Assembly: GCA_020072785.1 (NCBI GenBank)
Contig: JAIQGG010000002.1
Location: 434,001-498,000, forward strand
Source of the DNA: Terriglobia bacterium
GTDB taxonomy: Bacteria; Acidobacteriota; Terriglobia; Acidiferrales; UBA7541
Direction of reading: 5' to 3'
DNA length: 64,000 bases
Positions 1 to 64,000 of this stretch are shown here, piece after piece. The number at the start of each line of letters is the position of its first letter. The first letter of the stretch is position 1. Both the position numbers and the translations under genes were made by a program. Below the pieces are notes generated by a model. The model searched no databases. It saw nothing but the letters and a program-made list of their open reading frames with translations, and had not been told where the DNA came from.

Positions 1-384
1 GGCTATGCCGCCGCGGAACAGGCCGTAACCAAGCTCGAGCAGGAGTGGTTCACCCTGCAGCTCGCGCACGACTGGGGCAAGCTCACCCGCATGGTCTCCG
101 ACGATTTCATCCTCACGGAGTCCGACGGCAAACTGGGCAACCGCGACTCCATGTTCGCGGGATACAAGGAAGAGGCGGGAATGACGCTCAGCATCAAGAT
201 GAACTTCATGGTCTCCCACGCCGTGGCTGCCAACGCCGTCATCGCCACCGGCCTCGACGATATCACCCTCAAGGAAAAAGACGGCCGGATCACCCACCGC
301 TACGAACGCTTCACCGACACCTGGATCCATCGCGATGGCCGCTGGCAATGTGTCGCCGAACAGCTCACGTTGGCGCATCCCTAG
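1..384 (+). CDS. SnoaL/DUF4440-like protein, 5' end missing
   Basis: The frame is open from the first base of the window and stops at 382-384, so the start codon lies upstream. The visible 127 residues have the NTF2/SnoaL-like pattern of DUF4440: an N-terminal helix rich in Glu/Gln, 'DDFILTESDG', and a final strand pair ending 'WIHRDGRWQCVAEQLT', which is the typical closing motif of this small cone-fold family. Family members are often ketosteroid-isomerase-like, but their substrates are usually unknown. A signal peptide cannot be judged because the N-terminus is cut off. The internal ATG at 91 would remove half the fold, so it is not the likely start. Confidence 0.75.
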   Translation, partial: GYAAAEQAVTKLEQEWFTLQLAHDWGKLTRMVSDDFILTESDGKLGNRDSMFAGYKEEAGMTLSIKMNFMVSHAVAANAVIATGLDDITLKEKDGRITHRYERFTDTWIHRDGRWQCVAEQLTLAHP

Positions 385-584
385 CGCCGCCAGTTTCCGC
401 TGCTTCATCCGCAGGGAGGACATGGAGGTAGCGGCCGAATTGCGGAACATCCAGGAAGCCGCGCAACTCCCCAGTTTCTTCGCGCTCCCCGCGGGCTATC
501 AAATATACGCGCCCCGCAAGCCCCAGACGCGCTATAGTGCGCCCCATACGGGCTCGCATCTTCACCTTTGAGAGGAGATTGACT

Positions 585-1094
585 ATGGCCTTTTGCGGAA
601 ATTGTGGTGCGGCAGTTCCCGACGGGACGGCTTTCTGTGGTAAATGCGGTGGCCGCGTGGGTGCTGCCTCCGCGGCTCCGGCCGGCTCGGCAACCGGAGG
701 CTCCGGTGCTTCTGCGGGCGCGCCCGCGGCTGCCAATCCCGGCTTGTCCATTAATCTCGTCTATGCCCTGACTTATGTTTTGGGACTGATCACGGGCATT
801 CTGTTTTTGGTGCTCGATCCCTACAAGAACGACCGCAAAGTGCGCTTCCACTGCTTTCAGTCGATCTTTTTCCACGTCGTGGTCATCGCTATTTTCATTG
901 CCGCCTTCATCGTCGAGGCAATCCTGGCGGCAGTCAGCGGAGGCGTTCTCGGCCTGCTCTTCTTGCCCATCCATTTGGTCCTCTGGCTGGGCACTTTCTG
1001 CGCCTGGATCTTCCTGATGTACAAGGCTTACCAGGGCGAGGAGTTCCGCCTGCCCATCATTGGCGCACTGGCGGCCAAGCAGGCCGGCAGCTAG
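585..1094 (+). CDS. zinc-ribbon plus DUF4870-like membrane protein
   Basis: This 169-residue protein starts with a zinc ribbon, 'CGNCGAAVPDGTAFCGKCG' (two CxxC pairs), then a Gly/Ala/Ser linker, then a hydrophobic domain of about three membrane segments ('LTYVLGLITGILFLVLDP', 'FHVVVIAIFIAAFIVEAIL', 'LVLWLGTFCAWIFLMYKAY'). 'KNDRKVRFHCFQSI' between the first two segments is typical of DUF4870/Tic20-like proteins. The start at 585 has AGAGGAGA at 571-578. An earlier in-frame ATG at 537 lacks such a site. The function is unknown; the ribbon probably faces the cytoplasm. The gene is followed by a perfect hairpin at 1117-1138. Confidence 0.8.
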   Translation: MAFCGNCGAAVPDGTAFCGKCGGRVGAASAAPAGSATGGSGASAGAPAAANPGLSINLVYALTYVLGLITGILFLVLDPYKNDRKVRFHCFQSIFFHVVVIAIFIAAFIVEAILAAVSGGVLGLLFLPIHLVLWLGTFCAWIFLMYKAYQGEEFRLPIIGALAAKQAGS

Positions 1095-1116
1095 TCGGCC
1101 CGTCGCATTACGCGGC

Positions 1117-1138
1117 GCCGGCTGGCTTGCCAGCCGGC
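1117..1138. repeat. perfect GC-rich hairpin after the zinc-ribbon gene
   Basis: GCCGGCTGGC at 1117-1126 pairs perfectly with GCCAGCCGGC at 1129-1138 around a 2-nt loop, 22 bp after the stop at 1094. There is no T-run after it, so it may be an mRNA 3'-end stabiliser, a Rho-assisted end or a REP-like element rather than a classical terminator. Confidence 0.5.
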
Positions 1139-1308
1139 GGGCCGGCGCCGCAAGGTGCTTTGGAGACAAAGATAAACAGGCACTGCTCCTCGGATCGGCT
1201 CGCGCTTCTTTTCCTCTCGTTGCTCTTCGCGAGTGCCGCTGGCTGCGGCCACTCGATGTCCTCGCCCGCATCCCTCGCGGAGGCGCCGCCAAGTTCCGCC
1301 CTATCCGC

Positions 1309-1335
1309 TGTATGTGTGACCGCGAAGCGGTCAAC
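1309..1335 (+). repeat. palindromic repeat family, copy 1
   Basis: The core TGACCGCGAAGCGGTCA at 1317-1333 is a perfect palindrome with a GAA loop, preceded by TGTATGTG. Related copies lie at 7615-7638, 8661-8689, 9082-9108, 29659-29680 and, inverted, 45530-45556. All are between genes or beside a start codon. Confidence 0.7.
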
Positions 1336-1517
1336 GCTCCCGCGCCTCGGCGCCAGCGCAAAAAACGGAATTTTCGTCCTCGACAGTTCCTCCGCGCAAG
1401 CCCGCAAGCTCGTCCCCCGCTCGGTCATGTTTCCGCAGGGCCTCACCCTGCGCAAGATCGTTGCCGTGTTCTCCGGCAGGGGAATCGGGCGTATCATGGG
1501 TTGGTTCGCCTACAGCT

Positions 1518-2798
1518 ATGAAATATCACCCCCTTCACGGACACCACGCACTGCACTCACATCCCGCAAACCAGGAAAAAGAGGCAGCCAAGGCGGCGCA
1601 TGTGCCGCCGCAACCAACGCTGCCAGCAGGGCCGAGTGCGGCGGCGGAGCAGGCGATTTCGGGGTTTTCGGGGCTGGGGATTGCTCCGGGGTTGCTGGCC
1701 ACGCTGGTGCGGCTGGGGTACGTGACGCCCACGCCGATTCAGCAGCAGGCCATTCCGGCGGCGCTGCAGGGGAAAGATATTGTAGGGATCGCGCAGACCG
1801 GCACGGGGAAGACGCTGGCCTTCGGCATTCCGATGATCCAGCGGTTGGCGCAGATCAAGGGGCAGGGGCTGGTGGTGCTGCCGACGCGCGAGCTGGCGCT
1901 GCAGGTGGATGAAGCGCTGCGCAAGGCGGGGCAGAGCGTGTCGTTGCGCACGGCGGTGCTGATCGGCGGGGCGGGGATGGGGCCGCAGATGCAGGCGCTG
2001 GCGCGCAAGCCGCACGTCATCGTGGCCACGCCGGGACGGCTGATGGATCACATGCAGCGGCGCACGGCGAAGCTCGACCACGTGCAGATCCTGGTGCTGG
2101 ACGAAGCCGACCGCATGCTGGACATGGGATTTGCGCCGGTGATCGAGAAGATTATCGCCGCGGTGCCGCGCGACCGGCAGACCATGCTCTTCTCCGCGAC
2201 CATGCCCGCGGGAATCATGAAGATGGCCGCGGCGCATATGAAGTTGCCGCTGCGCGTGGAAGTAGCGCCGGCGGGAACGCCGGCGGAACGCGTGACCCAG
2301 GAAGTATTCGTGATTCACAAAGAGGCCAAGAACCGCCTGCTGCAGAATCTCCTGGAGCAGTACCCCGGGACGACGCTGATCTTCACGCGCACCAAGCACG
2401 GGGCCAAGGCGCTGACCAGGAACCTGCGCGCCATGGGCCACAACGCGGCGGAGATTCACTCCAACCGCTCGCTGGCGCAGCGCCGCGAGGCGCTGGACGG
2501 CTTCAAGTCGGGGCGATACCGCGTGCTGGTGGCCACGGACATCGCTTCGCGGGGCATCGACGTGGCGGGCATCGGGCTGGTGCTGAACTACGATCTGCCC
2601 GCCAATCCCGAGGATTACGTGCACCGCATCGGGCGCACGGCGCGCGCGGGCGCGGGCGGGCACGCCATCACGTTCGCGACGCCGGACCAAAAAGGGGAGA
2701 TCCGGCAGATCGAGCGGCTGATCAGCAAAAGCCTGAAGATTTCGCCGGTGCCGAATCTGCTGGCCGACCGGCGGCGGGAGTTTCCGGCGCGGCGCTGA
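1518..2798 (+). CDS. DEAD-box ATP-dependent RNA helicase
   Basis: This is an RNA helicase of about 426 residues that would unwind RNA secondary structure during decay, ribosome assembly or translation in the cytoplasm. The motifs are in the expected order: Q motif '[17 protein letters not shown]', Walker A 'AQTGTGKT', 'PTRELALQV', 'TPGRLMD', DEAD box '[13 protein letters not shown]', 'LFSATMP', '[11 protein letters not shown]', and the arginine-finger motif '[10 protein letters not shown]'. The C-terminus ends soon after the second RecA domain ('[10 protein letters not shown]'), giving a short RhlE-like protein without an RNA-binding tail. The N-terminus to about residue 45 is His/Ala/Pro-rich. 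The ATG at 1518 ('MKYHPLHG') is chosen over an upstream ATG at 1461, but no strong ribosome site decides it. Confidence 0.93.
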
Positions 2799-2905
2799 GA
2801 AGCGCATCGCGCGGCAGGTGGGGTAAAATCATCTACCCCGCCGGGCAGCCGGCAATGGACGGCGGCGGTCAGTTCAACGCAGACGCAGTGGAGGCAGGGA
2901 CGCTC

Positions 2906-3862
2906 ATGGCCAATATCTACGCGGACAATTCACGAAGCATCGGCAGGACGCCGCTGGTGAAGCTGAACCGGCTGACGGCGGGCGCGCGCGGGACCGTGCT
3001 GGCGAAGATCGAGGGGCGCAATCCGGCCTATTCGGTGAAGTGCCGCATCGGCGCGGCGATGATCTGGGACGCGGAGAAGCGCGGGGTGCTGCGGCCGGGC
3101 GTGGAGATTGTCGAGCCCACCAGCGGAAACACGGGGATCGCGCTGGCGTTCGTGGCCGCGGCGCGCGGCTACAAGCTCACGCTGACCATGCCGGAGACGA
3201 TGTCCCTGGAACGGCGGCGGGTGCTGGCGGCGTTTGGCGCAACGCTGCATCTTACGCCGGGGCCCGAGGGCATGCCCGGGGCGATCAAGAAGGCCGCGGA
3301 GATCGCGCAGTCCGATCCGCAGCGCTACTTCATGCCGCAGCAGTTTGAAAACCCGGCGAATCCGGACATCCACGAAAAGACGACGGGCCCGGAAATCTGG
3401 AGCGACACCGACGGGGGCGTGGACGTGCTGGTTTCGGGCGTGGGCACCGGCGGCACGATCACCGGCATTTCGCGTTACATCAAGAAGACCAAAGGCAAGG
3501 CCATCGTTTCGGTGGCGGTGGAGCCGGCGGACAGCCCGGTGATCACGCAGCAGCGCGCGGGGCAGCCGCTCAAGCCTGCGCCGCACAAGATTCAGGGCAT
3601 TGGCGCGGGATTCATCCCCAAGAACCTCGATCTCTCGCTGGTGGACCGCGTCGAGCTGGTGAGCAACGCCGAGGCCATTGAATTTGCGCGGCGCCTGGCG
3701 CAGGAAGAGGGCATCCTGAGCGGCATCTCCTGCGGCGCGGCCGCGGCGGTGGCCGTGCGCCTGGCCAGGATGGAGGAGTTCGCCGGGAAGACCATCGTGA
3801 CCATCCTGCCGGATTCCGGAGAGCGCTACATCTCTTCGGTGCTGTTCGAGGGCCTCGGATAA
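2906..3862 (+). CDS. cysK: cysteine synthase A (O-acetylserine sulfhydrylase)
   Basis: A PLP enzyme that makes L-cysteine from O-acetylserine and sulfide. The 318-residue length is normal. The PLP lysine lies in '[11 protein letters not shown]', the substrate loop is '[12 protein letters not shown]', the phosphate-binding loop is '[10 protein letters not shown]', and the C-terminal '[11 protein letters not shown]' is also characteristic. The ATG at 2906 ('MANIYADN') has GGAGGCAGGGA at 2890-2900 just upstream, so I prefer it to an in-frame ATG at 2855. The stop lies 39 bp before cysE, so the two genes for the last two steps of cysteine synthesis probably form one transcript. Confidence 0.95.
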
Positions 3863-3901
3863 CCAGCGTCCGGCGGGGAGCGTTGCGGGCGGAAGATCAT
3901 C

Positions 3902-4816
3902 ATGAGCGTTGAAAACCTGAATCGCCTGGCCCGGGAATTCCGCATGGCCCTCGACGCGCAGCTCGCCGGGGACGAGCACAGCGAGTTCCAGTTGCCGAGC
4001 CGGGAAGTCGTGGCGGCGGTCTGCCGGCACTATCTGCAAATTCTCTTTCCCATCTATTTTGCGCCGCTGGGCGCGGCGCCCCATCCGCCCGTGGGCGCTT
4101 ACCTGCGCGAGATGCAGACGCTGCTCACGGATCAGATCTGCCGCGCGGTGCGCTTCGATTGCCGGAGCAAGGGCAAGCCCTCGCCGGCGGATCCCGCGCA
4201 TTGCGTGGAAGAAGTGCTGGGGCCTTTGTTCGAGCAGTTTCCGGAGCTGGCAGGGCTGCTGGCCAGCGATCTGCAGTCCGCGTATCAGAACGATCCGGCG
4301 GCAGCCAGCTTTGAGGACATCCTGCTGAGTTATCCGTATATTGAGGCAATCACGGTGCAGCGGCTGGCGCACCGGCTCTATCTGCTGGATGTGCCGTTTA
4401 TTCCGCGCATGATGACGGAAGTGGCGCACAGCCACACGGGGATTGATATCAGCCCGGGCGCGGCGATTGGCGAGTCGTTTTTCATCGATCACGGCACGGG
4501 CGTGGTGATCGGGGAAACGGCGGTGATCGGCAACAAGGTGACGCTGTATCACGGGGTGACGCTGGGGGCCTTCAATCCCACGCTGCGGGATGCCACCGGG
4601 ACGCTGCAGCGCGGGCGCGAGAATAAGCGCCATCCCGACCTCGAGGACCACGTTACCGTCTATCCCAACGCGACCATCCTCGGCGGGAAGACGCGCATCG
4701 GGCACCACAGCATCATTGGCGGCAACGTCTGGCTCACGCACTCCGTGGCGCCCTACAGCAAGGTGACCATGAAGGATCCCGAGTTGGTCATTCGCAGCGA
4801 TCATCCGCAGGAGTGA
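3902..4816 (+). CDS. cysE: serine O-acetyltransferase
   Basis: This enzyme acetylates serine with acetyl-CoA to give O-acetylserine, the substrate of the CysK encoded just upstream. The protein is 304 residues, with an N-terminal helical region and a C-terminal left-handed beta-helix of hexapeptide repeats ('TGIDISPGAAIGESFFIDHG', 'GVVIGETAVIGNKVTLYHGV', 'NATILGGKTRIGHHSIIGG'). The catalytic Asp-His motif is visible in 'IDHGTG'. The N-terminal part is longer than in E. coli CysE and resembles the EpsC-like form. The final residues 'RSDHPQE' do not end in Ile, the usual anchor for docking into the CysK active site, so a classical cysteine synthase complex may not form. Confidence 0.93.
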   Translation: MSVENLNRLAREFRMALDAQLAGDEHSEFQLPSREVVAAVCRHYLQILFPIYFAPLGAAPHPPVGAYLREMQTLLTDQICRAVRFDCRSKGKPSPADPAHCVEEVLGPLFEQFPELAGLLASDLQSAYQNDPAAASFEDILLSYPYIEAITVQRLAHRLYLLDVPFIPRMMTEVAHSHTGIDISPGAAIGESFFIDHGTGVVIGETAVIGNKVTLYHGVTLGAFNPTLRDATGTLQRGRENKRHPDLEDHVTVYPNATILGGKTRIGHHSIIGGNVWLTHSVAPYSKVTMKDPELVIRSDHPQE

Positions 4817-4876
4817 ACGCGGGCGGCGGGGCGAGAGATGGCCGTGTCCCCCTTCTTTCTCCAAGGAGGTTGTTCC

Positions 4877-6169
4877 ATGGGATTCCGATTCCTCGCAGGT
4901 CTTCTATTTGCGGCACTTCTGAGTATTCCAATCTTTGCGCAGACACCGAAGGTATCCGAGCAGGGGCAGAAATGCCTGGACTGCCATGCGGCGACGACGC
5001 CGGGCGCGGTGGAACAGTGGCGTGAGAGCGCGCACGCCAGAAAGGGCGTGGACTGCTACTCCTGCCACCAGGCCGCGGCAGGCGATCCTGCGGCGTTTGA
5101 TCACTACGGGCAGAAGATCGCCGTGATCGTCACGCCGAACTACTGCGGGCGTTGCCACGAGAAAGAGGTGGAGCAGTTCGAGAAAAGCCACCACGCGAAG
5201 GCGGCGCAGTTCATCGGGTCGCTGGACAACATGCTGGGGGAGATCGTGGAGGGCGGGCCGGCGGCGATGAACGGCTGCCGGCAGTGCCACGGCAGCGAGG
5301 TGAAATATCTGGGCGGCGGGAAGTTCGATGCGGCCACGTGGCCGAACAGCGGGATCGGGAGGGTGAACCCGGACAAGAGCCTGGGCACGTGCGCGGCCTG
5401 CCACGGGCGGCACAGCTTCAGCTCGGCGCTGGCGCGGCAGCCGGAAAACTGCGGGAAGTGCCACATGGGTCCGGACCATCCGCAGATCGAGATCTACAAC
5501 GAATCGAAGCACGGGATTCAGTTCCGGGCGAACATCGCGAAAATGAACCTGGAATCGAAGTCGTGGGTGGTGGGGAAGGACTATTCGGCGGCGCCGACGT
5601 GCGCCACCTGCCACATGAGCGCGACGTCCACGCAAGGGATCACGCACGACGTGGGCGACCGCATCAGCTACACGCTGCGGCCGGTGGTCAGCATCAAGCT
5701 GGAAAACTGGGAGAAGCGGCGGGCGGCGATGCAGGACGTGTGCTCGGCCTGTCACGCGACGGGCTGGGTGGAAAACTTCTACAAGCAGTACGAAGGAACG
5801 ATCGAGCTGTACAACGAAAAGTTTGCCAAGCCGGCGAAGGGCATCATGGACAAGCTGTATGCGGCGGGCAAGCTGACCCGGACGCCGTTCGACGAGAAGC
5901 TGGAGTGGACCTACTACGAAATGTGGCACCACCAGGGGCGGCGCGCGCGCATGGGCACGGCGATGATGGGGCCGGACTACACGCAGTGGCACGGATTCTA
6001 CGAGGTGGCCAAAACGTTCTACACGGAGTTCATTCCGGATGCCGAGCGGCTGCTGCCCGGGGTGACCGCCGAGGTGATGAAGAGCGACTACCACAAGTGG
6101 ACGAAAGGAATGACCAAAGAGCAGATTCAGGAGCAGATCGAGTTTTACAAGAAGCGGTACAAGCAGTAG
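4877..6169 (+). CDS. octaheme cytochrome c, hydroxylamine-oxidoreductase family
   Basis: A 430-residue exported protein with signal peptide 'MGFRFLAGLLFAALLSIPIF'. Eight CxxCH haem sites begin at residues 33, 60, 90, 134, 172, 192, 242 and 289. The C-terminal haem-free part contains 'YYEMWHHQGRRARMG' and 'MMGPDYTQWHGFYEVAKTFY', which I recognise as the signature of the octaheme HAO family. Members oxidise hydroxylamine or hydrazine, or run in reverse as nitrite or hydroxylamine reductases. Direction depends on whether the catalytic haem is cross-linked to a Tyr, which needs an alignment. Strong ribosome site AAGGAGG at 4863-4869. The following hairpin at 6190-6233 suggests it is transcribed alone. 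Periplasmic location is inferred. Confidence 0.88.
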   Translation: MGFRFLAGLLFAALLSIPIFAQTPKVSEQGQKCLDCHAATTPGAVEQWRESAHARKGVDCYSCHQAAAGDPAAFDHYGQKIAVIVTPNYCGRCHEKEVEQFEKSHHAKAAQFIGSLDNMLGEIVEGGPAAMNGCRQCHGSEVKYLGGGKFDAATWPNSGIGRVNPDKSLGTCAACHGRHSFSSALARQPENCGKCHMGPDHPQIEIYNESKHGIQFRANIAKMNLESKSWVVGKDYSAAPTCATCHMSATSTQGITHDVGDRISYTLRPVVSIKLENWEKRRAAMQDVCSACHATGWVENFYKQYEGTIELYNEKFAKPAKGIMDKLYAAGKLTRTPFDEKLEWTYYEMWHHQGRRARMGTAMMGPDYTQWHGFYEVAKTFYTEFIPDAERLLPGVTAEVMKSDYHKWTKGMTKEQIQEQIEFYKKRYKQ

Positions 6170-6189
6170 CGAAATAAGATTGGCAAGGG

Positions 6190-6233
6190 ATCGCCGTGCT
6201 GGAGGAAGACTCCGGCACGGCGATTGTGTTTTT
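6190..6233. terminator. Rho-independent terminator, between convergent genes
   Basis: ATCGCCGTGC at 6190-6199 pairs with GCACGGCGAT at 6215-6224, the loop contains a second small GGAG/CTCC stem, and TGTGTTTTT follows at 6225-6233. It ends the octaheme cytochrome transcript on the + strand. Confidence 0.8.
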
Positions 6234-6262
6234 GGGCGGCGGCTACAGCGGCGGAAGAGAGA

Positions 6263-7609
6263 TCAGTGGGGGGCGGGGTCGCGAAAGGCTTCGGGTGGAT
6301 CGAGGAAGGACTGCTGCCAGAAGGCATCGTCGGCGAGGGAGCCGGATTGCCATTGCTGAAGGAGGCCGAGAGTGGCGGCGACTTCTCCGCCGTCGGCGGT
6401 GTCGAAGAGGATGAGGATGCCGGCGAGAGGCTGGGCGGAAGAGGAGGATGCGGCGGCGGCTTTGAGGAAGAGCGATTTGGCGAAGCTGCGGCGGGCTTGG
6501 GTGGTGGAAACTTTTTCGGCCTGCGGGACGGGCTGCACCCAGATGATTCTTACGGTTTTGCCTTGCAGGGGTTCCCACTTGCCGGGGAAGAGCCCGGTTT
6601 CTTCGCGGGTCACGCGGTAAAGCGGCTGGTCCTGCCCGCTTGGCGCGGTCGGAGAGGAGGAATTGCCAGCACCATAGCGCTCGGGAAGTTCGAGCTGCGC
6701 GCGGCGAATCCAGCCGCGGCTGGCGCCGGAAATCTGCACGTGCACCCAGTCGGGCTGCAGGTCGAGGATTTCGAACTGGTCCTGGGCTTCGGCGGCGAAG
6801 AGGACGCGCGCGCCATTCTCGGGCTTGGCCAGGATGGGCGTGCCGGTCTTGCGAACGGCGGCGAGGTTTGCGGGATGGGCCTGGGTGCGCTGGATCTCCT
6901 GGAGGTTGAGGACCGTGGCGTTGAGTTGCTGCATGCGCTTTTCGGCGGCTTCGCGCTGCTTGCGCAGGGAGTCGATTTCTTGTTCCGCGGCGGAGGAGGG
7001 AGCGGGCTGGGATTCGGCGGCGGAAGCAGCGGTGGCAGGCTCGGGAGCGGAGCCGGCGGCGCCGTAGCCGCGGACATTGGGCACGGGCAGGGTCAGGCGA
7101 TAGGCGGGGCGCGCAGGGCCGCCAGCGGACGCGGCGCTGGTGGCGGAAGCGGATTTGCCGTCGAGAGCTTCCGCGAGGCGGTCGAGGAGATCGTTTTCAA
7201 GGCGGCCGTTGGAGGGCAGGACGCGATAGCCGGCCTCGGCGGGATTGGGAGCGGCGTACCAGGCGGAGATCTTGGCGTGAACGCGGACGATGGTGTCGCC
7301 GGTGACGCGGGCGGTGAGCTGAAAAGTGCACTGGTAGTAGGCGCGCTCGAAGCGCTCGAGGGGCTGGTCTACGGTGCCGACGAAGCCGTCGAGGAGAGGC
7401 AGGTGCCCGCTGGCGGAAGCGCGCAGGGGTTGCAAAGCCTTCTCGACTTCGGGCTTGGTGTGCAGGAAGGTGCGCTCGATGGGAGCGTCCTGTGCGAATG
7501 CGGCGCAGCAGGAGAAGAGCGCGAGGGCGCAGAGGCAGAGCGAACGGAAAAGAGAGCGGGAAGCGTGGCGGGGCGGCCGCTTCGCGGGATTCGTCGCTGG
7601 CACGTTCAT
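6263..7609 (-). CDS. exported SH3-domain protein with coiled coil
   Basis: A 448-residue protein with an N-terminal signal-like segment 'LFRSLCLCALALFSCCAAFA'. A domain follows ('RTFLHTKPEVEKALQPL') that resembles the equivalent part of the upstream protein. Next come an Ala/Pro/Ser-rich linker, a coiled coil near residues 210-245 ('EQEIDSLRKQREAAEKRMQQ'), and a bacterial SH3 domain ('GTPILAKPENGARVLFAA' to 'WVHVQISGASRGWIRRAQLE'). The C-terminal 150 residues are unrecognised. Function is unknown; bacterial SH3 domains often bind peptidoglycan or envelope partners. Start choice: ATG at 7654 would overlap the upstream stop (ATGA), but it would translate across a palindromic repeat at 7615-7638. 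ATG at 7609, with AGGT just before it, avoids that and is preferred. Confidence 0.7.
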   Translation of the reverse strand: MNVPATNPAKRPPRHASRSLFRSLCLCALALFSCCAAFAQDAPIERTFLHTKPEVEKALQPLRASASGHLPLLDGFVGTVDQPLERFERAYYQCTFQLTARVTGDTIVRVHAKISAWYAAPNPAEAGYRVLPSNGRLENDLLDRLAEALDGKSASATSAASAGGPARPAYRLTLPVPNVRGYGAAGSAPEPATAASAAESQPAPSSAAEQEIDSLRKQREAAEKRMQQLNATVLNLQEIQRTQAHPANLAAVRKTGTPILAKPENGARVLFAAEAQDQFEILDLQPDWVHVQISGASRGWIRRAQLELPERYGAGNSSSPTAPSGQDQPLYRVTREETGLFPGKWEPLQGKTVRIIWVQPVPQAEKVSTTQARRSFAKSLFLKAAAASSSSAQPLAGILILFDTADGGEVAATLGLLQQWQSGSLADDAFWQQSFLDPPEAFRDPAPH

Positions 7610-7614
7610 TGACC

Positions 7615-7638
7615 TGTGCAACCGCAAAGCGGCCGTCC
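7615..7638. repeat. palindromic repeat family, copy 2
   Basis: TGTGCAACCGCAAAGCGGCC matches the family core (ACCGC-AAA-GCGG). It lies directly before the preferred start (7609, minus strand) of the SH3 protein gene and argues against the earlier start at 7654. Confidence 0.6.
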
Positions 7639-7650
7639 TCTTCACGCCGC

Positions 7651-8583
7651 TCATGGCAGGGGCTCCAGTTGGTCGCGGCGGATCCAGCCACGCTGGCCGC
7701 TGGGAATTTCCACGCCGTACCAGTAAGGAGTGAGGACCAGGATGACGACTTCGGTATAGGCGGTGAGGGGCTGCAGGGTGGTGGCGCTGCGGAAGGGAGC
7801 GGCCTTGAGCTCGCCGGCGGGAGCTTTGACGCGGGCCTCGACGGCATGGCGGAGGGCCTGGGCGCGCTGTTCGAGTTCGCGGACGGAGGATTGCGCGGCG
7901 GCGAGGCGCGCGGATTCATCGTCGCGGCGGCGCTGCCAGAGCTGGCGTTCGGCCTCCGCGCGTTCGCGGCTGCTGCGGGCCTCTTCGGCTTCCTGAGCCT
8001 GGAGCTGCAGCGCCTGCAGGTGCTCCTGGACCGCTTTGTATTCGCTGGATTCGACGGTGCCGTCGGAGGGATGGGCGATGCGCCGCGCGGCTTCGACGTA
8101 GACGGCGTCGATGTGCAGGAGGGTGCGCTGGGCGGCAACGCTTTGCACGACGAAGCGGACGGCGATGGTGCCCTGATCGCCGGCTTCCCGGAAATGGCGC
8201 GGGGCGATCACGTCGGTGCGGATTTTGTAGAAGACTTTCCCGGCTCCCTCCCACTTCGTGAAATAGGGAGAAGAGTCGGCCTCGTTGGCGCCAGTGAGGG
8301 TCTGTTCCTTTTCAAACTGATAGGTGCCGTGGATGGTCTGGTCACGAACGACTTCCAGGACAGCTTGCAGAACGTCGGCTTCCGGGGCCGCGATTTCCGC
8401 GGCGAAGCCCGGGGAAAGGGGAGTCTTGTCCTTGGGCAGAGGAAGAGAGAAGAGCGGCGGAGCGGCGAGGAGAATGAGTGCAAGAAAGGACGCGGCGAGC
8501 CGGAAGCGCCGGAGGACTGCCGAGGTGCAGGTCTTCCGGGAGCGCAAAGCGGCGGGGGTGGTGGGATTTTTGGAAGTGGCCAT
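7651..8583 (-). CDS. exported SH3-domain protein, first of a pair
   Basis: A 310-residue protein starting at ATG 8583 ('MATSKNPTTP'), with a membrane or signal segment 'FRLAASFLALILLAAPPLFS'. A domain with 'TGANEADSSPYFTKWEGAGK' and 'PRHFREAGDQGTIAVRFVVQ' follows, then a long charged coiled coil (about residues 185-255) and a C-terminal SH3-like domain ending 'YWYGVEIPSGQRGWIRRDQL'. The last motif closely matches the SH3 domain of the next gene downstream. The two are therefore diverged paralogues, or at least share two domains, and probably one transcript. An earlier in-frame ATG at 8700 would run through a palindromic repeat and is rejected. Function unknown. Confidence 0.72.
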   Translation of the reverse strand: MATSKNPTTPAALRSRKTCTSAVLRRFRLAASFLALILLAAPPLFSLPLPKDKTPLSPGFAAEIAAPEADVLQAVLEVVRDQTIHGTYQFEKEQTLTGANEADSSPYFTKWEGAGKVFYKIRTDVIAPRHFREAGDQGTIAVRFVVQSVAAQRTLLHIDAVYVEAARRIAHPSDGTVESSEYKAVQEHLQALQLQAQEAEEARSSRERAEAERQLWQRRRDDESARLAAAQSSVRELEQRAQALRHAVEARVKAPAGELKAAPFRSATTLQPLTAYTEVVILVLTPYWYGVEIPSGQRGWIRRDQLEPLP

Positions 8584-8660
8584 GGTCCGTGGTGATGGTC
8601 GTCGCAAAGAGCGCGTGCGGGCGTTCCGGCATCGGCAGCGCGCGAAGACGTTCGTTCTCC

Positions 8661-8689
8661 TGTGTTTCCGTGACCGCGAAGCGGCCAAC
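8661..8689 (+). repeat. palindromic repeat family, copy 3
   Basis: TGACCGCGAAGCGGCCA at 8671-8687, one base off the perfect palindrome of copy 1, preceded by TGTGTTTCCG. It lies upstream of the minus-strand SH3 gene. Confidence 0.65.
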
Positions 8690-9081
8690 AGTCCTGGCAA
8701 CAGTCAGAGTGCACCATAGCAGGCTGCGAAAAACGAAGTAAAGAAAAAGTAGCAAGCGTCTTCGCCGGGAGGCCGGAGTGTGCGCTGGGAAAGAATAATA
8801 ACAAGAAAAAAAGGTCCGAAATTCACGTGAAAAGTTGCAAAATTTCCTTGCAAAGCAATTGCGTGCGCAGTAGCATCCGCCCGATTTTGGTTGCAGGAAA
8901 ACCAGGCAGGGAAACTTCGTGGCGGAGCGAAGTGACTCTGATCACAATGACGGGTGTACTGATTTCACACTTGTGGGCTCCGCGTCCCGGACGATCAAAC
9001 CGCCAGGCGCTTCATCGCATTTCGCTCACAGCGGGGAATAGTTCGCAGGACCAGAGCAACACGGTGCAGTTGCGGGTCATC

Positions 9082-9108
9082 TGTATGCGGGACCGCCAAG
9101 CGGTCAAC
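9082..9108 (+). repeat. palindromic repeat family, copy 4
   Basis: TGTATGCGGGACCGCCAAGC followed by GGTCAAC; the stem GACCGC/GCGGTC is intact. It ends 10 bp before the ribosome-binding site of the haem-barrel gene, so it probably lies in that mRNA leader. Confidence 0.65.
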
Positions 9109-9127
9109 TGATTGCACAGGAGGCAGT

Positions 9128-10531
9128 ATGTTCGGTGGGGCTTCCCAGGACCTAGGCAAAAGAAACAAGTGGACGTTGTTCACCTCGAGTCTGAGCTTTG
9201 CACTGCTCGTGGTGGCGGTCATCCTCGGGGACAGCCGGCCGGCGTATACGCTGCCGCTGCCGAGGGTGCAGGCGATCCCCGCGTTCGCGCGGAAATACGG
9301 CTTGCCCTGCTCGGCCTGTCACGAGGCGTGGCCGAAGCTGAATAACTTCGGACAGACATTCAAGGACAACGGGTACCAACTGGGGAACGACCGGGACGCT
9401 CCCATCTGGCAGCAGCCGACGTACTGGCCGATCGCGCTGCGCATGACGCCGCACTGGCACCGGGAAAACACCGACCATGTGCCCGTGGATGATCCAGCAA
9501 CAGAGAGCACGATCATCCAGGGGGTCACGACGCACGGGTTCGATCTTTCCGGCATGGACATGCTCACCGCCGGGACCCTGGCGAAGAACATCAGCTTCCT
9601 GCTGGTGCCGTCCGCGGACAATACGGGGGCATTTCACTTCGAATCGGCGAACGTGCGCTTCAGCAACCTGCTGAACACCAGCTGGCTGAACGTGAAGGTG
9701 GGGAAGTTCGAGCTGGACAACATGGTTTCCGAGAAGCGGATCATGACCCTGTCGGCGAACGGCGGCCTCTTCCAGCTCTACCATTTCCTGCCGCAGGGGG
9801 ACACCACGCCAACGGGATTCGGACTGGGGGACAACCAGCTCGGGGTGGAAGTCAGCGGGCATTCGAGGAACGACTATACGCGGTACTCGGTGGCGGTGCT
9901 GAGCGGCAGTGATGGGACCGAGAACCTGCCCTATGGGCGGGGGTATGACACGTACCTGACGTTCAGCCAGGCCTTCGATGCGGGAAGCTTGGGTCTGCAG
10001 CGGGTGGGTGTCTATTCCTATATTGGCCAGGCGCCGACGATCTTCCCGACGAGCGGAGGCGCTCCGATTGCCGGAGCCGGCGTGGGCAACGAGATGTTTT
10101 ACCGCACCGGGTTTTTTGGTCTCTGGTACATCAAGAAACTGGACTTCACGACGTTCTTCATGCACGGGTCGGAAAGCGCGTACCTGGGCACGGGGACGCC
10201 GGCCGACCAGACGCTGCCGGTGGGGGCGAAGAATCCGTCGTGGAACGGCGGGTGGATCGAGACGCACTACACGCTGAATCCGCAGTTCATCCTGATTCAG
10301 CGCTACGAGCTGATCCGCATGTCGCAACAGGCGCTTCCAGGCACCGCCGGGAATCTCGGGGACATCGATTCGCTCACCTTCGGGTACCGCTATTACCCGT
10401 TCATGACCAGCCGCGCCGGCTTTGCCTTCCACAACGAATACGCGCGGGTGCGGCAGCGGGGAACCGGTCCGCTTCCGGGCCAGGATTTGACGACCAACAG
10501 TTTGTTTCTCGGGTTTGACTTTGTTTTCTAA
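9128..10531 (+). CDS. single-haem outer-membrane beta-barrel protein
   Basis: A 467-residue protein with an N-terminal hydrophobic export segment (residues 17-34) and one haem c site, CSACH at residues 61-65, followed by 'EAWPKLNNFGQTFKDNGYQL'. The rest (about 100-467) alternates polar and aromatic residues and ends in 'TTNSLFLGFDFVF', a C-terminal aromatic typical of outer-membrane barrels. It therefore looks like a porin-like barrel with a haem domain at its periplasmic or pore end. GGAGGCAGT lies directly before ATG 9128. The next gene is a dihaem cytochrome 12 bp downstream, so electron transfer at the outer membrane is a reasonable inference. The substrate is unknown. Confidence 0.8.
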   Translation: MFGGASQDLGKRNKWTLFTSSLSFALLVVAVILGDSRPAYTLPLPRVQAIPAFARKYGLPCSACHEAWPKLNNFGQTFKDNGYQLGNDRDAPIWQQPTYWPIALRMTPHWHRENTDHVPVDDPATESTIIQGVTTHGFDLSGMDMLTAGTLAKNISFLLVPSADNTGAFHFESANVRFSNLLNTSWLNVKVGKFELDNMVSEKRIMTLSANGGLFQLYHFLPQGDTTPTGFGLGDNQLGVEVSGHSRNDYTRYSVAVLSGSDGTENLPYGRGYDTYLTFSQAFDAGSLGLQRVGVYSYIGQAPTIFPTSGGAPIAGAGVGNEMFYRTGFFGLWYIKKLDFTTFFMHGSESAYLGTGTPADQTLPVGAKNPSWNGGWIETHYTLNPQFILIQRYELIRMSQQALPGTAGNLGDIDSLTFGYRYYPFMTSRAGFAFHNEYARVRQRGTGPLPGQDLTTNSLFLGFDFVF

Positions 10532-10543
10532 AGGTGGAGACGC

Positions 10544-11374
10544 ATGAAGACGAAAGTGCCATCGAAGTGGTTGTTGTGCCTGAGCGCTCTCGCAATTCTG
10601 GCGCTCCCCTCGCTCTCCGTAGCGCAAGAGAGCCACATCGGGAAACTGACCGGCCATGCCGATTCCGGGAAGCAGTTGTACCGGAGATTCTGCATCGGGT
10701 GTCACGGGCCCCGCGGGGACGGGCAGGGCGAGAATGCGCCGTACGTGACGCCGCAGCCCCGCAATTTCGTGGCCGCGACGTTTAAGTGCCGGTCGACGGT
10801 GACGGGGATGCTGCCGACGGATGAGGACCTGTTCAACGCCATCACCCGCGGATTCAACACCACGAACATGCCGTCCTGGGATCCGCTGACCGAACAGCAG
10901 CGGGCGGACCTGGTGGCGTACATCAAGACCTTCTCGGAGCGCTGGAAGACGGAGAAGCCGGGGACGCCGATCGAGGTTCCGGCGGAGACGCCGGTGACGC
11001 TGGAGAGCATCAACCACGGCAAGGAGCTGTTCCAGAAGCTGGAATGCTGGAAGTGCCATGGGCCGGAGGGACGCGGAGACGGCCCGTCGGCGTCCACGCT
11101 GACCGACAGCAACGACCAGCCGATCCGTCCGTACAATTTTTCGGTGGGGACGCGCTTCAAGTGCGGGACGACGAACCAGGATCTGTATAAGATCTTCATC
11201 ACCGGGGTGGACGGGACTCCGATGCCGTCCTTTGCCGACGTGATCAAGCCGAACGAGGCCTGGGACCTGGTGCATTACCTGCGCACCCTGCAGGTGTCGC
11301 GCAAGGGGCCGGAGAATGACATCCTCAAGGCGCACGGCGGGGCAGCGAAGCCGGCGGACAAGTCCGGAAAGTAG
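10544..11374 (+). CDS. exported dihaem cytochrome c
   Basis: A 276-residue protein with signal peptide 'LLCLSALAILALPSLSVAQ'. Two class-I cytochrome c domains carry CIGCH (residues 50-54, followed by 'GPRGDGQGENAP') and CWKCH (168-172, followed by 'GPEGRGDGPSAS'). Each domain has a later Met in a 'NMPSW' or 'TPMPSF' motif, the likely axial ligand. The duplicated 'GPxGxGDG' motif suggests internal duplication. It sits 12 bp after the haem-barrel gene and before a cupredoxin-like gene and the cytochrome oxidase genes. It probably passes electrons through the periplasm to subunit II of that oxidase; this is inferred from position. Confidence 0.88.
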   Translation: MKTKVPSKWLLCLSALAILALPSLSVAQESHIGKLTGHADSGKQLYRRFCIGCHGPRGDGQGENAPYVTPQPRNFVAATFKCRSTVTGMLPTDEDLFNAITRGFNTTNMPSWDPLTEQQRADLVAYIKTFSERWKTEKPGTPIEVPAETPVTLESINHGKELFQKLECWKCHGPEGRGDGPSASTLTDSNDQPIRPYNFSVGTRFKCGTTNQDLYKIFITGVDGTPMPSFADVIKPNEAWDLVHYLRTLQVSRKGPENDILKAHGGAAKPADKSGK

Positions 11375-11412
11375 CGGTCGAACGTTTATAAGGGTCAGGA
11401 GGAACTACTAGT

Positions 11413-12126
11413 ATGAGATGCAAACATGTCTTCATGGCAGGTATAGCGGTATTGGCCGCGTCGGTGATGGCGGTCGCGGCGCCGAGCGGCGGGACGATCA
11501 GCGGCAAGGTGACCTACACAGGGACGCCGGCGAAGCAGAAGCCGATCGACATGTCCAAGGAGCCGAGCTGCGCGAAGCAGTACACGACGCCGCCCGTGAG
11601 CGAAACGGTGGTGACGGGCGAAGGCAACTCGCTGCACAACGTAGTGGTGTACATTTCGGCCGGAGCGCCGGACGGTGCGTCGGCGCCGGCGCAGGCGGTG
11701 ACTTTCGCGCAGAAGGGCTGCCGGTACATCCCGCACGTGGCGGTGCTGCAGGTGAATCAGGAACTGAAAGTGGTCAACGACGATCAGACCTCGCACAATA
11801 TTCACCCGCTGGCGAAGCTCAACCGGGAGTGGAACAAGTCGCAGCCGCCGGGCTCGCCGGCGATTACGGAAAAGTTCGAGAAAGAAGAGTTCATCCCGGT
11901 GAAGTGCAACATCCATCCGTGGATGCACGGGACGTTCGCGGTGCTGAAGACCACGCACTACGCGGTGACCGCGGACAACGGCGGATTCACGCTGCCGAAT
12001 CTTCCTCCGGGCAAGTACACCATCACGGCATGGCACGAATCCTACGGGACGCAGACGCAGGACGTGACCATCACCGGCAGTGAAACGAAGAGCGTCGACT
12101 TCGTCTTCAAGGCCAAGGCGTATTAG
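11413..12126 (+). CDS. cupredoxin-like protein with carboxypeptidase regulatory domain
   Basis: A 237-residue exported protein (signal 'MAGIAVLAASVMAVAA'). The N-terminal part reads 'GGTISGKVTYTGTPAKQKPI'. The central part has a plastocyanin-like copper pattern: 'NDDQTSHNIHP' supplies a His, and 'VKCNIHPWMHGTF' supplies Cys, His and Met in the usual type-1 order. The C-terminal strand set 'NGGFTLPNLPPGKYTITAWH' is a CarboxypepD_reg-like fold. Related proteins occur near cytochrome oxidases in several phyla. It is likely a periplasmic electron carrier or copper protein serving the oxidase genes immediately downstream. The leader has AGGAGGAA at 11397-11404. Confidence 0.8.
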   Translation: MRCKHVFMAGIAVLAASVMAVAAPSGGTISGKVTYTGTPAKQKPIDMSKEPSCAKQYTTPPVSETVVTGEGNSLHNVVVYISAGAPDGASAPAQAVTFAQKGCRYIPHVAVLQVNQELKVVNDDQTSHNIHPLAKLNREWNKSQPPGSPAITEKFEKEEFIPVKCNIHPWMHGTFAVLKTTHYAVTADNGGFTLPNLPPGKYTITAWHESYGTQTQDVTITGSETKSVDFVFKAKAY

Positions 12127-12186
12127 ACCCGCAAGACGGTAACCCTACGCAAGAAGAGCATGCAGGCTGGCTGCCGAAGAGCACAG

Positions 12187-12210
12187 GCGGGCCCGCAGGA
12201 GCGGGTCCGC
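12187..12210. repeat. hairpin in the leader of the oxidase genes
   Basis: GCGGGCCCGC at 12187-12196 pairs with GCGGGTCCGC at 12201-12210 (one G-T pair) around AGGA, 14 bp before the coxB start. There is no T-run. It could protect mRNA, attenuate read-through or lower translation of coxB. Confidence 0.45.
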
Positions 12211-12224
12211 AGAGGCGAGGCATC

Positions 12225-13028
12225 ATGGGTAAATTGTTTGCGGTAATCCTGACCATCATCGCGCTGGTTTCCGCCGTGCCGATCGTGATGCACACGTGGT
12301 GGATGCCGCAGGATATTTCCACGCACGGGCACGCCATCGACGAGCAGATGTCGGAGACCATGGCGGAAGCGGGGTTCTCGTTTCTGGCGGCCCAGCTGCT
12401 GTTGGCCTTTTTCGTGTGGAAGTTTTCGAACCGCAAGGATGACGGGAAGATCCGGACGTTTCCGGGCGGGGCGAAAGCGCTGGTGGTGGCAGCCTTCATC
12501 CTGGTAGGCACAGAAATGCTGGCGCTGGGAGTGCTGGGACAAAAGGCCTGGGCCAGCGTCTATTTCACGGCGCCGGCGGCCAACGCGCTGCAGGTGCAGG
12601 CGCAGGCGGGTCAGTTTGCCTTCTACTTCCGGTATCCGGGGGCGGACGGGAAGTTCGGGGCGCTGCATCCGGACAAGATCGACGAAGGCAACCAGAACTA
12701 CTTCGGACTGGATCCGGAGAACGAAGTAGAGGCGCGGGACGACATCGTGACGGGCGAGTTGGCCATTCCGGTAAACCGGGAAGTGAACCTGATGATGCAT
12801 GCGAAGGATGTGGGGCACTCGTTCTACGTGCGGGAACTGCGCATCCAGCAGGATTTCGTGCCCGGGCTGGATCTGGCGGTGCATTTCACGGCCACGAAGA
12901 CGGGACGCTATGAGATCGTGTGCACGCAACTCTGCGGGCTCGGGCACTACAACATGAAGGCGTATCTGAACGTGATGTCGCAGGAAGATTTCGACAAGTG
13001 GATGAAGGAGAAGGCGTCGGAACAGTAA
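12225..13028 (+). CDS. coxB: cytochrome c oxidase subunit II
   Basis: A 267-residue subunit carrying the CuA centre that accepts electrons from cytochrome c. An N-terminal hydrophobic segment 'LFAVILTIIALVSAVPIVM' and a second membrane helix 'FLAAQLLLAFFVWKFS' precede a third hydrophobic stretch near residue 90. The periplasmic domain has 'KDVGHSFYVRELRIQQDFVPG' (CuA His) and 'VCTQLCGLGHYNM' (the two Cys, second His and Met of CuA). The usual Glu between the cysteines is Gln, but that residue only gives a backbone ligand. Its N-terminus is unusual in having three hydrophobic segments. It is the first gene of the oxidase block. Confidence 0.92.
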   Translation: MGKLFAVILTIIALVSAVPIVMHTWWMPQDISTHGHAIDEQMSETMAEAGFSFLAAQLLLAFFVWKFSNRKDDGKIRTFPGGAKALVVAAFILVGTEMLALGVLGQKAWASVYFTAPAANALQVQAQAGQFAFYFRYPGADGKFGALHPDKIDEGNQNYFGLDPENEVEARDDIVTGELAIPVNREVNLMMHAKDVGHSFYVRELRIQQDFVPGLDLAVHFTATKTGRYEIVCTQLCGLGHYNMKAYLNVMSQEDFDKWMKEKASEQ

Positions 13029-13096
13029 CCCAGCCCGGACGACGCTGCGGAGGTCAGCAGCAGCGAGCGCCCGGTGTTCCCCTGTGAGGTGAGCAC

Positions 13097-14872
13097 ATGC
13101 AAGAAGCATCCGCGCAGCAAGCACATCAGCACGCACCCCCGCAAGGATTCCTGCGGAAGTATGTCTTCAGCCTCGATCACAAGGTGATCGGAAAGCAATA
13201 CTACGCCCTGGCGCTGGTGGCCGTGTTTATGGGCATGGCGCTGTCCTGGCTGATGCGTTTCCATCTCATTTGGCCGAATTCCAAAATCTTCGGCCTGGAA
13301 CTGCTCTCGAAGGTCGGCGCTCCCGGCGGCGTGATGACGCCGGAGTACTACCTGTCGCTGCTGACCATGCACGGGACGCTGATGGTGTTCTTCGTGCTGA
13401 CCAACGCGCCGTTCGCCGCGTTCGGGAACTACTTCCTGCCGATTCAGATCGGCGCGGAAGACATGGCCTTCCCGCGGTTCAATATGATGTCGTTCTGGAC
13501 CACGCTTGCGGCATTCCTGGTACTGGTGACGGCCTTCGTCATTCCGGACGGCCCGCCGATCTCCGGGTGGACCGCCTATGCGCCGCTCAGCGCGGTGGGT
13601 TCGGATGCCGGGCCGGGCCTGGGCTGGGGCCAGAACCTTTGGGGCATCTCCATCGCCATCTTTTGCATTGGCTCGCTGCTGGGCTCGCTGAATTTCATCG
13701 CTACCACGCTGGATCTGCGGGCCAAGGGGATGACGCTGATGCGCATGCCGATTTGCACCTGGGCGTGGTTCATCACCTCGTGCATCAGCCTGCTGGCCTT
13801 TGCGGTGCTTCTGCCGGCCTGCGTGCTGCTGATTCTGGACCGCACCGCGGGAACCAGCTTCTTCATTCCCGCGGGCCTGGTGGTGAGCGACCGTTTGCAG
13901 CCGCATGCCGGCGGTTCGCCGCTGCTCTGGCAGCATCTGTTCTGGTTCTTCGGACACCCCGAGGTGTACATCGCCATTCTGCCCGCCATGGGCATCGTTT
14001 CCCACGTCCTGATCAACAGCATCCGGCGGCCGCTGCTGAGCGCCAAGGTGGTCATCTACTCGATGATGTCCATCGGGTTCCTGAGCTACATGGTCTGGGG
14101 ACATCACATGTTCGTGAGCGGAATGAATCCGTTCTCGTCGCTGATGTTTTCCTTTCCCACGCTGACCATCACCATTCCGGCGACGATCATGACCCTGATC
14201 TGGCTGGGGAGCCTCTACGGCTCGAAGATACGCATCACCGCCGCGTCTCTTTTCGCTCTGGGTTTCATCTCCATGTTCGTTAGCGGAGGCGTAAGCGGCT
14301 TCTTTCTGGCGCAGCCGTCCCTCGACATCGTGCTGCACGCCACGTACTTTGTCGTCGGACACTTTCACATGGTCATGGGCGTCGCGGCGATCTTCGGGGT
14401 ATTCGCCGGGACCTACTTCTGGTTCCCGAAGATGACCGGGCGGATGATGAATGACAGCCTTGGGAAATTGCATTTCTGGCTGACCTTTGTGGGCACCTAT
14501 TGCATCTTCATGCCTTTTCACTACCTCGGACTCATCGGCAACGTGCGGCGGTACTCGGCGTTTGTGGACGACTTCCTGCTGCCGCTGATGCCGCTGCACA
14601 AATTCATCTCCATCGCGGCGTTCGTTACCGGAGCGGCGCAGTTCCTCTTCCTCTATAACCTGATCCACAGCCGTTTCTGGGGCAAGCCGGCGCCGGTGAA
14701 CCCGTGGGAAGCGACGTCGCTGGAGTGGACGATTCCGTCGCCCCCGCCGTGGGATAACTTCGGCGGGAAGCACCCGGTGGTCTATCACGATCCCTATCAG
14801 TACGGCGTGAAGGGATCCTTGGGCGATTACGTGATGCAGGATTCTCCGGAGCCGGAAGTTCCGGGATCCTGA
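13097..14872 (+). CDS. coxA: cytochrome c oxidase subunit I
   Basis: The 591-residue catalytic subunit of a haem-copper oxidase, which reduces O2 and pumps protons. The low-spin haem His is in 'MHGTLMVFF', the CuB ligands are in 'GHPEVY' and 'WGHHMF', and the haem a3/a His pair is in 'VVGHFHMVMG'. The cross-link Tyr of 'GHPEVY' is kept, so this is an O2 reductase and not an NO reductase. 'GAEDMAFPRFNMMSFW' keeps the D-channel Asp but changes the second Asn. In the K-channel region I read 'TIPATIMTLIWL' where many A-type enzymes have 'IPTGIK', so the Lys seems to be Met. About 12 membrane helices plus a short hydrophilic tail. Confidence 0.94.
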   Translation: MQEASAQQAHQHAPPQGFLRKYVFSLDHKVIGKQYYALALVAVFMGMALSWLMRFHLIWPNSKIFGLELLSKVGAPGGVMTPEYYLSLLTMHGTLMVFFVLTNAPFAAFGNYFLPIQIGAEDMAFPRFNMMSFWTTLAAFLVLVTAFVIPDGPPISGWTAYAPLSAVGSDAGPGLGWGQNLWGISIAIFCIGSLLGSLNFIATTLDLRAKGMTLMRMPICTWAWFITSCISLLAFAVLLPACVLLILDRTAGTSFFIPAGLVVSDRLQPHAGGSPLLWQHLFWFFGHPEVYIAILPAMGIVSHVLINSIRRPLLSAKVVIYSMMSIGFLSYMVWGHHMFVSGMNPFSSLMFSFPTLTITIPATIMTLIWLGSLYGSKIRITAASLFALGFISMFVSGGVSGFFLAQPSLDIVLHATYFVVGHFHMVMGVAAIFGVFAGTYFWFPKMTGRMMNDSLGKLHFWLTFVGTYCIFMPFHYLGLIGNVRRYSAFVDDFLLPLMPLHKFISIAAFVTGAAQFLFLYNLIHSRFWGKPAPVNPWEATSLEWTIPSPPPWDNFGGKHPVVYHDPYQYGVKGSLGDYVMQDSPEPEVPGS

Positions 14873-14948
14873 GAGCCAGGGTGTAGAGACGACAGGGGCT
14901 GCCGCCGTGCCGGATGGCGATGGCAAGAGCATGCCGGGGGATCCAGGA

Positions 14949-15563
14949 ATGAACACACAGGCGGGCACAATCACAGCGGTGGGGAAGAGCGGAGCCGCGG
15001 AAGCGGCGAAGAGCGGCATCTGGGTGGGGATTGCGGCCATCACGATGTCCTTCGCGGCGTTCACCAGCGCCATCATCGTGCGCCAGGGCAGCGATCCATC
15101 CTGGCGGCACCTCGCGCTGCCGCCGGTGCTGTACCTCACGACGCTGATCCTGCTGAGCAGCAGCGTGACGCTGGAGATGTCGCGGCGGGGGATCAGCGCG
15201 CTGACGGCGGGTAGCGGAACGAAAGAAGGCGGGGAAGTTGCGGCAGGGAGCCTGCGCTGGCTCTACGGCACGCTGGGGCTGGGGCTACTGTTCGTGGCCG
15301 GACAGTATGTGGCCTGGCAGCAACTGGCTGCGCAGGGGATTTTTCTGGCGACGAATCCGAGCAGTTCGTTCTTCTACGTGCTGACGGCCATGCACGCGCT
15401 GCACGTGCTGGGCGGGCTGGTGGCGCTGGCGTATGTGCTGCGCAAGCTGGCAGGAGCGCGGCCGGCGTTGCGGAGGAGTACCTACGAGGCCATGTGCGTC
15501 TACTGGCACTTCATGGGCGGGCTGTGGGTTTATCTTCTGATGGTCATGCGGATGAGGCTGTAA
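14949..15563 (+). CDS. cytochrome c oxidase subunit III-like protein (first copy)
   Basis: A membrane protein of about 204 residues with five likely helices. 'FFYVLTAMHALHVLGGLVAL' and 'YEAMCVYWHFMGGLWVYLLM' match the His- and Trp-rich signature of haem-copper oxidase subunit III. It stands between coxA and a second, clearly different subunit III gene, an arrangement I associate with acidobacterial oxidase loci. Two in-frame ATGs lie upstream (14907, 14931). The ATG at 14949 gives the cleanest N-terminus and has CCAGGA just before it, but the start is uncertain. Confidence 0.82.
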   Translation: MNTQAGTITAVGKSGAAEAAKSGIWVGIAAITMSFAAFTSAIIVRQGSDPSWRHLALPPVLYLTTLILLSSSVTLEMSRRGISALTAGSGTKEGGEVAAGSLRWLYGTLGLGLLFVAGQYVAWQQLAAQGIFLATNPSSSFFYVLTAMHALHVLGGLVALAYVLRKLAGARPALRRSTYEAMCVYWHFMGGLWVYLLMVMRMRL

Positions 15564-15585
15564 GCGAAACCGACGGGGAGGCGCT

Positions 15586-16215
15586 GTGAGCGAATCGAAT
15601 CTCAGCATGGGAGCGGGCCACGCCGCTTTGATGGAAGGATCGCCGTACGCGATTCCGTCCCGGAAGCTGACCATGTGGCTGTTCATTATCTCGGACGCGG
15701 TGACGTTCGGAGCGTTGCTGTTTGCCTATGGGTATGTGCGCACCGCGAGCCCCAATTGGCCGGAGCCCTTCAAGTTTTTTCCCAGCATCCTGAACGTCAT
15801 GATTATGACCTTCGTTCTGGTGACCAGCAGCCTGACCATGCTCATGGCCGTGGATGCCTCCAAGAACGGCGACAAGCCCAGGACGATGCGGTGGATGGGC
15901 CTGACCATGCTTCTTGGAGCGATCTTCGCGGGCTTGCACATTCGCGAGTGGGTGGGCCTGATTCATGAAGGGGTGCGGCTGTTCCAGAATCCCTGGGGCT
16001 CGTCGCTGTTCGGGGCCACGTTCTTCAGTATCACCGGACTGCACCTGTTGCACGTCATCAGCGGTGTCATCGCGCTATCCGTCATTGCCCGCGGCTTTGC
16101 CCGGGGCAGGCTTACCGCGGGCCACGTGGAAACCGTGGGCCTGTACTGGCACTTCGTGGACGTGGTCTGGATGTTTGTCGTGCCGCTCGTGTATCTGGTG
16201 AATGTTGCGCGTTAG
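15586..16215 (+). CDS. coxC: cytochrome c oxidase subunit III (second copy)
   Basis: A 209-residue membrane protein; subunit III stabilises the catalytic core and supports proton uptake. 'KLTMWLFIISDAVTFGALLF' is the family's first-helix signature. 'HVISGVIALSVIARGFARGR' and 'GLYWHFVDVVWMFVVPLVYL' give the characteristic last helices. The start at 15586 is GTG preceded by GGGGAGGCG. It lies 22 bp after the first subunit III-like gene and 30 bp before subunit IV, in one evident operon. Confidence 0.92.
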   Translation: MSESNLSMGAGHAALMEGSPYAIPSRKLTMWLFIISDAVTFGALLFAYGYVRTASPNWPEPFKFFPSILNVMIMTFVLVTSSLTMLMAVDASKNGDKPRTMRWMGLTMLLGAIFAGLHIREWVGLIHEGVRLFQNPWGSSLFGATFFSITGLHLLHVISGVIALSVIARGFARGRLTAGHVETVGLYWHFVDVVWMFVVPLVYLVNVAR

Positions 16216-16245
16216 TGCGCGGAAACGGTAAAAAGAGGAGCGCTC

Positions 16246-16557
16246 ATGAATACTGCGGAACAGCCGAAGAGCCAGGTAAAGCGGTACCTCATTATCTATT
16301 TTTTTCTTCTCGCCCTCGCCAGTGTGCAGTTTATCCTTGCCTACCAGCATGTGGAAGGCGTGCAGCTCCTGGTGCGCATGCTGGCTGTGGCTCTGATCCA
16401 AGCCGCGCTTGCGGTCATGTACTTCATGCATCTGGCGGAAGAGCGGCGCAGCCTGTTTCTGACGCTGATCCCGGCCACGATCTTCGTGCTGCTGATGATG
16501 AACATGATCTGGTCGGACAGCTTCCGGCTGCTGCACTTCCGGTTGCTAGCGAAGTAG
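16246..16557 (+). CDS. coxD: cytochrome c oxidase subunit IV (prokaryotic type)
   Basis: A 103-residue protein with three hydrophobic helices ('YLIIYFFLLALASVQFILAY', 'LLVRMLAVALIQAALAVMYF', 'LFLTLIPATIFVLLMMNMIW'). 'AALAVMYFMHL' is the usual conserved stretch of the prokaryotic subunit IV family. It is a small accessory subunit with no cofactor. AAGAGGAG at 16232-16239 is a good ribosome site. It directly follows coxC. Confidence 0.87.
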   Translation: MNTAEQPKSQVKRYLIIYFFLLALASVQFILAYQHVEGVQLLVRMLAVALIQAALAVMYFMHLAEERRSLFLTLIPATIFVLLMMNMIWSDSFRLLHFRLLAK

Positions 16558-16587
16558 CGGGGCGCGCGGCGCGAGGAGCGGAAAGCG

Positions 16588-16830
16588 ATGATACGGGCAA
16601 GAATTCGAGGTGCCGGGAAGGGCATGGCGCTGCTGGGGGCGCTGCTGATGCCTTCGCTGGCGTTCGCGCAGAACTGCGCGCTGTGCTACACGCAGGCGGC
16701 GGGGGCGGGTCCGCGGCTGATACAGGCGCTGCGCAGCGGCATTCTCGTCCTGATCTTCCCGCCGATGGCCATCTGCATTGCCATCGCGGTGGCCGCCTAT
16801 CGCAAGCGCAATCAGTTCAACGAAGACTGA
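16588..16830 (+). CDS. CxxC mini-protein at the end of the oxidase operon
   Basis: An 80-residue protein with a signal-like first helix ('GMALLGALLMPSLAFA'), then 'QNCALCYTQAAGAGPRLIQA' and a second helix 'LRSGILVLIFPPMAICIAIA', ending in 'AYRKRNQFNED'. The CxxC after the predicted cleavage site would lie in the periplasm close to the membrane. Its position at the end of the cox operon, just before the terminator, suggests a role in oxidase assembly (copper or haem handling, or thiol chemistry) or as a small structural subunit. I know of no established function. Confidence 0.8.
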   Translation: MIRARIRGAGKGMALLGALLMPSLAFAQNCALCYTQAAGAGPRLIQALRSGILVLIFPPMAICIAIAVAAYRKRNQFNED

Positions 16831-16853
16831 TTGCCATCCCCTGCAGGGAATCG

Positions 16854-16886
16854 AGCCTCGCCCTCTTGGCGGGGCTTTTCTATTTT
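16854..16886 (+). terminator. Rho-independent terminator of the oxidase operon
   Basis: AGCCTCGCC at 16854-16862 pairs with GGCGGGGCT at 16868-16876 (one G-T pair) around CTCTT, followed by TTTCTATTTT. It lies 23 bp after the last gene. Confidence 0.88.
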
Positions 16887-17008
16887 GGGAAGGTGCTGCG
16901 GAGGCCGGAAGTTCTGCGCTATGATGCCCGGTCCCATCCCGTGGTTCACCCGAGGCGGCCCTGACAACCGAGTCCACGGCGAGCAAGGCGAGCAGGACGC
17001 GCGCCCAG

Positions 17009-18313
17009 GTGCGCAAGGCGGGGCTGTTCTACTTCGTCTTCGTGATGTACGCGTACGCCACGGCTGGGCCGTTTGGCCTCGAAGACCAGATCACCACCAG
17101 CGGGCCCGGGCTGACGCTGCTCTTTCACCTGGTCATACCGTTTTTCTGGTGCATACCGGTATCGTTGGTCGCCGCCGAACTGACGACGGCCATGCCCGTG
17201 CAGGGAGGTTTCTACCGCTGGGTGCGGGCCGGCTACGGGAACTTCTGGGGCTTCCTGGCTGGGTGGTGGAACTGGTCCGCGTCTTTTATTCTGGGCGGCG
17301 CGTACGCGGTGCTTTTCACCGACTACCTCAGCTTCTATTTTCCGGGGCTGGTGGGCTGGAAACACTATCTGGTATCCGTGGCGTTGATCGCGCTTATCGG
17401 CTACGTCAACGTGCGCGGGATTCAGATGGTAGGGGTTGTGGCGACGGTGCTGGAGATTTTCATTCTCCTGCCCGTAGCCGCGCTGTGCGTCATCGCGGCA
17501 ACGAAATGGCGCCACAACCCGTTCACGCCCTTTGTGCCCCCGCACGTTCCGCCCTTTCAAGTCTTTGGCGTGGGACTCGCGCTGGGACTGTGGCTGTACT
17601 CCGGCTATGAGCAGTGCTCCACGGTCGCGGAAGAAGTGGACAATCCGCAGCGCAGCTATCCCCTGGCGCTGGCCGTGGTGGTGCCGCTGTCCATCGCCAC
17701 CTATTTTCTCCCGACATTGTTGTCGCTGGCGGCGCTCGGCAACTGGCAGGAATGGCACACGCGCTATTTTTCGGATGCGGCGTTTCTGATCGGCGGGCGC
17801 TGGCTGGGCTTCTGGATGACCATGGCCGCGATGGTGACCAACATTTCCATCCTCAACGCCACGGTGCTGACGACGACGCGCATGCCGTTCGCGATGGCCG
17901 AGGATGGCTACCTGCCGCAGGCGCTGACCCGGAAACACTTGCGGTACGGCACGCCGTGGATCGCCATTCTGATTTCGTCGGTCATTTACGCCCTGTTGGC
18001 GTTCCAGACGCTGACGCAGCTCATCAGCGTCTACATGTGGCTGCGCATCGGGACGACGGTCCTCACGGTGCTGGCGGGATGGCGCATGCGCAAGACGCAC
18101 CCGGAACTGCCGCGGCCCTTCCGCATTCCCTGGGGCCGGACCGGGCTTCTCTATGTGGTGGGGGCTCCGCTGGCGATGAGCTGCGTGGCGTTGCTGGGCA
18201 GTGACCGCTTCGGGCTGCGCTGGGGACCGCCGGCCATGTTGCTGGGGCCGGTGGCGTATTTGGTCGTGCGCAAGATGGGTTGGAGCGTGGCGATGGCGGA
18301 AAACAAAAGTTAA
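17009..18313 (+). CDS. APC-family amino acid/polyamine permease
   Basis: An inner-membrane transporter of at least 434 residues with about 12 helices. 'LFYFVFVMYAYATAGPFGLE' is the helix-1 unwound substrate motif of the APC superfamily. 'LTTAMPVQGGFYRWVRAGYG' and 'LWLYSGYEQCSTVAEEVDNP' are the typical loop 2-3 and helix-6 motifs. The GTG at 17009 is the only ATG/GTG start near the first helix. The frame is open back to 16925 and a CTG at 16961 could add 16 residues. It converges on an FAD amine oxidase gene, so polyamine or amine uptake is a fair guess from context only. Confidence 0.85.
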   Translation: MRKAGLFYFVFVMYAYATAGPFGLEDQITTSGPGLTLLFHLVIPFFWCIPVSLVAAELTTAMPVQGGFYRWVRAGYGNFWGFLAGWWNWSASFILGGAYAVLFTDYLSFYFPGLVGWKHYLVSVALIALIGYVNVRGIQMVGVVATVLEIFILLPVAALCVIAATKWRHNPFTPFVPPHVPPFQVFGVGLALGLWLYSGYEQCSTVAEEVDNPQRSYPLALAVVVPLSIATYFLPTLLSLAALGNWQEWHTRYFSDAAFLIGGRWLGFWMTMAAMVTNISILNATVLTTTRMPFAMAEDGYLPQALTRKHLRYGTPWIAILISSVIYALLAFQTLTQLISVYMWLRIGTTVLTVLAGWRMRKTHPELPRPFRIPWGRTGLLYVVGAPLAMSCVALLGSDRFGLRWGPPAMLLGPVAYLVVRKMGWSVAMAENKS

Positions 18314-18394
18314 ACACGGAAAGCACTCCGTCAAAGCCGAAGCAGGCGTTTTTGTGGTGAAGCTATCTCCTGACTGCCCTGACGGCTATCCAAA

Positions 18395-18470
18395 CACTGT
18401 CATTCCGGGCGAAGCGATCGAAGATTCCGACCCGGTCGGAAGGAATCTCTCTTTGGTTTTTGTATTTAGG
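18395..18470 (-). repeat. dispersed intergenic repeat, lone copy
   Basis: Read on the minus strand, this stretch shares the exact 16-mer CGGAATCTTCGATCGC with 30633-30648, plus flanking AGAGAGATT and AATACAAA features, so it belongs to the same family as the repeats in the 29.8-30.7 kb island. It includes the palindrome TTCCGAC-CCG-GTCGGAA at 18425-18441. Confidence 0.65.
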
Positions 18471-18495
18471 AGATGCGTTCGTGTGAGAAAAGCGG

Positions 18496-19794
18496 CTAGG
18501 TGAGCCAGTCGAGAACCTTGTAGTAGGCGCCGGCGAGGGGCAGGGCCCAGGTGTGGCCGGAGCGCAGGCCGATGGGCGCGCCACGGAAGGGAATGCCCTC
18601 GAAAGGGTTTTCGCTGGGCTGGCCGCAGATGATGCCGGCGAGTTGCACGCCGAAATGCGTGGCGGCAGCGACGCCGTGGCCGGCGTAACCGACGGCGTAG
18701 TGCATGGCGTCGAGCCGCCCGGAGTGGGGCATGACGTCGAAAGTGAAATCGAGCGTGCCGCCCCACACGTATTCAACTTTAGTGTCGCGCAGCTGGGGAT
18801 AGACTTCGATCATGCCGCGGCGCAGGATCTTGGCGCTCTGGCGCACGGTGTTGTCGTCGTCTGGAAAAAATGCAGCGCGGCCGCCGAAGAGCATGCGGCG
18901 GTCAGGCGTGAGCCGGTAGTAAGAGAGGAAATGCTTGGAGTCGTAGATCATGCGGTTCTTGGGGCTGAGTTCGCGGGCCAGGTCCGCGGGCAGGACTTCC
19001 GTGGCGATAATGTAGGAGCCGATGGGAATGATTTTCTTCTGCAGGGCCGGGGTGGCGGCGGTGGTGTAGGCGCCGCTGGCGAGAACGACCTCCCGCGCGG
19101 TAAGGGTTCCTTTGGAGGTGCGCACGCGGAATTTTTGCGCGCCGTTGCTGCCTTCCCGCGCCACGTTCAGCACGCGAGTGCGGTCGAAGAGAGCCGCGCC
19201 GGCGCGCTGCGCCGCTGCAGCCAGGCCGGCCACGTAGCGCGCCGGATGAACACCGGCGCTGATCTCGTCGACCATGCCGCCATGGTAGATGCGGGAGCCG
19301 ATCTCGCTTTGCAGTTCGCTCTTGGGGACGATGCGCAGTGCGTGGTTGAATTCGCGCTCGATAAGCGCGGCGGACTCGGCATAGCCGTCGAAGTGGGCTT
19401 GCTTGCAGGCGACTTCGAGATGGCCGCAGCGGGAAAAGTCGCAGTCGATCTTTTCCTCGCGGACGATCCGTTCGACGCAGTCGATGGAGGCGAGCGAGGC
19501 GGCGTACATGCGGTGGACGAGTTCGCGGCCATAGCGGGAGATGAGCGTGGGCACGGGCAGCTTCATGCCGGTGAGAACCATGCCGCCGTTGCGCGAGCTC
19601 CCGCCCCAGCCGAAGGTTTCCGCTTCGAGAACGGCGGCGCTCACGCCGCGTTGGGCGAGAGTCAGGGCCGCGGCGAGGCCCGTGAAGCCGGCGCCCACAA
19701 CGGCGACATCCACGCTTTCCGGCAAGGGCCGCGCGGGGTCGCCCGCGGGAATGGAGGCGGTTTCGAGCCAGTAGTTTTTTTCCTGGATTGGCAT
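18496..19794 (-). CDS. FAD-dependent amine oxidoreductase (DAO/PuuB-like)
   Basis: A 432-residue cytoplasmic flavoprotein. The FAD-binding motif is 'VDVAVVGAGFTGLAAALTLA', followed by 'LEAETFGWGGSSRNGGM', the pattern of gamma-glutamylputrescine oxidases and related DAO-fold enzymes. 'EVVLASGAYTT' and 'YVWGGTLDFTFDVMPHSG' are also typical, the last being the substrate and FAD pocket near the C-terminus. It would oxidise a secondary or primary amine with O2 to give an aldehyde or imine, ammonia and H2O2. The ATG at 19794 is chosen; the frame extends upstream, but with no family match. It converges on the APC permease. Confidence 0.85.
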   Translation of the reverse strand: MPIQEKNYWLETASIPAGDPARPLPESVDVAVVGAGFTGLAAALTLAQRGVSAAVLEAETFGWGGSSRNGGMVLTGMKLPVPTLISRYGRELVHRMYAASLASIDCVERIVREEKIDCDFSRCGHLEVACKQAHFDGYAESAALIEREFNHALRIVPKSELQSEIGSRIYHGGMVDEISAGVHPARYVAGLAAAAQRAGAALFDRTRVLNVAREGSNGAQKFRVRTSKGTLTAREVVLASGAYTTAATPALQKKIIPIGSYIIATEVLPADLARELSPKNRMIYDSKHFLSYYRLTPDRRMLFGGRAAFFPDDDNTVRQSAKILRRGMIEVYPQLRDTKVEYVWGGTLDFTFDVMPHSGRLDAMHYAVGYAGHGVAAATHFGVQLAGIICGQPSENPFEGIPFRGAPIGLRSGHTWALPLAGAYYKVLDWLT

Positions 19795-20127
19795 GAGTGG
19801 GCCTGGGAGCGGCACGAATCTTAACACTTCATTGTGCGGAGAGAAACATAGGGGTGGCCGGTGGCGCCGCAAAGTAAGAATGTCCGGTTTGTGCAATGTA
19901 GGAATGTCCCGTCTCACGGGGTCCGGAGGTCTCATGGAAACGGAGCGTATCGCCTTGCGCCAGCAAGGACGGGACCGCTGGAAAGGGCTGCACGAGATCG
20001 CGCAGAAATATCTGACGCACGTCAAATCGGCCGCGCAGCGGCGCGCACAGCGCGGCGCCGCGTGGTACGCTAGGAACATTGGAATACAGGGGGCGTCAGA
20101 TAGCGTGCGGCGCTCGACGGAGGCACA
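19795..20127. other. 333-bp region with insertion-sequence remnant
   Basis: The segment 19869-19917 contains two similar direct units (GAATGTCCGGTTTGTGCAAT and GTAGGAATGTCCCGT) that look like the end of an insertion sequence. A short frame follows at 19934-20131. No other gene is seen. Confidence 0.5.
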
Positions 20128-20131
20128 ATGA
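19934..20131 (+). pseudogene. transposase N-terminal fragment (IS remnant)
   Basis: Sixty-five codons beginning 'METERIALRQQGRDRWKGLH', with GGAGGT at 19923-19928 upstream. The pattern 'ERIALxQxxRDRxKxLHE..K..LT' followed by Gln-rich helices resembles the N-terminal helix-turn-helix of ISNCY-type transposases. The catalytic part is absent, since the frame ends after 65 codons in unrelated sequence. The AATGTCC direct units upstream fit the terminal sequence of such an element. The stop overlaps the start of the next gene (ATGA at 20128-20131), which is probably chance. The assignment is from memory of the family pattern. Confidence 0.45.
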
Positions 20132-20664
20132 AATTCGGGACAGTCTGGATTTGCGCGGTGGCGGTGCTGGCGCTGACAGCGGGCTGCAAGAAGGCCGCGA
20201 ATCCCAACGAGGAGATTCGCGCGGCGATCCTGAAGCATTTGGAGGCGCGGGGCACGTTAAATCTTGCGGCGTTCGATACGGAACTCAAGCAGGTGACGCT
20301 GCAGGGGGACCACGCGCAGGCGGAGGTGGTCTTCAAGGTGAAGAACGGCCCCGGCTCGATGCAACTGGGCTATAACCTGGAAAAACGCGACGGGGCTTGG
20401 GCGGTGGTGGAATCGAAGGCCGTAGGCAGCGACTTCACGCATCCCGGACTGGACTCGGGAGCGGGTGGCGCGCCGGGCGGGCCGGCGAACGGCACGTCTG
20501 CGGTTTCCGGCGCATTGCAGAATTTCAAGACGCAGACCGGCGCTCTGCCCCCGGGCCACCCGCCCGTGACAGGCGCGGCGCCGAGCGCGCCGCAAGGCGC
20601 TCTGCCCGCGGGTCATCCTCCGATCGACGGCTCCGCGCAGCCCGCACCGCAAAAAAAACCATAG
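20128..20664 (+). CDS. small lipoprotein with Pro-rich repeat tail
   Basis: A 178-residue protein with a lipoprotein signal peptide: 'TVWICAVAVLALTAGC' gives lipobox LTAGC with the lipidated Cys at about residue 20. Residues 25-110 form a mixed domain ('EEIRAAILKHLEARGTLNLA', 'VTLQGDHAQAEVVFKVKNG') that resembles small DUF4878/NTF2-like lipoproteins. The C-terminus carries an imperfect duplication, 'GALPPGHPPVTGAAPSAPQ' and 'GALPAGHPPIDGSAQPAPQ', ending in Lys-Lys-Pro. GGAGGCACA is directly before ATG 20128. Function unknown. It would be membrane-anchored, facing the periplasm. Confidence 0.75.
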   Translation: MKFGTVWICAVAVLALTAGCKKAANPNEEIRAAILKHLEARGTLNLAAFDTELKQVTLQGDHAQAEVVFKVKNGPGSMQLGYNLEKRDGAWAVVESKAVGSDFTHPGLDSGAGGAPGGPANGTSAVSGALQNFKTQTGALPPGHPPVTGAAPSAPQGALPAGHPPIDGSAQPAPQKKP

Positions 20665-20680
20665 AGTGGAAGGGAGCGCC

Positions 20681-20699
20681 GCCGGAGTCAGACTCCGGC
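20681..20699. repeat. perfect 9-bp palindrome after the lipoprotein gene
   Basis: GCCGGAGTC at 20681-20689 and GACTCCGGC at 20691-20699 around a single A, 16 bp past the stop. There is no T-run. It may be a transcript-end hairpin or a protein-binding site. Confidence 0.4.
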
Positions 20700-20812
20700 T
20701 GCGCCCGGGTGTACCCCGGTGGGCCCGGAAAGAAGACGTATCCCCGCGGCTGATTCTTTGATACAGTGCCGCGCCAGCCAACGCTTTTTGGGTGTTGGCC
20801 CGGGAGGCCGTC

Positions 20813-21676
20813 ATGGAAAACCTGGAGCTGCGCCCGCTTTCGCTCGGGGAAATCCTGGACCGCACATTCACGGTGTACCGGCGGCACTTCCTGCTCTTTA
20901 TGGGCATTGCGGCGATCCCGCAGCTGCTCGTGCTGGGCGTGCAGCTCCTGGAGATTTTCCTGAAGGCCGCGCCGGCGCCAGTGGCGCCCCCGGTCACGCA
21001 ACAACTGCAAGCCTCCGGGGCCTTGCTGGGCCTGGGGATTCTGCTGGGGCTGCTGGGGGCGATCGTCTACGTGGTGGCCATCCTCCTTTCGACCGGGGCC
21101 ACGGTGTTTGCGGTTTCCGAGCTGTATCTGGGGCGCACGATCACCATCCGGGAGGCGCTGCGGCGGATGCGCGGGGAACTGGGGGCCTTGTTTGGGGTCC
21201 TGGTGTTAAGTGGGCTGGCAGTCATGGCGGGGCTCATTCTTCTGGTGATCCCGGGAATCTATCTCGTCTGCCGCTTCGCGGTTTCCGTGCCCGCGGCTCT
21301 GCTGGAGAACCTGGGCCCGCGCAGCGCGCTGGAGCGCAGCTACGGATTGACGAAGGGTTTTGCGGGGCGCGCCTTCCTCATCTATGTACTGTACTTTGTG
21401 ATAATCTTCGCGGCAGCAAGCCTGTTTCAGTGGCCGTTTCTGTATGGCCTGGCGCTGTCGCGGAATGATCCCGCGATGGTTCGCGTTTGGAACGCGCTCA
21501 TGGAGGTTGGGGGATCCGCCGCTGGCATTCTGGTGACCCCGGTGCTGACCATCGCCACCGCGCTGTTTTATTACGACCTGCGGGTGCGCAAGGAAGCGTT
21601 CGACTTGCAGGTAATGATGAAAGCCGCGGGGGGAAGCGCAGCGGTCAGCGGCGGGGTGCCGAGCATGCTATCGTAA
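20813..21676 (+). CDS. polytopic membrane protein (GPDPase membrane-domain-like)
   Basis: A 287-residue protein that begins 'MENLELRPLSLGEILDRTFT' and continues 'VYRRHFLLFMGIAAIP'. This start is typical of the glycerophosphodiesterase membrane-domain/DUF7544-like family. About six hydrophobic segments follow. 'FAVSVPAALLENLGPRSALE' then 'RSYGLTKG' is the conserved cytoplasmic loop of that family. The ATG at 20813 has GGGAGG at 20802-20807. It is the first gene of the MoxR/DUF58 operon and lies 40 bp before the DUF4129 gene. No enzymatic residues are seen; a scaffold or envelope role is inferred. Confidence 0.8.
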   Translation: MENLELRPLSLGEILDRTFTVYRRHFLLFMGIAAIPQLLVLGVQLLEIFLKAAPAPVAPPVTQQLQASGALLGLGILLGLLGAIVYVVAILLSTGATVFAVSELYLGRTITIREALRRMRGELGALFGVLVLSGLAVMAGLILLVIPGIYLVCRFAVSVPAALLENLGPRSALERSYGLTKGFAGRAFLIYVLYFVIIFAAASLFQWPFLYGLALSRNDPAMVRVWNALMEVGGSAAGILVTPVLTIATALFYYDLRVRKEAFDLQVMMKAAGGSAAVSGGVPSMLS

Positions 21677-21716
21677 CCCTCCGGGCCCGAATGCGCTGCG
21701 GCCCTGGCGCGTGCAG

Positions 21717-22751
21717 ATGAAACAATGCTTCCTCTGCCGGGTGTGGCTGGTCCTTGCGCTGCTCCTGCCGGCTGCCCTCTGTGCGTCTCCGGGGGCCCAG
21801 GAGTCCGGCAGTGCCGACCCGCGTGCTGCTGCCTCCGTTTCGCTGGATCCCGCCGCCTTTGCCTCCGAATTGCGCGCACTGGGCGCTGCGCTCTCAGAAA
21901 AAAACATCGCGGAGGAGCGGATTGCGGCGCTGCGCGAGGCTTTGCCGGAGCGCTGGCAGGTCGCCAACGGCGGCCGGCAGTATGAAATCGCGAGCGCGCC
22001 GCTGCGCACGCTGCTCGACGCCGCGGAGAAGGACACGGCACAGCGCGGCGCCCGCGTGCAGGAGGCGCAGGAGTGGGTCGCCACGCTCGCCGCGCAGGCC
22101 GAGGGCTACGCGGCGAAGGAGCCGCCGGAGGATGCTGCGGCGCGGCCGATGCTGGAGAAGATTCTGCGCCGTTCGGAATTCTCCGCGGTGCGCCCGCCGG
22201 GCGCCTTCGAGAAGTTTCAGGAATGGCTCGCCGCGCAGTTCCAGCGCCTGCTGGAACGCCTGTTCTCCGCCGTGGGCCGGCATCCCATGGGTGGCGAAAT
22301 TCTATTCTGGCTGGTGATCGCGGGGGCGGTGGTGTGGCTGGCGATGCTGGTGTTCCGTTTCTGGATGGAGCGCGCGCAGCTGGACGAACTGGAAACGCCG
22401 CAAAGCTTTGCCGCGACGCGCACGTGGCAGGAGTGGATCCGTGCGGGGCGGCAAGCGGCGGGGCGCGGCGATTTCCGGGAGGCGATTCACTCCGTGTACT
22501 GGGCGGGAATCGCGCATCTGGAGGACCGCGGGGCGCTGCCGCGGGAACGCACGCATACGCCGCGCGAGTATCTGCGTTTGCTGGGGCAGGCGCCGGGCGG
22601 GGTGCCGGCGGGGCCGCCTGTGCAGCGGGAATCGCTGGAGGCGCTGACGGCGCGGCTGGAGCGGGTCTGGTACGGGCGGCGCACCGCCACACCGGAGGAA
22701 TTTCGCGTGAGCCTGGAGCAAGTGGAGGCGCTGGGATGCCGGCTGGAATAG
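21717..22751 (+). CDS. DUF4129 domain membrane protein
   Basis: A 344-residue protein with a signal peptide ('VWLVLALLLPAALCASPGA'), a periplasmic helical domain (about 35-180), one membrane helix 'ILFWLVIAGAVVWLAMLVFR', and a C-terminal cytoplasmic domain. The motif 'AIHSVYWAGIAHLEDRGALP' then 'RERTHTPREYLRLLG' is the defining DUF4129 signature. These proteins sit beside DUF4350, MoxR and DUF58 genes in many bacteria, and some are linked to transglutaminase-like proteins. A GTG two codons upstream is an alternative start. The 3' end overlaps the next gene by 16 bp. Confidence 0.83.
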   Translation: MKQCFLCRVWLVLALLLPAALCASPGAQESGSADPRAAASVSLDPAAFASELRALGAALSEKNIAEERIAALREALPERWQVANGGRQYEIASAPLRTLLDAAEKDTAQRGARVQEAQEWVATLAAQAEGYAAKEPPEDAAARPMLEKILRRSEFSAVRPPGAFEKFQEWLAAQFQRLLERLFSAVGRHPMGGEILFWLVIAGAVVWLAMLVFRFWMERAQLDELETPQSFAATRTWQEWIRAGRQAAGRGDFREAIHSVYWAGIAHLEDRGALPRERTHTPREYLRLLGQAPGGVPAGPPVQRESLEALTARLERVWYGRRTATPEEFRVSLEQVEALGCRLE

Positions 22752-23929
22752 ATTCTGCGGACCGCAAACTCCTGCTGATCGCGGGAGCCTTGCTCCTGGG
22801 GATGCTGGCGGTGTTTGTGGCCGCGGCCCCGCCGGCCGGGGAGCCGCGCGGCGGTCTGCCTTCGACCTACTCCTCCGGCTCGGGCGGGGCGCGCGCGGCC
22901 TATCTGCTTTTGCAGGAACTTCACAACAATGTGCAGCGCTGGGAGCAGCCGCCGACCGAGTTGCCCGGAGATGCCAAGGGCGCATTGCTGATTCTGGCAG
23001 ACCCGCTGTTTACGCCCTCCACGAAAGAGCAGAAAGCGCTGTTGCGATTCGTGGAAGGCGGCGGACAGGTGCTGTTCACCGGAGGACAGCTCGAGGGATT
23101 TTTCCCGGAGGCGAAACTCACATCCGAACGGCCGATGCGGGATTGGCGGACGTATGAGGCGCAGCTGCCCAGCCGGTACACGCGCGGGGCCGCGAAGATC
23201 ACGCTGCGTCCCCAGGCGGTGTGGAACAAATTGGATGCCACGCAACTGGCGCTTTACGGAGATGCGCAGGGAGCCGTGGTGGTGATCTGGCGCATCGGCG
23301 AGGGGCAGGTGCTGTGGTGGGCGGGAGCCACGCCGCTGACCAACGCGGGGATCACGAAGGAAGGGAATCTCGGCCTGTTCCTGGAGGCAGTTCGGCCGCC
23401 TGGCCGGGAAGCCAGTGCGCGGCGGCTGTACTGGGATGAATATTTCCACGGGCAGCGCAGTTCGTTGTGGAGCTACGTGGCGAAGACGCCCGTGCCGATG
23501 GGGCTCGTGCAGCTGGCGCTGCTGGGATTCGCGGTGCTGTTCACTTTCAGCCGGCGCAGCGGGCCGATCGCGCAGCCGGCGGGAGTCTCGCGGCTCTCGC
23601 CGCTGGAGTTTGTGGAGACGCTGGGCGGGCTGTACCAGCGGGCCGGGGCGGGGCCCGCGGCGGTGGGCGTGGCGTACCAGAGATTCCGCGGGCTGCTGAC
23701 GCGGCAGTTGCGGCTGCCGCCCGAAATTGCGGACGCGAGCCTGGCGCAGGCGGCTGGGCAGCGCCTGGGACAGAATGCCGGAGAGCTCTCCGGAGCGCTG
23801 CAGCGCGCGGCGGAAGCCAGCCGCGCTTCCAAGCTCGCGGCGGCGGACGCGCTGAATCTGGTGCGCGAGATGGAAACGCTGGAGCAACGGATGGGACTGC
23901 AGAAACGCCGGAAAGAGGAGAAAACCTGA
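22736..23929 (+). CDS. DUF4350 domain protein
   Basis: A 397-residue protein with an N-terminal membrane anchor ('LLLIAGALLLGMLAVFVAAA'). A DUF4350 domain follows, with 'STYSSGSGGARAAYLLLQEL' at its start and 'LLILADPLFTPSTKEQKAL' then 'FVEGGGQVLFTGG', a Rossmann-like region typical of the family. A second membrane helix is near residue 262 ('PMGLVQLALLGFAVLFTFSR'), and the C-terminal helical tail ends in Lys/Arg-rich residues. The start at 22736 overlaps the DUF4129 stop by 16 bp, which suggests translational coupling. Function unknown; the operon context points to regulated handling of envelope proteins by the MoxR ATPase. Confidence 0.83.
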   Translation: MPAGIDSADRKLLLIAGALLLGMLAVFVAAAPPAGEPRGGLPSTYSSGSGGARAAYLLLQELHNNVQRWEQPPTELPGDAKGALLILADPLFTPSTKEQKALLRFVEGGGQVLFTGGQLEGFFPEAKLTSERPMRDWRTYEAQLPSRYTRGAAKITLRPQAVWNKLDATQLALYGDAQGAVVVIWRIGEGQVLWWAGATPLTNAGITKEGNLGLFLEAVRPPGREASARRLYWDEYFHGQRSSLWSYVAKTPVPMGLVQLALLGFAVLFTFSRRSGPIAQPAGVSRLSPLEFVETLGGLYQRAGAGPAAVGVAYQRFRGLLTRQLRLPPEIADASLAQAAGQRLGQNAGELSGALQRAAEASRASKLAAADALNLVREMETLEQRMGLQKRRKEEKT

Positions 23930-23931
23930 CC

Positions 23932-24879
23932 GTGGAAAACTTGTCGCGTCTTGCAACGCAGGTACGGGCTGAACTGGGAAAGGTAATCATTGGCCAGCGC
24001 GAGGCCGTCGATCAGCTGCTGCTGGTGCTGGTCTGCGGAGGCCACGCGCTGCTGGAAGGAGTGCCGGGGCTGGCCAAGACGCTGGCGGTGAAAGTGCTGG
24101 CGCGCATTTGCGGGCTGGACTTCCAGCGCGTGCAGTGCACGGCGGACCTGATGCCCGGGGACGTCATGGGCACAAACATATTCAACCAGGCGACCAGCGC
24201 GTTTACGCTGCATCGCGGGCCGGTCTTCACCGACCTGCTGCTGGTGGACGAGATCAACCGCACCTCGCCGCGGACCCAGGCGGCGCTGCTGGAAGCGATG
24301 GAAGAGCGGCAGGTGACGATCGACGGGGTGCGCTACCCGCTGACGGAAAACTTCACGGTGCTGGCGACGCAGAACCCCATCGAGTTCGAAGGCACCTACC
24401 CGCTTCCTGAAGCGCAGCTCGACCGCTTCCTGCTGAAGATCCGCATCGGGTATCCCTCGGCGGAGGAGGAAGCGGCGATCCTGGAGCGCTACGAGCAGGG
24501 CTTCGATCCACGGCATCTGGAGCAGATGGCGCTCGCGCCGCTGGAGCCCGGGCTGCTGGCGGCGGCGCGGCGGGAGATCGAGAAGATCCGCGTGGAGCCG
24601 ACACTCTATCCTTATATCGTGGCGCTGGTGCGGCGCACGCGGGACTGGCCGGCGCTGTCCCTGGGAGCCAGCCCGCGCGCAGCTATCGGACTGTTCTTCG
24701 TGGCCCGGGCCCTGGCGGGCATGGAGGGGCGGGACTTCCTGATCCCCGACGACATCAAAGCGGCGGCGCCGCCGGTGCTGCGGCACCGCCTGCTGCTCAA
24801 ACCCGAGGCCGACCTGGAGGGCCTGACAGCGGACCAGGTGATCCAGGAAGTGCTGGCGGGGGTCGCGGTGCCCAAGTGA
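23932..24879 (+). CDS. MoxR-family AAA+ ATPase
   Basis: A 315-residue cytoplasmic ATPase with chaperone-like activity. Walker A is 'LLEGVPGLAKTLAVK', Walker B is 'LLLVDEINRTSPRTQAALLE', sensor 1 is 'ATQNPIEFEGTYPLPEAQLD', and arginine residues follow at 'DRFLLKIRIGYPS'. The lid domain contains 'VRRTRDWPALSLGASPRA'. These are the standard motifs of the MRP subfamily that pairs with DUF58 proteins. The start is GTG at 23932, three bases after the previous stop codon, with GAGGAG at 23915-23920. It is the core enzyme of the operon. Confidence 0.93.
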   Translation: MENLSRLATQVRAELGKVIIGQREAVDQLLLVLVCGGHALLEGVPGLAKTLAVKVLARICGLDFQRVQCTADLMPGDVMGTNIFNQATSAFTLHRGPVFTDLLLVDEINRTSPRTQAALLEAMEERQVTIDGVRYPLTENFTVLATQNPIEFEGTYPLPEAQLDRFLLKIRIGYPSAEEEAAILERYEQGFDPRHLEQMALAPLEPGLLAAARREIEKIRVEPTLYPYIVALVRRTRDWPALSLGASPRAAIGLFFVARALAGMEGRDFLIPDDIKAAAPPVLRHRLLLKPEADLEGLTADQVIQEVLAGVAVPK

Positions 24880-24905
24880 AATTCCACCGGCAGTAAGGAG
24901 ACGGA

Positions 24906-26303
24906 GTGCACCAGGATCAATCATTGCTGCCTCCGGGCGTCTCCGCGCGCGCGCGGCCATTGGGGCGCGCGGGGTTTGCTTTCGGCCCGCGGTTCTTCGT
25001 AGGGCTGCTGCTGGGGCTGGTGTGGCTGGGGCCGGCATGGTGGTCCCCACGGCTCATCGGGGCGATGTTCCTGTGGGATGGGCTGGTGCTGGCGGCATGG
25101 GTGTGGGATTTGCAGCGGCTGCCGGCGCCGGGGCAACTGGAAGTGCGGCGGGTGTGGCGGGCGCGGCCGGCGCTCAGCGTGCCCGGAACGGTGGGGATCG
25201 AGCTGCGCAATTTTGGGAAGAGGGCGGTGCGCCTGCGGGTGACGGACGAAACCCCGCTGCGGCTGCGCAGCGAGCCGCCGGAGATGGAGATGGCCGCGCG
25301 CGCCGGGGCGTCCGCGGAAGCGAGCTACGCCATTTTGCCCGCGGAGCGCGGCGATGCGCCGCTGGGGCGCATCTACCTGCGCTACCAGAGCGCGCTGGGT
25401 CTGGCCGAGCGCTGGGGCGTGGCGGACGCGGCGCAGACGGTGTGCGTGCTGCCGAACCTGGAGCAGGCCAAGCAGCACACGCTGTACCTGATCCGCAGCC
25501 GCCAGGTGGAACTGGAAAAGCGGCGGCGCCGGCAGCGCGGTCTGGGCCGGGAGTTCGACAGCCTGCGCGACTACCGCGAAGGCGACGAGATGCGCGATAT
25601 CTCCTGGAAGGCCACGGCGCGGCACAACCACCTGGTGACGCGGGTGTTTCAGATCGAGCGCAGCCAGGCGGTGTGGCTGGTGCTGGATGCGGGGCGGCTG
25701 CTGCGGGCGCAGGTGCAGGAGCCAGGGAGCGCGCTGCGGCTGGCGAAGCTGGATTACGCGGTGAACGCGGCGCTGTCGCTGGCGCAGGTGGCGCTGCACT
25801 GCGGCGACCGCGTGGGGCTGATGGCCTACGGGCGGCGCATCCAGCAGAACGTGAACGCGGGGCGCGGGCCGCGGCAGGTGCGCGCGATCGTGGAGGCGCT
25901 GGCGCAGGTGCGCGGGGAGGCCGGGGAAGCGGACCACGGACGCGCGGCGCACGCGCTGCTCAGCGCGCAGAAGCGGCGCAGCCTGATCGTGTGGATCACC
26001 GATTTCGCGGAGACGGCCACGCTGCCGGAGGTCATCGAATACGCCATGCAGATGACGCCGCGGCACCTGGTGGTCTTTGCGGCCATGGGCCAGCCGGACC
26101 TGACGGCGCTGGCGGAGAAGACGCCGGAGAACGAAGAAGAGATGTTCCAGCACGTGGCGGCGCTGGAGATCAGCCAGCGGCGGGAGTTGCTGCTGCGGGG
26201 GCTGCGGCAGCGGGGCGTGCTGGCGCTGGAGTTGATGCCGGGGCTGCTGGCCAGCGCGCTGGTGAATCAGTATCTGGACATCAAGGATCGCAGCCTGCTG
26301 TAG
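24906..26303 (+). CDS. DUF58 domain protein (VWA-like partner of MoxR)
   Basis: A 465-residue protein with two N-terminal membrane helices ('FFVGLLLGLVWLGPAWWSPR' and 'LIGAMFLWDGLVLAAWVW'). An immunoglobulin-like periplasmic or cytoplasmic beta domain follows, then the DUF58 core 'GREFDSLRDYREGDEMRDIS', which continues 'WKATARHNHLVTRVFQIE'. The C-terminus has a von Willebrand-A-like fold ('AVWLVLDAGRLL', 'SLIVWITDFAETATLPEVIE'). The start is GTG at 24906 with TAAGGAGA at 24895-24902. In related clusters the MoxR ATPase acts on such proteins. The usual SpoIIM/RDD neighbours lie 5 kb away, across an island. Confidence 0.9.
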   Translation: MHQDQSLLPPGVSARARPLGRAGFAFGPRFFVGLLLGLVWLGPAWWSPRLIGAMFLWDGLVLAAWVWDLQRLPAPGQLEVRRVWRARPALSVPGTVGIELRNFGKRAVRLRVTDETPLRLRSEPPEMEMAARAGASAEASYAILPAERGDAPLGRIYLRYQSALGLAERWGVADAAQTVCVLPNLEQAKQHTLYLIRSRQVELEKRRRRQRGLGREFDSLRDYREGDEMRDISWKATARHNHLVTRVFQIERSQAVWLVLDAGRLLRAQVQEPGSALRLAKLDYAVNAALSLAQVALHCGDRVGLMAYGRRIQQNVNAGRGPRQVRAIVEALAQVRGEAGEADHGRAAHALLSAQKRRSLIVWITDFAETATLPEVIEYAMQMTPRHLVVFAAMGQPDLTALAEKTPENEEEMFQHVAALEISQRRELLLRGLRQRGVLALELMPGLLASALVNQYLDIKDRSLL

Positions 26304-26906
26304 GGCGCGAGGGATGCGGAGGCGGCAGGGGAAGCCGCTGGCGGGGATGGAGTTGGGCGTTTCTTTCTCATTTTGAGGCACGAGGGGAGGGGCAGGAGGG
26401 GTACCCACCCCCCGTTGTGCAGGAAAGAGTGCGGAAGTGGTTGATGATAAGGGAGTTGTTGTGGGGCCGTGGGAAGAAAGAGTGGGGAAGTGATGGGAAA
26501 GAAAGGGGATAAAGCGAAGTAGAGAAGTAAAGGCGTAGCGAGGCAATGAGGATGGCAGACGGGAGTTGGTGAGTTCGCGGGGGCGGGGTGCGAGTGTCAC
26601 GGGGCATGGTAGCACGGAAATAGTGGTCAGTAAAGTATCAGTACTGTGTGGTACTAGTTTCGAATGGGATGGAGATAGTACGTTCGAAAGGTGCGCGCGA
26701 ATACTTTATGCGTCTAGATTCAGAAAGAACGAAGGAAAGAGAAAGATCCCACCCTTGCAAAACCCGCAAGGATGGGGAACCCTCGTCTTAATACTCCACG
26801 GTGAATTGCAGAAGTGGTATCTTCTCATCGCTTGTTGCCGTCAGGAAGAAAAGGGGAGAAAAGGTGGGCCACCCGCCTATCCCGCCGAAATGATTGGGGC
26901 ATAACG
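26304..26906. other. 603-bp intergenic region, left edge of accessory island
   Basis: The first half is strongly purine-rich on the + strand (about 26390-26570). The second half has lower GC than the operon before it. Around 26636-26685 there are inverted or direct motifs: AGTAC-TGTGTG-GTACT (26639-26654 area) and two TTCGAA hexamers 26 bp apart. These could be operator sites for the regulator gene that follows, but this is a guess. No convincing gene is seen. Confidence 0.4.
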
Positions 26907-28313
26907 ATGATCGAACAATTGAAGATCGAAGAGGCCGAGGCTAACCGTATCCTCGCGTTAGAAGAGGGTCATTACTTAGACTTGAAGCGCGCCGAGATTA
27001 TGCCAGCCAAGCTCGCACAGGCCGTTTCCGCTTTTGCGAACACTGCTGGCGGCGAGCTTTTCATTGGTATAGAGGAAAGTGACCGCAGTGGCGCGAAGCC
27101 TCGTCGCTGGCGCGGATTTGCGGACATCGAGGAAGCGAATCCGCATATTCAGGTGATTGAAGCAATGTCGCCATTGGGAACACATTATCGGGCGAGCTTT
27201 CTTAGTGCTCCGGGCCAAACCGGCCATGTCCTGCATCTCATCATTTTTAAGACGAAAGATATTTTGTACGCGAGCGATGGAGTCGCCTACGTGCGTCGCG
27301 GTGCGCAGAAGCAAGCAGTCAAAGGTGAAGAGGCGCTCCATAGACTCCGGTTGGATAAGGGAATCATCTCTTTTGAAGATGAGACTCTCGCCCTAGACCC
27401 GGCGGCAATCACCAATTCCGCTGCCGTCATCCAATTTATGTTGAATGTCGTTCCGACTGCCGAACCAGACACTTGGCTCGCAAAGCAAAATCTCATTGTC
27501 GGCGGCAAGCCAACAGTCGCTGGCCTCCTGCTTTTTGCGGATGAACCGCAAGCGACACTCCCGAAGCGATCCGCGATTAAACTTTATCGCTATAAGACAA
27601 AAGATGCTGAGGGTAAGCGCGAATCGTTGGCGTTCGACCCCATCACAATTGAAGGGCCTTTGGATCAACAAATCCGGAAAGCCGTCGTCCGCACCAAGAA
27701 ACTGGTCGAGGAAATTAGGCGGCTAGGCCCGCACGGTCTGGACTCCGTTACTTACCCGCACGAGACATTGCACGAGATTATAACAAATGCGGTTCTTCAT
27801 AGAGACTACAGCATCGCGGTTGATGTCCATGTCCGTATCTATGACGATCGTATCGAAGTTGAGAGCCCTGGTCGGTTACCCGGTCACGTAACCAGAGAAA
27901 ATATTCTGGACGAGCAGTCCGCCCGTAATCCGAAGATCGTTCGGCTAATAAATAAATTTCCCGACCCTCCCAACAAAGACGTTGGAGAGGGATTGAACAC
28001 GGCATTCGAGGCAATGAAACAATTGCGGCTGAAGGAACCGGTGATCGAGGAAACCGAGCATTCCGTGACGGTATACATCCGGCACACCCCTTTGGCATCG
28101 CCTCACGATACCGTCCTAGCCTACCTAGAAAATAATGATGAAATTACGAACATGATTGCCCGAGACCTGACCGGAATCCGGTCCGAAAACTCCATGAAAA
28201 GCGTATTTCTGTCTCTCAAGAAACGTGGAATGATTGAACCGGTTCCCGGGAAAACAAGTGGTGGCAAAGCGGCCTGGAGAAAGGCTAGGCCGAAGAAGCG
28301 AAAATCAACATAA
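26907..28313 (+). CDS. AlbA_2/RecG-like ATP-binding regulator with C-terminal winged helix
   Basis: A 468-residue protein of the COG2865-like type. The N-terminal AlbA_2 (Schlafen-like) domain is 'EEGHYLDLKRAEIMPAKLAQ' through 'AFANTAGGELFIGIEE'. A central GHKL-like ATP-binding part has 'LHEIITNAVLHRDYS' and 'GRLPGHVTRENI'. The C-terminal winged-helix stretch is 'TNMIARDLTGIRSENSMKSV' and ends in basic residues. The family is common in accessory regions and near restriction and defence genes, but its cellular role is unsettled. Base composition is clearly lower in GC than the flanking genes and codon use differs, suggesting recent transfer. The ATG at 26907 lacks a strong ribosome site. Confidence 0.85.
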   Translation: MIEQLKIEEAEANRILALEEGHYLDLKRAEIMPAKLAQAVSAFANTAGGELFIGIEESDRSGAKPRRWRGFADIEEANPHIQVIEAMSPLGTHYRASFLSAPGQTGHVLHLIIFKTKDILYASDGVAYVRRGAQKQAVKGEEALHRLRLDKGIISFEDETLALDPAAITNSAAVIQFMLNVVPTAEPDTWLAKQNLIVGGKPTVAGLLLFADEPQATLPKRSAIKLYRYKTKDAEGKRESLAFDPITIEGPLDQQIRKAVVRTKKLVEEIRRLGPHGLDSVTYPHETLHEIITNAVLHRDYSIAVDVHVRIYDDRIEVESPGRLPGHVTRENILDEQSARNPKIVRLINKFPDPPNKDVGEGLNTAFEAMKQLRLKEPVIEETEHSVTVYIRHTPLASPHDTVLAYLENNDEITNMIARDLTGIRSENSMKSVFLSLKKRGMIEPVPGKTSGGKAAWRKARPKKRKST

Positions 28314-28528
28314 TAACGCAACAACTATAATCAGGCGGATGGCGCACCCTTGACGCGCTAAGACTCTTTGGGTGGCTTACTTTTTGCGGTTTTAGTTTTT
28401 GCAAAAGGTGGGTCCGAAGCATTGAGGAACTGCCACCCGCCAAATGTCAAAAGCCGCAGACGCCCCGACCCAGTCGAGGGGCACCCGAATCCATTTGGCG
28501 CATCACGCTTGGGCCACCCGGCTTCGTC

Positions 28529-29494
28529 TTAGCCCTGGTCTGCCGCAGGAGGCGGGGCTTCTGAAGCGGTTGGGGCTTGTGGCTGTTCTGCTTCGCCTTG
28601 CGCAGGCTGCGTTGGGGAATTCAGGTCTCGCCAGAGTTCCTTGGCGCTTTCGGTGCGCTTCGATACATGCCGCCTTAAGGCCTTCTCCAATGCAAAGTTA
28701 AGGGGGGCTGGTAGCTGCAGAGCCATCTGCCGAGGTTTTCCGGCTTTGATCTCTTCGGTGGTGAATCGCAACTCCTTGGAGTGTGCGAGTTGAAGAAAGA
28801 GTAGGCCGCAGTGGTAAATGTCAATGCGGTGGTCGAGTGCGCCGAACTCGGATTGGTCGATGACCTCTGGTGGAAGCATCCACGGGGCTCTTGTATTTGC
28901 GGGGTCTATCTCACTTAGGAGTTTGGCGACTCCTAGATCTCCTAATCTGAATTGGGTTGCACCATGGTCACCCGGGTCCATTTCGTTTCTTGCGGAGAGC
29001 GCGAACACATTGCCCGCATGTATGTCCTGGTGGACAAGCCCGTTAAGGTGGATGAAATGCACAGCCTGCAGAAGACAGCGGGCAAGTGGGCTTATCCAGA
29101 GATGACCCTCGAACCAATCCATTGTGAAGAAATCGGCGAGTGAGTATCGGCATCGTTCCGTGATGATATAAAAGGTGTCGCGGTACTCGAACGCATCAAA
29201 AAAGTAGGTGATGTGGGGGTGGCGAAGTAGGAAGAGTTTTTGCATTTCTGCGATACCTGATGCCTTCACTTCTTCGTACGATCGTTTGGGTTTCAAGATC
29301 TTGGCTGCTAAGTCGTTGTTCCAATCGTCCACGCAGCCGTAGACCACGCCAAAGGAGCCCTCGCCAATCTTCTCGCCGATGATGTAGCTGCAGTTGGTTA
29401 GAGTGCTCGTGATGACCTCTCCGGGGGTCGGTGGAATGACGGATTTGGCCGGTGGCTCGATGAGTGGTGTTATTGGCGTGGTTGATTCAGGCAT
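28529..29494 (-). CDS. serine/threonine protein kinase
   Basis: A 321-residue soluble kinase without a membrane segment or sensor domain. The glycine loop is 'IIGEKIGEGSFGVVYG', the ATP lysine is in 'LAAKILKP', the catalytic loop is 'GLVHQDIHAGNVFAL' (HQD in place of the usual HRD, catalytic Asp and Asn kept), and the metal loop is 'LGDLGVAK' (DLG for DFG). 'MLPPEVIDQ' stands for APE. Loss of the HRD arginine suggests activity independent of activation-loop phosphorylation. The N-terminal 35 residues are Pro/Thr-rich and the C-terminus ends in a Pro/Ala/Glu tail. It faces the AlbA_2 gene convergently. GC is lower than the chromosome average here. Target unknown. Confidence 0.88.
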   Translation of the reverse strand: MPESTTPITPLIEPPAKSVIPPTPGEVITSTLTNCSYIIGEKIGEGSFGVVYGCVDDWNNDLAAKILKPKRSYEEVKASGIAEMQKLFLLRHPHITYFFDAFEYRDTFYIITERCRYSLADFFTMDWFEGHLWISPLARCLLQAVHFIHLNGLVHQDIHAGNVFALSARNEMDPGDHGATQFRLGDLGVAKLLSEIDPANTRAPWMLPPEVIDQSEFGALDHRIDIYHCGLLFLQLAHSKELRFTTEEIKAGKPRQMALQLPAPLNFALEKALRRHVSKRTESAKELWRDLNSPTQPAQGEAEQPQAPTASEAPPPAADQG

Positions 29495-29658
29495 GTGACC
29501 TCAGCGCAGAGCTTAGTGGCTCAAGCGCAGGTTCTTGGTCGGGAGGATACCACTATGGAAACCCATTGTGTGGACCTGCGCACGGGATCAGGGTAAGTGG
29601 CACAATTTGGCGGCGACCCTTGAAGCAGTGAGAAGATTTCGGGTGGCCCTCGTTCTGG

Positions 29659-29680
29659 GTGACCGCAAAGCCGTCAACGC
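29659..29680 (+). repeat. palindromic repeat family, copy 5
   Basis: GGTGACCGCAAAGCCGTCAA keeps the TGACCGC/..GTCA arms with one base change in the right arm. It lies between the kinase and GIY-YIG genes, away from any start codon. Confidence 0.5.
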
Positions 29681-29824
29681 GGGGTTCGCAGGGGTGGGGT
29701 TTTTCTCTTTGCGCTTGCTTGGCGATTCGAGGGATGCGTTGAGGAAGTAGTGCGGCGGGCGCTAAGACGGGGCTACGCGCGCGCGGGTTCGCGTTTTTCG
29801 CCGATAGAGTGAGAGCAATGCGAA

Positions 29825-29868
29825 GAGAGATTTCTCACTGCGTTCGGTCCCGTAGAAGCATCCGGGAT
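29825..29868 (+). repeat. dispersed repeat, copy A
   Basis: It starts with GAGAGATTTCTCACTGCG and continues with TTCGGTCCCGTAGAAGC and TCCGGGAT, matching copies at 30025-30077 and 30678-30730 with a few changes. Confidence 0.65.
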
Positions 29869-29910
29869 ACAAAGAACGTAAATGACGGGTGGTGGGGGCG
29901 ACGAAACAAA

Positions 29911-29940
29911 GAGAGATTTCTCGCTTCGCTCGAAATGACG
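29911..29940 (+). repeat. dispersed repeat, 30-bp core copy B
   Basis: This 30-nt unit beginning GAGAGATTTCTCGCTTCG is identical to 30157-30186 and 30210-30239. It contains the inverted pairs GAGA..TCTC and CGCTTCG. Confidence 0.8.
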
Positions 29941-30024
29941 GCGTGGGGTGGGCGACGAGAAGAAGAGAGATTCTTCGCCCGCCACTAGCGCGGGCGAAGC
30001 AGCGGCGGTTCCTCGCTGCGCTAC

Positions 30025-30077
30025 GCTTCGTTCGGTCCCGTAGAAGCGTCCGGGATGCAAAATGCGCAAATGACGGG
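30025..30077 (+). repeat. dispersed repeat, 53-bp unit, first copy
   Basis: A 53-nt unit starting GCTTCGTTCGGTCCCGTAGA is repeated exactly at 30678-30730, 653 bp downstream on the other side of the GIY-YIG gene. Confidence 0.85.
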
Positions 30078-30156
30078 TTGTGGGTGGGGGGCGAATGGGT
30101 GCGGGTGGGCTTCCCGCCGGGGCGGGGGATTCAAATACAAGGCGGGCGAAGACGAA

Positions 30157-30186
30157 GAGAGATTTCTCGCTTCGCTCGAAATGACG
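30157..30186 (+). repeat. dispersed repeat, 30-bp core copy C
   Basis: Identical to 29911-29940 and 30210-30239. Preceded by TTCAAATACAA at 30130-30140, which also precedes the copy near 30590. Confidence 0.8.
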
Positions 30187-30209
30187 GGTGGTGGGGGCGA
30201 CGAAACGAA

Positions 30210-30239
30210 GAGAGATTTCTCGCTTCGCTCGAAATGACG
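30210..30239 (+). repeat. dispersed repeat, 30-bp core copy D
   Basis: Identical 30-nt unit, only 23 bp after copy C; it ends 7 bp before the stop codon end of the GIY-YIG gene. Confidence 0.8.
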
Positions 30240-30246
30240 GCGTGGT

Positions 30247-30531
30247 TTAGAGGCCGAGGCTGAGATCTTTCCAGTGTGGATTGAGGGATTCGATCAGGGC
30301 GATCTTTTTGGCGCGGCGCCAGGCTTTGATTTCCTTTTCGCGGGAGATTGCCGCGCGAATGGTGGCGTGGGGTTCGAACCAGACGAGCTTGGTGACGTTG
30401 TACTTTTGCGTGAAGCCGGAGATGAGTTTGTTTTTGTGCTGGTTGACGCGCCTGGCGAGGTTACTGGTCACACCGAGGTAGAGGGCTCCTGATTTGCTGG
30501 CCATGATGTAGACGTGGAAGGTGCGCTCCAT
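30247..30531 (-). CDS. GIY-YIG nuclease family protein
   Basis: A 94-residue single-domain protein. The catalytic motif begins 'FHVYIMASKSGALYLGVTSN': the 'GIY' position is VYI and the 'YIG' position is YLG. It is followed by 'LARRVNQHKN' with the catalytic Arg and the partner His. 'VWFEPHATIRAAISREKEIK' and 'WRRAKKIALIE' complete the UvrC-like core, with the catalytic Glu in 'REKEIKAWRR'. Such YhbQ-type proteins are abundant, and some cut branched or single-stranded DNA. The start at 30531 ('MERTFHVYI') is preferred to an ATG at 30549. It lies between two exact 53-bp repeats, so it may have moved as part of a repeat-bounded unit. Confidence 0.87.
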   Translation of the reverse strand: MERTFHVYIMASKSGALYLGVTSNLARRVNQHKNKLISGFTQKYNVTKLVWFEPHATIRAAISREKEIKAWRRAKKIALIESLNPHWKDLSLGL

Positions 30532-30677
30532 GGGGGCGGATTGTGCCACGGGGAGACGGGCTCTTCAAATACAAAGAGAGGCAAAACGAAGAGAGATTTC
30601 TCACTGCGCAGGCCAACCCTTTCCGATCGGACCGGAATCTTCGATCGCAGGAGCAAAGGGAAAGAAAGCGTTGGCCT

Positions 30678-30730
30678 GCTTCGTTCGGTCCCGTAGAAGC
30701 GTCCGGGATGCAAAATGCGCAAATGACGGG
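30678..30730 (+). repeat. dispersed repeat, 53-bp unit, second copy
   Basis: Exact copy of 30025-30077. Together they flank the GIY-YIG gene as direct repeats. Confidence 0.85.
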
Positions 30731-31071
30731 CGGGTGGGCGAATGGGAGCGGGTGGCCAATGCTTGAAGTAGTGAGAAGTTTTGGAGTGGCCCGTGCGGGT
30801 TTCGACGGGGTGGAGGGGTCTCATCGTTCTTCCTTGGCGATTCGAGGGAGGCGGCAAGGGAGTGAGGAGGCGGGGTCTGCCAGACCGCGGAAAAAAGGCT
30901 AGAACAAGGGTGGCGGCGGTTTCCAGGCGGGCAAAGCATCGAAGACAAGAGGCCGGGCTAAAGCCCGGCATCTACATAATCGGGAGGAAGAAGAGTTTTT
31001 CTGGCATGGCGGCGGGAGAGCTGGGACCGGCAAGCGTGCTCGTGCTGAGCGGGCGGGAGAAGAAAAAGATA

Positions 31072-31101
31072 ACGCAGAGACGCAGAGGGCGCGGAGGGTA
31101 C
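31072..31101 (+). repeat. CGCAGAGACGCAGAGG-type intergenic repeat
   Basis: AACGCAGAGACGCAGAGG followed by GCGCGGAGGG. It consists of tandem variations of CGCAGAG(A/G). Similar strings occur between genes in many unrelated bacterial genomes (from memory). No function is known to me. Confidence 0.55.
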
Positions 31102-31188
31102 GTAGAGAAGAAGGGCGAGATAGTTTCAATGGACGTGCGAGAAAGATGGATTCCAACTTTTTTGGGAATAACTGCAGAGCGGGCGGGG

Positions 31189-31240
31189 CCCCGACTGCTG
31201 TCCGGAGCGCGGCCCCGACGGCTGTCCCCGACTGCTGTCC
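31189..31240 (+). repeat. three-copy short tandem repeat
   Basis: CCCCGACTGCTGTCC at 31189-31203, CCCCGACGGCTGTCC at 31213-31227 and CCCCGACTGCTGTCC at 31226-31240, followed by GGCCGG-rich repeats GCATGGCCGG (twice) up to 31275. Confidence 0.7.
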
Positions 31241-31318
31241 GGGGCGTGGCCGGCGCATGGCCGGGGCATGGCCGGGCAAGCCCCGCCCCTACAGAGTGAC
31301 TCTTGTGAGAAATGCTTG

Positions 31319-32281
31319 CTAGGCGGTGTCGCGTTGCGGGCGGCGGGCGCGGTGGAGGTAGGCGAGCAGGAGAGAGAAGAGGACGGCGGCGAAGAGGAAT
31401 TTCAGTTTGGGGGCGAGGTTGGAGGGGGAGAGGAAGCCTTCGATGACGCCGGCGACGATGAGCATGGGGATGGTGCCGAGGAGGAGCTGGGCGGCGCGGC
31501 CGCCGGCTTGGGCGAGCGAGTCGCGGCGCGGCAGCAGGCCGGGGAAGAGCAGGCCGCGGGCGATCTCGAGGCCGGCGCCGCCAGCGATGAAAATGGCGGG
31601 GAGCTCGAGGACGCCGTGGGGGGCGACGAAGCTCCAGAGCTGGCCGGCCATGCCCGCGCGCCAGGTGGCCGCGCCGATGACACCGATCAAGATGCCGTTG
31701 AAGAGCAGCATCCAGATGGTGCCGAGACCCGCGGTAATGCCCAGGGCGAAAGTGGTGAAGGTCACGGTGAGATTGTTGGTCATGATGCCGGAGGCGGCGA
31801 GGGGTTTCACGGAGACGATGGAGTGGGTCCACATCTCGCGGCGTTCGATGGTTTCCATCATCTGCGCGCCGAGCAGGCGGTGGGCAAAGGCGGGATCGCG
31901 CAGGGTGACGGCGCAGGCGGCGATAGCCGCGACGGCGAAGAGGGCGAAAGCGAGCAGGGTTTGCGGGAGGGTCTCGCGGAAAATGCGCGGATAGGTTTCG
32001 GTGTAGAAGCGGAGCAAGCCGCTGAGCTTCTGGCGGTGGCCCATGTAGATGAGATTATGGGCGCGGCCGAGGAGCTGGTTGAGATAGAAGGCGAGCTGGC
32101 GGCTGGTGACGTCTTCGCGGACGGCGGCGAGATCGGAGGCCGTCTGGCGATATAATAGGCCGAGCTCCTGCAGCTCGTGATGATTGAGCGAGCCGGTGCC
32201 GCGCCGGCCCGAGCGATCCACGAGCTGTTCGAGGCGCGACCAGTACGGCTTGCGTTTTTCCAGCCAGCGTGTGGAGATCAT
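31319..32281 (-). CDS. stage II sporulation protein M-like membrane protein
   Basis: A 320-residue SpoIIM/DUF95 (COG1300) protein. The cytoplasmic N-terminus 'RWLEKRKPYWSRLEQLVD' through 'HELQELGLLYRQTASDLAAV' then 'REDV' is the family signature. At least five membrane helices follow, with 'SGIMTNNLTVTFTTFALGIT' and 'APHGVLELPAIFIAGGAGLE' as the conserved core. The organism need not sporulate; the family is widespread and occurs with RDD, MoxR and DUF58 genes. The ATG at 32281 overlaps the start codon of the divergent RDD gene, so both promoters must lie inside coding sequence or further upstream. Confidence 0.9.
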   Translation of the reverse strand: MISTRWLEKRKPYWSRLEQLVDRSGRRGTGSLNHHELQELGLLYRQTASDLAAVREDVTSRQLAFYLNQLLGRAHNLIYMGHRQKLSGLLRFYTETYPRIFRETLPQTLLAFALFAVAAIAACAVTLRDPAFAHRLLGAQMMETIERREMWTHSIVSVKPLAASGIMTNNLTVTFTTFALGITAGLGTIWMLLFNGILIGVIGAATWRAGMAGQLWSFVAPHGVLELPAIFIAGGAGLEIARGLLFPGLLPRRDSLAQAGGRAAQLLLGTIPMLIVAGVIEGFLSPSNLAPKLKFLFAAVLFSLLLAYLHRARRPQRDTA

Positions 32282-33074
32282 GATGAATGCACCGGCTCCC
32301 AACCCGCTCCCCGGCGCCCTGGCCGACAAGCTTACCATTGACACGCCGGAACAGACCGCGCTGGAATTTGCCATTGCCGGAATCGGCAGCCGCTTTCTCG
32401 CGCTGGCCGTGGATACCCTGATACAGATCGTGACCGGGCTGACAGTGATGATCGGCAGCGGGCTGCTGTTGAGCAGTGTTCCTCTCCCATTCGTGAAAGG
32501 CTCGGTCTGGTACGTGGCGCTGCTCATCCTGTTTTTCTTTCTGCTGTATTTCGGCTATTTCGCTTTTTTCGAGGCCATCTGGAACGGGCAGACGCCGGGG
32601 AAACGCTATGTCGGGATTCGCGTGATCAAGGATTCGGGGCGCCCACTGACGCCTGCGGAGTCCGTGGCGCGCAATCTGCTGCGCATCGTGGACCAGATGC
32701 CGGGCTTCTATGCCGTGGGGATGGCCAGCGTGGTGCTCAGCCGGCAGAACAAGCGGCTGGGTGATTTTGTCGCGGGCACGATCGTGGTCCATGAGAAAGC
32801 GCTCGAGGAACTGCGGCCGCTGTGGCAGGCGCCGCAGGCGGCCGGGGCCGTGCGCTACGGCGCCGCGGCTCTGAGCACGGAGGAGTTCGCGCTGGTCGAG
32901 AGCTTTCTCAACCGGCGCGAGGCGCTGGCGCCCGACGTGCGCCATCGCCTGGCGATGCAGATCGCCGGGCAGATCAAGCCGAAACTCACGCTGCCGGACG
33001 AGAGGCTGATTTCCAACGAGAAACTGCTGGAAGCGGTGGCCTACGAGCGGCGCTCCGCGGCGCGCTACGGGTAG
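32280..33074 (+). CDS. RDD family membrane protein
   Basis: A 264-residue protein. The RDD domain begins 'TPEQTALEFAIAGIGSRFLA' and continues 'LAVDTLIQ', with Arg and Asp at the usual places. Three or four helices follow, plus 'FEAIWNGQTPGKRYVGIRVI' and 'ARNLLRIVDQMPGFYAVGM', the remaining RDD motifs. A C-terminal soluble stretch of about 90 residues ('STEEFALVESFLNRREALAP') is longer than in minimal RDD proteins. The ATG at 32280 (or 32283, tandem Met-Met) has GGAGA at 32273-32277. Function unsettled; some family members are Na+/H+ antiporters. It is normally a neighbour of MoxR/DUF58 genes. Confidence 0.9.
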   Translation: MMNAPAPNPLPGALADKLTIDTPEQTALEFAIAGIGSRFLALAVDTLIQIVTGLTVMIGSGLLLSSVPLPFVKGSVWYVALLILFFFLLYFGYFAFFEAIWNGQTPGKRYVGIRVIKDSGRPLTPAESVARNLLRIVDQMPGFYAVGMASVVLSRQNKRLGDFVAGTIVVHEKALEELRPLWQAPQAAGAVRYGAAALSTEEFALVESFLNRREALAPDVRHRLAMQIAGQIKPKLTLPDERLISNEKLLEAVAYERRSAARYG

Positions 33075-33133
33075 GCGACGGGTGGATTTTACCGTATTTG
33101 CAAGTGTGCGCACGGCACACTGCAGGGATTTGC

Positions 33134-33160
33134 TTGACAGTCACACCCCACTGAGATAAA
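33134..33160 (+). promoter_or_regulatory. candidate sigma-70 promoter of the TonB receptor gene
   Basis: TTGACA at 33134-33139 is a consensus -35. GATAAA at 33155-33160 is a possible -10 with a 15-bp spacer, and TGAGAT slightly upstream is another. A leader of about 55 nt follows with GGAGGGGTG at 33205-33213 before ATG 33221. Confidence 0.45.
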
Positions 33161-33220
33161 CCAAGAGGTACTTGAAACGCGCGTTGCAGTTTAAAAAGCG
33201 CTGCGGAGGGGTGTAATTCC

Positions 33221-36200
33221 ATGTCTCAGAAGAAATTAGCCGCATTGGCGGCTTCATTCGTATTCGTAGTTATGTTCGTTCTAGCGGGTTCGCCAGGCAG
33301 CACACACGCACAAGGAGTAACGGCAACGCTGAGCGGCCGGATCCTGGACGCCTCCGGCGGAAGTGTGGCCAAGGCTTCGGTTACCATCGTCAACACGGCG
33401 ACGGGGTTTACGCGCACCGTTCAGAGTTCGGACGCTGGTGAATACTTTATCCCGGCGCTGCCGGCCGGCGACTACAGCGTCAGCGTCGAGTTCACGGGCT
33501 TTCGCAAGCAGACCAAGAACATCACGCTGCAGGTGGGGCAGACGGCGGAGCTGGACTTCAGCCTGTCGCCCGGAGAAGTAGCGCAGAAGGTCGAGGTGGA
33601 AGCGACCTCGGAACTGGCGGAGCCCACGCGCACGCAGGTGAGCACGGTGATCACCGAGCGGCAGATCGTGAACCTGCCGGTGAACGGCCGCGAATTCATC
33701 AACTTCGCGCTGCTCTCCCCGGCCGTGACCATCGGGGACACCACCGCCGGGAATACCGACGTGATCGTGGAGCCGGTGACCAAGCTGTCCTTCGCGGGGC
33801 AGAACATCCACTACAACTTCATCGCCGTGGACGGCGCGGACGACATCTCGACGGCGTCGGGAATCCAGCGCGGCACGCCGCCGCAGGAGTCGGTGCGCGA
33901 ATTCCGCGTGATCAACTCGGATTATTCGGCGGAGTTCGGGCGGGCCGTGGGCGGCATCGTGAACATCATCACGCGCAGCGGCACCAACGACTGGCACGGC
34001 ACACTGTACGAATATTTCCGCAACAACAAGATGGACGCCGTCAACCTGCTGCAGGCGACGGGCGCGCACGTGCTGCGGCAGAACCAGTTCGGCGCGGCCA
34101 TCGGCGGGCCGGTGCAGAAGGACAAGACGTTCCTGTACGCCAACTACGAAGGGCAGCGGCGCGGGGAATCGCCGTTCTACAACTCGGCGGTGCTGGCGAA
34201 TATTGATGCCATCAACCTGGTGAAGACGACGGTGTATGGCCTGCCGGCGGAACCGGTGCTGGGCAGCGTCCTGCGCACCAACGACAGCGACAACGGTTTC
34301 GCCCGGCTGGACCACAGCTTCGGCGAGAAGCACAACCTGTACGTGCGTTACTTCGTGAACGAGGGACGGCTGCTCAACCAGTCGCCGCTCAACGACGGGT
34401 TCGACCTGCCGTCGGCCTACAAGAACAGCTTTTACCGCGACCAGTCGCTGGCCGGAAGCCTGGCCTCGGTCTTCACGCCGAAGCTGGTGAACGAGCTGCG
34501 CGTGCAGTTTGCGCGGCGCTCGTTCGACTTCCCGACGGTCACCACGCAGCCGCACCTGGAAGTTTCCAATATCTTTGCGGTAGGCGTGAACCGCGGCAAC
34601 CCGGATTTTTACCGGGAGTCGCGGTTCGAGGTCGTGGATAACGTCACGCGCACCATGGATAAGCACACGCTTTCCTTCGGCGGAAATTACAACTGGGTGC
34701 GCACGGTGGAATCCTTCCCGCTGTTCTATCCCTTCGAGGCCGATTTTCCGAATATCGACGCTTTCCTCGGCAACGACGGGGCCGTCACCGGATGCACGCC
34801 CGGCGTGATCGCGGCGGGCTGCCAGCATCCCAACGTGATTTTCTTCGAGCGCTTTGACGCGGCGTCCAACTACACCGAGCCGACAATCAACACTTCGGTG
34901 TATCAGGGCACGTCATTTGCGCCGGCGATCCGCAACCAGGCGGAGGGCTCGCTGGACCACACCTACGACGGTCTTTACCTGCAGGACAAGTGGCGGGCCA
35001 CGAGCAAACTGACGCTGAACGGCGGCATCCGCTGGGAGTGGGAGACCTGGCCTTCGAACGTGCTGAACACGCAGTGGAAGAACTTCGATCCGCGCGTGGG
35101 CATGGCCTACAACCTGGGCACGAAGCGCAACGTGGTGCTGCGCGGAGGCTTTGGTCTGTTCCACGGCATGATTCCCTCGCCACTGCTGGCCTGCCAGCGG
35201 CCGTCGTGCGGCGGGACGCTGGGGAAGTATCCGAATCGTCCGTTTGAGAATTCGCTGGACGCGGCGACGCGACTGTTCGCCTTTGCCAGCGCACCGGACA
35301 TCACGGCTTACGGCCTCACACAGATGCTGACGACCGGCACATATCCTGACGCGGTGCCCTTCCCGGACGTTTGCTTCCCGGGGGAAACGACGCTGGCGCA
35401 GTGCGCGTTCTTCGGCGATGCCACGGTCGTGCGCTTCATACAGGATCACAAGAACCCCTACGGCATCCAGGCCAGCCTGGCGATCGAGTTCGAACCGCTG
35501 CCGGATACTTCGGTCAGCATCAGCGGGCTCCATGTGCGCGGCGTGCATCTCGGCAGCTTTTACAACGTCAACCAGCCGGATCCGACGGGCACCATGACGC
35601 TGCATGACTCGCAGGGAAATACGGGCGAGAAGAACATCTACTGCAGCTTTGCTCCGGCCTGCCCCTTCACTCCAGGGGCGCGGGATCCACGCTGGGGGAT
35701 CTATTTCGAGGCGACCTCGCGGTGGGATTCGATTTACGACGGGTTGCTGGTTAACGTGAACAAGCGGCTGAGTCACAACTTTGCTTACGGAGCCAGCTAT
35801 ACTTGGTCCAAGAGCATCGACGACGGGCCGAACCCGAGCTTCGTGCTCATCCCGCAGGACAGCCAGAACTTCCGGGCCGAGCGCGCCCTCTCGAGCGACG
35901 ACGTGCGGCAGCGGCTGGTGCTGAACGGCACGGTCTCCACGCCCAAGAGCTGGGGCATGGCCGGGCGCGACTTCCTGCTCAGCACCATCGTGACGATCCA
36001 GTCGCCGATGCGCTTCACGAAGTTCGCGGGCTTTGACGCCAACGGGGACATCTTCGGCAACAACGACCGCGTGGGCATCGAGCCGCGCAATACCTTCGCC
36101 GGGGATAATTTCCGCACGGTGGATTTGCGCATCTCCCGGTCGTTTGTCTTTAAGGAAAAGAAGAGCGTGGAACTGATGTTTGAAGCGTTTAACCTGGCCA

Positions 36201-36388
36201 ACACGCTGAATGTCCGCTTCTTCAACACCGTGTATGGGGCGTCGGACTTCTGCCCGGTCAATCCGACGGCGTTCGGATGCGCCGGGCCGACCCCCTATCC
36301 GGAAGGTTCGCCGAACCAGTTCTACGGCACGCCGCGCGCGGTAAACAACCCGCGGCAACTGCAGCTGGCGGTGAAGTTCAGCTTCTAA
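33221..36388 (+). CDS. TonB-dependent receptor with carboxypeptidase regulatory domain
   Basis: A 1055-residue outer-membrane transporter. The signal peptide ends '...GSPGSTHAQ'. Residues about 33-120 are a CarboxypepD_reg fold ('ATLSGRILDASGGSVAKASV', 'GDYSVSVEFTGFRKQTKNIT'). A plug domain follows ('VITERQIVNLPVNGREFINF', 'REFRVINSDYSAEFGRAVGG'), then a long 22-strand barrel closing with 'NPRQLQLAVKFSF', the C-terminal Phe recognised by the BAM complex. This Oar/acidobacterial SusC-like type is greatly expanded in Acidobacteriota and imports unknown large nutrients or peptides. It has its own promoter and a strong terminator, so it is monocistronic. Confidence 0.93.
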   Translation: MSQKKLAALAASFVFVVMFVLAGSPGSTHAQGVTATLSGRILDASGGSVAKASVTIVNTATGFTRTVQSSDAGEYFIPALPAGDYSVSVEFTGFRKQTKNITLQVGQTAELDFSLSPGEVAQKVEVEATSELAEPTRTQVSTVITERQIVNLPVNGREFINFALLSPAVTIGDTTAGNTDVIVEPVTKLSFAGQNIHYNFIAVDGADDISTASGIQRGTPPQESVREFRVINSDYSAEFGRAVGGIVNIITRSGTNDWHGTLYEYFRNNKMDAVNLLQATGAHVLRQNQFGAAIGGPVQKDKTFLYANYEGQRRGESPFYNSAVLANIDAINLVKTTVYGLPAEPVLGSVLRTNDSDNGFARLDHSFGEKHNLYVRYFVNEGRLLNQSPLNDGFDLPSAYKNSFYRDQSLAGSLASVFTPKLVNELRVQFARRSFDFPTVTTQPHLEVSNIFAVGVNRGNPDFYRESRFEVVDNVTRTMDKHTLSFGGNYNWVRTVESFPLFYPFEADFPNIDAFLGNDGAVTGCTPGVIAAGCQHPNVIFFERFDAASNYTEPTINTSVYQGTSFAPAIRNQAEGSLDHTYDGLYLQDKWRATSKLTLNGGIRWEWETWPSNVLNTQWKNFDPRVGMAYNLGTKRNVVLRGGFGLFHGMIPSPLLACQRPSCGGTLGKYPNRPFENSLDAATRLFAFASAPDITAYGLTQMLTTGTYPDAVPFPDVCFPGETTLAQCAFFGDATVVRFIQDHKNPYGIQASLAIEFEPLPDTSVSISGLHVRGVHLGSFYNVNQPDPTGTMTLHDSQGNTGEKNIYCSFAPACPFTPGARDPRWGIYFEATSRWDSIYDGLLVNVNKRLSHNFAYGASYTWSKSIDDGPNPSFVLIPQDSQNFRAERALSSDDVRQRLVLNGTVSTPKSWGMAGRDFLLSTIVTIQSPMRFTKFAGFDANGDIFGNNDRVGIEPRNTFAGDNFRTVDLRISRSFVFKEKKSVELMFEAFNLANTLNVRFFNTVYGASDFCPVNPTAFGCAGPTPYPEGSPNQFYGTPRAVNNPRQLQLAVKFSF

Positions 36389-36444
36389 CCCCTCGCGCAA
36401 GGGCAGTTCGCGAGGGCCGTTCGAACACGAGAATGGAATGGAGG

Positions 36445-36480
36445 AGGCCCGGCTGCAGCGGTGAGGCAGCCGGGCCTTGT
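36445..36480 (+). terminator. Rho-independent terminator of the TonB receptor gene
   Basis: AGGCCCGGCTGC at 36445-36456 pairs perfectly with GCAGCCGGGCCT at 36466-36477 around a 9-nt loop, followed by TGTTCC. The stem is very strong but the T-run is short. Confidence 0.75.
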
Positions 36481-36512
36481 TCCGTCCGCCGGAGGTCCCA
36501 CCGGGTTCTGCC

Positions 36513-37643
36513 ATGACACCACAAATCAGCGCTTCTCCCGCGATCGCCGCGGAGTTCGCCCCGCTCAGTGCGCGCCGCCTGCTGGTTCTCGGCGGCATTG
36601 GGCTGATCCTCGCCGGAATGATCTTCGGCGACATCTTTGCGGTCTTCTTGCTGCACCAGAACGCGGCACGGGTCGGCGAAAGCCTCGCCGGCGCAACGCA
36701 GGCCGCGCTGGCCGGGGATCCCGCGGGCGTACTGGCGAACTTCCACAGCGTCGGGGGCTTCCTGGAAAATCGCGGCACCAAGGTGGACACCCACGTGCAC
36801 ATGATCGGCTTCGGCTATCTGGCGCTGATGCTGGCGGTGGTGCAGCCGTGGATCGCGCTGTGCGAGACGGCCAGGAAGCGCCTGGCCGCGCTGTTTCTCT
36901 TCGGCGCGGTGCTGCTCCCGGCCGGCGTCTTCCTGATTCATTACGTGGGGCTGGCCTACAGCCCGCTGGAGAGCATTGGCTGGGCGAGCATCTTCGCGGA
37001 CCTTGGCGGCTTCTTCGTGCTGGTGGCGGCCGCGGTGTCCTTGTGGGGGCTGTGGCGGCATTTTTCGGATGCGGCGCGGCCGGCGGTGCAGGATGCGCTG
37101 CTGACGAATCGCAATGCGGCGAGCCGGCTGTTGCTGACCGGCGGTGTGCTGCTCATCCTGATTGGGTTTCTGCATGGCGCCTGGTATGCGGCCGCGGACC
37201 TCTACAGGCACGAAAGCACCGACTACAACCTGCTCTCGCAGATGGCCGCCGGAGCCGCGGCGCGCGATGCCGCCGTGGTGAACAAGGCACTGGGCGAGTA
37301 CGGCCAATTGCAGGGCGAGAAGGCCGTCAACATCGCGGCACATGCGCACAGCATCGAATTCGGGCTGCTGGCGATTCTGCTGGCTTTCTTCCAGCCCTAT
37401 GTGGACCTGCGCGACGTCTGGAGGCGGCGCTGGGCCGGCGTGCTGCTGCTAGGCTCGCTGCTGCTGCCGGTCTGCGTGCTGCTGGAGTTGCGCTACGGGC
37501 TGCTGGCGGGCGGGTTTGCGGATAGCGGCGGGCTGCTGGTGATCGTCGCGCTGTTCGCGATGTGGATCGGGATTGTGCGCTACACGGGTGAGCTGGACGC
37601 CGCGCCGGGAAGCGCTGCAGGGAAGACGGGGGGTGTCCGATGA
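36513..37643 (+). CDS. polytopic membrane protein, two copies of a His-rich module
   Basis: A 376-residue membrane protein that I do not recognise as a named family. It is an internal duplication. Module 1 (about 22-190) runs from 'RRLLVLGGIGLILAGMIFGD' through 'VDTHVHMIGFGYLALMLAVV'. Module 2 (about 205-360) runs from 'SRLLLTGGVLLILIGFLHGA' through 'NIAAHAHSIEFGLLAILLAF'. Each has four likely helices, an extracytoplasmic loop of about 45 residues after helix 1, and an HxH pair at the start of helix 2. Membrane His pairs like these can bind haem or metal. The gene ends with ATGA overlapping the next gene, which carries a third copy. GGAGG lies 18 bp before the start. Confidence 0.8.
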   Translation: MTPQISASPAIAAEFAPLSARRLLVLGGIGLILAGMIFGDIFAVFLLHQNAARVGESLAGATQAALAGDPAGVLANFHSVGGFLENRGTKVDTHVHMIGFGYLALMLAVVQPWIALCETARKRLAALFLFGAVLLPAGVFLIHYVGLAYSPLESIGWASIFADLGGFFVLVAAAVSLWGLWRHFSDAARPAVQDALLTNRNAASRLLLTGGVLLILIGFLHGAWYAAADLYRHESTDYNLLSQMAAGAAARDAAVVNKALGEYGQLQGEKAVNIAAHAHSIEFGLLAILLAFFQPYVDLRDVWRRRWAGVLLLGSLLLPVCVLLELRYGLLAGGFADSGGLLVIVALFAMWIGIVRYTGELDAAPGSAAGKTGGVR

Positions 37644-38131
37644 GCGGGGCGCGGCGGTTGCTGATTCTCGGCGGCTTGGCCCTGATCATCTGGGGCATGG
37701 GCTATGGCCTCTGGTATGCCGTCTTTGCGGAGCACCAGGCGCTCGACGGCATCGGGGCGTCGCTGGCCACGGGCTTTGCCGGAGCCGCCAGTCACGACGG
37801 GGCGGCGGCGCAAGCGGCGCTGAGCCGGTACAGAGAAGTGAAGTACGTCTACGACCGCCAGGTGGACATTCACAGCCACTGGATCGGGCTGGCGATGCTG
37901 CTCATCGTGCTGGGGATCGCCTACGAGCGGGTGGCGCTGGGCGAGCGGCTGCGCTATTTGCTGGCGGTGGGCTTGCTGCTGGGCGCGGTGATTTTTCCGC
38001 TGGGCGTTCTGCTGCAGACCCTGAACCATGGTGCCGGGCCGCGCGCCGTGGCCGCGCTGGGGGCGGCGCTGGTGATCGGATCGCTGGGGGGCATGGCGCT
38101 GGGCTTCGCGCGCGGGCGCACGGCGTCCTGA
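37640..38131 (+). CDS. membrane protein, single copy of the same module
   Basis: A 163-residue protein that aligns over its full length with each half of the preceding protein: 'RRLLILGGLALIIWGMGYGL' at the start, an extracytoplasmic loop, 'QVDIHSHWIGLAMLLIVLGI' with the HxH pair, and 'LLLGAVIFPLGVLLQTLNHG' as helix 3. Start 37640 overlaps the previous stop (ATGA), indicating translational coupling and probably one complex made of 2+1 modules. No known family comes to mind. The chemistry is unknown; a haem- or metal-binding membrane protein is one guess, an ion or lipid channel another. Confidence 0.78.
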   Translation: MSGARRLLILGGLALIIWGMGYGLWYAVFAEHQALDGIGASLATGFAGAASHDGAAAQAALSRYREVKYVYDRQVDIHSHWIGLAMLLIVLGIAYERVALGERLRYLLAVGLLLGAVIFPLGVLLQTLNHGAGPRAVAALGAALVIGSLGGMALGFARGRTAS

Positions 38132-38164
38132 CGGGACGCTCTCTGCTGAGACAAGCCGGGATGG

Positions 38165-38758
38165 TTACCGGCGGGCGAGGAACTTGCGCAGGCAGGCGCG
38201 ATAGCTCTCCGGCGTCGCGAAATCCGCGAAAATGGCCGCCGTGCGCACGTCCACCTGACGCACACGCCGCGGCTCGCGGTAGATGACTTCGCGCGCGGTT
38301 CTTGCCCGGAAAAACTCGGGGAGGACGCTGGCGGCGATGAGCAGCGGGTGTCCCGTCGCGCTCCGGTGCCGCGGCAGGACGATGGCCTCGCGCGCATTGC
38401 GGGCGCGGAAAGCCCGCACCAGCCGCTGGATGGTCTGGCGGCGCAAGAGAGGCTGATCCACCGGGTAGAGCAGAATGGCCGCGCCGGCGGGGACGCGCCG
38501 CAGGGCGCAGAGCAGGGAACTCAGCTGGCCGGAACGCCACCGCCGGTTGACCACCAGGCGCGCGCCGCGCGGCACCGCCGGGCGGATCTGCTCCGCGTCG
38601 CAACCCAGCACCACGATGGGATGCGCGAGGCCGGCGCAGTTCTCCACAGCGATGGCCAGCGCGGTCTTGCGGCCGAAAACGGCCAGCGGCCGGGGGAAGC
38701 CGAGGCGCCCGGAGCTGCCTGCGGCGAGGAGAACGGGGACGATTTTTTCCTGGGTCAT
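38165..38758 (-). CDS. mocA: MocA/MobA-like nucleotidyltransferase
   Basis: A 197-residue NTP transferase. The nucleotide loop is 'VPVLLAAGSSGRLGFPRPLA', where family members usually have a Lys near the end of the loop and here Pro-Arg-Pro is found. The metal site is in 'LLYPVDQPLLRRQT', and 'RHRSATGHPLLIA' is typical of MocA proteins, which make molybdopterin cytosine dinucleotide. That cofactor is the one used by xanthine-dehydrogenase-family enzymes such as the divergently transcribed hydroxylase next door, so the two probably act together. The start is ATG at 38758. The terminal 'CLRKFLARR' is short, giving a compact protein. Confidence 0.83.
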   Translation of the reverse strand: MTQEKIVPVLLAAGSSGRLGFPRPLAVFGRKTALAIAVENCAGLAHPIVVLGCDAEQIRPAVPRGARLVVNRRWRSGQLSSLLCALRRVPAGAAILLYPVDQPLLRRQTIQRLVRAFRARNAREAIVLPRHRSATGHPLLIAASVLPEFFRARTAREVIYREPRRVRQVDVRTAAIFADFATPESYRACLRKFLARR

Positions 38759-38950
38759 GGCGGTGCGAGAAAGGGCACTATAATCGAGGCTCCGGCGAAT
38801 AGCAAAAAGCCCGCCGGGGAACGCTCTGAAACGCGCGTTTCTTTCCGGCCTTTCCGCCCTTGCCTCTTGGCCGCATTCGCACTAGAATTCTTTGGCGCCG
38901 CGTTCTGCAGTCCTCATCTTGCAACCGAGTCCGCGGGCACTGGCTCCGGC

Positions 38951-39874
38951 ATGGGGCCGACAGGGATCACTGTGTACTCTCATCCATTCCGCTATCACCG
39001 GGCAGAAACGCTCCCGAGCGCCGTGCAGCTTCTGCAGGAGCTTGGGGAGGAAGCCAAGCTCATTGCCGGAGGGCAGAGCCTGATTCCGCTGATGAAGATG
39101 CGCCTGGCGCGTCCGGCCGCGCTGATTGACATCAACCACATTCCCGGCTTGAGCGGGATCGAGCGCCACGACGGGGAGATCCGTCTGGGGGCGCTGGCGC
39201 GCCACGCGGACATTGAAGCCTCGAGCGTGGCCGCGGCGATACCCATCGTGCACGATTGCGCGGCAGGGATTGCCGACATCCAAGTGCGCAATCAGGGCAC
39301 CATCGGCGGATCGATCGCCGAAGCCGATCCCAGCGGGGATTGGGGCGCCGTGCTGCTCACACTGGAGACGCTGGTGCGCTCCTTCGGGCCGCAGGGCGAG
39401 CGCACCGTGACGCTGGAAGAGTTCATCCAGGACGCCTACACCACGGTGCTGGGGCACGACGAACTGGTGCGCGAAGTGATCGTCCGGATTCCGCCAAAGC
39501 ACAGCGGCGGGGCCTTCGTGGCCTTCAAGCGCAGCGCGCCGGTATATGCCACGGCGAACGCCGCGGTGCAGCTGACGCTGGGCGACAAGGACACCTGCAA
39601 GGACGTGCGCATCGTGCTGGGTTGCGTGGGGCTGATGGCCATTCGCGCCAGGGAAGCGGAAGCCGAACTGCGCGGCAGGCCGCTAACGGGAAAAGCGCTG
39701 CAGGCCGCCGGGGAAGCCGCGCGCGCCGCCGCCGAGCCGCAGGGCGATCTGCGGGGGTCGGCCGACTACAAACGCGTGCTGATCGGAGCGCTGGTGAAGC
39801 GCGCGATCGGCATTGCCGCGCGGCGCGCCCGCGGGGAACAGGTGGAGGCCGGACACGAATATGCCGCCCGTTGA
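38951..39874 (+). CDS. molybdenum hydroxylase FAD subunit (CoxM/XDH-B type)
   Basis: A 307-residue FAD-binding subunit of a xanthine-dehydrogenase/CO-dehydrogenase family enzyme. The first FAD motif is '[20 protein letters not shown]'. The second is '[20 protein letters not shown]', equivalent to the TIGGN..A/DP motif. The C-terminal domain ends '[17 protein letters not shown]'. It transfers electrons from the Fe-S subunit to an acceptor. The ATG at 38951 ('[13 protein letters not shown]') fits the family N-terminus, although the frame is open much further upstream. It is the first of four structural genes and its 3' end overlaps the Fe-S gene by 14 bp. Confidence 0.92.
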
Positions 39875-40355
39875 ACATACCGAGAAAGTGACCGTACGCA
39901 TCCGCGTGAACGGGGAACCGCGCGAGGCGCGCGTGGAAGCGCGCACGCTGCTCGTGGATTTTCTGCGCGAGGAACTCAGCCTGACCGGAACGCACATCGG
40001 CTGCGACACGACCTACTGCGGGGCCTGCACCGTACTGCTGAACGGGCGCTCGGTGAAATCCTGCACGCTGTTTGCGGTGATGGCCGACGGCGGGGAGATC
40101 ACCACGGTCGAGGGCCTGGCCAGCGACGGGAAGCTGCACCCCATCCAGGAGGCCTTCGCGGACTGCCACGGCCTGCAGTGCGGCTACTGCACGCCCGGGC
40201 TGCTGATGTCCACGCTGCACCTGCTGGAGAAGAACCCGAAGCCCAGCGAGAAGGAAATCCGCAAGGGCATCGCCGGGAACACCTGCCGCTGCACCGGCTA
40301 TCAGAACATTCTGAAGGCCATTCGCGCCGCCGCGACGGCGATGGAGAAGCGCTAA
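39861..40355 (+). CDS. molybdenum hydroxylase 2Fe-2S subunit (CoxS type)
   Basis: A 164-residue electron-transfer subunit with two [2Fe-2S] clusters. The N-terminal plant-type ferredoxin motif is '[16 protein letters not shown]', with the fourth Cys in 'VKSCTLF'. The C-terminal helical cluster motif is '[13 protein letters not shown]', then 'CRCTGYQNI'. All eight Cys are present. The ATG at 39861 ('[12 protein letters not shown]') lies inside the end of the FAD-subunit gene, consistent with coupled translation. Length and order (FAD, Fe-S, CoxG, Mo) match the CO-dehydrogenase family layout, but this does not make it a CO dehydrogenase. Confidence 0.93.
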
Positions 40356-40358
40356 GCC

Positions 40359-40799
40359 ATGGAGATCAAGTTTGGCGGGGATTTTGTGGTGCGCAAGACG
40401 CCCGAGCAGGTCTACGACTTCCTGGTGGATCCCAACCGGTTCTGCCCGCTGCTGCCCGATTACCAGAGCAAGGAAATCGTGGACGACAAGAATTTCGTGG
40501 TGAAGCTCAGCGTGGGCATCTCGCACATCCGCGGCACGGCTACGGTGAAGCTGGGGCTGATCGAGTCGGACCGAGCGAAGCACGCCGTGTACGAAGGGAA
40601 GGCCGATGTTCCGGGCGGCTCGGCGACGCTGCGCGCCGGTTTTGAGCTGGAAACCGCGCCGGACGGCACGAAGGTGGTCTGGAGCGGGCAGTCCAATATC
40701 GTGGGGCGCATCGCCTCGTTGGCTGGGGGCCTGCTCGAGCCATTGGCCAAGAAGAACATCCAAAAGATGATTGACCAGTTGCAAAAGGCGCTTGCCTAA
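40359..40799 (+). CDS. CoxG-like SRPBCC protein
   Basis: A 146-residue SRPBCC-fold protein of the CoxG family. The pattern 'EIKFGGDFVVRKTPEQVYDF' with 'LVDPNRFCPLLPDYQSKEIV' is the family start. 'GSATLRAGFELETAPDGTKV' is the central sheet, and the C-terminal helix is 'LEPLAKKNIQKMIDQLQKAL'. In CO-dehydrogenase operons CoxG is thought to recruit or anchor the enzyme at the membrane. Here it sits between the Fe-S and Mo subunit genes, 3 bp after the former. There is no C-terminal membrane anchor, so it may act as a soluble partner or substrate-binding protein. Confidence 0.87.
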   Translation: MEIKFGGDFVVRKTPEQVYDFLVDPNRFCPLLPDYQSKEIVDDKNFVVKLSVGISHIRGTATVKLGLIESDRAKHAVYEGKADVPGGSATLRAGFELETAPDGTKVVWSGQSNIVGRIASLAGGLLEPLAKKNIQKMIDQLQKALA

Positions 40800-40814
40800 G
40801 CGCAGGGATAAACC

Positions 40815-43361
40815 ATGGCCAGGAAGAAAACCAAGGCAGTGCGCGCCAAAGGCAAGAAGACGGCCACGAAACTTGCGGGCGCAATCTTCAGCGCCAAGGG
40901 GCCCGGGAAGTGGGTGGGCCAGCCGATCCGCCGGAAGGAAGAAGACCGCCTGGTGCGGGGCAAGGGCATTTATGTGGACGACCAGAAGATGCCCGGGATG
41001 GCGCACATCCGCTTCGTGCGCTCACCCTTTGCGCACGCCAATATCCGCAGCGTGGATGTTTCCCGCGCCGCCGAAGCCCCGGGAGTGCTGTGCACGCTGA
41101 CCGGCGCGGAAGTCGCCGGGATGGTGCAGCCGTTTATCGAGATCGGCCCGGACGTCGGCCAGAAGGTCGCCGATTATCCGATGGGCGTGAACAAGGTGGT
41201 GTACCAGGGCGAGCCGGTGGCCGCGGTGGTGGCGGACACGCGCATGGCCGCGGAGGACGCCGCGGAGCTGGTGGAAGTGGACTACGAGCCGCTGCCGCCG
41301 GTGATGACCGCCGAGGATGCGCTGAAGGACGAAACCCTCGTGCATCCCACGATGGGCACGAACCGCAACTGGCACGGAATGTTCGAATACGGCGACGTGG
41401 AGAAGGCCTTCCAGAACGCCGCGCACGTGGTGCACATCGGGCGCATGCATTTTCACCGCTTCTCGTCCACGCCGCTGGAGACCAACGGGATCATCGCGCT
41501 GTGGGATTCGAAAGCCGACCGCATCGAGTTCTGGTCCAACAACACGTTTCCGGCGTTTGCGGCGCAGTTTCTCTCGCCGGCGCTGGGCGTGCGCATCGAC
41601 CAGATTCACATGAAGAGTTTCGACATCGGCGGGGGCTTCGGCATCAAGATCACCAACTACCCGTACATGGCGCTGTGCGCCCTGGCTTCGCGCAAGCTGG
41701 GGGGCAAGCAGGTGAAGTGGACGGAGACGCGCACCGAGCACATGCTGGCGAGCGCGCACGGCAATGAGCGCACTTTCTACGACACGCGGGTGGCGCTGGA
41801 CAAGAACGGGGTGATCACCGCGCTCGATTCGCGGCACGTGGACGATTGCGGCGCCTACCCGCGTTACGAGCCGCTGGGCTGCGTCATCTGGGCGCAGGTG
41901 CTGCCCGGGGCCTACCGGCTGCGTAACGTGCGCATCGACATGAACCAGATCGTCAGCAACAAGTGCCCGGTGGGCCCGAACCGCGGCTATTCGCGCATGC
42001 AGCAACTGTGGTTCATGGAGCGCGTGCTGGACATCTGCGGGCACACGCTGGGCATTCCCACCGACGAAATGCGGGTGCGCAACTACATCCGCAAGGAGGA
42101 GATGCCCTACGAGACGCCCAACGGCTGCGTCTACGATTCCGGGGACTACGCCGGGATGCTGGCGCTGGGCAAGAAGCTGATCGGCTGGGACGAGTGGAAG
42201 AAGAAGCAAGCCGCGGCGCGCAAGGAAGGGCGCTGGCTGGGCATCGGCATCGGCTCGACGCTCGATTCCGGCACGAACAACTTCGGCCAGGCGCGCATCA
42301 TCAACGCCGGCGCACCGTTTTCCGGGCAGTCCAAGGCGGCCATCGCCAAGCTGGACATTTACGGCGAAGTGGTGGTGAGCATGGGCTCGGTGCCGCAGGG
42401 GCAGGGCCATGAAACCACGGCGGCGCAGACCGTCGCGGAAGTGCTGAACATTCCGCCGGACCTGGTGAAGGTGAAACCGGGCTTCGACACCGAGCAGAAC
42501 GTCTACACGGGGCACACCGGCACGTATGCCAGCCAGTTCGCGGTCACCGGGCTTTCCGCGATCAACGGCGCGGCAGAGAAGCTGAAGAAGGAAATGGCGC
42601 GGCTGGCGGCGTGGGTGCTCAAGGCCAAGGAGAAAAATCTGGAGTTCGGCGTCGGGGAGCAGGGGCCGGAAGTCCGGGTGAAAGGGAAGAAGGGGAAGTC
42701 GATCAATTACTGGGCGCTCGCCAACATCGTCAACGTCAACAACGCCGATATGCCGGAAGAGTTGTGGGACGTGACGCTGAACTGCCGGCACGTCTACCAC
42801 GCGCCGTTCCACGTGCCGGATCTCCAGCGGAAATTCGGCAACCTGACGCTGACCTACGCGGCGCAGATCCACCTCGCGGTCGTCGAAGTGGACCGGGAGA
42901 CGTTCCAGCCCAAGATTCTGGCCTATGCCTGCGTGGACGACTGCGGCCGGGCCATCAACCCGCGCATCGTGCAGGGGCAGGTGCATGGCTGCACGGCGCA
43001 CGGCATTGGCGCGGCGCTCATGGAAAACTGCGCCTACGACGCCGACGGCAACCTTCTGGCATCCACCTTCAGCGATTACACGCCGATCACCGTGATGAAC
43101 ATGCCCGATCTGCTGTACGGGCACATCGAATCGCCTTCGCCGTTCTCGTTTAACGGCGCCAAGGGCATGGGCGAGGGCGGAGCGGCGCCGGTGCACACCA
43201 TCTCCGCGGCACTGCAGGATGCCCTCTATTCGAACGGAGTCATCATCGAGGAGTCGCACAACAACGGCGATTCCATCTACCGCGCGCTGGAGCGCGCCCG
43301 CGCCGGCGAATATGCCTCCGTGGTGCGCGTCGAGCACCGCAAGGCAGCGCGCGCCCGGTGA
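40815..43361 (+). CDS. xanthine-dehydrogenase-family molybdenum subunit, substrate unknown
   Basis: An 848-residue catalytic subunit. The N-terminal 40 residues are Lys/Ala-rich and unlike the family. Then 'WVGQPIRRKEEDRLVRGKGI' starts the usual domain. Moco contacts include 'MKSFDIGGGFGIKITNYPYM'. The active-site loop reads 'GPNRGYSRMQQ': it is neither the AYxCSFR of form I CO dehydrogenase nor the AYRGAGR of form II. The catalytic Glu is kept in 'GAKGMGEGGAAP'. So it hydroxylates some other carbon, likely on an N-heterocycle or aldehyde. It is the last structural gene, 15 bp after coxG. A ketopantoate-reductase-like gene follows 31 bp later. Confidence 0.92.
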   Translation: MARKKTKAVRAKGKKTATKLAGAIFSAKGPGKWVGQPIRRKEEDRLVRGKGIYVDDQKMPGMAHIRFVRSPFAHANIRSVDVSRAAEAPGVLCTLTGAEVAGMVQPFIEIGPDVGQKVADYPMGVNKVVYQGEPVAAVVADTRMAAEDAAELVEVDYEPLPPVMTAEDALKDETLVHPTMGTNRNWHGMFEYGDVEKAFQNAAHVVHIGRMHFHRFSSTPLETNGIIALWDSKADRIEFWSNNTFPAFAAQFLSPALGVRIDQIHMKSFDIGGGFGIKITNYPYMALCALASRKLGGKQVKWTETRTEHMLASAHGNERTFYDTRVALDKNGVITALDSRHVDDCGAYPRYEPLGCVIWAQVLPGAYRLRNVRIDMNQIVSNKCPVGPNRGYSRMQQLWFMERVLDICGHTLGIPTDEMRVRNYIRKEEMPYETPNGCVYDSGDYAGMLALGKKLIGWDEWKKKQAAARKEGRWLGIGIGSTLDSGTNNFGQARIINAGAPFSGQSKAAIAKLDIYGEVVVSMGSVPQGQGHETTAAQTVAEVLNIPPDLVKVKPGFDTEQNVYTGHTGTYASQFAVTGLSAINGAAEKLKKEMARLAAWVLKAKEKNLEFGVGEQGPEVRVKGKKGKSINYWALANIVNVNNADMPEELWDVTLNCRHVYHAPFHVPDLQRKFGNLTLTYAAQIHLAVVEVDRETFQPKILAYACVDDCGRAINPRIVQGQVHGCTAHGIGAALMENCAYDADGNLLASTFSDYTPITVMNMPDLLYGHIESPSPFSFNGAKGMGEGGAAPVHTISAALQDALYSNGVIIEESHNNGDSIYRALERARAGEYASVVRVEHRKAARAR

Positions 43362-43392
43362 CACTGCCCGGAAGCCGTATCGTGATCCTCGG

Positions 43393-44340
43393 ATGAAGCG
43401 CATCTGCATCATTGGTGTGGGCTCAATCGGGAGCCTGTACGCCGCGCATCTGGCGCGCGTCGCGGAGGTGTGGGCCTTTGTGCGCCGCCCCGAGCACGCC
43501 CGCGCGCTGAACGAGCAGGGGCTGCGCGTTACCGGCACGCACGAGTTCCACGTGAAACTGCGCGCTTCGAACGAGCCCGCCGAGATGCCGCAGTTCGACC
43601 TGGGCATCGTCTGCTGCAAGGCCACGCAAACCGAGGACGCGATGCGGCCGGTGGCGCATCTGTTCCGCAACGGCACCGTGCTCTCTTCGCAGAACGGTTT
43701 GGGCTCCGAAGAGATCATCGCCGCGCTGACCAAGGGTTATGTCATCCGCGGCACGACGTTCATGAGCGGCACCCGCCACAGCGACACCCACGTCCAGCTC
43801 GAACTGGACACTGAGACCTGGATAGGGCCGTTCGAGCCGACCAACACACCTTTTTCGCTGGTGCAAGAGGCCGCCGACCTGATCAATGCGGCCGGGTTGA
43901 AAGCTGTCGCGCTGGAAGACGCGCGGCCGGCGCAGTGGTCCAAGCTCATCTTCAACGCCTCGGTCAATTCCGTCGCTGCGTTGACGGAGCTGGTGCACAG
44001 CTTTCATTATGCCGAAGAGAAGAAGTTCGACGACCTCGGGCATCTGCTGCACGACCTGATCGAGGAAGGAAAGTGCGTCGCCGCGGGCCTCGGCGTAAAG
44101 CTCCGCGAGGATCCCTGGGAGATGAACAAGATCGGCGCGCGGACCGATCACCCGCCTTCGATGCTCTACGACATCCGCCACAAGCTGCGCACCGAAGTGG
44201 ATTTTCTCGGCGGGGCCATCGCCCGCGAGGCGCACCGTGCCGGCATTCCCGCTCCGCTGCACAGCGCGCTGTACCGGCTGATTCGGGGCAAGGAAGCGTC
44301 CTGGACCTACCGCGGGAAGAAAGAGGGGGCGGCGGGATGA
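43393..44340 (+). CDS. 2-dehydropantoate 2-reductase-like protein (first copy)
   Basis: A 315-residue NADPH enzyme of the PanE/ApbA family. The Rossmann motif 'MKRICIIGVGSIGSLYAAHL' is canonical. 'SSQNGLGSEEIIAALTKGYV' and 'WSKLIFNASVNSVAAL' (the catalytic Lys in the latter) are typical. The active-site Glu and Asn appear in the C-terminal helical domain. A single pantothenate gene would not need two paralogues in a catabolic operon, so this one likely reduces a pathway ketone or acts on another 2-oxo acid. The start at 43393 is chosen because the Rossmann fold begins at once. The gene overlaps the next by 4 bp (ATGA). Confidence 0.87.
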   Translation: MKRICIIGVGSIGSLYAAHLARVAEVWAFVRRPEHARALNEQGLRVTGTHEFHVKLRASNEPAEMPQFDLGIVCCKATQTEDAMRPVAHLFRNGTVLSSQNGLGSEEIIAALTKGYVIRGTTFMSGTRHSDTHVQLELDTETWIGPFEPTNTPFSLVQEAADLINAAGLKAVALEDARPAQWSKLIFNASVNSVAALTELVHSFHYAEEKKFDDLGHLLHDLIEEGKCVAAGLGVKLREDPWEMNKIGARTDHPPSMLYDIRHKLRTEVDFLGGAIAREAHRAGIPAPLHSALYRLIRGKEASWTYRGKKEGAAG

Positions 44341-45527
44341 GCGGGGGAGCGATGGCGTTTCCACTGGACCAGGAAAAATGGCGGCGCATCCGCGAGCGGA
44401 TGGCGAAGGAAAATCTGGACGCGATCGTGGTACGCGCGCCGGATAACGTCCTCTACCTCACGAACTACTGGACGATGAAGGGCTACGACCTGGCGATCTT
44501 CCCGCGCGAGGGCGACCCCACGCTGGTGGTGGTGGAGCCGCAGTTTCGCGAGGCGCAGCGCACCGCCTGGAACCAGGATGTGCGGTTCTTCCGCTTCTAC
44601 AATCCGGCAGATCCCCGCCCGCCGATGATCCGCTCGCTGGAGATGGCCATCGACGTCCTGCGTGAGCGCAAGCTCACAGGGCGGGTGGGCATTGAGCTCT
44701 CGCAGAGCTCGCAGATCTGCGACCGCATGGTGGGCGAGCCGACGGTGTATTGGAAGGGCTTCTACGACGCGTTCTTTGCGGCCTGCCGCGAGGTGGTAGA
44801 CGCCGCGACGATCCTCGCCGAGCTGCGCATGATCAAGACGCCGCAGGAGATCGAGCGCATGCGTCTGGCCAACGAGCTGGCGGCCATCGGCATGGAGCAC
44901 GCGCGCGACAACATCCGCCCGGGAATGAAAGAGAGTGAAGTGGCGGCGATGATCGAAGGCCACATCCACGCCGTGGGCGTGGGCTACAAGGACAAGGTGG
45001 AGATGGCGCGGGCGTTCACGCTGGTGTGGTCCGGGCGGGGCATCGCCACGTTCACGGCCACCAGCCACCGCCCGGTCGTCGAAAACGAGCCGACGCTGGT
45101 GGAAATCTGGGTGTGCGCGGACGGCTACTGGACCGACCTGACCAAGAATCTGTGCCCCGGGCGGCTCACCGCCGAGTACAATACTCTGCTCGACCAGTTG
45201 CTGAAGATCTACCAGGACGCCATCGGCTGCGTGCGCGACGGCGCGCCGCTCGGGGAGATCGACCGCAGTATCCGCAAAGGGATCGCCGCCGCGGGCTATC
45301 CGGGGCAGCCGTCGCATCCCGTGGCGCACGGCGTGGGCGCGCGGGCGCACGAGCCGCCGTATTCGCACCAGGCCGCGCCGGGCACGATACGCGCGGGCAT
45401 GGTGCTGGCCATCGAGCCGGGCCTGTACTGGGAAGGCGGCGGCGGGCTGCGTCTGGAAGACAATTTTCTAGTGACCGCGAACGGCTGCGAACGACTCTGT
45501 CCTTACCCGGACGATTTTCGCCGCTGA
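44337..45527 (+). CDS. M24-family protein (Xaa-Pro peptidase/creatinase fold), metal-site intact
   Basis: A 396-residue pita-bread protein. The N-terminal creatinase-like domain spans about residues 10-165 and the catalytic domain about 170-396. The metal ligands can be read as 'LVEIWVCADGYWTDLTKNL' (first Asp replaced by Glu, second Asp kept), 'HPVAHGVGARAHEPPY' (His), 'VLAIEPGLY' (Glu) and 'GLRLEDNFLV' (Glu). Four of the five are canonical and the Glu may substitute. It could cleave Xaa-Pro or another amide or C-N bond. The start (ATG 44337) overlaps the reductase stop as ATGA. A paralogue at 46835 has lost most ligands. Confidence 0.87.
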   Translation: MSGGAMAFPLDQEKWRRIRERMAKENLDAIVVRAPDNVLYLTNYWTMKGYDLAIFPREGDPTLVVVEPQFREAQRTAWNQDVRFFRFYNPADPRPPMIRSLEMAIDVLRERKLTGRVGIELSQSSQICDRMVGEPTVYWKGFYDAFFAACREVVDAATILAELRMIKTPQEIERMRLANELAAIGMEHARDNIRPGMKESEVAAMIEGHIHAVGVGYKDKVEMARAFTLVWSGRGIATFTATSHRPVVENEPTLVEIWVCADGYWTDLTKNLCPGRLTAEYNTLLDQLLKIYQDAIGCVRDGAPLGEIDRSIRKGIAAAGYPGQPSHPVAHGVGARAHEPPYSHQAAPGTIRAGMVLAIEPGLYWEGGGGLRLEDNFLVTANGCERLCPYPDDFRR

Positions 45528-45529
45528 AC

Positions 45530-45556
45530 TGACTGCTTCGCGGGCACACATACAAT
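45530..45556 (-). repeat. palindromic repeat family, copy 6 (inverted, degenerate)
   Basis: On the minus strand it reads GTATGTGTGCCCGCGAAGCA followed by GTCAGT, matching the TGTATGTGTGACCGCGAAGC of copy 1. It is just upstream of the M20 gene start, in the only real gap of this stretch of the operon. Confidence 0.55.
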
Positions 45557-45572
45557 GGAGACGGATGACGAA

Positions 45573-46814
45573 ATGAATCCCGACCTGGCTAAAACAATCC
45601 TCGCGCAAATCCGCGAGGAAGAGATCGTGGCGATGAGCTGTGACGTGGTAAATATCCAGAGCCCCACGGGCGAAGAAGGCGAGATGGCGCGCTACATGCG
45701 CCGCACCTTCGAAGAGGCCGGACTGCAGGTGGCCTGGCAGGAGGTCGAGGAAGGCCGCGCCAACGTGGTGGGCCTGTGGGAAGGCACGGCAAACGGCAAG
45801 AGCGTGATGTTCAACGGGCACATGGACACTTCCAACACCGGCCGGGAGACGTACCTGACCGGGCGAGGCTACAAGGCCAAGGCCATCATCGAAAAGGGCC
45901 TGATCTACGGCCTGGGCATCTACAACATGAAGGGCGCGCTAGTCTGCTACACGCAGGCGGTGAAGGCGCTGATGCGCGCGGGGGTGAAGCTGGACGGCGA
46001 TGTGAGCATCGCGGCGGTGGCCGGGGAGATCGAGAAGACGCAGTGGAGCGATGAGTTCCTCGGCAAGGAGTACCGCGGCTACGGCGTGGGCACGCACCAC
46101 CTGGTGAATCACGGGGTGACGCCGGACATGTGCATCCTCGGCGAGCCGACGGACCTGCAACTGGTTCTGGGGCATTACGGCACGATGTGGGCGCGCATTT
46201 CGACGCACGGCCACTACGTGCACACGGCGTTCACGCGCGGCAAGCAGGACCACAGCTCGGTCTTCCGCATGACGAAGATTCTCCCCGCGGTCTATGACTG
46301 GATCGCGGCGTGGGAGAAGAAGGCCGTGTACGAGGGGCAGCCGGGAGTGGTGAACGTGGGCTGCATCCGCGGGGGCTACCCCTGGCGCGTGAGCCGCACG
46401 CCGGATCGCACCGACGTGTTCCTGGACGTGCGCGTGCCGCCGACCATGCCGCTGAAGGAAGCGCGCAAGGCGCTGAAGCAGCTGGTGCTGGAGCTGCGCA
46501 AGGCGCATCCGGACTACGGCATCGAACAGGAGATTTTCGTTTCCGTGCCCGGCGCGGAGATCAGCAAGGATCACGAGCTGGTGAAGACCATCGAGGCGTG
46601 CCATCAGAAGGTGCTGGGCACGGCGCCGAAGCACACCACCGTGCTGTGGGATTCCGACGCTTCGGTGATGACGCGCTTCGGCATCGAAACGCTGAATTAC
46701 GGCCCTTCGAGCGGCCCGCGCGATGCGGAAGGCGAGAAGGTGGCCATCGAAACGCTGGTCAACACGACGAAAGTTTACGCGCTGGCGGTCGCCGAACTCT
46801 GCGGCGCGCGCTGA
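45573..46814 (+). CDS. M20-family amidohydrolase with altered metal ligands
   Basis: A 413-residue protein of the ArgE/DapE/acetylornithine deacetylase type. The first metal motif 'VMFNGHMDTSNTG' is intact. The second is 'YGLGIYNMKGALV', where the bridging Asp of the usual 'DMKG' is Asn. The Glu-Glu pair motif is replaced by 'AAVAGEIEKTQWSDEF'. 'CILGEPTDLQLVLGHYG' and the dimerisation domain 'HGHYVHTAFTRGKQDHSS' are normal. The last ligand His, usually near the C-terminus, is not apparent in 'NYGPSSGPRDAEGEKVA'. So hydrolysis may use one metal or a different set of residues. An ATG at 45555 is an alternative start. Confidence 0.85.
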   Translation: MNPDLAKTILAQIREEEIVAMSCDVVNIQSPTGEEGEMARYMRRTFEEAGLQVAWQEVEEGRANVVGLWEGTANGKSVMFNGHMDTSNTGRETYLTGRGYKAKAIIEKGLIYGLGIYNMKGALVCYTQAVKALMRAGVKLDGDVSIAAVAGEIEKTQWSDEFLGKEYRGYGVGTHHLVNHGVTPDMCILGEPTDLQLVLGHYGTMWARISTHGHYVHTAFTRGKQDHSSVFRMTKILPAVYDWIAAWEKKAVYEGQPGVVNVGCIRGGYPWRVSRTPDRTDVFLDVRVPPTMPLKEARKALKQLVLELRKAHPDYGIEQEIFVSVPGAEISKDHELVKTIEACHQKVLGTAPKHTTVLWDSDASVMTRFGIETLNYGPSSGPRDAEGEKVAIETLVNTTKVYALAVAELCGAR

Positions 46815-46834
46815 GGAGGGAGACGCAGGACACC

Positions 46835-47971
46835 ATGCCTAGTCCGCAGGAGATCGAGCGCCGCTACAAGAACATTCGCGCCGCGATGGCCGCCGAGAAG
46901 GTGGACGCGCTTATCGTGTGCGGCAACCAGTACGCCGGTTTCGAAGGCGCCGTGCGCTACACCTCGGACTTCGAAATCGTGCACCGCTACGTCTACGTGC
47001 TGATCCCCCTCGAGGGCGACCCGACGCTGGTGTTTCCGCGCGAGGCGCGCTGGATCGGGGACAAGAAGAAAACCTTTGTGCGCGAGCACGTGTGGGCGGA
47101 GATTCCCGGGAAGTGGCTGCGGGAAAAGGCCGAGGAGAAGCAGTGGTCGCGCGTCGCGGTCCACGGCCTGGACTTCGTCATGGCCGTGCGCGATTACCGC
47201 GAGCTGGAGATCGGCTCGTTCGACCTGGTGCCCTTCGACGTGCCTTTCGACATGGCCCGCGCGGTGAAGAGCGAGGAAGAGCTGGCCGGCGTGCGCGACA
47301 GCATGGACATCATCCTCGACGGCTTCCGCGCGCTGCTGAAGGGTTACGAGCCGGGGAAGAGCGAGGCGGAGATCATGGCCCCGGCGGTCGAGCGCTTTTT
47401 CGCGCGCGGAGCCGGGCCGCGCATGATGAACATCGTTCTGTGCGGAACGCGCGGGGAAGCCGAGGCGCACTTCAAGGTGCCGTCGCTGCGCGCGGTGGCT
47501 GCCGACGACCTGCTGCTCTACTCGCTGGAAATCACCGGCGTGGACGGCTACTGGGTGGAGTTTTCGCGCGCTTTGATCCGCGGCAACCCCAGCCCGCGCA
47601 CCCGGGCCATGAGCGACGTCTATCCCGAGGCCATGGAGGCCGCGCGGCGGTTGATGCGCGAGGGCGAGCTGGCCTGCAACGTGCACAAGGCCGCCGCGGA
47701 CATTTTCGCCAAGGCGGGATTCACCCTGGGCCATCTCACCGGGCACTCCATCGGCCTGACGATGCTCGAGTATCCGTCCATCGGGGCGAACACCAAGGTC
47801 GAGTTGAAGGAGAACATGGTTCTCAGCTTTCATCCGCAGGTAGTGGATCAGGACGGCCAGGTCTGCCTGTACACGCAGGACACCTTCCGCGTGGGCAAGA
47901 GCGAAGGCGAGTGCCTGGTGAACATTCCGTGGAAGTTTTATAACGGCTCAGAAACGGTGGGGAAAGCATGA
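46835..47971 (+). CDS. M24-family protein with degenerate metal site (creatinase-like?)
   Basis: A 378-residue paralogue of the protein at 44337. The fold is kept ('EIERRYKNIRAAMAAEKVDA' N-terminus; catalytic domain from about residue 165). The metal residues are changed: 'LLYSLEITGVDGYWVEFSRA' lacks the first Asp and has Glu for the second. 'HLTGHSIGLTMLEYPSIG' keeps one His. 'ENMVLSFHPQVVDQ' has His where Glu is usual. 'CLYTQDTFRV' has Gln where Glu is usual. Creatinase shares this fold without metal and uses a His, so C-N hydrolysis of an amidine or urea-like compound is possible. A scaffold role is the alternative. The 3' end overlaps the next gene as ATGA. Confidence 0.85.
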   Translation: MPSPQEIERRYKNIRAAMAAEKVDALIVCGNQYAGFEGAVRYTSDFEIVHRYVYVLIPLEGDPTLVFPREARWIGDKKKTFVREHVWAEIPGKWLREKAEEKQWSRVAVHGLDFVMAVRDYRELEIGSFDLVPFDVPFDMARAVKSEEELAGVRDSMDIILDGFRALLKGYEPGKSEAEIMAPAVERFFARGAGPRMMNIVLCGTRGEAEAHFKVPSLRAVAADDLLLYSLEITGVDGYWVEFSRALIRGNPSPRTRAMSDVYPEAMEAARRLMREGELACNVHKAAADIFAKAGFTLGHLTGHSIGLTMLEYPSIGANTKVELKENMVLSFHPQVVDQDGQVCLYTQDTFRVGKSEGECLVNIPWKFYNGSETVGKA

Positions 47972-48897
47972 GCACGAAAATCTGCATCGTCGGCTGCGGC
48001 GCCATCGGCAGCCTGTTCGCAGCGCACCTGGCCAAGCTCGCGGACGTGGAAGTGCACGCCTACGACGTCTCGAAGGAGCACACCAAGGCCATCAACGAGC
48101 GCGGGCTGCGCATCAGCGGCGCGGCGGACTTTACCGCCAAGCTGCACGCCACGACCGACGCGCGGGAAATTCCGCCGTGCGAATTCGGCATCGTGGCCAC
48201 CAAGAGCACGCACACGCGCGGCGCCATCGAGCAGACCGCGCACCTCTTCGGGGAGAACAGCGCCGTCTGCTCGGTGCAGAACGGCGTGGGCAACGAAGAG
48301 ATCATCGCCGAGCAGGTGAAATACGTGATTCGCGGCACGACGTTTCCCGCGGGGCACGTGATCGAGCCGGGCCACGTGGGCTTCGACATCAACGGGGACA
48401 CCTGGATCGGGCCGTACGAGCCGACCAAGACCCCCTATGCGCGCGTCGAGAAGCTCGCCGAGCTGCTGAACCGCGCGGGGATGAAAGTCGTGCCGCTGCA
48501 GGATGCCCGCGGGGCGCAGTGGACCAAGCTGATCTTCAACGCGGCGACGAATCCTGTGGGCGCGCTCACGCTGCTGCATCACGGAGCGGCCACGCGCTTC
48601 GCTCCGACCGGCGCGCTTTTTAACGCGCTGATTGCCGAAGGCGAAGCCGTGGCCAAGGCCCTGGGCATCACGCTGCACGGCGATCCGCGGGCGCTGGTGC
48701 AGAAGGGCGCCAGCGCGCCAGGCAAGCACAAAGCCAGCATGCTGCAGGACATTCTGGCGAAGCGCCAGACCGAAGTGGATTTCATGAACGGCGCGATCGC
48801 GAACTGGGGCGAGAAGGCGGGTGTGCCCACGCCGCTCAACCGCGCGGTGTGGCAGTTGATCAAGGGGCTTGAGCATTCCTGGACGGACCCGGCCTGA
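47968..48897 (+). CDS. 2-dehydropantoate 2-reductase-like protein (second copy)
   Basis: A 309-residue PanE/ApbA-family oxidoreductase. 'KICIVGCGAIGSLFAAHLAK' binds NADP. 'CSVQNGVGNEEIIAEQVKYV' and 'WTKLIFNAATNPVGALTLLH' match the first copy at 43393. The two are clear paralogues (similar 'IRGTTF', 'TWIGPYEPTKTPY' and 'EVDFMNGAIANWGEKAGVPT' segments) but are diverged. Two in one operon suggest two reductions, or a heterodimer. The ATG at 47968 overlaps the previous stop. It is followed by a 76-bp gap with no terminator before the LLM gene. Confidence 0.87.
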   Translation: MSTKICIVGCGAIGSLFAAHLAKLADVEVHAYDVSKEHTKAINERGLRISGAADFTAKLHATTDAREIPPCEFGIVATKSTHTRGAIEQTAHLFGENSAVCSVQNGVGNEEIIAEQVKYVIRGTTFPAGHVIEPGHVGFDINGDTWIGPYEPTKTPYARVEKLAELLNRAGMKVVPLQDARGAQWTKLIFNAATNPVGALTLLHHGAATRFAPTGALFNALIAEGEAVAKALGITLHGDPRALVQKGASAPGKHKASMLQDILAKRQTEVDFMNGAIANWGEKAGVPTPLNRAVWQLIKGLEHSWTDPA

Positions 48898-48973
48898 GCG
48901 GGTGGTTGCGCAGCGCCGGCTATCTGCCGGAAACTTTTGGTTTTTTATTCAGGGAAAGGGAAGGCAAATACAT

Positions 48974-50056
48974 ATGAGCATGCCGTTCAAAATCGGAGTA
49001 TTGCAACTGAGCATGGAGCCGCTGGACGAAACCGTGCACATGGCGCAGGCCTGCGACGCCGCGGGCTTCGACGTATTCTGGCTGGCGGAGGCCTACCCGT
49101 GGTGGCGCAAGCATTCCATGGAAGCGCGTTCGTCCACGGCGGAAACGGCGATCATCGCGCGGGAGACGAAGAAGATCGCCATCGGCTGGGGCATCATCTC
49201 GCCCTACACGCGGCATCCCGTGCAGATCGCCATGGAAGCGCGCGTTCTGCAAGAAGCCGCCGGCAAGGGGCGCTTCCTGCTTGGGCTGGGCGCGTCGAAG
49301 ATCTTCATGAAGGAGATCGGCGAGGGCGAGAAGGGCAAGGAGGTCGGCCCCGCGACGGTGATGCGCGAGAGCATCGAAATCATCCAGGCGCTGCTCGCGG
49401 GCAACGAAGTGAAGTACGAGGGCAAGGCCTTCCAGACCTACGCCCCGCCGATCAAGGCCGACGCGCACGTGCCGCGCTGGCCCGTGCCCATTTACGTGGC
49501 GGGCACCGGCCCGGTGATGCAGCGCCTTGCCGGTTCGCATTCCGCCGGGCTGCTGACCGCCAGCATCACGACGCCGAAATTCGCCGCGTATTCGAAGAAG
49601 GCGATGGAGGAGGGAGCGATCGCGGCGGGCAAGGACCCCGCGAAGCTGGACCTCGGCTGCGTGGTGGTCGGCAGCATCGGCGAAAATCCGCGGACCGCGC
49701 GGGAAGGCGCCCGCGAAATGGCTGCCATGTACCTGGCCAACAAGGTGCAGAACATCCGGGGCTCCGCCGATACGCTGCTCGAGTGCGCCGGGCTGACCAT
49801 GGAGGAGATCGCGCCGATCGCCGAAGCCATGGAGCAGGGCGGGCGCAAGGCCGCCGCGAAGGCGGTGAGCGACGCTATTCTCGACAAGGTCTGCCCGGTT
49901 GCCGGCACGCCCTCCCAGTGCATCGAAAAGCTGGAAGAGTACCGCGCGGCGGGCTGCACGCAGATGATGCTCGAGCTGTGGGGCAAGGATCGTCCCGCCC
50001 AGGCCAAGCTCTTCGGCAAAAAAGTCTTGCCGCACTTCCGCAAGAAGAAGCGTTAG
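48974..50056 (+). CDS. LLM-class flavin-dependent oxidoreductase
   Basis: A 360-residue luciferase-like TIM barrel of the methylenetetrahydromethanopterin-reductase/F420 or FMN type. 'MPFKIGVLQLSMEPLDETVH' with 'MAQACDAAGFDVFWLAEAYP' is the standard start. 'AIGWGIISPYTRHPVQIAME' and 'GRFLLGLGASKIFM' are the cofactor-site strands. 'VPIYVAGTGPVMQRLAGSHS' is the usual later motif. The cofactor (F420 or FMN) cannot be decided from the sequence alone. It would oxidise or reduce a pathway intermediate, or act as a monooxygenase. The ATG at 48974 follows AAGG at 48961-48964. It is the last gene of the + strand part of the catabolic cluster. Confidence 0.88.
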   Translation: MSMPFKIGVLQLSMEPLDETVHMAQACDAAGFDVFWLAEAYPWWRKHSMEARSSTAETAIIARETKKIAIGWGIISPYTRHPVQIAMEARVLQEAAGKGRFLLGLGASKIFMKEIGEGEKGKEVGPATVMRESIEIIQALLAGNEVKYEGKAFQTYAPPIKADAHVPRWPVPIYVAGTGPVMQRLAGSHSAGLLTASITTPKFAAYSKKAMEEGAIAAGKDPAKLDLGCVVVGSIGENPRTAREGAREMAAMYLANKVQNIRGSADTLLECAGLTMEEIAPIAEAMEQGGRKAAAKAVSDAILDKVCPVAGTPSQCIEKLEEYRAAGCTQMMLELWGKDRPAQAKLFGKKVLPHFRKKKR

Positions 50057-50083
50057 GTTTTCAGTCAAGCCGGAAAGAAAAGA

Positions 50084-50114
50084 GGGACACGAACCATCGT
50101 GCCCCTACTTTTTT
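50084..50114. terminator. Rho-independent terminator between convergent catabolic genes
   Basis: GGGACACG at 50084-50091 pairs with CGTGCCCC at 50098-50105 (one mismatch), followed by TACTTTTTT ending at 50114. It ends the + strand operon and lies 33 bp from the convergent gene's stop. Confidence 0.75.
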
Positions 50115-50146
50115 GTGGCAGCGTGTTTCGTTAAAGCGAGGGCGCG

Positions 50147-51352
50147 TCAGGCAGGCCGCTTGACGCGGGTGGCGATGGCGCGCAGTTCGTCGTCGGTGAC
50201 CAGGCGGCGCTGCTCCGTGCCGAGGCGCTTCACAGCGGCGAGCGCCGCCTGCTGCTGCTCCGCGCTCAGATCCAGCCCCAGTTCCTGGCACTTGATGGCG
50301 ATGCTGTCGATGCCGCTCTTCTTGCCGAGGACGATGCGGCGCTCGGCGTTCACCAGGTCCGCGGAAAACGGCTCGATCGCTTCCGGGATGTGGAACTGGC
50401 TGGCCACGGCGCCGCTTTCGCGCATGAAGAGGTTTTCGCCGACGACCGGCTTCCACGGCTCCATGGCGTAGCCGGAGGCGCGGCGCACCAGCGCGGAGAC
50501 CTCGCGGATTTTCTTCAGGTTCAGCGCCACCGGCACGTTGTAGAGGCCGTAGAGGGCCATGGCGATCTCGCCGAGGTCGGCGTTGCCGGCGCGCTCGCCC
50601 ATGCCGTTGATGGTGCCCTGGATCCACTGCGCACCGCCGCGCACGGCGGCAATGGCGCAGGCCGTGGCCAGGCCGAAGTCGTCGTGGCCGTGAAAGTGCA
50701 GCGGCACGCCGGGGCCGACCCACGCGCGCACCTGGCGCATCAGGAACTCCACGGCCTCGGGGCCGCAGACGCCGATGGTGTCCACGACGACCAGTTCGCT
50801 GGCGCCGGCATCCAGCGCGTTCTGGTAAAAGCTGCGCAGCGATTCCAGCTCGGTGCGCGTGCCGTCCACGGTGAAGAAGGCCACCTTTACGCCGTTTTTC
50901 ACGGCGTGGCTGATGGCGTCGGCGGCGCGGCGTTTGGCTTCGTCGGGAGAGAGGCCGTAGGCCTTGAGCTTGAGGGCGCTGGTGGGCGTCTCGATGACCG
51001 CGGCGCGCGAGCCGAGGCGCAGAAGTTCGTCCACGTCGGCGCGCACGGCGCGGGCGAAACCCCAGATTTCGGCCTTCAGCCCGGCGTTGGCGATGCGCTG
51101 GAAGGCCTCGGCGTCGTCCGCGGAAACGCGCGGGAAGCCCGCCTCGATGCGCTCGATGCCCAGGGCGTCCAGCCCCTGCGCGATTTCGAGCTTCTGCTGG
51201 GGCGTGAGCACCACGCCGACGGTCTGTTCGCCGTCGCGCAGCGTGGTGTCGTAGAAGTGCACGGCGCCGCTCTTCGCGAAAGGTCCGCGAATCTCCGGCC
51301 GCTCGTTCAGCGCGCTGATCCAGATGCCTTTGTCCCGTCCGTTTGCGCTCAT
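50147..51352 (-). CDS. HMGL-like enzyme (isopropylmalate/homocitrate synthase family)
   Basis: A 401-residue DRE-TIM metallolyase. The first motif '[19 protein letters not shown]' supplies the metal and catalytic residues. '[20 protein letters not shown]' contains the HxH metal ligands, and '[20 protein letters not shown]' holds the Gly-Glu-Arg-Ala-Gly-Asn motif. The C-terminal part '[20 protein letters not shown]' resembles homocitrate synthases and isopropylmalate synthase-like proteins without the allosteric domain. It would condense acetyl-CoA with a 2-oxo acid, or cleave a 3-hydroxyacyl compound. It lies 10 bp downstream of the FAH-family gene in the same transcript, in a catabolic setting, so a Leu pathway role is unlikely. 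Confidence 0.87.
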
Positions 51353-51362
51353 GGTTTCCCGC

Positions 51363-52370
51363 TTACGCCTTGGCCTTGTCCGGGTGCCCCTGCTTCCAGG
51401 AGATCACGGGGTTGCGCAGCACGCCGATCTTTTCGATCTCGCACTCGACCACGTCGCCGGGCTTCAGGTAGAGCGCCTTGGGGTCTGCGCTGAAGGCAGC
51501 CACGCCGGAAACCGTTCCGGTAGACAGCACGTCACCCGCGGTGTAGCCCATCGAGGAGTAGTGGGCGATGATCTCCGGCACGGTCACGCTCATCTTGCTG
51601 GTGTGCGACTTCTGGCGCATCTTGCCGTTGACGCGCAGCTCCATGCTCAGGTTGTTGGGCTGGGGGATTTCGTCGGCGGTGACGATGTGCGGCCCCAGCG
51701 GGCAGAAGGTGTCAATGGCCTTGCAGAAGCTGAACACGCCGGACTTCATCTCCTGGCGCTGGATGTCGCGCGCGGTGATGTCGTTGAAGATGACGTAGCC
51801 GCCGATGTAGTCCCTGGCTTCGCTCTCGCCGAAATGCTTGCCGCTCTTCTTCATCACCAGGGCCAGCTCCAGCTCGTAGTCCAGCTCCTGGGTCAGGTGC
51901 TCGGGGTAAATGATCGGCGCATCGGGGCCGATGATGGCGTCCACGTTCTGGAAGAAGACGATCCACGGAAGCACGGGGTGCGAGAAGCCGGACTTCTGGG
52001 CCTCTTCATGGTGTTCGCGGAAATTGCCCGCGGTGTGGAAAAATTTCTTAGGCTGGATGGGAGCCTTGATCTGCACTGCGTCGCGGCGGAAGAAGATGGC
52101 CTCGCCGGACGCGCCCCGGGCCTCCGGGCCTTCCTGGCGCGCGTATTCCAGAGCGGTTTGGGCGGCGTCTAGACCGCGGTCGCCGTTTTCGAAGAGACCG
52201 CGCATGTTGGCGGGAACGCGGGCATCGGCCAGGGCGTAGAAGGCCCCTTCCTGCTGGACGTTCCGCAGGTAGAGGGCGTAGGCCGCGTTCAAATCGACGA
52301 TCTGCCCGTCCGCAGCGACCGCGCCGATGCGGTCCTCGCGGCTGCCGGCATTGAAAGTGACCAGTTTCAT
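51363..52370 (-). CDS. fumarylacetoacetate hydrolase family protein
   Basis: A 335-residue FAH-fold enzyme. The N-terminal cap is followed by the catalytic domain 'KKFFHTAGNFREHHEEAQKS'. The metal ligands are in 'LDYELELALVMKKSGK' (Glu/Glu) and 'GYVIFNDITARDIQ' (Asp). 'KAIDTFCPLGPHIVTADEIP' and 'GDVLSTGTVSGVAAF' complete the family core. Such enzymes cleave or decarboxylate beta-diketo acids such as fumarylpyruvate or 2-oxohepta-3-ene-dioate. The ATG at 52370 ('MKLVTFNAG') is the typical start. It shares a divergent promoter region (52371-52594) with the APC permease and is cotranscribed with the HMGL-like gene. Confidence 0.9.
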   Translation of the reverse strand: MKLVTFNAGSREDRIGAVAADGQIVDLNAAYALYLRNVQQEGAFYALADARVPANMRGLFENGDRGLDAAQTALEYARQEGPEARGASGEAIFFRRDAVQIKAPIQPKKFFHTAGNFREHHEEAQKSGFSHPVLPWIVFFQNVDAIIGPDAPIIYPEHLTQELDYELELALVMKKSGKHFGESEARDYIGGYVIFNDITARDIQRQEMKSGVFSFCKAIDTFCPLGPHIVTADEIPQPNNLSMELRVNGKMRQKSHTSKMSVTVPEIIAHYSSMGYTAGDVLSTGTVSGVAAFSADPKALYLKPGDVVECEIEKIGVLRNPVISWKQGHPDKAKA

Positions 52371-52594
52371 TCTTGGGTTCCTCGTCTCTCGGTCTATGTG
52401 CGGCGAATCGCGCAGGACCGCAACCAAAAAGTTTAACTGTCCAGCGCGAGGCTGTCTACGGGAAAGCCCGCAGCGAAATGCGGCCCGCGCCCCGTGGAGA
52501 AGCGCGGGGTGCAATCGCCTGCTGCAAGGGGGCCAGATGTGATAAGAATCCAGTTCCCGGAGGAGCGGCTTACACTTCCGCCGGGCGGGGTGAA

Positions 52595-53920
52595 ATGACC
52601 ACACTCGCGCGCAAGCTGCGTCTTGGCGATTACTTCACGCTGGCCTTCGGCACCATGATCGGCGTCGGCTGGCTGGTGCTGATGGACGACTGGCTGGGCC
52701 GCGGCGGGCCGCTGGGGGCCATTCTGGGCTTTTTGCTGGGCGCGTTGCTGTTGCTGCCGGTCGGCTATGTCTATGGCCAGTGGGTGCTGCGGCTGCCGGA
52801 CGCCGCCGGGGAAGCGGCGTACACGGCGCAGGTCTTTCCGCCCCTGGTCAGCTTTGTCACCGGCTGGCTGATGCTGCTGGCCTACTTCATCGTCTGCCCC
52901 TGGGAAGCGGTGGCCTTCGGCAAGATCGCGGCGTACATCTTTCCTGCGCTCGATTCGCTGGAGCTGTACCGCATCGGCGGTCATCCCGTCTACCTGCCGC
53001 GGCTGCTGCTGGGCATGGGCCTGACAGTGTTCCTCACCCTGCTGAACTATCGCGGCATCCGTTTCAGCGCCAATTTTCAGAACTGGAGCACCGGCATGGT
53101 CCTGTTTCTCTTCGTATTTGTGCTGGGCATCAGCGCCAGCCACGGAGCCCCGGCCAATTTCCACCCCCTGTTTCATGCGGCGCCAGCGCTTTCCATCCTG
53201 CTGACGCTGCAGATCGTGCCGTACTTCATGACCGGCTTCGAATCCGTGGCCAAATCCGCCGAGGAGGCCCATCCGGAGTTCCGGCAGAAGAGCTTTCTGC
53301 ATGCCATCGCGCTGGCGCTGCTGGTCGGCGCATTTTTTTACGCCCTGGCCATCGCTGCGGTGGCCTACATCACGCCGTGGCAGAGCCTGCTGGGCAAGCG
53401 CTTCGCGACGGCCGTCGCTTTCGAACACGCGGTGGGAGCGCGCTGGCCCGTGCAGTTGATCCTGACCATGGCGTTGTTCGCGCTGTTCGAAGTGTTCAAC
53501 GGCAATTTTGTGGCCTCCAGCCGCCTGCTCTTTGCCTACGGCCGCCGCAATACGGTCAGCCCGCGCTTCGCCCAGATTCATCCGCGGTTTCAGACTCCGG
53601 GCGTGGCGGTGCTGGCGATTGGCGCGGGGACGCTGGCCGGGCTGATCCTCGGCGACGCCATCCTGGTGCCGGTCACCGAGGTCGGCTCGGCGGCTTCGGC
53701 GCTGGGCTGGCTGGCGGCCTGCGTTTCCTTTTTCCTGGTCGAGCCGCGCGTGCGGTTGCGGCTTATCGCCTCGGCGGGTGCGCTGGCTTCGCTGGCGCTG
53801 GTGCTCATGAAGTTTCTGCCGGGCGTCCCGGGCCACTTTACGCAGTGGGAATGGGTCTCCCTGGCGCTGTGGCTGGCTTTGGGCTTCTTCCTGCGGGGGT
53901 TTGCCCGCAAAGCCGCGTAA
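52595..53920 (+). CDS. APC-superfamily permease
   Basis: A 441-residue inner-membrane transporter with about 12 helices. 'FGTMIGVGWLVLMDDWLGRG' is the unwound helix-1 site (Gly-Val-Gly). 'ALFEVFNGNFVASSRLLFAY' is the conserved helix-8 region with the 'ASSRLLFAYGR' motif typical of amino acid/amine APC proteins. 'YFMTGFESVAKSAEEAHP' is helix 6. It is a different subgroup from the permease at 17009. It is transcribed divergently from the HMGL/FAH pair, so it likely imports the substrate of the catabolic cluster. The ATG at 52595 has GGCGGGG about 8 bp before it. Confidence 0.88.
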   Translation: MTTLARKLRLGDYFTLAFGTMIGVGWLVLMDDWLGRGGPLGAILGFLLGALLLLPVGYVYGQWVLRLPDAAGEAAYTAQVFPPLVSFVTGWLMLLAYFIVCPWEAVAFGKIAAYIFPALDSLELYRIGGHPVYLPRLLLGMGLTVFLTLLNYRGIRFSANFQNWSTGMVLFLFVFVLGISASHGAPANFHPLFHAAPALSILLTLQIVPYFMTGFESVAKSAEEAHPEFRQKSFLHAIALALLVGAFFYALAIAAVAYITPWQSLLGKRFATAVAFEHAVGARWPVQLILTMALFALFEVFNGNFVASSRLLFAYGRRNTVSPRFAQIHPRFQTPGVAVLAIGAGTLAGLILGDAILVPVTEVGSAASALGWLAACVSFFLVEPRVRLRLIASAGALASLALVLMKFLPGVPGHFTQWEWVSLALWLALGFFLRGFARKAA

Positions 53921-53972
53921 AGCATCGCCGCGCTCGTGTATACTGCTCCCGGCAGATTCGCGACGTCTCTCC

Positions 53973-54752
53973 ATGCTTCCATTTCTCCATCTAGGTCCGC
54001 TGGCGATTCCGACGTTTGGCCTTATGGTCGCGACCGCACTGCTTGCCGCGGCCTACATCCTGGACGCCGATTTTCGCCGCCGCCGGCTGCGCGCCGACGC
54101 CTTTATGATCATCGGGATCGCCGGCCTAGCGGGGATTACGGGAGCGCGGCTCTATCACGTGCTGGAGCGCCCGGCGCAGCTCTTTGCCGATCCCTGGCCG
54201 CTGCTCTTTAGCCGCTTTGGGTTCGCCTGGTTCGGCGGCTTCCTCGGGGGCTTCGCGGCGCTGCTGTTCCTGGCGCGGCGGGAGAACCTGCCGCTGCTGG
54301 AATTTCTCGACGCCTGCTCGCCCGCCGGGGCCGTGGGCTATGCCATCGGACGCATCGGCTGCCTGCTCTCCGGCGACGGCGATTACGGCATTCCGACCTC
54401 GCTGCCCTGGGGGATGAGTTTCCCGAACGGCCTCGTGCCGACCACCGAGCGCGTGCATCCCACGCCGATCTATGAATTCCTGGTCTGGTGCGCCATCGCC
54501 GCCTTTCTCTGGCATCTGGGCACCAAAGCCCTGAGCGGCCGGAAGGTCCGCGGCGAGATCTTCTGCTACTACCTGCTGCTCACGGGGCTGGCGCGCTTCC
54601 TGGTGGAATTTCTGCGCATCAACCCGCGCTCGTTCTTCGGCCTTTCGAACGCTCAGGCGGCCAGTTTGTTCTCCATGCTCTTCGGCGCGCTGCTGCTGTG
54701 GCGAATTCGCAGTGTGCTGAAGGACTCTCCTGCCGCTTCCGGGAATTCGTAG
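53973..54752 (+). CDS. lgt: prolipoprotein diacylglyceryl transferase-like protein
   Basis: A 259-residue inner-membrane protein that resembles Lgt, the first enzyme of lipoprotein maturation (transfers diacylglycerol to the lipobox Cys). 'GIAGLAGITGARLYHVLERP' and 'FSRFGFAWFGGFLGGFAALL' are recognisable, as is 'VGYAIGRIGCLLSGDGDYGI' in place of the canonical GRxGNFxNxExxG. 'HPTPIYEFLVW' and 'LVEFLRINPRS' are the usual closing motifs. The catalytic His/Arg set diverges from E. coli in the Asn positions, as in many acidobacterial homologues. The ATG at 53973 follows the permease by 52 bp. Lipoproteins such as the one at 20128 would be its substrates. Confidence 0.85.
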   Translation: MLPFLHLGPLAIPTFGLMVATALLAAAYILDADFRRRRLRADAFMIIGIAGLAGITGARLYHVLERPAQLFADPWPLLFSRFGFAWFGGFLGGFAALLFLARRENLPLLEFLDACSPAGAVGYAIGRIGCLLSGDGDYGIPTSLPWGMSFPNGLVPTTERVHPTPIYEFLVWCAIAAFLWHLGTKALSGRKVRGEIFCYYLLLTGLARFLVEFLRINPRSFFGLSNAQAASLFSMLFGALLLWRIRSVLKDSPAASGNS

Positions 54753-54764
54753 GGCCGCCGTTCC

Positions 54765-56684
54765 ATGGATGCCAGCCAGGCAAAAGCAGGGAACCGGAAT
54801 CTCTCTTACGCCAACCGCGTGTGGCGCGCCGTTCTCGACGCCCTTTCCGGCGCTCCGCAGCAAGCCATGGGACGAAAAGATCTCCCGGGCCTGTTGTTAA
54901 TTCTTGCTTCCTTTGCCGCGGGGCTCGCCTCCACCTGGCAACGCTGGGGGAACCCGCTGGTGGATAGCGGGCGCGAATTGAATGCGCCGCTGCGTCTGCT
55001 TCGCGGCGAGATGCTCTATTCCGATGTGCGCTACCACTACGGCCCGCTCTCTCCCTACGTGGACGCCGCGCTCTACCGGATATTCGAGCCCTCTCTGTGG
55101 GTGCTCTGGGGCCGCGGCATCGTCTCGACCCTCATTATTCTGGGGCTGGTCTACTGGCTGGGACGCCAGGTGACCGGCCGCTTCCCCGCGACGCTCACCT
55201 GCCTGGCGGTCACCTGGGTCTGCGCCTTGAAGTCCCAGGGGAACTACATCATGCCCTACGCCTACGCGGGGCTCGACGGCAACATTTTCGCCCTGGCAAC
55301 CACGGCGCTGCTGATCATCTTTCTGCGGCAGGAGAGGCTTCGCTGGCTATTCGCCGCGGGTGTACTGGCAGCGCTCGCGGTGGTGACCAAGACGGAGATG
55401 GGAATCACCGCGGTGGGCACGGGTTTTGTGGCCACCGCCCTCGCTGGCTACCCGCGCGTCCGCAGAATCGCGGCGTGGCTTGTGGTCTTTCTGCTGCCCG
55501 CACTGGGCATACCGGCGGTGGTCTACACGTGGCTCGCCGCGCGAGTGGGCTGGCACACGCTCGCGAACGAAAGCTATCTCTTCTTCAGCCACGTGCCGTG
55601 GCAAATCATGTATTTCAATAAATGGCGTTTCGGTTTGGACCGCCCCTGGCATTCGCTGGGGCTGATGGCCGCCACGCTCGCGCGCCTAATCGCCTTCGCC
55701 GGCCTTCTGGCTTCCGCCGCTCTCTTGCTCGAAAAGCGCCGCAAGGACGCGCAAGGCGCGAGCGCTCCTACGTCCGGGGGGCCGGGCGGGGCGTGGAAGC
55801 TCCTCGCGGTTTCCCTGGCGGGGATTGTGGTGACCAGCATCGGCCTGTCGGACTTGGGACCCTTCATGGCCATGCCTTTTATCCTGCTGGCGTTCATCGC
55901 CGCCGGACTTGCCGCCTTTGTGCAGAGCTCGTGCGAGGGCGCCCTGGAAGCACGAAGCAATGCCGGCACGCTGGTGATCCTGGCTGTGTTCTCGTTCGGC
56001 AGCCTGGCGCGCATTGTCCTCCGCGTGTCCACGGGAGGAGCGCTGAGCTCGTTCCTTCTGCCGGGCGCGGTGCTCTTTTTCGTCTATGCCTGGCTGGTGA
56101 TCTTCCCCCTATTTCTACCCGAGCCGGAGAGCCGCCGCCTGGCCGGGAAGCTGGCTTCTTCCGTCCTGGTAGCGGCCCTGCTGGTTACGGCGGGCACGCT
56201 CTGCGTGCGCTACCGGCGCAAATTCACCTATCCCATCGTGACGCCCCGGGGAACCTGGCGCACGTATCCTGAACTGGGTCTCGCGATGGATCAGGCGCTG
56301 CAGTTCATCGAGAAGAACACGGCGCGTGGAGACGCCGTCGCCATTCTGCCGGAAGGCTCCGCGCTCAACTTCCTCACCGACCGCCGCAATCCGCTTCGCG
56401 AGGAGATCATCGTGCCCGGCTATGTGGACGCGGCGGGCGAAGAGCGGGCCATCGAGCGGCTGCGCAGCCAGCGCGTTCCGCTGGTGCTCATCGCGAACCG
56501 TCCGACGCGTGAGTACGCCCAAACCATTTTCGGGGTGGACTACAACCAGCGCCTGTTCTCGTGGATTGAGCAGAATTACCGGCTGTGCGGCGTCTTCGGG
56601 CCGCGCCCCGACCCGAGCCTGTCCATCGGCAGCCCGGTCTTCTTTATCCGCAGCTATTGCCGCATTCCTTCTCCGCCTCGATAA
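54765..56684 (+). CDS. GT39-like membrane glycosyltransferase or polytopic protein
   Basis: A 639-residue membrane protein with about 10-12 helices. 'NPLVDSGRELNAPLRLLRGE' holds an acidic residue in the first extracytoplasmic loop, as in ArnT/PMT-type lipid-linked glycosyltransferases. 'LYSDVRYHYGPLSPYVDAAL' is also typical of that group. The C-terminal periplasmic part ('EKNTARGDAVAILPEGSALN', 'RNPLREEIIVPGYVDAAGEE') resembles the soluble end of such transferases. It starts 12 bp after lgt, so the pair may be one operon. A lipid or envelope glycan role is inferred from the fold. Confidence 0.75.
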   Translation: MDASQAKAGNRNLSYANRVWRAVLDALSGAPQQAMGRKDLPGLLLILASFAAGLASTWQRWGNPLVDSGRELNAPLRLLRGEMLYSDVRYHYGPLSPYVDAALYRIFEPSLWVLWGRGIVSTLIILGLVYWLGRQVTGRFPATLTCLAVTWVCALKSQGNYIMPYAYAGLDGNIFALATTALLIIFLRQERLRWLFAAGVLAALAVVTKTEMGITAVGTGFVATALAGYPRVRRIAAWLVVFLLPALGIPAVVYTWLAARVGWHTLANESYLFFSHVPWQIMYFNKWRFGLDRPWHSLGLMAATLARLIAFAGLLASAALLLEKRRKDAQGASAPTSGGPGGAWKLLAVSLAGIVVTSIGLSDLGPFMAMPFILLAFIAAGLAAFVQSSCEGALEARSNAGTLVILAVFSFGSLARIVLRVSTGGALSSFLLPGAVLFFVYAWLVIFPLFLPEPESRRLAGKLASSVLVAALLVTAGTLCVRYRRKFTYPIVTPRGTWRTYPELGLAMDQALQFIEKNTARGDAVAILPEGSALNFLTDRRNPLREEIIVPGYVDAAGEERAIERLRSQRVPLVLIANRPTREYAQTIFGVDYNQRLFSWIEQNYRLCGVFGPRPDPSLSIGSPVFFIRSYCRIPSPPR

Positions 56685-56755
56685 AGCCAGCGGCTGCCTT
56701 TCCTCGGAATTTTTCCGGATTCCGGGAGTCGAATTGACACATCCGTTCGAAACGC

Positions 56756-58036
56756 CTACTGCTTGACGATGGCGCCATCCTTCATCACGAAGGCAACCTT
56801 GCGCAGCGTCTGAATGTTGTCCAGGGGGTTTTCCGGAGTGGCGATGATGTCCGCCGCCATCCCCGGCTTCAGCGCACCGCGTTCCTTGTCCACGCCGAGC
56901 AGGCGCGCCGCATTGATGGTCATCGCCCGCAGGGTGTCCGCGGCCGGAACGCCCGCTTCCACCCAGCTGTTGATGTAATCAATGGCCAGCGTTCCGCGCG
57001 TTTCCCCGGGCAGCTCGACGTCCACGTCCGTGCCGAAAGCCAGGTTCACGCCGATCCTGTAGGCGCGGCGCAGACGGTCCACCCACACTTTGTGGTCCCA
57101 GGGATTGCCCAGCGCCTGCGTCAGCTTCTCGCTGAACTCCGTGCCCACCAGCGTCACGTTGTTCTTTTTTGCCAGTTGCAGATCCTCGTCGGTCATCTGG
57201 AAGCCATGCTCGATCGAGTCCACACCCGCTTCCGCGGCGTTGTGCGCCCCGGCGTGGGTCCAGCAGTGCGCGGCGAGCTTCAATCCGGAGGCGTGCGCCT
57301 CGCTGACGAGGTAGCGGATGTCGTCCACCGAGTAGATGTAGTCCTGGTCGTCCACGACGATCTTGATGAACTTCGCGCCGAAGTGGATGTTCTGGCGAAC
57401 GGCCTTGCGCATCTCGTCGCGGGTGTCGGCGAAGAGATATTCGGGCGTGGCCAGGTCCTTCTTTTCCGGCTGCAGGTGAAACTGTCCGCCATAGGGGGCG
57501 ATGATGATTCCCGCGTTGACGACCGTCGGCCCCTGTACCACGCCGGCTTCGATGGCGCGCCGCAGGTCGGTGTCCGCGTAGTTGCCGGCATTGCCGATAT
57601 CGCGGACCGTGGTGAAGCCGGAGGCCAGCATGGCCTGGCCGTTGGCCACGCCCTCGATCGCGCGATAGGCCGTGGTGTCCAGCAGCGTGGTGATGAAGTA
57701 GTTGCCGGCGTCGCGCTTGGGCTGCACCGACATACACAGGTGGGTGTGCGCGTCGAAGAGGCCCGGAAGCACCGTGGCCTGCGACAGGTCCACGACCTTC
57801 GCGCCCGCCGGAATGGCCACCTTTTCGCCGATGGCCTTGATCGTCCTGCCCTCGACCAGGATGATCTGATTCGCCGCCGTCTTCCCGGTCTCCGGGTCCA
57901 CCAGCTTTCCGGCCTTGATGGCCGTGATTTGCGGCGCGGGCGGCTTTTCCGTTTGCTGCGCCGCCGCGGGCAGCACCGCCAGCGCCGCCATCGTCAGACC
58001 CAGAAGCAAAGACCGGCCAATTCTGCTCTTGCTCAT
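56756..58036 (-). CDS. exported metal-dependent amidohydrolase
   Basis: A 426-residue protein of the imidazolonepropionase/prolidase-like amidohydrolase group. The signal peptide is 'LLLGLTMAALAVLPAAAQ'. The first metal motif is 'LPGLFDAHTHLC', the carbamylated-Lys region is 'FGAKFIKIVVDDQDYIYSVD', then 'SGLKLAAHCWTHAGAHNAAE' (His), 'SIEHGFQMTDEDL' (His) and 'LAFGTDVDVELPG' (Asp). Homologues degrade cyclic dipeptides, organophosphates or Xaa-Pro in the periplasm. The start at 58036 has GAGGAG before it. 58037-58117 separates it from aconitase on the same strand, so they may be cotranscribed. Confidence 0.9.
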   Translation of the reverse strand: MSKSRIGRSLLLGLTMAALAVLPAAAQQTEKPPAPQITAIKAGKLVDPETGKTAANQIILVEGRTIKAIGEKVAIPAGAKVVDLSQATVLPGLFDAHTHLCMSVQPKRDAGNYFITTLLDTTAYRAIEGVANGQAMLASGFTTVRDIGNAGNYADTDLRRAIEAGVVQGPTVVNAGIIIAPYGGQFHLQPEKKDLATPEYLFADTRDEMRKAVRQNIHFGAKFIKIVVDDQDYIYSVDDIRYLVSEAHASGLKLAAHCWTHAGAHNAAEAGVDSIEHGFQMTDEDLQLAKKNNVTLVGTEFSEKLTQALGNPWDHKVWVDRLRRAYRIGVNLAFGTDVDVELPGETRGTLAIDYINSWVEAGVPAADTLRAMTINAARLLGVDKERGALKPGMAADIIATPENPLDNIQTLRKVAFVMKDGAIVKQ

Positions 58037-58117
58037 GCGAAGCTCCTCTTCTGATTTCCAGGTGATGGAAAGGCGGACTCTCCGAGGCAACCGGAAAGCC
58101 AGCGTAAGGAAACAGCC

Positions 58118-60808
58118 CTAGAGCATCTGCCGCAGCACGTACTGCAGGATGCCGCCGTTTTGATAGTAAGCGACCTCTTCCGGCGTGTCCGCGCGCGCGA
58201 TCACCGAAAAGGTCTTTTCCTTCCCGTCGGCGGAGCGGGCCTTCACCGTGAGGGTCTTGCGCGGGGCCAGCGAAGCGATGCCTGTGACGTCAAAGACTTC
58301 GTGGCCGGTCAGCCCCAGCGATTCGCGGTTCTGCCCCGGGGTGAACTCCAGCGGCAGCACGCCCATGCCGATCAGGTTGCTGCGGTGGATGCGTTCGTAG
58401 CTCTCGGCGATGGCCGCGCGCACACCGAGCAGCAGCGTGCCCTTGGCCGCCCAGTCGCGCGAGGAACCGGAGCCGTATTCCTTCCCGGCCAACACCAGCA
58501 GCGGCACCCCGGCTTCGCGGTATTTCACCGAGGCGTCGTAGATGGTCATTTTCTCAGGCGGCCGCGAAGCGGCCGACTTCTCGCCAGCGGGCAGGTGCAG
58601 CGTCCAGCCACCCTCGGTTCCGGGCGCCAGCTGGTTGCGCAGGCGGATGTTGGCGAACGTGCCGCGCATCATTACCTCATGATTGCCGCGCCGCGCCCCG
58701 TAGGAATTGAAGTCCTGCGGCTTCACGCCGTTGGCAATCAGGTATTTTCCGGCCGGGGAATCCGCGGGGATCGAGCCGGCGGGGGAGATGTGGTCGGTGG
58801 TGACGCTGTCGCCGAGCATGGCCAGGACGCGCGCCCCGTGCAAATCGGCCAGCGCCGGAGCGGTCTTGGGCATATTGTCGAAATACGGCGGCATCTTGAT
58901 GTAGGTGGACTTGGCGTCCCACTGGTAGAGATCGCCTTCGGGCGTGGGCATGGACTTCCAGTGCGCGTCGCCTTCGAACACCTCGCTGTATTCCTTGCGG
59001 AACATCTCCGTGGTGACCGCGCTGCGCACCGTCGCTTCGATCTCCTGCGGCGCCGGCCAGATGTCACGCAGATACACGGGCTTGCCCGCGCTGTCCGTGC
59101 CCAGGGGCTCGGTCGTCAGGTCCAGGTCCATGCGCCCGGCGAGGGCGTAGGCGACCACCAGCGCGGGCGAGGCCAGGTAATTGGCGCGCACCAGCGGGTG
59201 AATGCGCCCTTCGAAGTTGCGGTTGCCGCTGAGCACGGCCACCGCGATGAGGTTGTTCTCCTTGATGGCCGCGCCGATCGCATCCGGCAGCGGTCCGCTG
59301 TTGCCGATGCACGTGGTGCAGCCGTAGCCCACCAGGTTAAAGCGCAGCTTGTCCAGATACGGCGTCAGCCCCGCCGCGTTCAGGTAGTCGGTGACGACTT
59401 TCGAGCCCGGCGCCAGGCTGGTCTTTACCCAAGGCTTGGTCTGTATCCCGCGTTCGACGGCCTTCTTGGCCAGCAGGCCCGCGCCGAGCATCAGCGAGGG
59501 GTTGGAGGTGTTCGTGCAGCTGGTGATCGCCGCGATGACCACCGCGCCGCTGGCCAGCTCGAACTTTTCGCCGTCGCTTTGCACCGCGACCTGCTTGGCC
59601 CCGGCGCCTTCGGCCACTTTCTGGAACGAGGCCTTGGCTTGGCTCAGCGCGACGCGGTCTTGCGGGCGCTTCGGTCCGGCAATGGTCGGCTCGACGTTGG
59701 CCAGGTCCAGCTCCAGCGTGTCGCAGAAAGCCGGGTCCGGCGTTTCATCGTAGCGGAACAGTCCCTGCTCCTTGCAGTAGGCTTCGACGACGGCAATCTG
59801 TTCGGCGCCGCGCGCGGTGAATTGCAGATAGGCGAGCGTTCCCGCGTCCACCGGGAAGAAGCCCATGGTGGCGCCGTATTCCGGGGCCATGTTGGCGATC
59901 GTCGCGCGGTCCGGCACGCTGAGGCTGGAGAGTCCGGGGCCGTAAAACTCCACGAACTTGCCGACGACGCCCTTCTTACGCAGCATCTCCGTGACGGTGA
60001 GGACCAGGTCGGTGGCGGTGGCGCCTGCGCGCAGCCGTCCGCGCAGCTTGAAGCCGACCACATCGGGGATCAGCATGGAGAAGGGCTGGCCCAGCATGGC
60101 GGCTTCGGCTTCAATCCCGCCCACGCCCCAGCCGAACACGCCCAAGCCGTTGACCATGGTGGTGTGGGAATCGGTGCCCACCAGGGAATCGGGATAGGCC
60201 TGAAACTTGCTGCCGGAAGGCACGGTGCAGACCACGCGCGCCAGGTACTCCAGGTTGACCTGGTGGCAGATGCCGGTGTCCGGCGGGACCACCTTGAAGT
60301 TCTGAAAAGCTTTCTGCCCCCAGCGAAGGAAGGCGTAGCGCTCGACGTTGCGTTCGAATTCGAGATTGGCGTTGGTTTCGAAAGCGTGGACGTTACCGAA
60401 GGTGTCCACCTGCACGGAGTGGTCGATGACCAGTTCGGCGGGGAAGAGCGGGTTGATGCGCTTGGGATTGCCGCCCATCTTCACCACGGCTTCGCGCATC
60501 GTCGCCAGGTCCACCACCGCGGGCACGCCAGTGAAGTCCTGCAGCAGCACGCGCGCCGGCATGAAGGCGATCTCCTTCTTCGGCGCGCCGGGCTTCCAGG
60601 TGGCCAGCGCCTTGATGTCGTCCGCGCGCACGAAGCGGCCGTCCTCGATGCGCAGCAGGTTTTCCAGCAGAATGCGCAGTGAAAAGGGCAGGCGCGCGAT
60701 GCCGGTGAAGCCCTGTTTTTCCAGCAGTTCCAGCCGGTGAATCTCAAACGTCCGTGCGCCGACATTCAGTCTGTCGCGCGTTCCAAACGAGTTTCCTGGC
60801 AGCGGCAT
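58118..60808 (-). CDS. acnA: aconitate hydratase A
   Basis: An 896-residue [4Fe-4S] enzyme that interconverts citrate and isocitrate in the TCA cycle. The cluster cysteines are in '[17 protein letters not shown]' and '[13 protein letters not shown]'. '[20 protein letters not shown]' and '[16 protein letters not shown]' are the substrate loops. The swivel domain is C-terminal, as in the AcnA/IRP type. Length is normal. The ATG at 60808 has AAAGGA upstream on the minus strand; a TTG two codons earlier is less likely. The protein could also bind RNA when the cluster is lost, as family members do. It is divergent from the radical SAM gene. Confidence 0.96.
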
Positions 60809-60892
60809 CCGCAATATCCTTTCGGTCGGGTCAGCAGCCCCCTATCATAACCGAAAACGTTTCCGCGGGTGGCGAGCTATACTGAATCTGTT

Positions 60893-62347
60893 GTGAACAT
60901 CGTCCTCATCGCCACGTATGAGCTGGGGCGGCAGCCCTTTGGCCTGGCCTCCCCGGCGGCCTGGCTGCGCGAGCGCGGCCATCGCGTCGCCTGCCTGGAT
61001 CTGTCGCGGCAAGCATTTGACGAGGAGGCCATTCGCGCGGCAGAACTCGTCGCCTTCCATGTGCCCATGCATACCGCAGCGCGGCTGGCCATTCCCCTGA
61101 TCGAACCGGTGCGCCGGCTGAATCCGGGGGCCCATCTCTGCTTCTACGGCCTCTACGCTCCGATGAACGAAGCGCACCTGCGCGCACTCGGCGTCGCGAC
61201 GATCCTTGGCGGAGAGTTCGAGGAAGGGCTGACCCAATTAGCGAAGCGCCTTGCGCAGATGCGGAGCGGCGCGGCGGCCGGCTGCGAACCGCAAGCCGAG
61301 CCGGTAATCTCCCGGGCGCGGCAGCAATTCGCTGTGCCGGACCGCAGCAGTCTCCCGCCGCTGCGCGGCTATGCCCACGTCGTGCTCTCCGAAGACGAGC
61401 ACCGCATCGCCGGCTACACCGAAGCCAGCCGCGGCTGCAAACATCTCTGCCGCCACTGCCCGATTGTCCCCGTCTACAATGGCGTTTTCCGCGTCGTGGA
61501 CCGCGACGTGGTCCTGGCCGACATCCGCCAGCAGGTGGCCGCGGGCGCCGGGCACATCACCTTCGGCGATCCCGACTTTTTCAATGGCCCCGGCCACGCC
61601 CTGGCTCTGGTCGAAGGCCTGCACCGCGAGTTCCCGCAGCTCAGCTACGACGTGACCATCAAGGTCGAGCACCTGCTGCAGCACGAGCGGCATCTGGTTA
61701 CGCTGCGCGATACGGGCTGCCTCTTCGTCACCAGCGCCGTCGAATCGCTCGATGACGCTGTCCTCGAAAAGCTGGCCAAGGGCCACACGCGCGCGGAGTT
61801 CCTGCGCGTGGTAGAGGTGTTTCGCCGGCTGGGCCTGGCGCTGCAGCCCACCTTTGTGCCGTTCACGCCCTGGACGACGCTGGAAAGCTATCTCCACATG
61901 TTGCAGGTCCTGCGCGAGCAGGAGCTCGCCGCGCATGTCGCCCCGATCCAGCTGGCCATCCGCCTGCTGATCCCGGCGGGCTCGCGATTGCTCGAGCTGC
62001 GGGACATCCAGCAGCTCGTCACGCCGTTCGATGCCCAGGCCCTGGTGCATCCCTGGCGGCATCGCGATCCGCGCGTGGACGCGCTGTGCGATGAGTTGCA
62101 GCAGATCGTCGCCGCGAGCGAGAAGCTGAAGCGGCCGCGCCACGCCATTTTCGAACGCGTCCTGCGCGCGGCGGAAGCTGCGGCGGGCGTGCGGGCAGCG
62201 GAGGCGGCCCAGCCGGTGCTTGTGGCCCGCGCCGCCATCCCCTATCTCAACGAGCCCTGGTACTGTTGAGCCGAGCCGTCGCGGGACCAGTTGGTCCCCA
62301 TCGCGCAAGCCAGGGAAGCGTTGAGTAAGGCCGAGTCGTTCGTCTAG
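60893..62347 (+). CDS. radical SAM selenoprotein with C-terminal Cys-Sec-Ala-Glu-Pro tail
   Basis: A 484-residue protein if the in-frame TGA (62267-62269) is read as selenocysteine. Residues 1-90 resemble a B12-binding domain ('MNIVLIATYELGRQPFGLAS'). The 4Fe-4S cluster cysteines are Cys182, Cys186 and Cys189 ('EASRGCKHLCRHCP'), followed by the radical SAM barrel ('GHITFGDPDFFNG', 'VTIKVEHLLQ'). The C-terminus reads 'LNEPWYC', then Sec459, then 'AEPSRDQLVPIAQAREALSK', ending at 62345-62347. I recall an NCBI family named for a CUAEP/CCAEP tail, but cannot check it here. GTG at 60893 is chosen; GTG at 60869 is possible. The ATP-grasp gene starts 10 bp after the true stop. Function unknown. Confidence 0.8.
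62267..62298 (+). promoter_or_regulatory. UGA selenocysteine codon with candidate bacterial SECIS hairpin
   Basis: TGA at 62267-62269, then a 13-nt spacer, then GGGACC (62283-62288), loop AGTT (62289-62292) and GGTCCC (62293-62298), a perfect 6-bp stem. The distance and the G in the first two loop bases fit bacterial SECIS rules as I know them. The downstream 25 codons stay open until TAG at 62345. Confidence 0.72.
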
Positions 62348-62357
62348 AAGGTCACCG

Positions 62358-63689
62358 ATGCATCAGGACGCAAACAACAAGAAGCGGTTGTTGCTCTTCA
62401 CCAGCAAGCTGGGCTACCAGACGCGCAGCTTCGCCGAAGCCGCGCAAAAGCTCGGAGCGGAACTGGTCTTCGTGACCGACCGTTGCGGCCGGCTGGATGA
62501 TCCCTGGGGCGACCACGCTATTCCCGTGCATTTCGAAAAGCCGGAAGCCGCCGCGGCAGCCGTACTGCAAGCGCAGCGCGGGCAGGCGCTGAACGGGGTG
62601 CTGGCGCTGGGCGACCGCCCCGCGCTGGCCGCGGCGTATGCCGCGCGGGGCCTCGGCGTGCTGCACAACCACCCCGCGTCGGTGGAAGCCTGCCGCAGCA
62701 AGCAGCGCATGCGCGAAGTTTTTCGCGAGGCGGGGATGCGCGTGCCGTGGTTCCGCGCGCTGCCGCTCACGCCGGCGCCGGAGCCCGCGCTGGCGGGTAT
62801 TACGTTTCCCTGCGTGCTCAAGCCGCTCTCGCTTTCCGCCAGCACCGGCGTGATCCGCGCCAATTCGCGCGAGGAGTTTCTCACCGCGGCGGAACGCATC
62901 CGCCGCCTGCTGGAATCGCCGGAGGTGCAGGCCACCCACGAGCCGCATCTCGACCGCATACTCGTGGAAGGCTACATCCCGGGCAGGGAAGTTTCCGTCG
63001 AGGGCCTGCTGACGGAGGGCGCGTTGCGCGTCCTGGCCATTTTCGACAAGCCGGAGCCGCTGGAAGGCCCCTTCTTCGAAGAGACGATCTACGTGACGCC
63101 GTCGCGCCTGAGCGCGGACGAGCAGCGCACCATCGCGCGCACCGCGCAGGAAGCCGTGCGCGCCCTGGGGCTGCTGCACGGGCCGGTGCACGTGGAGTTG
63201 CGCGTGAATGAAGATGGGGTATGGCCGCTGGAAGTGGCGCCGCGGCCGATCGGCGGCCTGTGCTCGCGCGCTCTGCGCTTTCAGGCGGACGCCGCGGCCG
63301 AACCCATTTTCCTGGAGGAACTGCTGCTGCGCCATGCCCTGGGCTTGCCGGGAAGTGACTGGCCGCGCGAGCGCGCAGCCTCCGGGGTGATGATGATTCC
63401 GGTGCCAAAGAGCGGCGTGCTGGGGAAGGTGGAGGGAGAAGAGGCGGCGCGGGCCACCCCGGGAATTACCGAGCTGCAGATCACCGCGCGGCTGTACGAC
63501 TACATCGCCGCATGGCCCGAAGGGTCGAGCTATCTGGGATTTCTCTTCGCGCGAGGCGGCAGCGCGGCCGATGCGGAAGCCGCATTGCGCCAGGCGCATG
63601 CGCGATTGCACTTCACGCTGGCGCCGCGCCTGCCGGTGGAGCACCCGGCCGCACGGTCAACAGCGACCGGGGCCGGGCAGCAGGATTAG
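62358..63689 (+). CDS. ATP-grasp ligase, partner of the radical SAM selenoprotein
   Basis: A 443-residue ATP-grasp enzyme. 'VLHNHPASVEACRSKQRMRE' marks the pre-ATP-grasp domain. 'FPCVLKPLSLSASTGVIRAN' is the nucleotide loop with its Lys. 'LVEGYIPGREVSVEGLLTEG' is the central strand, and 'VHVELRVNEDGVWPLEVAPR' followed by 'PIGG' carries the metal-binding Glu and Asn-like residues. The family joins a carboxylate to an amine through an acyl phosphate. Position, 10 bp after the selenoprotein stop, suggests the two genes make or modify one small molecule or peptide. The substrate is unknown. The stop codon overlaps the convergent yggX stop. Confidence 0.87.
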   Translation: MHQDANNKKRLLLFTSKLGYQTRSFAEAAQKLGAELVFVTDRCGRLDDPWGDHAIPVHFEKPEAAAAAVLQAQRGQALNGVLALGDRPALAAAYAARGLGVLHNHPASVEACRSKQRMREVFREAGMRVPWFRALPLTPAPEPALAGITFPCVLKPLSLSASTGVIRANSREEFLTAAERIRRLLESPEVQATHEPHLDRILVEGYIPGREVSVEGLLTEGALRVLAIFDKPEPLEGPFFEETIYVTPSRLSADEQRTIARTAQEAVRALGLLHGPVHVELRVNEDGVWPLEVAPRPIGGLCSRALRFQADAAAEPIFLEELLLRHALGLPGSDWPRERAASGVMMIPVPKSGVLGKVEGEEAARATPGITELQITARLYDYIAAWPEGSSYLGFLFARGGSAADAEAALRQAHARLHFTLAPRLPVEHPAARSTATGAGQQD

Positions 63690-63955
63690 CCCTTGGCCTT
63701 GGGGGCCACGTAGCCTTCCGGCAGTTTGGCGCCTTCCCCGAAGAAAAACTGCTCCATCTGTTCTTCCATGATCTTCTGGGAGTTGGGGTCCAGGGGATTC
63801 AGCCGGTACTCGTTCATCAGCATCTTGGAATATTCTACCCACATCTTCCACGCGTCTTTCGAAACGTTCTCGTAGATGCGCTGGCCCAGTTCGCCCTTCC
63901 AGGGAACGCGATCCAGCCCCGGCAATTCTTTGCCGATCTTCACGCACTTCACCAT
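63686..63955 (-). CDS. yggX: Fe(2+)-trafficking/oxidative damage protection protein
   Basis: An 89-residue YggX-family protein, implicated in iron handling and protection of Fe-S clusters. 'MVKCVKIGKELPGLDRVPWK' and 'GELGQRIYENVSKDAWKMWV' are the family signature, including the conserved Cys near the N-terminus. 'MLMNEYRLNPLDPNSQKIME' is the second helix region. The frame stays open upstream of 63955 to the window edge (Pro-rich, '...PEPVKPGTR'), so the true start may lie beyond the window. Its stop (63686-63688) overlaps the ATP-grasp stop (63687-63689) on the other strand. Confidence 0.9.
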   Translation of the reverse strand: MVKCVKIGKELPGLDRVPWKGELGQRIYENVSKDAWKMWVEYSKMLMNEYRLNPLDPNSQKIMEEQMEQFFFGEGAKLPEGYVAPKAKG

Positions 63956-64000
63956 GCGCGTGCCCGGCTTGACCGGCTCCGGCGCGGGGGGCTGCGAACC

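What the first reader, a model, noticed from the sequence alone, without database searches (positions are those of the whole stretch)
62240..62347. Radical SAM gene is probably a selenoprotein (Cys-Sec-Ala-Glu-Pro tail)
Seen: after 'EPWYC' the frame has TGA, then Ala-Glu-Pro and 22 more sense codons before TAG at 62345. A perfect GGGACC-AGTT-GGTCCC hairpin starts 13 nt after the TGA. The gap to the ATP-grasp start shrinks from 88 bp to 10 bp if the TGA is read through. Known: I recall a radical SAM family defined by a CUAEP/CCAEP C-terminal tail. Inference: TGA encodes Sec here, and conventional gene callers would truncate the protein exactly before its signature.
Basis: partly seen in the sequence, partly recalled or inferred. 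Interest (0 to 1): 0.92.

Follow-up and report, generated by a model that had tools for sequence, protein, structure and literature searches.

The report
Selenocysteine-ending radical SAM enzyme gene
A stop-like TGA codon near the end of this soil-bacterium gene almost certainly encodes the rare amino acid selenocysteine; the enzyme belongs to a family that NCBI already names, but whose function is unknown and which a 2026 list of 119 bacterial selenoprotein families leaves out.

Summary
Confirmed. The radical SAM gene (60893-62347, Acidobacteriota) has an in-frame TGA at 62267-62269, followed by Ala-Glu-Pro and 22 more codons. It scores 641.8 bits (cut-off 500) against NCBIfam NF040546, "CUAEP/CCAEP-tail radical SAM (seleno)protein", so it belongs to a named family. 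In two samples, all 132 relatives with a readable motif have TGA (100) or a Cys codon (32) in that column; one further relative swaps the order (UC). A hairpin with an AGTT/AGGT-type loop sits about 19 nt after the TGA, with strong covariation; it is mostly lost in Cys-coding relatives, and in three gp2 relatives survives behind a Cys codon (fossil SECIS). The genome has selA, selB, selD (itself with Sec) and two tRNA-Sec genes. Every TGA-form genome examined has selA; 5 of 10 Cys-form genomes lack selA and selB. Thermomicrobium roseum has the same TGA tail, and its public protein stops there. The gene is paired with an L-amino-acid-ligase-type ATP-grasp gene, whose only copy in the genome this is. 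Closest characterised relative: ArsL (arsinothricin synthesis). Inference: the selenoenzyme makes an unusual amino acid that the ligase couples. Substrate unknown.

The parts
60893..62347 (+). Radical SAM selenoprotein gene, CUAEP/CCAEP-tail family (GTG start inferred; 484 aa with Sec at residue 459)
   Evidence: ORF with TGA read as U; NF040546 641.8 bits vs cut-off 500; Pfam Radical_SAM 2.9e-11
61436..61459 (+). CxxxCxxC motif CKHLCRHC, ligand of the radical SAM [4Fe-4S] cluster
   Evidence: sequence; the three Cys are invariant in 34 relatives
62264..62278 (+). Cys-Sec-Ala-Glu-Pro tail motif (CUAEP)
62267..62269 (+). UGA selenocysteine codon
   Evidence: 100 of 132 relatives with a readable motif have TGA here, the other 32 TGC or TGT
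62283..62298 (+). bSECIS-type hairpin: GGGACC-AGTT-GGTCCC, G at second loop position, loop 19 nt after the UGA
   Evidence: covariation in 39 relatives: 91.6% of cells paired vs 70.9% shuffled, 65 double-change cells vs 23.4
62345..62347 (+). True stop codon TAG of the selenoprotein
62358..63689 (+). ATP-grasp gene of the L-amino-acid ligase type, partner gene, 10 bp after the TAG
   Evidence: Pfam ATP-grasp_4 1.1e-35 and LAL_C2 2.4e-14; PDB 3vot L-amino acid ligase BL00235 4.9e-35; conserved neighbour

Best explanation
The TGA at 62267 is translated as selenocysteine by the organism's SelA/SelB/SelC/SelD machinery, directed by the hairpin 13 nt downstream. The product is a full-length member of the CUAEP/CCAEP-tail radical SAM family whose vicinal Cys-Sec pair near the C-terminus is its signature. 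Shown by sequence comparison: Sec codon, SECIS, machinery, Sec/Cys interchange, pairing with an ATP-grasp gene. Inferred: (1) the Cys-Sec pair is a chemically active dyad (redox pair or soft-metal(loid)/substrate ligand), since Sec is replaced only by Cys and in one relative the order is swapped; (2) as in its sister ArsL, the enzyme builds an unusual amino acid from SAM, possibly by 3-amino-3-carboxypropyl transfer; (3) the ATP-grasp ligase joins that amino acid to another amino acid or amine. The confidence given is for the selenoprotein claim; for the chemistry in (2) and (3) it is about 0.3-0.4.
For: NF040546 641.8 bits, cut-off 500; all 34 aligned relatives hit the same family. Phylum sample: 46 TGA and 10 TGC tails, no other residue. 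Database sample: 54 TGA, 16 TGC, 6 TGT. Hairpin covariation 0/500 shuffles for paired cells, double-change cells and covariation score. Stem of 5 or more in 96/100 TGA forms vs 12/32 Cys forms, p = 7e-12; in phylogenetically independent pairs about 6-7 with, 0-1 against (sign test median p 0.03). Fossil hairpin behind TGT in L127, L132, L133. selA 555.6 bits, selB 356.3, selD 348.7 with its own GUAAKL Sec, two tRNA-SeC(tca). selA in all 46 TGA genomes; absent with selB from 5 of 10 Cys genomes (G317, G088, G269, G373, G293), Fisher p 7e-5. At least 11 Sec/Cys changes on supported branches. ATP-grasp adjacent in 23 of 32 WYC-type and 39 of 76 database loci, yet only one homologue in the whole genome. 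ArsL kinship: NF040542 281.5 bits below its 450 cut-off, tails CUAEP vs RCCLKC, ATP-grasp gene in ArsL-type clusters of Priestia and Alicyclobacillus.
Against: No protein-level evidence (mass spectrometry, 75Se labelling). The window hairpin alone is not significant. selB was not found in two TGA-form genomes (G110, G287), one of them only 75% complete. selC and selD were tested only in the window's own genome. Function is by analogy: the ArsL-cluster ATP-grasp genes are only 23-25% identical to the partner here and are not shown to be orthologues. The predicted structure leaves the tail at low confidence (pLDDT about 65), so where the Cys-Sec pair sits is unknown. The swapped UC tail is one metagenome-assembled genome, not seen in about 400 other genomes of its phylum.
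Confidence: 0.95

Rival explanations
1. The TGA is a true stop and the gene simply ends at ...EPWYC; the downstream similarity is untranslated sequence.
For: The ORF without read-through covers the whole radical SAM domain; the T. roseum public record is annotated this way.
Against: Cys relatives read straight through the position into conserved AEP. The codon is only ever TGA, TGC or TGT, never TAA or TAG, in 132 relatives. The hairpin covaries.
Confidence: 0.02
2. The TGA is a sequencing error or a decaying pseudogene in one assembly.
For: Metagenome-type contigs can carry errors.
Against: The same TGA occurs in 46 of 56 loci of the phylum sample and 54 of 76 database loci from many assemblies, including the annotated record of T. 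roseum DSM 5159. The rest of the gene is intact.
Confidence: 0.005
3. UGA is reassigned (for example to Trp or Gly) or read by general suppression rather than by SECIS-directed Sec insertion.
For: The frame is open when TGA is read as any residue.
Against: Relatives have Cys, never Trp or Gly, at the site. Bona fide tRNA-Sec(UCA), SelA, SelB and a Sec-type SelD are present. The hairpin is kept in TGA forms and lost in Cys forms.
Confidence: 0.005
4. It is a selenoprotein, but the enzyme is not ArsL-like in chemistry: the Cys-Sec pair binds or reduces an auxiliary cofactor in a B12-type radical methylase or an AprD4-type dehydratase, and the ATP-grasp acts in another step.
For: Structure search ranks AprD4, TsrM, OxsB and MgmA highest. 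The N-terminal domain weakly matches the B12-binding Pfam family, 24.8 vs cut-off 32.1 bits. All family members also match several B12/radical SAM models weakly.
Against: The closest full-length relative by far is ArsL (281.5 bits vs 42 or less for all others).
Confidence: 0.45

Closest known systems
NF040546, CUAEP/CCAEP-tail radical SAM (seleno)protein (NCBIfam)
   Same: Full-length match over positions 2-466 of 468, 641.8 bits vs cut-off 500; CU-AEP tail present.
   Different: The window tail runs 22 residues past CUAEP, as in its gp2/Acidiferrales relatives; most WYC-type members stop 8 residues after AEP.
ArsL, arsinothricin-biosynthesis radical SAM enzyme (NF040542; Burkholderia gladioli, PMC8552651)
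   Same: Homologous over about 400 residues (31-33% identity to two RCCLKC-tail relatives); C-terminal Cys-rich tail; some clusters include an ATP-grasp gene.
   Different: Below the ArsL cut-off (281.5 vs 450 bits); tail RCCLKC without Sec; ArsL sits with arsenic genes, none of which directly flank the window gene; no ArsL-level match (E <= 1e-120) in 297 genomes of this phylum (whose controls also rang nowhere).
AprD4 radical SAM diol-dehydratase (PDB 6fd2)
   Same: Best structural match, E 9.2e-18, TM 0.63-0.66.
   Different: 19-20% identity; no Sec tail motif known to me in AprD4; different gene context.
L-amino acid ligase BL00235 (PDB 3vot), for the partner gene
   Same: ATP-grasp plus LAL_C2 domains, E 4.9e-35.
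   Different: Paired with a radical SAM selenoprotein; substrate unknown.
Other radical SAM selenoproteins: TIGR04167 and TrsS NF045646 (listed in PMC13188914)
   Same: Radical SAM domain plus Sec.
   Different: Different families; neither is listed with a CU motif in the 2026 table, and neither appears among the matches of this protein.

Membership tests
NF040546 CUAEP/CCAEP-tail radical SAM (seleno)protein | Score above the curated cut-off of 500 bits over the full model | tested here: met
   641.8 bits, positions 2-466/468
NF040546 CUAEP/CCAEP-tail radical SAM (seleno)protein | C-[U/C]-A-E-P tail | tested here: met
   WYC-UGA-AEP at 62258-62278
Bacterial selenoprotein | UGA aligned with Cys in homologues | tested here: met
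   only TGA, TGC or TGT in 132 relatives
Bacterial selenoprotein | bSECIS hairpin just downstream, loop about 16-37 nt from the UGA with G in its first two bases (rule from my own knowledge) | tested here: met
   6-bp stem, loop AGUU, 19 nt; conserved and covarying
Bacterial selenoprotein | selA, selB, selC, selD in the genome | tested here: met
Bacterial selenoprotein | Sec present in the isolated protein | not testable with these tools
   needs mass spectrometry or 75Se labelling
ArsL (NF040542) | Score above 450 bits | tested here: not met
   281.5 bits
ArsL (NF040542) | RCCLKC tail and arsenic gene neighbourhood | tested here: not met
   tail is CUAEP; direct neighbours are an aconitase-like gene and an ATP-grasp gene
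ArsL (NF040542) | 3-amino-3-carboxypropyl transfer from SAM | not testable with these tools
   enzymology needed
Cobalamin-binding radical SAM enzyme | B12-binding domain above the Pfam gathering score | tested here: not met
   24.8 vs 32.1 bits; the best structural match is AprD4
L-amino acid ligase (partner gene) | ATP-grasp core plus LAL_C2 domain above cut-offs | tested here: met
   123 vs 27 and 53.8 vs 29.4 bits

The most novel reading that the evidence does not exclude
A two-gene pathway, widespread in Acidobacteriota and present in genomes labelled Chloroflexi, Methylomirabilota and other phyla, in which a Cys-Sec-tailed sister of ArsL makes a new ArsL-like amino acid (for example by 3-amino-3-carboxypropyl transfer to a soft element or other acceptor bound by the Cys-Sec pair), and an ATP-grasp ligase turns it into a peptide-type natural product.
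Probability: 0.3. Interest if true: 0.75.

Novelty: new member of a known kind. Interest (0 to 1): 0.45.

Why it matters
Public gene models of this family can end exactly before the Cys-Sec pair, as in the T. roseum record, so an enzyme expressed from them would lack its signature. The family is named in NCBIfam but missing from a 2026 inventory of 119 prokaryotic selenoprotein families (PMC13188914). A conserved selenoenzyme-plus-ligase pair in uncultured soil bacteria is a concrete, testable candidate for unknown natural-product or cofactor chemistry related to arsinothricin biosynthesis. Cys forms exist naturally, so the enzyme can be tested without Sec incorporation.

Tried and rejected
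Window hairpin significance alone: not significant, so the argument rests on relatives. Rfam scan of the region: only chance-level hits. A first protein alignment attempt failed on a second stop codon in the stretch given. PDB sequence search with the radical SAM protein: no match. Literature search for CUAEP or NF040546: no paper held; the two Haft papers most likely to mention it are not held, so whether they describe it is open. Search for further swapped UC tails in about 400 genomes of that phylum: only the known one. ArsL in the window's phylum: none at E <= 1e-120 in 297 genomes, but its controls did not ring either, so absence is not proven. Neighbour clustering: many clusters were antisense artefacts of GC-rich DNA; only the ATP-grasp cluster held up.

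Full report
Observation. The sequence is exactly as described. After ...EPWYC the frame has TGA at 62267-62269, then AEP and 22 more sense codons to TAG at 62345-62347; the ATP-grasp ATG is at 62358, so read-through shortens the gap from 88 to 10 bp. The hairpin GGGACC-AGTT-GGTCCC begins 13 nt after the TGA. The start is probably GTG 60893, which would put Sec at residue 459 of 484 (inference from relatives).

Identity. The read-through protein matches NCBIfam NF040546, CUAEP/CCAEP-tail radical SAM (seleno)protein, at 641.8 bits against a cut-off of 500, from model position 2 to 466 of 468, thus including the tail. All 34 aligned relatives match the same family.

Sec or Cys column. In 396 genomes of the phylum, 61 have a match above the cut-off. 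Of 60 loci fetched, 56 have a readable motif: 46 with TGA and 10 with TGC. A separate scan of 84,980 species genomes gave 80 loci; 76 have the motif: 54 TGA, 16 TGC, 6 TGT. The two samples may share a few genomes. No locus with the motif has another residue at the site. AEP is invariant apart from a few SEP. The closest relatives are Acidobacteriota (Terriglobia, gp2, Candidatus Acidiferrales), which places the window in that phylum; the family also occurs in genomes labelled Chloroflexi, Methylomirabilota, Gemmatimonadetes, Calditrichia, Verrucomicrobia and others. On a tree built without the tail, Sec and Cys interchange at least 11 times on supported branches (14 in all).

SECIS. In the TGA forms a stem follows with a loop beginning AGTT, AGGT or similar, about 19-20 nt after the TGA; in the Cys forms it is mostly gone although the encoded amino acids are similar. 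In 39 aligned TGA forms 91.6% of cells pair against 70.9% in shuffles, 65 cells change on both sides against 23.4, covariation score 0.618 against 0.229, none of 500 shuffles reaching any of the three; sliding the partner by one base drops pairing to 55%. Synonymous resampling gives a median p of 0.018 per TGA form and 0.79 per Cys form; the window hairpin on its own gives only 0.12. Stem of 5 or more, one mismatch allowed: 96 of 100 TGA forms, 12 of 32 Cys forms, Fisher p 7e-12; in independent pairs on the tree the stem goes with Sec about 6-7 times and against it 0-1 times. Three gp2 relatives have a TGT Cys codon but still carry the GGGACC-AGTT-GGTYTC hairpin: I read this as a fossil SECIS after a recent Sec to Cys change.

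Machinery. The window's genome (98.9% complete) has selA at 555.6 bits, selB at 356.3 bits, selD at 348.7 bits with its own in-frame TGA in the GUAAKL motif, and two tRNA-SeC genes with anticodon TCA, 3.6 kb apart. selA is above cut-off in all 46 genomes with a TGA form; five of the ten Cys-form genomes lack both selA and selB (G317, G088, G269, G373, G293), Fisher p 7e-5. selB was not detected in two TGA-form genomes, G110 and G287.

Annotation trap. The record of Thermomicrobium roseum DSM 5159 (NC_011961.1, WP_012643191.1) names the protein CUAEP/CCAEP-tail radical SAM protein, yet its CDS ends at ...ESWFC, and the DNA continues TGA GCG GAG CCG with a GGACCC-GTC-GGGTCC hairpin. Whether T. 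roseum has the sel genes was not tested.

Partner gene. Directly downstream lies an ATP-grasp gene with the LAL_C2 domain; its best solved relative is the L-amino acid ligase BL00235, 3vot. A homologue lies next to the radical SAM gene in 23 of 32 WYC-type loci of the phylum sample, and within about 5 kb in 41 of 60 overall, in various orientations in the WFC-type branch; 39 of 76 database loci have it adjacent and 53 of 76 nearby. The whole window genome has only this one homologue at E <= 1e-10, so the pairing is not chance.

Function. The nearest characterised relative is ArsL, 281.5 bits, below its cut-off of 450. [quoted passage not shown] RCCLKC-tail relatives on Priestia and Alicyclobacillus plasmids align over about 400 residues, end in a Cys-Cys tail, and their clusters include an ATP-grasp gene, though that gene is only 23-25% identical to the one here. 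A predicted structure (mean pLDDT 91.5, but about 65 at the tail) is most like AprD4, then TsrM, OxsB and MgmA; the B12-domain match is below cut-off. My best reading is an ArsL-like radical SAM step followed by amino-acid ligation, with the Cys-Sec pair as redox dyad or soft-element ligand. The Sec insertion is near certain; this chemistry is a hypothesis at roughly 0.3-0.4.

Novelty. The family exists in NCBIfam. A 2026 inventory of 119 prokaryotic selenoprotein families does not list NF040546 or a CUAEP motif (PMC13188914), and no held paper contains CUAEP or NF040546; two papers that might are not held. Hence: new member of a known kind, with new supporting detail.

Noticed in passing
L191, around 5335-5410: Anaerolineae MAG CHL1 (JAHDWK010000010.1): tail reads WY-U-C-AEP, Sec and Cys in swapped order, with an AGTTG-loop hairpin; its genome has selA at 563.6 bits. 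Only one in about 400 genomes of its phylum.
   Followed up: partly
L127, L132, L133, about 19 nt after the TGT codon: Cys-coding gp2 relatives that retain the SECIS-type hairpin: a fossil SECIS.
   Followed up: partly
L010 and L011, 1501-1599 (G000 C2:1115713 and C2:1112064): Two tRNA-Sec(TCA) genes 3.6 kb apart, identical at 87 of 99 bases.
   Followed up: partly
L198, 7300-7480: Thermomicrobium roseum DSM 5159: public CDS WP_012643191.1 stops at a TGA followed by AEP and a hairpin; probably a truncated selenoprotein.
   Followed up: partly
L100 and L102: Variant tail CUSEP with the stop right after one more residue, in two related genomes.
   Followed up: no
L199 732-1955; L200 427-1659: ATP-grasp gene next to RCCLKC-tail (ArsL-type) radical SAM genes and arsinothricin-resistance genes, suggesting a further coupling step in some arsinothricin-type clusters.
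   Followed up: partly
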